Virus record (IMG/VR): IMGVR_UViG_3300027309_000021
Coordinates: 1 to 34,684 of that record
Direction: 5' to 3' (one strand)
DNA: 34,684 bases
From: a virus
The notes under the pieces are model-generated. The model saw only the letters and a list, made by a program, of their open reading frames with translations. It was not told the origin of the DNA and searched no databases. Position numbers and translations under genes: made by a program. This document shows positions 1 through 34,684 of this stretch, piece by piece (the first letter of the stretch is position 1; each line of letters starts with the position of its first letter).

Positions 1-1341
1 CAACTTAAAAACAAATTAGTGGAAAAATATATTAAAAATTTAAACACTTGTCTACCAAATAAGAATTCTGAAGATCTACCTTCTCATTTAAAAAAAGTTA
101 TGCCTAATGCTTCTAAACAATTCTTAGAATGATGGGTAGGATTTACAGACGCTGAAGGGTCTTTTGCTATTTCTTCTCAACAAAATTGAAAATATGTAAG
201 TTTAAGATTTGTTATAGAAGTTCATCTAGATGATGTAGAAGTTTTACATAAAATAGCTCAAACTTTAGGTATAGGTAGGGTACTAGAAAATAAAAATAGT
301 AAAACCGCTTTATATTTCGTAACTAAGTTTGAAGACATAATTTCAGTTCTTATTCCTATTTTTCAAGAATTCCCTTTGCAAACCTCAAAATATTTAGATT
401 TTTCTTGTTTCTTAGAAGCAGCAACTATTAAATCAAATAATACAAAAAATAATGGTTCTGCACAATTGTCCAATATAGATCTTATAAAATTAAAAAAATT
501 AAAAGAATCTATGAATAGTAAAAGAATTATTAGTGCAAAGGAAGATAAGATTTTGAGAAACAAAGTTTCTATTAATAAGTGGTGATTGTTAGGTTTTGTA
601 GAAGGGGAAGGAACTTTTGGATATAAACATCTTGTTCCTTATTTCCAAATTGCCCAAAATGAAAAGAATCTTTTTGTTTTAGAAGCTATTGAAGCATATT
701 TCTTAGACACATTTAATAACTCGGAAGGTGCAAACCTTAATGATGTAGGAGTAAAGTATACTTTAAATAAAGGAACAGGTGTATACTCTGTGACAATAGA
801 AAAAATAGATATGAATTTTAAGTATATTATACCTTTTTTTGAGTCAATGATGTTTTTTAGTAGAAAGAATTTAGATTATCAGTATTGAGTAATAACGGTC
901 ATTATTCATAAATTAGGTTATTATTATTTACCTGAGGGTAAAAAAATTGCTTTACAAATTTCTTCAGCTACAAATAAATACCGTTATACTACTAATAATA
1001 GCTTAAATAAAATAGGATTGCCTAGTGAAGATTCTATAATGAAACTTTTAGATCAAATACCTCCTTTTGATATCTTTAGTAATAGTAGCCATTTCGAATT
1101 AATTAGAGAATTTACTATAGCTAAAGGAGGGCGTAAAGGTTTTACTGTCTATATTTATGAATGTGTACCCGAAGGATATAAAGAATTAAAGGGATCTCCT
1201 TTTTCTACTTATGGTGAAGGACATGAAATTATAGGTTTAAGAAGAAGTAGTAGAACAATAGGTAGATACATTGATACAGGAAAATTGTATAATAATAAAT
1301 ATATTTTTTACTCTACACCTATATCAAAAGAGAAGTCTTAG
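1..1341 (+). CDS. LAGLIDADG homing endonuclease of cob-i201 (5' partial)
   Basis: The frame is open from base 1 to TAG at 1339-1341 when TGA is read as Trp (TGA at 130, 583 and 886). It carries two LAGLIDADG motifs, WWVGFTDAEGSF (near nt 130-170) and WWLLGFVEGEGTF (near 583-625), so one chain should form the pseudo-dimeric nuclease. Such enzymes cut the intronless cob allele and drive intron homing; some also help splicing. The C-terminal third after nt 1018 ends in a segment (GLRRSSRTIGRYIDTG) resembling the small DNA-binding modules (NUMOD1-like) often added to HEs. The N-terminus lies upstream and is probably fused to cob exon 1. No lesion is seen. Confidence 0.88.
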
Positions 1342-1461
1342 TAGATCTTAAATTTCTTATTTGGTGACACAAGCTTGTTGTTGTGTGTTATTACTAAAAA
1401 GTAACGCCAACAAAATAAGTTTTTATTGATAAAAAAGCACAGACTCAATTGAGCCAAAATG
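1..1461 (+). mobile_element. cob-i201 group I intron, 3' portion
   Basis: This is the downstream part of an intron in cob codon phase 0, just before the conserved I-M-R-D-V stretch. Its 5' end and cob exon 1 lie outside the window. The 3' boundary is placed at G1461 because the exon resumes with ATT ATG CGT GAT, giving the usual E-H-I-M-R-D junction. A typical cob has 201 nt upstream of this point. The last 120 nt (1342-1461) after the HE stop hold the 3' end of the ribozyme; I could not assign its helices firmly. Confidence 0.8.
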
Positions 1462-4400
1462 ATTATGCGTGATGTAAATAATGGATGATTAATACGTTAC
1501 TTACACAGTAATACTGCTTCAGCATTTTTCTTCATAGTTTACTTACACATAGGTAGAGGTATGTACTACGGATCATATAGAGCTCCAAGAACTTTAGTAT
1601 GAACTATTGGTACTGTTATATTTATTTTAATGATGGCCACAGCCTTCCTGGGTAATAGACATAGCCCAAAATGGTTTAATATAAGTAATAAAAGGAATAT
1701 AAGTAATAAAGGAATTATAACAAATTATAAAGTAAACAAGATATTGTTTACAAGTACCTTAACAAGAGGTTATTGTACTAGTAGTTCTTCAAGTAGTACT
1801 AAAATTTATGAAAGACTACAAACTATTATTAATTAATTAGGTATAAACCCTATATATGTTTATGAAGATATAAATCTAGAAGATACTAGAAAACAAATAT
1901 TAAACAATAAAAAAAATTTAGCTGGTGTATATATGATAATGAATAAAACAACTAAAGATTATTATATAGGTTCTGCATCAACCAATAGATTTTATACAAG
2001 ATTTAGTAACCACAATATTCACTTTAGAGGTAGCAAAATAGTTAAATTAGCTATTAAAAAGTATGATTTGAGAAACTTTGCTTTTGTTATATTAGATTTA
2101 TATCCTAATGTTGTTACCAAAGAAAATAACAAGGAGTTATTGGATTTAGAGGATAGCTATTTAAAAAGATTAGTACCTAATTATAATATTTTAACAGAAG
2201 CAGGTTCTAGTTTTGGTTACAAACATACTGAAATTGAGCGTAAGAAAATAAAAGATGTTTATACGGATGCTAGACGAGAAATGATAGGTAGTCTAAATAG
2301 AGGTAAAAAGTTTTCTCCTGAAACAATAGAAAAATTGAGACAAAAGGCTTTAGCTAGACCACCTATGTCAAAAGAAACTAAAGAAAAATGTATTACCAAT
2401 ACAAGACCTGTTGTGTTATATAACTTAGATAGAACTGTTTACGGTAAATACTCTACTATTTTAGAAGCAAGTAAAGCTATAAATTGTAATGAAAAAACTA
2501 TTAGAAGAGCACTGCAAACAGAAAAAAAGTTAGTTAAAAAACAGTGAATAGTGGGACATTTATCTTATTAACAGGTTTTACTCCTAAATAAATATTTTAT
2601 ACTTTATTACTTAATACTCGCATTTTATTCTTATATAAATCATAGTCCCATTAGTAAATATTTTTTTGCAATCTTTATAGAAAAAAAATTAAAGTGGTAT
2701 GTCCCGACGGGGATGTAGATTAGTTTTAATACTATTCGGCAATATTAGTGAAAACGGTCAAAATCCACTAGGACAAGACCGTCGGTTATATAAATAATCG
2801 CTACAGACTGGGTCACTAATGGGTGGCTGCAAAGCTGCTTAATGTACAGTCGAGACTTTTAATTAAACGAAGGTATTTAATTAATGGAATATATGAATTC
2901 AAAGTTATTCCAGCTTATTATAAAATATTAATAAGCAAGTTTGTACGTCCTTCCTTACGGGCAAATGAGCCTATGAGGTGCTACAGTTATTACTAATCTT
3001 ATGAGTGCTATACCTTGAGTAGGTCAAGATATTGTTGAGTCAAATCATTTTGCAGACCGTTCTATTACAGTTTATTCCTTATCTAGTCTATTGCCTACGA
3101 TAGGTACTGTTAACATAAACGCATTAAAAAAAGGTAATAAAAATGTGAGATTGAATAAAGAAGAGTATTTATCTATACCTTCTCCTTTTCTTTCTTTTTT
3201 AGTAGGATTTATTGATGGAGACGGTTACATACAAATAACAAAAACAACTAAAGGATTCATAGCTGTTAAACTTGTTATATCTATTCATTTGAAAGATATC
3301 TCAACTATAGAGTATATACGTTCTATCCTTAATATAGGTAAAATAACTATATACAAAGATAATAGGAGTCCAACTTGTAAGTTAATTATTAACAAAACCG
3401 ATCTACAAGAAGTTTTATTTCCATTGTTGTTACACCACAACATATTTTTTTTAACTGAAACAAGAAATAACCAATTTAATACTGCTATGGCAATACTAGA
3501 ACAAGACATAAAAATGTTCGATAATATACCAAATATAAGTGATATATCCAAGTCATCTGACTTGGTAAATGCAGCTTATTACGCTAAATTAAGTTTCTTT
3601 AAAAATTGAATAGTTGGTTTCACAATGGCAGAAGGATCATTTTTTATAAAAAGTAATAATGACGGTTGTTTTCAATTGAAACAAAGAATACATACTAGTT
3701 TATTTGAATCATTTAAATTAGTATTTAATACAAATAGGAAGATTGATATTGAAAATAACATATATAATCAATTTTCTGTCAGTTCCAAAGCTGATATACA
3801 AACTGTCATAGATTTCTTTTCTTTTTCGGGTCTACATCCTTTGATAGGACTAAAAGGAATTTCTTATCTAAAATGATTAAACGATTTAAAAAGTAGTAAC
3901 CGTTATGGTAATCTTAATTATCCTTCAAACAAATAAACATATTAAAACACATTTATATTTTCTTTATCTGTATATATGGGCTCCTTTGATGGTGACATTA
4001 TAAAGGCAAATGGGGAGAATTGCAAGAACGTCTATTAATAATAACCATCAGTTTATAGATTACTTGCAGCGGAGCTTGATTCGGTATAAGAGGTGGATCA
4101 AGAACGTTCAACGGCTAATGAGTGAGTAATACCAACAATAAGCTCGACACGAGTACCCCACAACATAAAAAATTTATTTTTTTATGTTGAAGACATAGTC
4201 TAAACACCAAATATATATAAAATTGGTGAGAATAGGGATTAAATGCCCTATTGAAACGATGAATACTCGTTTATTTCGTCATTTGAGGTGGTTTAAATAC
4301 AGTCGAACCACACTACGGTGACGTAGTGTTAAAAAACCTGCTTAATGCTGGAAAATCCCCTAATTTAGGATTTGCATACGATTTATTCTTTTTATTAATA

Positions 4401-7400
4401 TTAATTATTTACGTGAAAATTGCAATGACACGGGGACAATCAGCCGGGGTGAGAAGTATACATACTTCAGAGGCCTCTCAGAGACTACACGCAGGAAATC
4501 TCTCGTATGCTTATTTAGTAGGTTTGTTTGAAGGTGACGGTTATTTTACTGTTACAAAAAAAGGTAAGTATTTAGCATATGAATTAGGTATTGAATTGTC
4601 TATTAAAGACGTTCAATTGTTATATAAAATAAAAAGTTTATTAGGTATAGGTGTAGTAAGTTTCAGAAAAAGAAATGAAATTGAAATGGTATCTTTAAGA
4701 ATTAGAAATAAAGACCACTTAAAAAAAATTATTATACCCATATTTGACAAATACCCTATGTTCTCTAATAAACAATATGATTATTTAAGATTTTAAGATG
4801 CTCTATCAGGTATTATATATTCAGAAGATTTACCTGAATATACTAGAGATAGCAACCCTATAAATACCCTAGAATCTATTACAAGTGCTTCTTACTTTCC
4901 TGCTTTATTAGTAGGATTTATAGAGGCTGAAGGTTGTTTTAGTGTTTATAAGTTGTACAAAGATAAAGATTACTTAGTCGCCAGTTTCGATGTTGCTCAA
5001 AGAGACGGGGAAATTTGAATATCTGCTATTCGAGAGTATTTATTTTTTACTAATGCTATACATATAGACAAAACTAATTGTTCCAAATTAAAAGTTACAG
5101 GTGTAAGATCAATATAAAATGTTATTCAATTTTTACATAAAGCTCCTTTACAATTACTGGGTAATAAGAGATTACAATATTTATTGTGACTAAAACAATT
5201 ACGTACAATACATAGATATTCAGAAAAAATAAAGATACCTTCAAACTACTAAAAAGAGATAAAGATATAGTCCGATCAATAAAGAAATTTATTGAGTGTA
5301 ACGATAGTTTGTTTCAAACGAAGTTACCAACATAAATGCTCTGTTAACAATGCTACATTAAATAGATTTTTCTCATTACACTTCGTTTTACCTTTTGTAT
5401 TAGCTGCTTTAGCACTAATGCATTTAATCGTTTTACATGACACCGCGGGGTTGGTATTCAATTTTTACTCTAATATACAAGCGACTACAAATAACTACTT
5501 CCGCAAATACTTTACTCATAATTATAAAGTAATGTTATTAATTACTATCTTTATTATTTTATTTAGCATATGTATCTTATGAGATACGTATAAATCAGAT
5601 ACTATTAACGAGTTGTGTTTTTTAAAAAGTTGTCTTTTCATACTTAATCTAAAACCTACTATTCCTTTAAATGTTCGTAGACATCATTATTCTACGAAAG
5701 CGAAAGGGGTATCATTACCAATAGAATCGCGTCTAGATCCTAATCTAAATAATTTCTACGATTGGTTTTGTGGGTTAGCTGATGCGGAATCATGTTTCTT
5801 TTTTAGAATACGAGAAAGAGCAGTAGAATTCGAGTTTAAGATATCTTTACACCTAGACGACTTACCGGTAATTCTTTTCATACAAAAAAACCTAGGAATA
5901 GGTAAAGTAGATACTAGTGGTATGGCATCTTTCCGTGTAAATAAACAGAGTGAGCTCCTAATTTTAATAGAGATTTTTGAAAAATTTCCCCTTAATTCTA
6001 CAAAATACCTAAACTACTTAGATTTCAAAAAAGCCTTAGAGCTTTATGTTCTATCTAAGTCAGCCTTAACCAAAAAAGAGATTAGTAAACTTAAAGCCAG
6101 GATGAATAGTCTTAGAACTGATTTTACAATGCCAAACTCACATAAATTACGTATAACTCCTGAGTGGGTATTAGGATTCACAGAAGGGGAAGGTTGCTTT
6201 TCAGTTCAAAAAATCTTTCCCTTCTCTGTAACTTTTTCATTAACCCAGAAGAGCAATACTGATTTAATGAGGGCTATACAATTTTTTTTTCAGTCTTTAG
6301 CTGTTAGATTTAATGGACCTAATGAGCAAGAAGCTGTAAGAACTTCATTGGATAGTAGAATAGGGAATAAAGGTGACATAACTAGTTTACATATCAGCCG
6401 TACAGATTATTTAACTTTAGTGTTAATTCCTTTCTTTGATAGTTTAACCTGGGGTAGTAAGAAAGAAAATGACTATAATGATTGAAAAACTATATTACAA
6501 CTTAAAAAATTAGGTTTACACTATACTGAAAAAGGTGTAACAATTATAAATCTTATAATTAGTCAAATGAATCTTAACCGATCATCTACTAATGCAGCAA
6601 AAATGAGTCAACCTCAACTTGATGCCCTTAAAGATGATATTGTAAAATTATTAGCTGGACCATCTAATCTTGAGGAAAAAAAAGACGGAAGAATTTTCAT
6701 AAAGTCTTTAAATAAATATTACACAGGAAGTGGTAGTATTAAAATAGAACTCCAAAATAAAGATGGTTTAGTTGTTAATACATTTGGTTCGATATCTGAG
6801 TGCGCTAAATTTTTAGGTCTAGCTCCACTTACAGTTACAACCAGATTACAGAAAAATATGCCCATAGTATTAGATGATAATGTAGTATTTGTAAAGAAAA
6901 GTCTGAAGCAAGATTTAGTAGCGAGTAAAAATTTAGAGCCTCCTGGCCCCAAATTTATATATAAAAATACACCAACTTTAGGTTATTCCCGTCTACCTTT
7001 AGCTCCTTGTGACAATGATAGCGAAAGTCATAAAGGACTACCTTCTATAAGTACTAGAAGGGAACCCCCTAAAGCAAAGCTAGCATTTATATTGCCTAAT
7101 TTTAAACCTGGTAAAAGAATAGGTCCACATAACGAAGATGTTATCTCTCTATTGGGAGGTTCATTGTTAGGTAATAGTCATGCAGAGCGGGAAAAAAATG
7201 GAGGTGTTAGATTTATATTCAAAAAAAGTGAAGCATATAAGGAGTATATGTTTTGGTTATACGAGTTTTTTAATAAAAGGGGCTATTGTACCAATAATTT
7301 GCCTGTTGTTTGCAAACATGGTGGTGCTAGTTGCCAGTCTATATATTATAGTTTTGTTACGCATAGTTTTACAAGTTTAATCTGGTTATATAAATCCTTT

Positions 7401-9142
7401 TATAATCATAAAAAACAAAAGAAAATACCTGTAAATATTGCGGATATATTGACACCTTTGAGTTTAGCCATTTGAATTAGCGACAAAGGTTTTTTCCATT
7501 ACCCTAGTCTTCTAATTCATACCCAGAATTTTTCAAAACAAGAGGTAAGGTTATTGTCATCAGCTTTAGAAACTAAATTTAATATTAAAAGTACTTTGTG
7601 ATCGGAACGTAGGGGCTTTGCCCTTGCCCATGAATCTCGCAGGAGCACGAGTCAAATTAAAAGTAGTTATCTATTAGTTATTAAAGTAGAACATATGCCT
7701 TTACTAAGAAAACTCTTAACCCCTCATATGGAACCCAGTATGCTTTACAAATTAGGATTATAATATATAAGTAGTCGTGGGGTTAAGTATTTAATCCCTA
7801 AATATCCGACGGGATGTTTAAATCATAACTACTACTAATTGGGTAGTATGATTTGGCAACACTAGTGAAAACGGTTAAATTTTAATTAAGAGACCGTCGG
7901 TTATATAAAGTCTATATATGACTTAAGTATGATCGCTACAGACTGGGTCACTGGTGGGTGTAGATTTAAGATTTATGCTTATTGTACAGTCGAAATATTT
8001 CGCAGGAAATCCTCTAGGTATATCAGCAAGCTATGAAAGAATACCTATGGCACCATATTTCCTATTTAAAGATCTTATTACAATATTTGCATTTATATTT
8101 GTATTATCTTTATTTGTGTTCTTTATGCCTAATGTATTAGGTGATAGTGAAAACTACGTAGTGGCAAACCCTATGCAAACTCCTGCAGCTATTGTTCCAG
8201 AGTGATAAAGAAAGATGTCACTTAATCTCGCTATTTGCTGGAAGTTCCTAAAAAGTAGGAGAATCAGCAGGAAACCAAACGACCATAGGTCTTAGTAGGA
8301 TCCTCAGAGGCTATACGCGAGACATAAAAATATTTTTTTATGAAGAGATAGTCCAAACATAGTAGTAATACTATGAATATAAATATGCTTATATTTATAT
8401 AATCAACACAATTCAGACACTGATTTATTTTTCTCAGTTACTACTGTTCGTAGTGATGCTAGTTCAACAAAAGGTATTGTACGTTTACCATCCGCTCAGA
8501 GAGCTGATAGGACAATGCAAAATGAATTAAGAGAAATATTAGTTGGTGTTTTACTCGGTGATGCCCACATAGCAAGAAGGTCCCTTACTAGTTATTCTAG
8601 ATTAACATATGCTCAAACAGCTGTGGCACATAAAGAATATTTTTATTATGTATTTAGTTTCTTTGTTTCTTTTTGTGTTAATGATTATAAACCTCATTCT
8701 AAACTAGTTAGAGATAATAGAACTAACAAAATATATAGTTCTATAACCTTCACTACTATGCAACTTCCCTGTTTTAATGTATGTTGATTTAATTTTCGAT
8801 CTTCTTCCTTTCTACGCTATATTAAGATCTATTCCTAACAAATTATTGGGAGTTATAGCTATGTTCTCTGCTATCCTTATATTACTATTACTACCTATTA
8901 CAGATGTAAGTAGATCAAGAGGAATGCAATTCAGACCTTTAAGTAAATGGGCTTTCTTTGTATTTGTGGCTAATTTCTTAATCTTAATGCAATTAGGAGC
9001 TAAACACGTAGAGTCTCCATTTATTGAATTTGGTCAAATAAGTACCGTTTTATACTTTTTCTACTTTACAGTTGTAATGTATGGTGTTACTCTTGTTGAA
9101 AATACTTTTGTGGATATAAGAATAACAAATTTTAAGAAATAA
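1462..9142 (+). CDS. cob: cob, apocytochrome b (exons 2-7; exon 1 upstream of the window)
   Basis: Apocytochrome b is the di-haem core subunit of respiratory complex III in the inner mitochondrial membrane. Exons: 1462-1653, 2944-3040, 4279-4294, 5339-5451, 8003-8206, 8799-9142 (966 nt, 321 codons plus TAA). Joined, they give the unbroken family sequence from I-M-R-D-V-N-N-G-W through the haem-ligand helices ([15 protein letters not shown] and LIVLHD), the Qo-site PEWY motif, and the C-terminal [20 protein letters not shown] is split, with W at the end of exon 6 and Y across the exon 6/7 junction. Adding a standard 201-nt exon 1, the introns fall at 201, 393, 490, 506, 619 and 823; I recall 393, 490, 506 and 823 as established fungal cob sites. 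TGA encodes Trp in exons 2, 3, 4 and 6. Boundaries follow the exon-T/intron-G rule and may each be off by a base or two. Confidence 0.95.
1654..2571 (+). pseudogene. GIY-YIG homing endonuclease of cob-i393, broken by one in-frame TAA
   Basis: The frame continues directly from cob exon 2 through a low-complexity linker to TAA at 1834-1836. It then resumes in the same frame ([17 protein letters not shown]) into a complete GIY-YIG domain: GVYMIMN... DYYIGSAS at 1923-1985, with R-F-Y-T-R-F following. NUMOD3-like and NUMOD1-like C-terminal modules follow, ending at TAA 2569-2571 with TGA2545 read as Trp. The stop falls where the sequence reads I-I-N-*-L-G, best explained by one substitution (GAA to TAA) in an N-E-L-G stretch. 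An ATG at 1933 could start a shorter protein, but it lies inside the first GIY-YIG strand, so that product would probably be inactive. Confidence 0.8.
1654..2943 (+). mobile_element. cob-i393 group I intron
   Basis: The exon ends at ...A-T-A-F-L-G (GGT, 1651-1653) and resumes at TACGTCCTTCCTTAC (2944), restoring A-F-L-G-Y-V-L-P-Y-G. The ribozyme core lies 3' of the HE, about 2695-2880. It includes GAAAACGGTC, GACCGTCGGTT and a P7 pair formed by GACTG (in CGCTACAGACTGGGTCAC) and CAGTC (in GTACAGTCGAG). The same core type recurs in cob-i619 and cox1-i709, so these three are relatives. Confidence 0.88.
3041..3936 (+). CDS. LAGLIDADG homing endonuclease of cob-i490
   Basis: The frame is continuous with cob exon 3 (GAG TCA AAT CAT...) and ends at TAA 3934-3936, with TGA at 3607 and 3874 as Trp. 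There are two LAGLIDADG motifs: [14 protein letters not shown] (near 3199-3240) and [14 protein letters not shown] (near 3607-3648). The second has Met where small or acidic residues are usual, but keeps the catalytic-position Glu. The rest reads as a compact two-domain nuclease of about 280 residues. An unassigned N-terminal linker of about 50 residues would be removed or tolerated. Role: intron homing at cob-490, possibly maturase help. No stop or frameshift is seen, so it looks intact. Confidence 0.87.
3041..4278 (+). mobile_element. cob-i490 group I intron
   Basis: The intron splits the Phe codon of E-F-I-W-G-G: GAG T at 3037-3040, then TC ATT TGA GGT GGT from 4279. The core is 3' of the HE (about 3965-4278). 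It includes GGCTAATGAGTGAG and GAAGACATAGTCTAAAC, whose GGCTA and TAGTC strands can form P7 with one wobble pair. The next intron begins only 16 nt after this one ends. Confidence 0.87.
4279..4294 (+). other. cob: cob micro-exon of 16 nt (exon 4)
   Basis: The bases TCATTTGAGGTGGTTT supply the last two bases of one Phe codon, I-W-G-G, and the first two bases of the next Phe codon in the conserved E-F-I-W-G-G-F-S-V segment. They lie between cob-i490 (ending G4278) and cob-i506 (starting A4295). Both flanking phases agree with the neighbouring exons. These 16 bases must serve in splice-site recognition for two introns. Confidence 0.88.
4295..5252 (+). pseudogene. I-AniI-type LAGLIDADG endonuclease/maturase of cob-i506, two in-frame TAA codons
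   Basis: I recognise the I-AniI family from [46 protein letters not shown] (first LAGLIDADG, near 4512-4560) and [15 protein letters not shown] (second, near 4911-4955). I-AniI is both a DNA endonuclease and an RNA maturase for its own intron. Here TAA interrupts the frame at 4794-4796, between the two domains after Y-D-Y-L-R-F, and at 5115-5117 (R-S-I-*-N, where the family has Glu). The final TAA is at 5250-5252, after I-P-S-N-Y. Frame and conserved residues are otherwise intact, so the decay is recent or the stops are suppressed. If it is dead, this intron must splice without its cognate maturase. Confidence 0.85.
4295..5338 (+). mobile_element. cob-i506 group I intron (same site as the Aspergillus nidulans cob intron)
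   Basis: The exon stops after GGT GGT TT and resumes with C TCT GTT AAC AAT (5339), giving G-G-F-S-V-N-N-A. The 5' half of the core lies inside the HE frame (GACAATCAGCCGG near 4435; CTCAGAGACTACACG near 4477). The P7 3' strand follows it (AAAGATATAGTCCG, about 5264-5277); GACTA pairs with TAGTC. This matches the organisation of the A. nidulans intron that encodes I-AniI. Confidence 0.9.
5452..7763 (+). CDS. Composite homing endonuclease of cob-i619: double LAGLIDADG plus a second LAGLIDADG-type domain
   Basis: One uninterrupted frame of about 770 codons runs from cob exon 5 to TAA at 7761-7763, reading TGA at 5580, 6483, 7473 and 7600 as Trp. In order: a hydrophobic segment ([16 protein letters not shown], near 5532-5579); a first motif [14 protein letters not shown] (near 5760-5801); a second [15 protein letters not shown] (near 6160-6204); a linker with a NUMOD1-like repeat ([16 protein letters not shown], 6782-6829); and a separate module with [13 protein letters not shown] (near 7147-7190) that ends P-S-M-L-Y-K-L-G-L. 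The last module belongs to the other LAGLIDADG subfamily (single-motif, about 200 residues), usually encoded alone. The first motif is degenerate (ADAESC). Expected roles are homing and perhaps splicing; the fusion is discussed in the findings. Confidence 0.85.
7604..7653 (+). repeat. GC-rich double-hairpin insert inside the cob-i619 endonuclease
   Basis: This block of about 50 nt is much more GC-rich than its surroundings and contains two hairpins: GGGC-TTT-GCCC (7613-7623) and CTCG-CAGGAGCA-CGAG (7636-7651). It keeps the reading frame and adds about 15 residues ([15 protein letters not shown]) between strands of the last nuclease module. This resembles the mobile GC clusters or double-hairpin elements of fungal mitochondrial DNA. 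Confidence 0.55.
8207..8798 (+). mobile_element. cob-i823 group I intron, short
   Basis: The exon ends CCA GAG TGA T (8206) and resumes AT CTT CTT CCT (8799), completing P-E-W-Y-L-L-P-F. The core lies near the 5' end, about 8226-8360: TTGCTGGAAGTTCC, GAATCAGCAGGAAACC, TCCTCAGAGGCTATACG and GAGATAGTCC. P7 is formed by GGCTA with TAGTC. At 592 nt it is about half the length expected for an intron with a full HE. Confidence 0.88.
8380..8798 (+). pseudogene. Truncated single-motif LAGLIDADG endonuclease in cob-i823
   Basis: The frame is open from about 8380 and contains [14 protein letters not shown] and then [16 protein letters not shown] (near 8539-8582), the LAGLIDADG motif of the single-motif subfamily. 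After [10 protein letters not shown] (near 8775) the similarity ends abruptly. The frame runs into cob exon 7 in the wrong phase and stops at 8836. The usual C-terminal half, ending in M-L-Y-K-L-G-L as in the cob-i619 protein, is missing. It is best read as an internal deletion that removed the second half of the gene and kept the intron 3' end, so homing activity is not expected. Confidence 0.78.
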
Positions 9143-9475
9143 GGTCCTAACTTTACTTTATATCTAGCCCCTCTTTTTCACGTTAAATATGGTACATCTT
9201 TAGCAGCATCCCGGAATACTTCAGGAAGTCCTGATTTACGTGCATGAGGTAATCATACCGCTGATGGTGTTACAACTAGTAGCTACGGTTATGCTAGCCA
9301 CGTATAGGATTACTATATGCCATTTTGGCCACAAGCTTGTGCTGACTATGCTCAACCTACATCTCTAGAGAAAATTGAAATAGAAGAGGCCGTAATAAAT
9401 ACTACTGTTCAAAGAGATAAATCCTTTAATACACTACTAGAGTCAACTCTAGTTGCTTTAGACTATCTGATGTAA
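9143..9475 (+). other. Unexplained reading frame following cob
   Basis: The cob frame stays open after its TAA (9140-9142) for 54 codons, from GPNFTLYLAPLFHVKYG to TAG at 9305. After that stop the same frame contains an ATG at 9317 and runs 52 codons (MPFWPQACADYAQPTSLEKI...) to TAA at 9473. I recognise no family. It could be a small gene, a decayed remnant, or chance. A perfect 8-bp hairpin (ACTAGAGT-CA-ACTCTAGT, 9436-9453) lies within it. Confidence 0.3.
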
Positions 9476-10131
9476 TAGCTATGGTATTACTCTTCTATCC
9501 TTTATTGTAAAATTTGACCCGATGTGAATTTACGCTAAACGTATCTATGAGAATAGGCGCTAAACGTGACTGTAAGTATTACGGTCAAATTACCGTAAAC
9601 TTGTTATGAACAAGATAAGATTTGTTATATATTTAGTAACATTTTCTTATTTATGCTAGTATAACAAATCCTAGTAGATATATCGTATTATCTAGTAGAA
9701 AAATGGCACTTGTAGATTTAGATTTACCCCCTGCACGAAAGCTTTCGGGGAGATAAGTGCTATTAGAGGGAGAAGAATTAAACTTTGTTTATTAAAGCCC
9801 CACCCCACCTTAAAAAGCTAATTAGAGAGAAAACTTTTTTAAGGTGAGAAGTTAACTGTAAAAATCATTTATTTATTCCTACTTATTATACATAGATATA
9901 TCTATAGGTTTTTAAGGTAAAGAGACAACTTAATTTCATCTCTCCCCAAAAGCTTTCGGTTTATTTTCTTTTTTAGGTTTTTATTTGTAATAAGTAATAA
10001 AATATAAAAAGTATTAAGCCATGTTGAAACTATAACTTTTTAGGAATGTATTTGTATACTAATTATATGTAACTTATAGTCTTATACAAGAATCTTTATT
10101 TCATGGTTATAGATTAATAAGTCTTAAACAA
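9476..10131 (+). other. Intergenic region between cob and tRNA-Gly
   Basis: No gene is recognised. It contains structured-repeat copy 1 (9591-9801), a palindrome CGAAAGCTTTCG (9736-9747) inside a C/G-rich hairpin, and an inverted repeat CACCTTAAAAAG / CTTTTTTAAGGTG (9806-9817 and 9834-9846). That last hairpin could act as an RNA-processing or end-protection signal. The remainder (9850-10131) is AT-rich with nothing identified. Confidence 0.5.
9591..9801 (+). repeat. Structured intergenic repeat, copy 1
   Basis: This copy shares ordered blocks with the two copies at 31070-31223 and 31254-31380: TACCGTAAACTTGTTATGAA, then AGTATAACAAATCC (9657-9670), a hairpin, GAAAAATGG, a second hairpin (GGCACTT ... 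AAGTGCT), GAGGGAGAAG, and TAAAGCCCC. The shared blocks sit outside the stems and the stems themselves vary, which suggests selection on RNA structure. The second-hairpin loop carries an extra GC-rich insert (CCCCCTGCACGAAAGC). I do not recognise it as a tRNA, RNase P RNA or group I fragment. Confidence 0.6.
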
Positions 10132-10202
10132 TCCCTATTAGTTTAAAGGTAGAACAAGATTTTCCTAATTTCTTAATCTAAGTTCGAATCTTAGATAGGG
10201 AA
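10132..10202 (+). tRNA. trnG: tRNA-Gly(UCC)
   Basis: A full cloverleaf can be drawn: a perfect 7-bp acceptor (TCCCTAT/ATAGGGA), a D-arm GTTT/GAAC, a T-arm CTAAG-TTCGAAT-CTTAG, and discriminator A202. The anticodon loop TTTCCTA gives UCC, which reads GGN. The anticodon stem AAGAT/ATTTC is weak, with one G-U and one mismatch at its base. The alternative register (loop TTCCTAA, anticodon CCU for Arg) pairs worse, so Gly is preferred. Confidence 0.78.
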
Positions 10203-10564
10203 AATTTAAATAAGATAGGTTTTACGTTTATCTATGTATATTATGAAAAAGACAATAAGAAATTTGTAATATTTAGTTAGATAAAATGGGTATTTTAAAC
10301 ACGAATTTATTTCATATAAGAATAGGTCTATTCTTTTAATTTTCCTTTACACAGGATTAACCGTTTATACACCTAGTATGCTTTAATTGAAATAAGGTTA
10401 AACTTTTAACACTAGTTATCTAGATTTACAACATTACATAATTATATAAAATAGCTATTATTATATTAAAAAAAAATAATTTTTACATAAAATAATCTTT
10501 TTATATAGGTTATTCATTACGCGTATGTGATTTAAAAAACCTTGCATTATAGTATTAAAAGAAA
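10203..10564 (+). other. Intergenic region between tRNA-Gly and tRNA-Cys
   Basis: This is AT-rich sequence with no reading frame of note, no tRNA and no repeat that I can recognise on either strand. Confidence 0.5.
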
Positions 10565-10638
10565 AGGGGTATGTTGCATAGGGCTATGCATTTTGATTGC
10601 AGATCATAAATATAAGGTTCAACTCCTTCATATCTCTA
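10565..10638 (+). tRNA. trnC: tRNA-Cys(GCA)
   Basis: The acceptor AGGGGTA pairs with TATCTCT (with G-U wobbles). The D-arm is TGCA/TGCA, the T-arm is AAGG-TTCAACT-CCTT, and A10638 is the discriminator. The anticodon loop TTGCAGA gives GCA, decoding Cys. The anticodon stem TTTGA/TCATA contains one T-T mismatch. Confidence 0.8.
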
Positions 10639-11341
10639 AATTACCTCACTAGCTAGATGTTTACTTGTAAACTATATTGTAAAAAAAGCATAAAGACCGG
10701 TATTTTTATGAAAATTGAAATTTTATCTTGTTAATGAGATATTTCATGTAAATGTGACGGTGTTATTGAGATACATGTAAACGTATCCATGTAAACGTAT
10801 CCATAAAAAGTTTCACTGTCGGTTTTGGTTTAAACAGTTTATCTTACGTATTGAAAGTACTAGAAGTTTATTATAGGAATATTCATATAAAATATTTAAT
10901 AGTATAATTAGAGGGTATATGCTGAACTATAAGATGTTTTATTCTAATAGTTGGTTTACTATTAAAGATCTTTTTTTTCATTAAATTAAGCGTGTGTTGC
11001 TATCGTATTTATTAGATTTACCCATAGTTACAGTAATCGATTCATCATTGTATAATGATGAAGATCTAGATAATGATTTAATCTATGAACATAATCGTAA
11101 GTTGTAATAATTTTATCGTTTATATTTAGAGAAACTGAGATAAACATTGAATTATTAGTACTAAACTTTTTATGGTGTAACTGATTATAAGACTAAGATT
11201 TGGATTATAACGGTTACATTTTTTCAAGAAGTTATTGTGACTCCCCTTTCCAGTTCTACAGATAATTTATCTAGAACTAGTGTCATAATACCTATTGAGA
11301 GAAGTTACAATAATCTTAATATAAAAACATCAGGTATTAGT
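10639..11341 (+). other. Intergenic region and cox1 leader
   Basis: No confident gene is present. It contains a perfect 14-bp tandem duplication (CATGTAAACGTATC, 10774-10801) and a 37-codon frame from GTG at 10994 to TAA at 11105 (start VLLSYLLDLPIV) with no recognisable relation. The cox1 5' untranslated region should lie within the last part, but I see no secure promoter motif. Confidence 0.45.
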
Positions 11342-27335
<15,994 letters not shown>

Positions 27336-30300
27336 ATACTAAGCCTTGTTTTCTTAGGTATAAGTAACTTATTTACTTTTTCTAACGAATTTATCTGTGA
27401 TGCACCTAGAGCTTGAGGACTTTACTTCCAAGATAGTGCTAGCCCACAGATGGAAGCGCTAGTAGAACTTCACGATAACATTATGTATTATTTAGTTGCA
27501 ATTTTATTTGCTGTAGGTTGAATACAAGGAGCTATTATTAAAAATTTTGATAGTTCTAAATCACCGATAAGTAATAAATATCTTAATCATGGTAAATGTG
27601 TGCCTATTCAAAAGTATTTTAATTATATTCAACAAAAACACTACTCCACTTCTTCAAATCATGAAATTAAGGAAGAGACTTTGCCTATACAGATAGAAAT
27701 AAATGTAATAAAATTATATGAAAATGCCACCCTTAAAAAACAAATTATAGATGAAAATAAATATAAATCTGGTATATACCTTTTAACAAATTTACTTAAT
27801 AAAGATAAATATGTTGGTCAATCTATTGATTTAGGTAAAAGATTCACAAAATATTTTAATTTAAGTTATCTAAAAAATAGAAATACTCTTGTTATAAGTA
27901 GAGCTTTAATAAAGTATGGTTATGCTAATTTTTCTATTAGCATCTTAGAATATTGTGACAAAGATATTTTAAACGAAAAAGAGCAATATTACATGGATAT
28001 TATAAAACCAGTATATAATACATTAAAAATAGCTGGAAGTTCATCAGGTTATAAACATACACAAGAAAGTAAAGATAAGCGTAGTTTAAACTTGAAAGGT
28101 AAATATACAGGAATAAATTCTCCTTTATATGGTAGAACTCATACTGAACAAACTAAAGAACTTATGAGTTCAATGAAAAAAGGCCAAAATAATAATTTTT
28201 ATGGTAAGACTCACACCGATGAAACTAGAGAGCTCATTAGACAAAAAGCCATAGGTAGAAAACATATACCTAGTACTTTAGAAAAAATGAGTAAAGTTAA
28301 AGGTAATCCTGTTAATATTTATGAAAAATGTAATTCAGAAGGTTTTAAACTTATAGGTAATTTCGTTTCTGCTAGAAAAGCAGGTCTGTTTTTAGGTATT
28401 AGTGGTAGTACAATCATTAAATATATGCATTCTGGAGAGGTATTTAAAGATAGATATAAATTTTCGGGGCAAGCTCCCAAATAAATGAATATAGTTATAA
28501 CAACTATGAATAAAACCACTATATGCTGGAAACTCCTAAAGCCTTAAAAACTAATGATTAGTGATAGCTTTAATGGATGATACAATGGATTATCAGCAGG
28601 AAACCAAAAGGTACTTACCTAAATAGGATCCTCAGAGACTACATGTGAGACATATGCAGTAGCTAACCCTAACATATGATAATATAGTCCGCATAGTATA
28701 GAAATATATTATTATTTTAGACACTAATCGAGCTTATATGAACAATTACTCCTGCTTTAATCTTAGTATTAATAGCTTTCCCTTCTTTCAAATTACTATA
28801 TTTAATGGATGAGGTTACTGACCCTTCATTATCCGTGTTAGCAGAGGGGCACCAATGATACTGATCCTACGAATATCCAGACTTCTTAAATAGTGATGGA
28901 GATTTTGTTGAGTTTGATTCTTACTTAGTTCCTGAATCTGATTTAGAAGAAGGAGCGTTAAGAATGTTAGAAGTAGATAATAGAGTTATCCTTCCTGAAA
29001 TTACACACACTAGATTTATTCTTACTGCAGCAGATGAACTGAGGACCTTTAGCAAGTACCTCTATATGTCTATACACTATCAAATTCCGGGGACACCCTA
29101 AAGACCTTTTAACTAAACGTTCATCTCAAAAGGTTAAACGTGGCTATGTTAATGACCATAGGTATAGTAATATCAAAAGGTATATACGAAAGTTAAATGG
29201 GTTATCGCGGATCTAAATCACCTAGTTACCTTATTTGGTTACCCTACAATCTTATAACTCACGCTACAGCAGCAAAGAAAGATTGCTAGGCTACATCACC
29301 ATCATGGTGTAGTAGGTTGTAAAAGAGCAACGAGTAGACGGTAGTGGTCTATAATAGTAAAAAGAGGGTTACACTCAACTATTCTAGATTAAGGTATACT
29401 CTAGTGGACCTGATAATAGGTCGTTGGGTTTACAGCTATACCTAAAATCTAAATATTTTAATTATTTCACTGTCAATATGGGGGACAAATGCTTATACCC
29501 TAGATTATTCATGTAGAAACTAGTATCATCCATCTCTAACCCTAAATGATTCATGTAGAGATTAGTATCATCCATATCTAACCCTATATGATTTATGTAT
29601 ATTACTTTACTGTGGTACATTTGGGCACCGTTTTTTTAATATCATGAAACCAGATTTATAGATCATGGTAAAGTAAGCTCTCGATTAAATGTTCTTTTGC
29701 TTTCCTAGTCCCCTCATGGGCCTTGCCCTGTTGAGGGACAAGCCCGAAAGGGCTAGTGATAAATAAATGTTATGGTCGGTTTTATTCGGGAAATAACCAC
29801 AGTCATATCACAAGTGAAGTAATTAATAAAGTACTAGCTAATCAAGGTGTTTCTATAACACAAAAGAAACTGAACATTTTGTTAAATATTAAGGGTGTAA
29901 CTTTTGACTTACCCTTCGACAGTCAAACATTTCCAGCTTTATTTGGTTTAGTAGGTAAACCTATAAGCAGAAGACCTAAGGCCGGTATATATATTTTTAC
30001 ACACTTAGCAACTGGTAGAAAATATGTGGGGTCAAGTAATAGTCTTTCAAGAAGATTAGAACAATATTTTAATCCTAACCCTCTATTTTATAAGGAATAT
30101 GGTTTATTCCTTCCTTTGATTAAAAAAGAAGGGTTTTCTGCTTTTAATTTGGAAGTATTTGTTATGCCGGAGGAATTAAGCTCAGATTATAACTTTTTTT
30201 TTGAACAATATCACTTATTAGATAGTGATTTTAACTTAAATACTCAAAGAGTTGTTAATTTTAGAGTTAATCAAGGAAATACTGTTTATTTATATGATTT

Positions 30301-31013
30301 TGAAGGTAAGATTTTATATTACACTGCAACTTCTTTAAATGTATTGAAAGCTGATTTAGGTGTACATCATGCTACTGTTACAGAATGTATAAAAACCGGA
30401 TCACTTTATCTAGATTACTTTATAATTACAGATAAATTAAAACCAGATGCAAATAAAGCTGGTTTATCTTTAGAAGAGTTATCTAAGCTTACTTTGGATA
30501 AAAGATCTTTATTTCTATAAAAAATATTTTTCTTTGAAAAACAGTAAATCAGTTTATATTAAACAAGATGTTACAGGAGTAATATACAATTTTTCTAGCA
30601 TAACATCATTAGTTAAATACTTTAATAGCATAAATATTAAGACTAACCGTAATAAGATAGCTAGTTGTTTAAATACCAACGAGTCTTATTTAGGTTACAC
30701 TTACTACACCGGTACAAGCTAAACATGATCATCCCCCATAACTAAATGAGTGCCAAAAAATTAATATAATAATAAAATATTTAGATCATGGAAAAGTAAA
30801 CTTTCGGTTATCCATTCATTTGCAATTCCAGCATTAGGGGTAAAATGTGATGCTTACCCAGGGAGATTAAATCAATTCTCTGTTTTAATTAACAGATTAG
30901 GAACATTCTATGGTCAATGTTCAGAAATTTGTGGTATATTACACAGCTCTATGCCTATTGTTGTAGAATCTGTGTCCTTAGAGAAATTCTTGTCTTGATT
31001 ACAAGAACAATAG
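27336..31013 (+). CDS. cox2: cox2, cytochrome c oxidase subunit II (3 exons), in frame with cox1
   Basis: Subunit II carries the CuA centre that takes electrons from cytochrome c. Exons: the 3' part of 27027-27593, then 28721-29035 and 30807-31013 (TAG stop). Conserved segments are [43 protein letters not shown], and the CuA ligands in [16 protein letters not shown], ending S-W-L-Q-E-Q. The N-terminus has no ATG: the cox1 frame continues through [19 protein letters not shown] into F-I-C-D-A-P. ATA at 27336 or 27360 are possible non-AUG starts; from 27360 the protein would be 251 residues, the usual length. The alternative is a fused Cox1-Cox2 precursor. The 27336 start is only a nominal boundary. 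Confidence 0.93.
27594..28484 (+). CDS. GIY-YIG homing endonuclease of the first cox2 intron
   Basis: The frame is continuous with the fused cox1/cox2 exon (N-H-G-K-C-V-P-I-Q) to TAA 28482-28484. The GIY-YIG core is [18 protein letters not shown] (near 27771-27825), then K-R-F-T-K-Y-F and the Glu-bearing E-K-E-Q-Y-Y-M-D-I (near 27978). Three NUMOD3-like repeats follow ([28 protein letters not shown], and an earlier S-G-Y-K-H-T-Q-E), then a NUMOD1-type module with a helix-turn-helix ([20 protein letters not shown]). It is complete and unbroken. Cox1 exon 12, cox2 exon 1 and this HE form one open frame. Confidence 0.9.
   Translation, partial: KCVPIQKYFNYIQQKHYSTSSNHEIKEETLPIQIEINVIKLYENATLKKQIIDENKYKSGIYLLTNLLNKDKYVGQSIDLGKRFTKYFNLSYLKNRNTLVISRALIKYGYANFSISILEYCDKDILNEKEQYYMDIIKPVYNTLKIAGSSSGYKHTQESKDKRSLNLKGKYTGINSPLYGRTHTEQTKELMSSMKKGQNNNFYGKTHTDETRELIRQKAIGRKHIPSTLEKMSKVKGNPVNIYEKCNSEGFKLIGNFVSARKAGLFLGISGSTIIKYMHSGEVFKDRYKFSGQAPK
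27594..28720 (+). mobile_element. First cox2 group I intron
   Basis: The exon ends CTT AAT CAT GGT (27593) and resumes ACA CTA ATC GAG (28721), giving Y-L-N-H-G-T-L-I-E-L-I-W. The core follows the HE at about 28518-28692: TATATGCTGGAAACTCC, GGATTATCAGCAGGAAACC, ATCCTCAGAGACTACATG and ATAATATAGTCCGC, with P7 GACTA/TAGTC. Confidence 0.9.
29498..29604 (+). repeat. 42-bp tandem repeat, about 2.5 units, in the second cox2 intron
   Basis: Units start at 29498, 29540 and 29582, each opening with CCCTA and containing TTCATGTAGA and TAGTATCATCCAT. The third unit is partial (CCCTATATGATTTATGTATA). Units differ at a few positions, so the expansion is not brand new. Confidence 0.85.
29657..29712 (+). 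repeat. Internal copy of the intron 3' end plus the start of the cox2 exon
   Basis: AGATCATGGTAAAGTAAGCT CTCG at 29661-29684 matches the real intron end AGATCATGGAAAAGTAAACT TTCG at 30783-30806. The bases that follow also match: ATTAAATGTTCTTTTGC versus exon GTTATCCATTCATTTGC. Read in frame, the copy gives I-K-C-S-F-A-F beside the true V-I-H-S-F-A-I. The HE gene lies between the two copies. Confidence 0.65.
29705..29757 (+). repeat. GC-rich double-hairpin element flanked by CTAGT
   Basis: A bulged stem GTCCCCTCA/TGAGGGAC (29708-29739) encloses a GGGC/GCCC hairpin (29718-29728), and a second hairpin AGCCC-GAAA-GGGCT (29741-29754) follows. CTAGT occurs at both ends (29705-29709 and 29753-29757), like a target-site duplication. 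Composition is far richer in GC than the surroundings. It resembles fungal mitochondrial double-hairpin elements or GC clusters. Confidence 0.65.
29756..30520 (+). CDS. GIY-YIG homing endonuclease of the second cox2 intron
   Basis: The recognisable protein starts near GTG 29756 or soon after, without an ATG at a plausible place, and ends at TAA 30518-30520. It has an N-terminal part ([20 protein letters not shown]) shared with the cox1-i493 enzyme, and a GIY-YIG core [18 protein letters not shown] (near 29980-30037). R-R-L-E-Q-Y, the Glu-bearing F-E-Q-Y-H-L-L-D and a NUMOD1-like module follow. It is a close paralogue of the cox1-i493 HE, although the two introns have different core types. Its frame stays open upstream across the GC element, so the true start is unclear. 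The C-terminal module is displaced by a frameshift (30513-30722). Confidence 0.8.
   Translation: MINKCYGRFYSGNNHSHITSEVINKVLANQGVSITQKKLNILLNIKGVTFDLPFDSQTFPALFGLVGKPISRRPKAGIYIFTHLATGRKYVGSSNSLSRRLEQYFNPNPLFYKEYGLFLPLIKKEGFSAFNLEVFVMPEELSSDYNFFFEQYHLLDSDFNLNTQRVVNFRVNQGNTVYLYDFEGKILYYTATSLNVLKADLGVHHATVTECIKTGSLYLDYFIITDKLKPDANKAGLSLEELSKLTLDKRSLFL
30513..30722 (+). pseudogene. Frameshifted C-terminal DNA-binding module of the second cox2 intron endonuclease
   Basis: In the next frame the sequence is open across the HE stop ([17 protein letters not shown]) and continues with [15 protein letters not shown] to TAA 30720-30722. This is a NUMOD1/IENR1-like helix-turn-helix module of the kind expected at the end of such HEs. 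A 1-nt indel near 30505-30520, next to A/T runs, would join it to the main frame. Confidence 0.65.
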
Positions 31014-31069
31014 TAAGATTAAATCTTTCTATGTAACTCTAGATAATTTGGGGTTAAATAATGGTTTTG

Positions 31070-31223
31070 TACCGTTAACTTGTTATGAAAGGTAACCGTC
31101 TGTTTACAAGATAGTATAACAAATCCCAGTAGATAATTTATTATTAACTGGAAAATTGTACTTTTAATACATATTAAGAGCAATTAGGGAGAAGACTGAT
31201 ATTCATTGGTTAAAGCCCTATAA
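31070..31223 (+). repeat. Structured intergenic repeat, copy 2
   Basis: It has the same order of blocks as copies 1 and 3: TACCGTTAACTTGTTATGAA, AGTATAACAAATCC, hairpin CCAGT...ACTGG, GAAAATTG, hairpin (ATTG...CAAT enclosing CTTTTAAT/ATTAAGAG), AGGGAGAAGAC and TAAAGCCCT. Only copies 1 and 2 share the upstream TACCGT block. Confidence 0.65.
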
Positions 31224-31253
31224 ACCCTCATCGAAAGATCTACTTAATACTAA

Positions 31254-31380
31254 AGTATAACAAATCCCAGCTTTCATTATACTTTTCGGTTTAAGCTGGA
31301 AAATTGCAGTTACGTCGATCTTTTTTAAGGTTAGTAAAAAGCAATTTGGGGAGAAGACAATTGTATTGGTAAAGCCCTAT
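31254..31380 (+). repeat. Structured intergenic repeat, copy 3
   Basis: AGTATAACAAATCC is followed by a first hairpin CCAGCTT...AAGCTGG, GAAAATTGC, a second hairpin ATTGC...GCAAT, TTGGGGAGAAGAC and GGTAAAGCCCTAT. Compared with copy 2, the first stem changes on both sides (CCAGT/ACTGG to CCAGCTT/AAGCTGG) while staying paired. Confidence 0.65.
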
Positions 31381-31400
31381 ACAAATCACATTTACCCATA

Positions 31401-31506
31401 ATTTTAAAATATACAACCTATCCATATTAAATAGATAATTAACATGATTAATTAAAAAAACTTTTTAACTAAATGTAATTTTAAAATCATTTTTTAATTT
31501 AAAATG
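31401..31506 (+). repeat. Duplicated nad1 leader in front of the unknown gene
   Basis: This 103-nt stretch plus ATG matches 32445-32549 with few differences. Shared landmarks are ATTTTAAAATATACAA, CATATTAAATAGATAATTAA, CATGATTAATTAAAA, CTTTTTAA, AATGTAATTTTA, and TTTAAAATG at the start codon. The leader probably carries transcription, processing or translation signals used by nad1. Confidence 0.8.
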
Positions 31507-31704
31507 ATGTATTTTCAAATTATTATTATTATGTTTTTGTTTACAAAAGTTCGATCTGCTCCTCTGGGACGGGCAGAGGAAATTGAACGTGTTATGAGTG
31601 TTATAGAAGGTATTAGGCAAGTTGCAAGTAAAATATTGGATATACTAAAAACTTACCCTAACGAATTTACACATAAATTCAACCTTATCAGATTTAGTAG
31701 CTAA
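31504..31704 (+). pseudogene. Unknown membrane-protein gene, N-terminal segment
   Basis: ATG at 31504 lies at the same place as the nad1 start in the copied leader. The segment starts with a hydrophobic, signal-like stretch (M-M-Y-F-Q-I-I-I-I-M-F-L-F), followed by APLGRAEEIERVMSVIEGIR and KILDILKTYPNEFTH, and stops at TAA 31702-31704. The next frame carries a plausible continuation, so this looks like the 5' part of a gene split by a frameshift near 31680. I know no family for it; it is not atp9, rps3 or a nad subunit. Confidence 0.55.
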
Positions 31705-32002
31705 AGCATCTTCCGATTTAATTGTGCTATTTACTATATTATTTTGAACTGGTACGCTGGCTTTAAATACATTACCTTCATTTGAAGACAGTATTAGTCA
31801 TTATATTCATCATAGTTTAGCACCACATAAATTATATCTATTAACATGTGTATACGGACTATTATTAGGTGCAGCTGGAACTTCTGTATACAATATCTTA
31901 GATGCTTTAGCTAGTAGTGCTAAATGAGGATTATTAGCTGGTAGTGCTAAATGAGGATTATTAGCTACATCTTTTTTTCTGATTTTTCGTGTCTTGTTTT
32001 AA
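31649..32002 (+). pseudogene. Unknown membrane-protein gene, middle segment
   Basis: This frame is open from 31649; convincing protein begins at L-S-D-L-V-A-K-A-S-S-D-L (31685) and ends at TAA 32000-32002, with TGA read as Trp at 31746, 31925 and 31952 regions. It has two likely membrane segments (IVLFTILFWTGTLALNTL; LYLLTCVYGLLLGAAGTSVY) separated by HYIHHSLAPHK. A perfectly framed 27-bp tandem duplication (31910-31963) repeats S-A-K-W-G-L-L-A-G near the end. It follows the N-terminal segment after a +1 shift. Confidence 0.55.
31910..31963 (+). repeat. 27-bp tandem duplication
   Basis: GCTAGTAGTGCTAAATGAGG ATTATTA is followed by a copy differing at one base (GCTGG). It adds nine codons in frame (S-A-K-W-G-L-L-A-G) to the unknown membrane protein. 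Confidence 0.85.
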
Positions 32003-32159
32003 TAGTCGGTGATTGTTATCTGTTCTAGACAGTTCAGAACGGCCATTTGCGGTTACAAATAATTGAGTGACTATAAAATACTGAGTTGCTTCTTGTTGGG
32101 CCAAAAAGTTATTTATTTTAAAAACAATATTTTCATCACATAACCTATGGTTTCTATTT

Positions 32160-32424
32160 TTTTTTTACTCTTGGTTTTGGGTTAAATTTTTGTGGTTCAA
32201 ATTTTCCTGATGGTTTACCATTACCACATAAAGATTTGCCGTAACCACATAACGACCTACTACCAAGAGACATACCCTGCAACGTCTCTCCCGATAATAC
32301 TAACATATATTATGTGCATATTCTGATTTGAATAGCATCCGCAATAGCTTTGTGTTATCTTGGACTTAGCATGGAACAAATTAATCAAGTGTCTGAACAA
32401 ACTAATATAGTTCAGTCTTTTTAG
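32160..32424 (+). pseudogene. Unknown membrane-protein gene, C-terminal segment
   Basis: Frame 1 reads T-L-G-F-G-L-N-F-C-G-S-N-F-P-D-G-L-P-L-P, then a TAA (near 32241), then PHNDLLPRDIPCNVSPDNTN, a membrane segment (Y-V-H-I-L-I-W-I-A-S-A-I-A-L-C-Y-L-G-L) and a hydrophilic end stopping at TAG 32422. It may be the C-terminus of the same ancestral gene as the two preceding segments; the stretch 32003-32160 has several stops and nothing recognisable. The CCACATAA repeats around the internal stop suggest slippage. Confidence 0.4.
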
Positions 32425-32444
32425 ACAAATAACATAATCCTTCA

Positions 32445-32546
32445 ATTTTAAAATATACAATCTATGCATATTAAATAGATAATTAACATGATTAATTAAA
32501 ATAAACTTTTTAAATGTAATTTTAAGATCATCCTTTTAAATTTAAA
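32445..32546 (+). promoter_or_regulatory. nad1 5' leader
   Basis: This is the immediate upstream region of nad1, duplicated at 31401-31503. Conservation between copies is high right up to the ATG, so the unit probably contains sequence needed for expression. No promoter consensus could be identified with confidence. Confidence 0.5.
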
Positions 32547-34684
32547 ATGTTATATTTTCCAACCATTATATCTGTTCTTGAAGTATTAGCTGTTACTATA
32601 CCTGTTTTATTAACAGTAGCTTTTGTAACAGTAGCTGAGAGAAAAACTATGGCTAGCATGCAAAGAAGATTGGGACCTAATGCAGTGGGTTGTATAACAT
32701 TAAATCTTACACATAAAAGAACTTTTCATTATTCTTGTGATGCTTTAAGTGAATTATACTATAATAGAAAAGCCCCCCTTATTGAATTTTCGGATGATGT
32801 GCTTTTTACTTCTACTTATTTACTTAACCCATCTGTTATTCTATCTTTCTTTAAATCTTTAAAAGGTAAAGGGGGGGGTATTTATATGTTCAGATACAAA
32901 AAAGACCCTAAGGTTTTTTATATAGGGAGAACTAAAGACTTCCACAAAAGATTTAAAGATCATTTGAGTTCTAACTTAAAAGATAGATTCCATAAATTTG
33001 CTAATTCAATTGGTTGAGATCAATTTGAATTTTCTATTATAGAGATATGTGACCTTAGCATCCAACAGGATAGAGAAAATTTTTACTTACAAAAATACTT
33101 ACCTTTATTAAACACTATCTTTAAAAGTAATTTTAGTGAAATACAATCTTATAAGTCTTTATATGAGATATTAAGACTTAGACAGTCAAAATTGGATTCA
33201 GATAATAAAGATTTACACCTATATGTATATGAATATTGTAATAATCAAATTAGTACTAATTATCTAATATTTAGTAGCATAAGTGCGTCATCCAAAGAAT
33301 ATGGTATAGCTAGAGAAACAATTAGTGTTTATTTAAATACTTACGTACCCTACAAAAATCTCTTATTTTTAACTAAAAAAATATAATGTTTAGATTTAGC
33401 AGAAAAACTAGATAGTGATGCTATGCAAGTATTAAATTTAAATCATAATATAGCTAAAAAAATATGAATGTATTTTATAGAATCAAAAGATACTGTTGTT
33501 AAAACAGAATTAGAGTCTAAAAGTGCAGTAGCTAAATTATTAGGTGTACAACATTTAGTTATAACTAATCATCTAGATAAACTAATAAAAGGAGGTATTA
33601 ATGGTCATTATATATTTAATCATGAATTAAATGATTTAGAGCTAGAAAAATTAATTTAATTCTCATCATTAAGAAAAACGAGAAATCGTACAGTATGGGC
33701 TTATAATGCTATAACTTTAGAATTAATTACCGATTCATTTAATAGTATTCAAAAAGCAGCTGAATATTTTAATGTGGATTACAGATCTGTGGTTAGACAC
33801 TTAGATACTGAATTAGCTACTAAAAAGGGCAATTATTTAGTATTATTTATTAATTATAAATTGACTGATTTAAAGAGAAAATAATTACTAAATAAATTTA
33901 AATTAGCAAAAAATGAGACTACTGAAATTTGAGTTTATAAAAAGTTAGATGATAGATTTATTCTAATGAATTCCAATGAAACTGGTTTTAGTTCAAAACA
34001 TTTAGCAGCTAAAGAATTAAAATTAAGTCATAAAACAATTAGTAAATTCTTGAATACTCATAGAGATTATAAAGGTTTGTATTTTTACAGTATTAAATTG
34101 TAAGATAAAAAGTAAAGTGTGAGAAACTTTATTAGGCCCATCAGTGAAAGAGAACCTTTTGCTATAAACCATCAAATTGACGGGAACACCTTAAAGCTAT
34201 TTCAACTAAATGTATTAGGTAACTAAATACATGGCCCAGGTAATGACTCGGGGTATAGTAAAATCGAAATAGATGTATGAAAAGAAATAGGCAACCCGCA
34301 GCCAACCAGCATAATAATAATTTATTATTGTGGTGTGCAGTTCATCGACTAAACGTTGGTTGGCATAAAATTTTGGTTATTTTATGCTTAAGATATAGTC
34401 AGGCCCTACTTGAGAAAGTACAGGGTATAAATATATATATTTATACCTGGAAATGGATAGTTACTCTATTTAGGGAGAAAACCTCAATTCTTTACCTGTA
34501 TTATGTAAAATAAATGGTTAAATGAGGACATTCGTGATATGGTCTACTTCAAGCATTTGCCGATGCTCTTAAACTTCTATTAAAAGAATATGTTTCTCCT
34601 ACACAAGCCAATATTGTTTTATTTTTCCTTGGTCCTATTATAACTTTAATTTTTTCATTACTTGGTTATGCTGTAATACCTTAG
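32547..34684 (+). CDS. nad1: nad1, NADH dehydrogenase subunit 1 (5' part: exons 1 and 2)
   Basis: Nad1 is a membrane-arm subunit of complex I that helps form the quinone site. Exon 1 is 32547-32690: [13 protein letters not shown] through [22 protein letters not shown]. Exon 2 starts at 34535: [19 protein letters not shown] through [23 protein letters not shown] encodes the junction Trp. After V-I-P (CCT, 34679-34681) the sequence reads TAG at the window edge. The family continues for some 200 residues, so this is most likely an exon end at T34682 followed by another intron rather than a true stop. Confidence 0.93.
32691..34101 (+). pseudogene. GIY-YIG homing endonuclease of the nad1 intron with tandem DNA-binding modules, three in-frame TAA codons
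   Basis: The frame is continuous with nad1 exon 1. The GIY-YIG core is [20 protein letters not shown] (near 32874-32936), followed by K-R-F-K-D-H-L, TGA33015 (Trp) and a Glu-bearing R-E-N-F-Y-L-Q-K-Y. Then come repeated NUMOD1-like units: L-Y-V-Y-E...[16 protein letters not shown]...[15 protein letters not shown]...[15 protein letters not shown]...[13 protein letters not shown] interrupts at 33384, 33657 and 33882, always in frame and near module borders, with the last stop at 34099-34101. The nuclease domain and first module remain translatable; the later modules would be lost. Confidence 0.82.
32691..34534 (+). mobile_element. nad1 group I intron (group IC-like)
   Basis: The exon ends GCA GTG GGT (32690) and resumes TGA TAT GGT CTA (34535), giving N-A-V-G-W-Y-G-L-L-Q. 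The core follows the HE at about 34160-34420: CATCAAATTGACGGGAACAC, TTTCAACTAAATG, GACTCGGGGTATAGTAA, GGCAACCCGCAGCCAAC, TTCATCGACTAAACGTTGG and AAGATATAGTCAGGCC. It is similar to the second cox2 intron. Confidence 0.88.

Follow-up and report, generated by a model that had tools for sequence, protein, structure and literature searches.

The second cox2 intron of the DNA analyzed here (hereinafter the window, the entire stretch of 34,684 bases, IMG/VR record IMGVR_UViG_3300027309_000021) carries two copies of its own 3' end, with the frame of a GIY-YIG endonuclease between them. The inner copy appears to be an alternate, proximal 3' splice site the use of which would yield a Cox2-endonuclease fusion, whereas splicing at the outer copy would give cox2; judging from the sequence, we assign to this interpretation a probability of about 0.72. 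The intron lies between the exon that ends in ...FILTAAD (T29035, phase 0) and the exon that begins with VIHSFAI... (G30807). The relevant features are as follows:

28721..29035, plus strand: cox2 exon 5' of the second intron (COX2, PF00116), ending in phase 0 with T as the last base
29036..29425 (3' limit approximate), plus strand: group I intron core (Rfam RF00028), common to both putative 3' splice sites
29497..29600, plus strand: tandem repeat with a unit of 42 nt, present in approximately 2.5 copies on the 3' periphery of the intron (two copies at 29497-29580, partial third copy read directly)
29602..29676, plus strand: predicted terminal hairpin, in which 29602-29616 pairs with 29662-29676 (15 bp)
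29654..29683, plus strand: proximal, or inner, copy of the 3' end of the intron, which ends with G29683 (repeat search and shuffle tests)
29684..29700, plus strand: exon start as copied at the inner site, ATTAAATGTTCTTTTGC, which would supply the first codons of the fused endonuclease frame
29684..30520, plus strand: GIY-YIG endonuclease frame, 278 codons and TAA (30518-30520), open from the inner splice site
29703..29762, plus strand: G+C-rich, hairpin-like stretch in the N-terminal extension of the endonuclease, through which the frame remains open (direct reading)
30522..30722, plus strand: out-of-frame remnant of the C-terminal part of the endonuclease, 37.5% identical (E 4e-6) to the endonuclease C-terminus in contig L037 (see below)
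30777..30806, plus strand: distal, or outer, copy of the 3' end of the intron, which ends with G30806 (repeat search and shuffle tests)
30807..31013, plus strand: last cox2 exon, ending in WLQEQ and a stop codon

The window reads as fungal mitochondrial DNA, with exons of cob, cox1, cox2 and nad1 (genetic code 4) separated by introns that contain LAGLIDADG and GIY-YIG open reading frames (ORFs). The cox1 and cox2 genes form one unbroken frame at 27024-27608, with neither a stop codon nor an ATG between them. Pairing of cox1 and cox2 is known in Pleosporales, and a possible fused cox1-cox2 polyprotein has been proposed for Coniothyrium glycines (PMC6221350); by analogy, the continuous frame hints at the source of the window. 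The stretch 3' of cox2 is flanked by a direct repeat of about 150 nt (31378-31526 and 32422-32569, 84% identity), between the copies of which there is a short frame (31724-32002) with a 27-nt in-frame tandem duplication.

A repeat search detected a 47-nt repeat pair at 29654-29700 and 30777-30823 (77% identity, spacing of 1,123 nt). The duplicated segment comprises the last 28 or so nt of the second cox2 intron and approximately 17 nt of the next exon, with 34 of 45 positions identical, and the exact 3' sites fall between G29683 and A29684 in the inner copy and between G30806 and G30807 in the outer one. Within 29041-31000, the ungapped score of the repeat is 19.5, compared to at most 16.5 in 100 dinucleotide shuffles. 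The original prediction that the true intron 3' end and the start of the next exon are repeated here is thus borne out by an alignment that exceeds the shuffles, and translation from both junctions yields the residues it had named, IKCSFAF versus VIHSFAI. The endonuclease gene that it placed between the copies is there as well, with a match to the GIY-YIG domain profile PF01541 (E 2.5e-6, 28.1 bits against a cut-off of 22.6) that covers positions 2-40 of the 78 in the profile.

For each of the 17 introns in the window, the 3'-terminal 28 nt together with the first 17 nt of the following exon were compared with the same intron, the junctions being set by protein homology and some of them accurate to a few nt only. 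A copy of the 3' end was found in one intron, the second of cox2 (34/45; 300 shuffles averaged 23.4 and did not exceed 28), and the scores for the other 16 introns were within their nulls, i.e., none of these contains such a copy. The intron part of the repeat is secure, with 23 of 28 positions identical against a maximum of 20 in 1000 shuffles; the exon part, which at fixed register has 11 identical positions of 17 (P 0.0015) or 15 of 25 (P 0.0006), is probable, being above chance yet short. This shortness of the exon part, taken alone, is what could be said for chance similarity of A+T-rich sequences, but the score of the complete repeat is outside its null, such an explanation is already refuted for the intron part, and the copy falls in one of the 17 introns, with an unfused endonuclease exactly behind it and in phase; the probability of a chance origin appears negligible. 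A tiny cox1 exon (YYVVA) was also considered as a second intron-end copy and was rejected given that it reads as an ordinary short exon with introns on either side.

The intron shows the hallmarks of group I, namely an upstream exon that ends in T29035 and intron ends at G (G30806 and G29683), and matches the Rfam family RF00028 at 29010-29423, exon included (E 1.9e-8; 39.3 bits, short of the gathering score, which is 50). Fungi are known to contain tandem group I introns that include pseudo-exons (PMC4964425, PMC12308204), and 29684-30806 could be conceived as a second intron of this kind, located behind a pseudo-exon and removed in a step of its own. However, no second group I or group II core was detected in 29440-30830, even at E-values up to 5, and the endonuclease gene fills this stretch. 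Such a twintron, which calls for two cores, was therefore rejected and is very improbable.

Under the alternate-splicing interpretation, one catalytic core could act with either of the two intron 3' ends, and both sites would be used in vivo. Splicing at the outer site, G30806, would remove the full intron of 1,771 nt and join the exons into cox2. Splicing at the inner site, G29683, would remove 648 nt and place the GIY-YIG endonuclease in frame behind the upstream cox2 exon; at the predicted junction 29035/29684, GCAGCAGAT would be followed by ATTAAATG and, in the peptide, FILTAAD by IKCSFAF, and the resulting Cox2-endonuclease fusion would probably be trimmed later.

With a tentative IGS near 29068, P1 would have four pairs and P10 two, whichever 3' exon is used, which makes P10 weak for both sites. 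The terminal hairpin contains the inner copy of the 3' end, and its 29602-29616 strand could also pair with 30785-30799 in the outer copy, at 14 of 15 positions (one mismatch). The hairpin itself is weak: 7% of the shuffled terminal segments pair equally well and, for this reason, a switch based on it is only an idea. Given this frequency and the mismatch in the outer copy, we did not adopt the switch as the mechanism.

The case for the inner site comes primarily from the frame of the endonuclease. The frame that starts at A29684 has the phase of the upstream cox2 exon, which ends at 29035, and is open through the endonuclease, including the GIY (29984) and YVG (around 30020) motifs. An in-frame TAA (29669-29671) is located 12 bases 5' of the inner junction, unspliced reading from the cox2 exon into the intron meets a stop at 29099-29101, and there is no ATG in the endonuclease frame ahead of the GIY and YVG motifs, the first one being at 30164. 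Given the upstream TAA and the position of the first ATG, the endonuclease is without a beginning unless the transcript is spliced at the inner site or translation starts at TTG or GTG; such codons within the ORF (29723, 29756) may be alternative beginnings. The approximately 35 codons ahead of the conserved part of the endonuclease would be open by chance with P 0.11, or about 0.04 when the right phase is included, a statistic that is modest by itself and additional to the repeat. Because the inner site gives the endonuclease the exact frame of the cox2 exon and an otherwise absent start, the suggestion in the original prediction that the inner copy is a decoy is the less likely one. The N-terminal extension includes the G+C-rich stretch 29703-29762, which is present in a single copy in the window and the compared loci. 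The endonuclease is about 36% identical to the endonuclease of the window's own cox1 intron. Its C-terminal part has moved to another frame, so that the ORF ends early; apparently, a frameshift shortened the ORF and the C-terminal part was lost.

A probe of IMG/VR viral contigs with cox1 yielded seven contigs, one of which (G002, here L037; IMGVR_UViG_3300030114_000526), a fungal mitochondrial contig, has an intron-split cox2 of the fungal type. Neither the endonuclease nor the last cox2 exon had a match in protein scans of viral contigs; among the genome contigs there were only bacterial cox2-like genes, and the phage collection contained no match. The comparison with other fungi that had been proposed for finding a donor of the copied segment led to the cox2 exon of L037, to which the inner exon copy is nearer (17 of 22 positions) than to the resident exon, with no donor in the searched contig collections, and an endonuclease-free allele was not found in these collections either.

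The cox2 gene of L037 contains three introns: A after VIH, B after GATGCA-T and C after FYG. The core of intron A is homologous to that of the window intron, with 71% DNA identity over the exon and the intron start. Introns A and B (6420-5249 and 5208-3821, minus strand), which are neighbors, are copies of each other, with cores that are 72% identical, as would be expected if a group I intron had been copied from one cox2 site to another. In intron B, the 3' end is present a second time within the intron (TCAATCTTTAGGTAAAAGTTGTGTTTCG versus ACAATTGTTAGGTCGAAGTTGTAGCTCG, 20 of 28 positions; maximum of 19 in 1000 shuffles), between the core and a GIY-YIG remnant, with the exon copied for two bases at most. 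This remnant is 53% identical to the window endonuclease, and its N-terminal part, TEITNSVLLNQKVNI, is in the frame expected from splicing at the inner copy; the ORF is broken by later insertions and is a pseudogene. There is no internal copy of the 3' end in intron A, where the N-terminal part of the endonuclease is lost, or in intron C, which has an endonuclease frame of 498 codons with an ATG. Hence the order of core, inner 3' end, endonuclease and outer 3' end is observed at two cox2 sites in two fungi, in both cases with start-less endonucleases, the sample being two and the frame test in intron B resting on a pseudogene. In L037, there is also a second copy of the cox2 C-terminus 3' of the gene (1173-1101, minus strand; NNSMPMVIESVSIEKFLTWLEEQ, 97% identity over 63 nt).

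With respect to the origin of this arrangement, the endonuclease ORF most likely brought along a copy of the intron 3' end, and perhaps a short exon segment, when it entered the intron; the old 3' end would then have become the site from which the ORF is expressed, and cox2 would have been spliced at the new one. Insertion of an endonuclease that brings a replacement intron 3' end is a plausible origin, and this part of the original prediction, which had the endonuclease inserted together with the intron end and exon of a donor, remains the likeliest one, with parallels in Podospora and Glomus. The indications of a replacement terminal exon are weak, given the short stretch of exon similarity, the closer match of the inner exon copy to the L037 exon and the absence of an exon copy from intron B of L037. 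The identity of the inner exon copy to the L037 cox2 exon (17/22), compared to 13/22 for the resident exon, would be compatible with a different descent of the exon sequence in one of the two copies, with 22 bases being too few to tell which copy is foreign.

The same kind of insertion might have left only a scar, the endonuclease having come with a donor intron end and exon start, and the inner copy being the displaced old end, functionless or at best a weak decoy. This scenario would account for the likeness in the exon beyond the few bases needed by P10 and for the better match of the inner exon copy to the cox2 exon of the other fungus, and C-terminal duplications do accompany mobile endonucleases in cox2, atp6, atp9 and nad3 of Glomus (PMC3630166). 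However, it gives no reason for an open frame in the exact phase of cox2 or for an endonuclease without a start, and the duplication in intron B of L037 comprises the intron end without the exon. We consider this possibility unlikely.

If alternate splicing is indeed the device, it may be decaying given that the endonuclease seems to be without its C-terminal part and the L037 counterpart is a pseudogene. A broader and rather speculative proposal, which at present we would sooner doubt than accept, is that the endonuclease is a module of an ORF and a portable intron 3' end that can be plugged into one family of group I introns at different cox2 sites; the old end would express the ORF, and the two ends would compete for 29602-29616, with this helix setting the ratio of endonuclease to cox2 messenger. 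Given the recurrence at another cox2 site in another fungus, the order of the events of endonuclease invasion can be tested by comparison of alleles. For annotation, the implication is that the proximal splice site, rather than an internal TTG, should be taken as the beginning of such ORFs.

Alternate 3' splice sites in the nad1-i4 and cox1-i7 introns of Podospora were reportedly described by Sellem and Belcour in 1994 (NAR 22:1135), and a paper of 1997 by these authors is cited on the Podospora introns as well. Passages in two papers credit alternate 3' splicing of these introns to Sellem and Belcour 1994 (PMC3073962, PMC7902536) and, according to a passage in another one, the optional ORF moves with a fragment 3' of its stop, of 292 bp in nad1-i4 and 49 bp in cox1-i7 (PMC4964425). 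As in Podospora, the ORF in the window is discontinuous with the upstream exon, lacks an initiation codon and would be reached by an alternate 3' splice site, and the proximal site, 5' of the ORF, would give an in-frame fusion with the exon. To compare with the downstream fragment of 292 or 49 bp, the ORF stop in the window is 286 nt away from the outer site, and the frame-shifted C-terminal remnant takes up about 200 of these. Compared with Podospora, the gene and the site are different, the two 3' ends in the window have remained recognizable as one sequence, and some exon is copied; in this comparison, Podospora is represented by description rather than by alignment.

The splicing-mediated core creep of Ophiostomatales (PMC8393795, PMC7902536, PMC12308204) is close but uses two or three intron modules, whereas the window has one core and two 3' ends. 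The mobile ORFs in atp6 of Allomyces and in atp6, atp9, cox2 and nad3 of Glomus (PMC3630166) likewise place an endonuclease between two copies of the host gene end; in these cases, the duplication extends to whole C-termini, the expressed one being 5' of the endonuclease, whereas in the window it consists of the intron end and about 17 exon bases, with the true exon 3' and no second cox2 C-terminus seen. The clade II GIY-YIG proteins of cox2 IC introns (PMC7487136) similarly reside in a cox2 group I intron and are related to cox1 GIY-YIG proteins. The principle of alternate 3' splicing is already known from Podospora; by analogy, the second cox2 intron of the window would be a new example with the two 3' ends still alike and, if this is true, an unusually readable case of a start-less intron endonuclease that can be expressed without loss of the host cox2.
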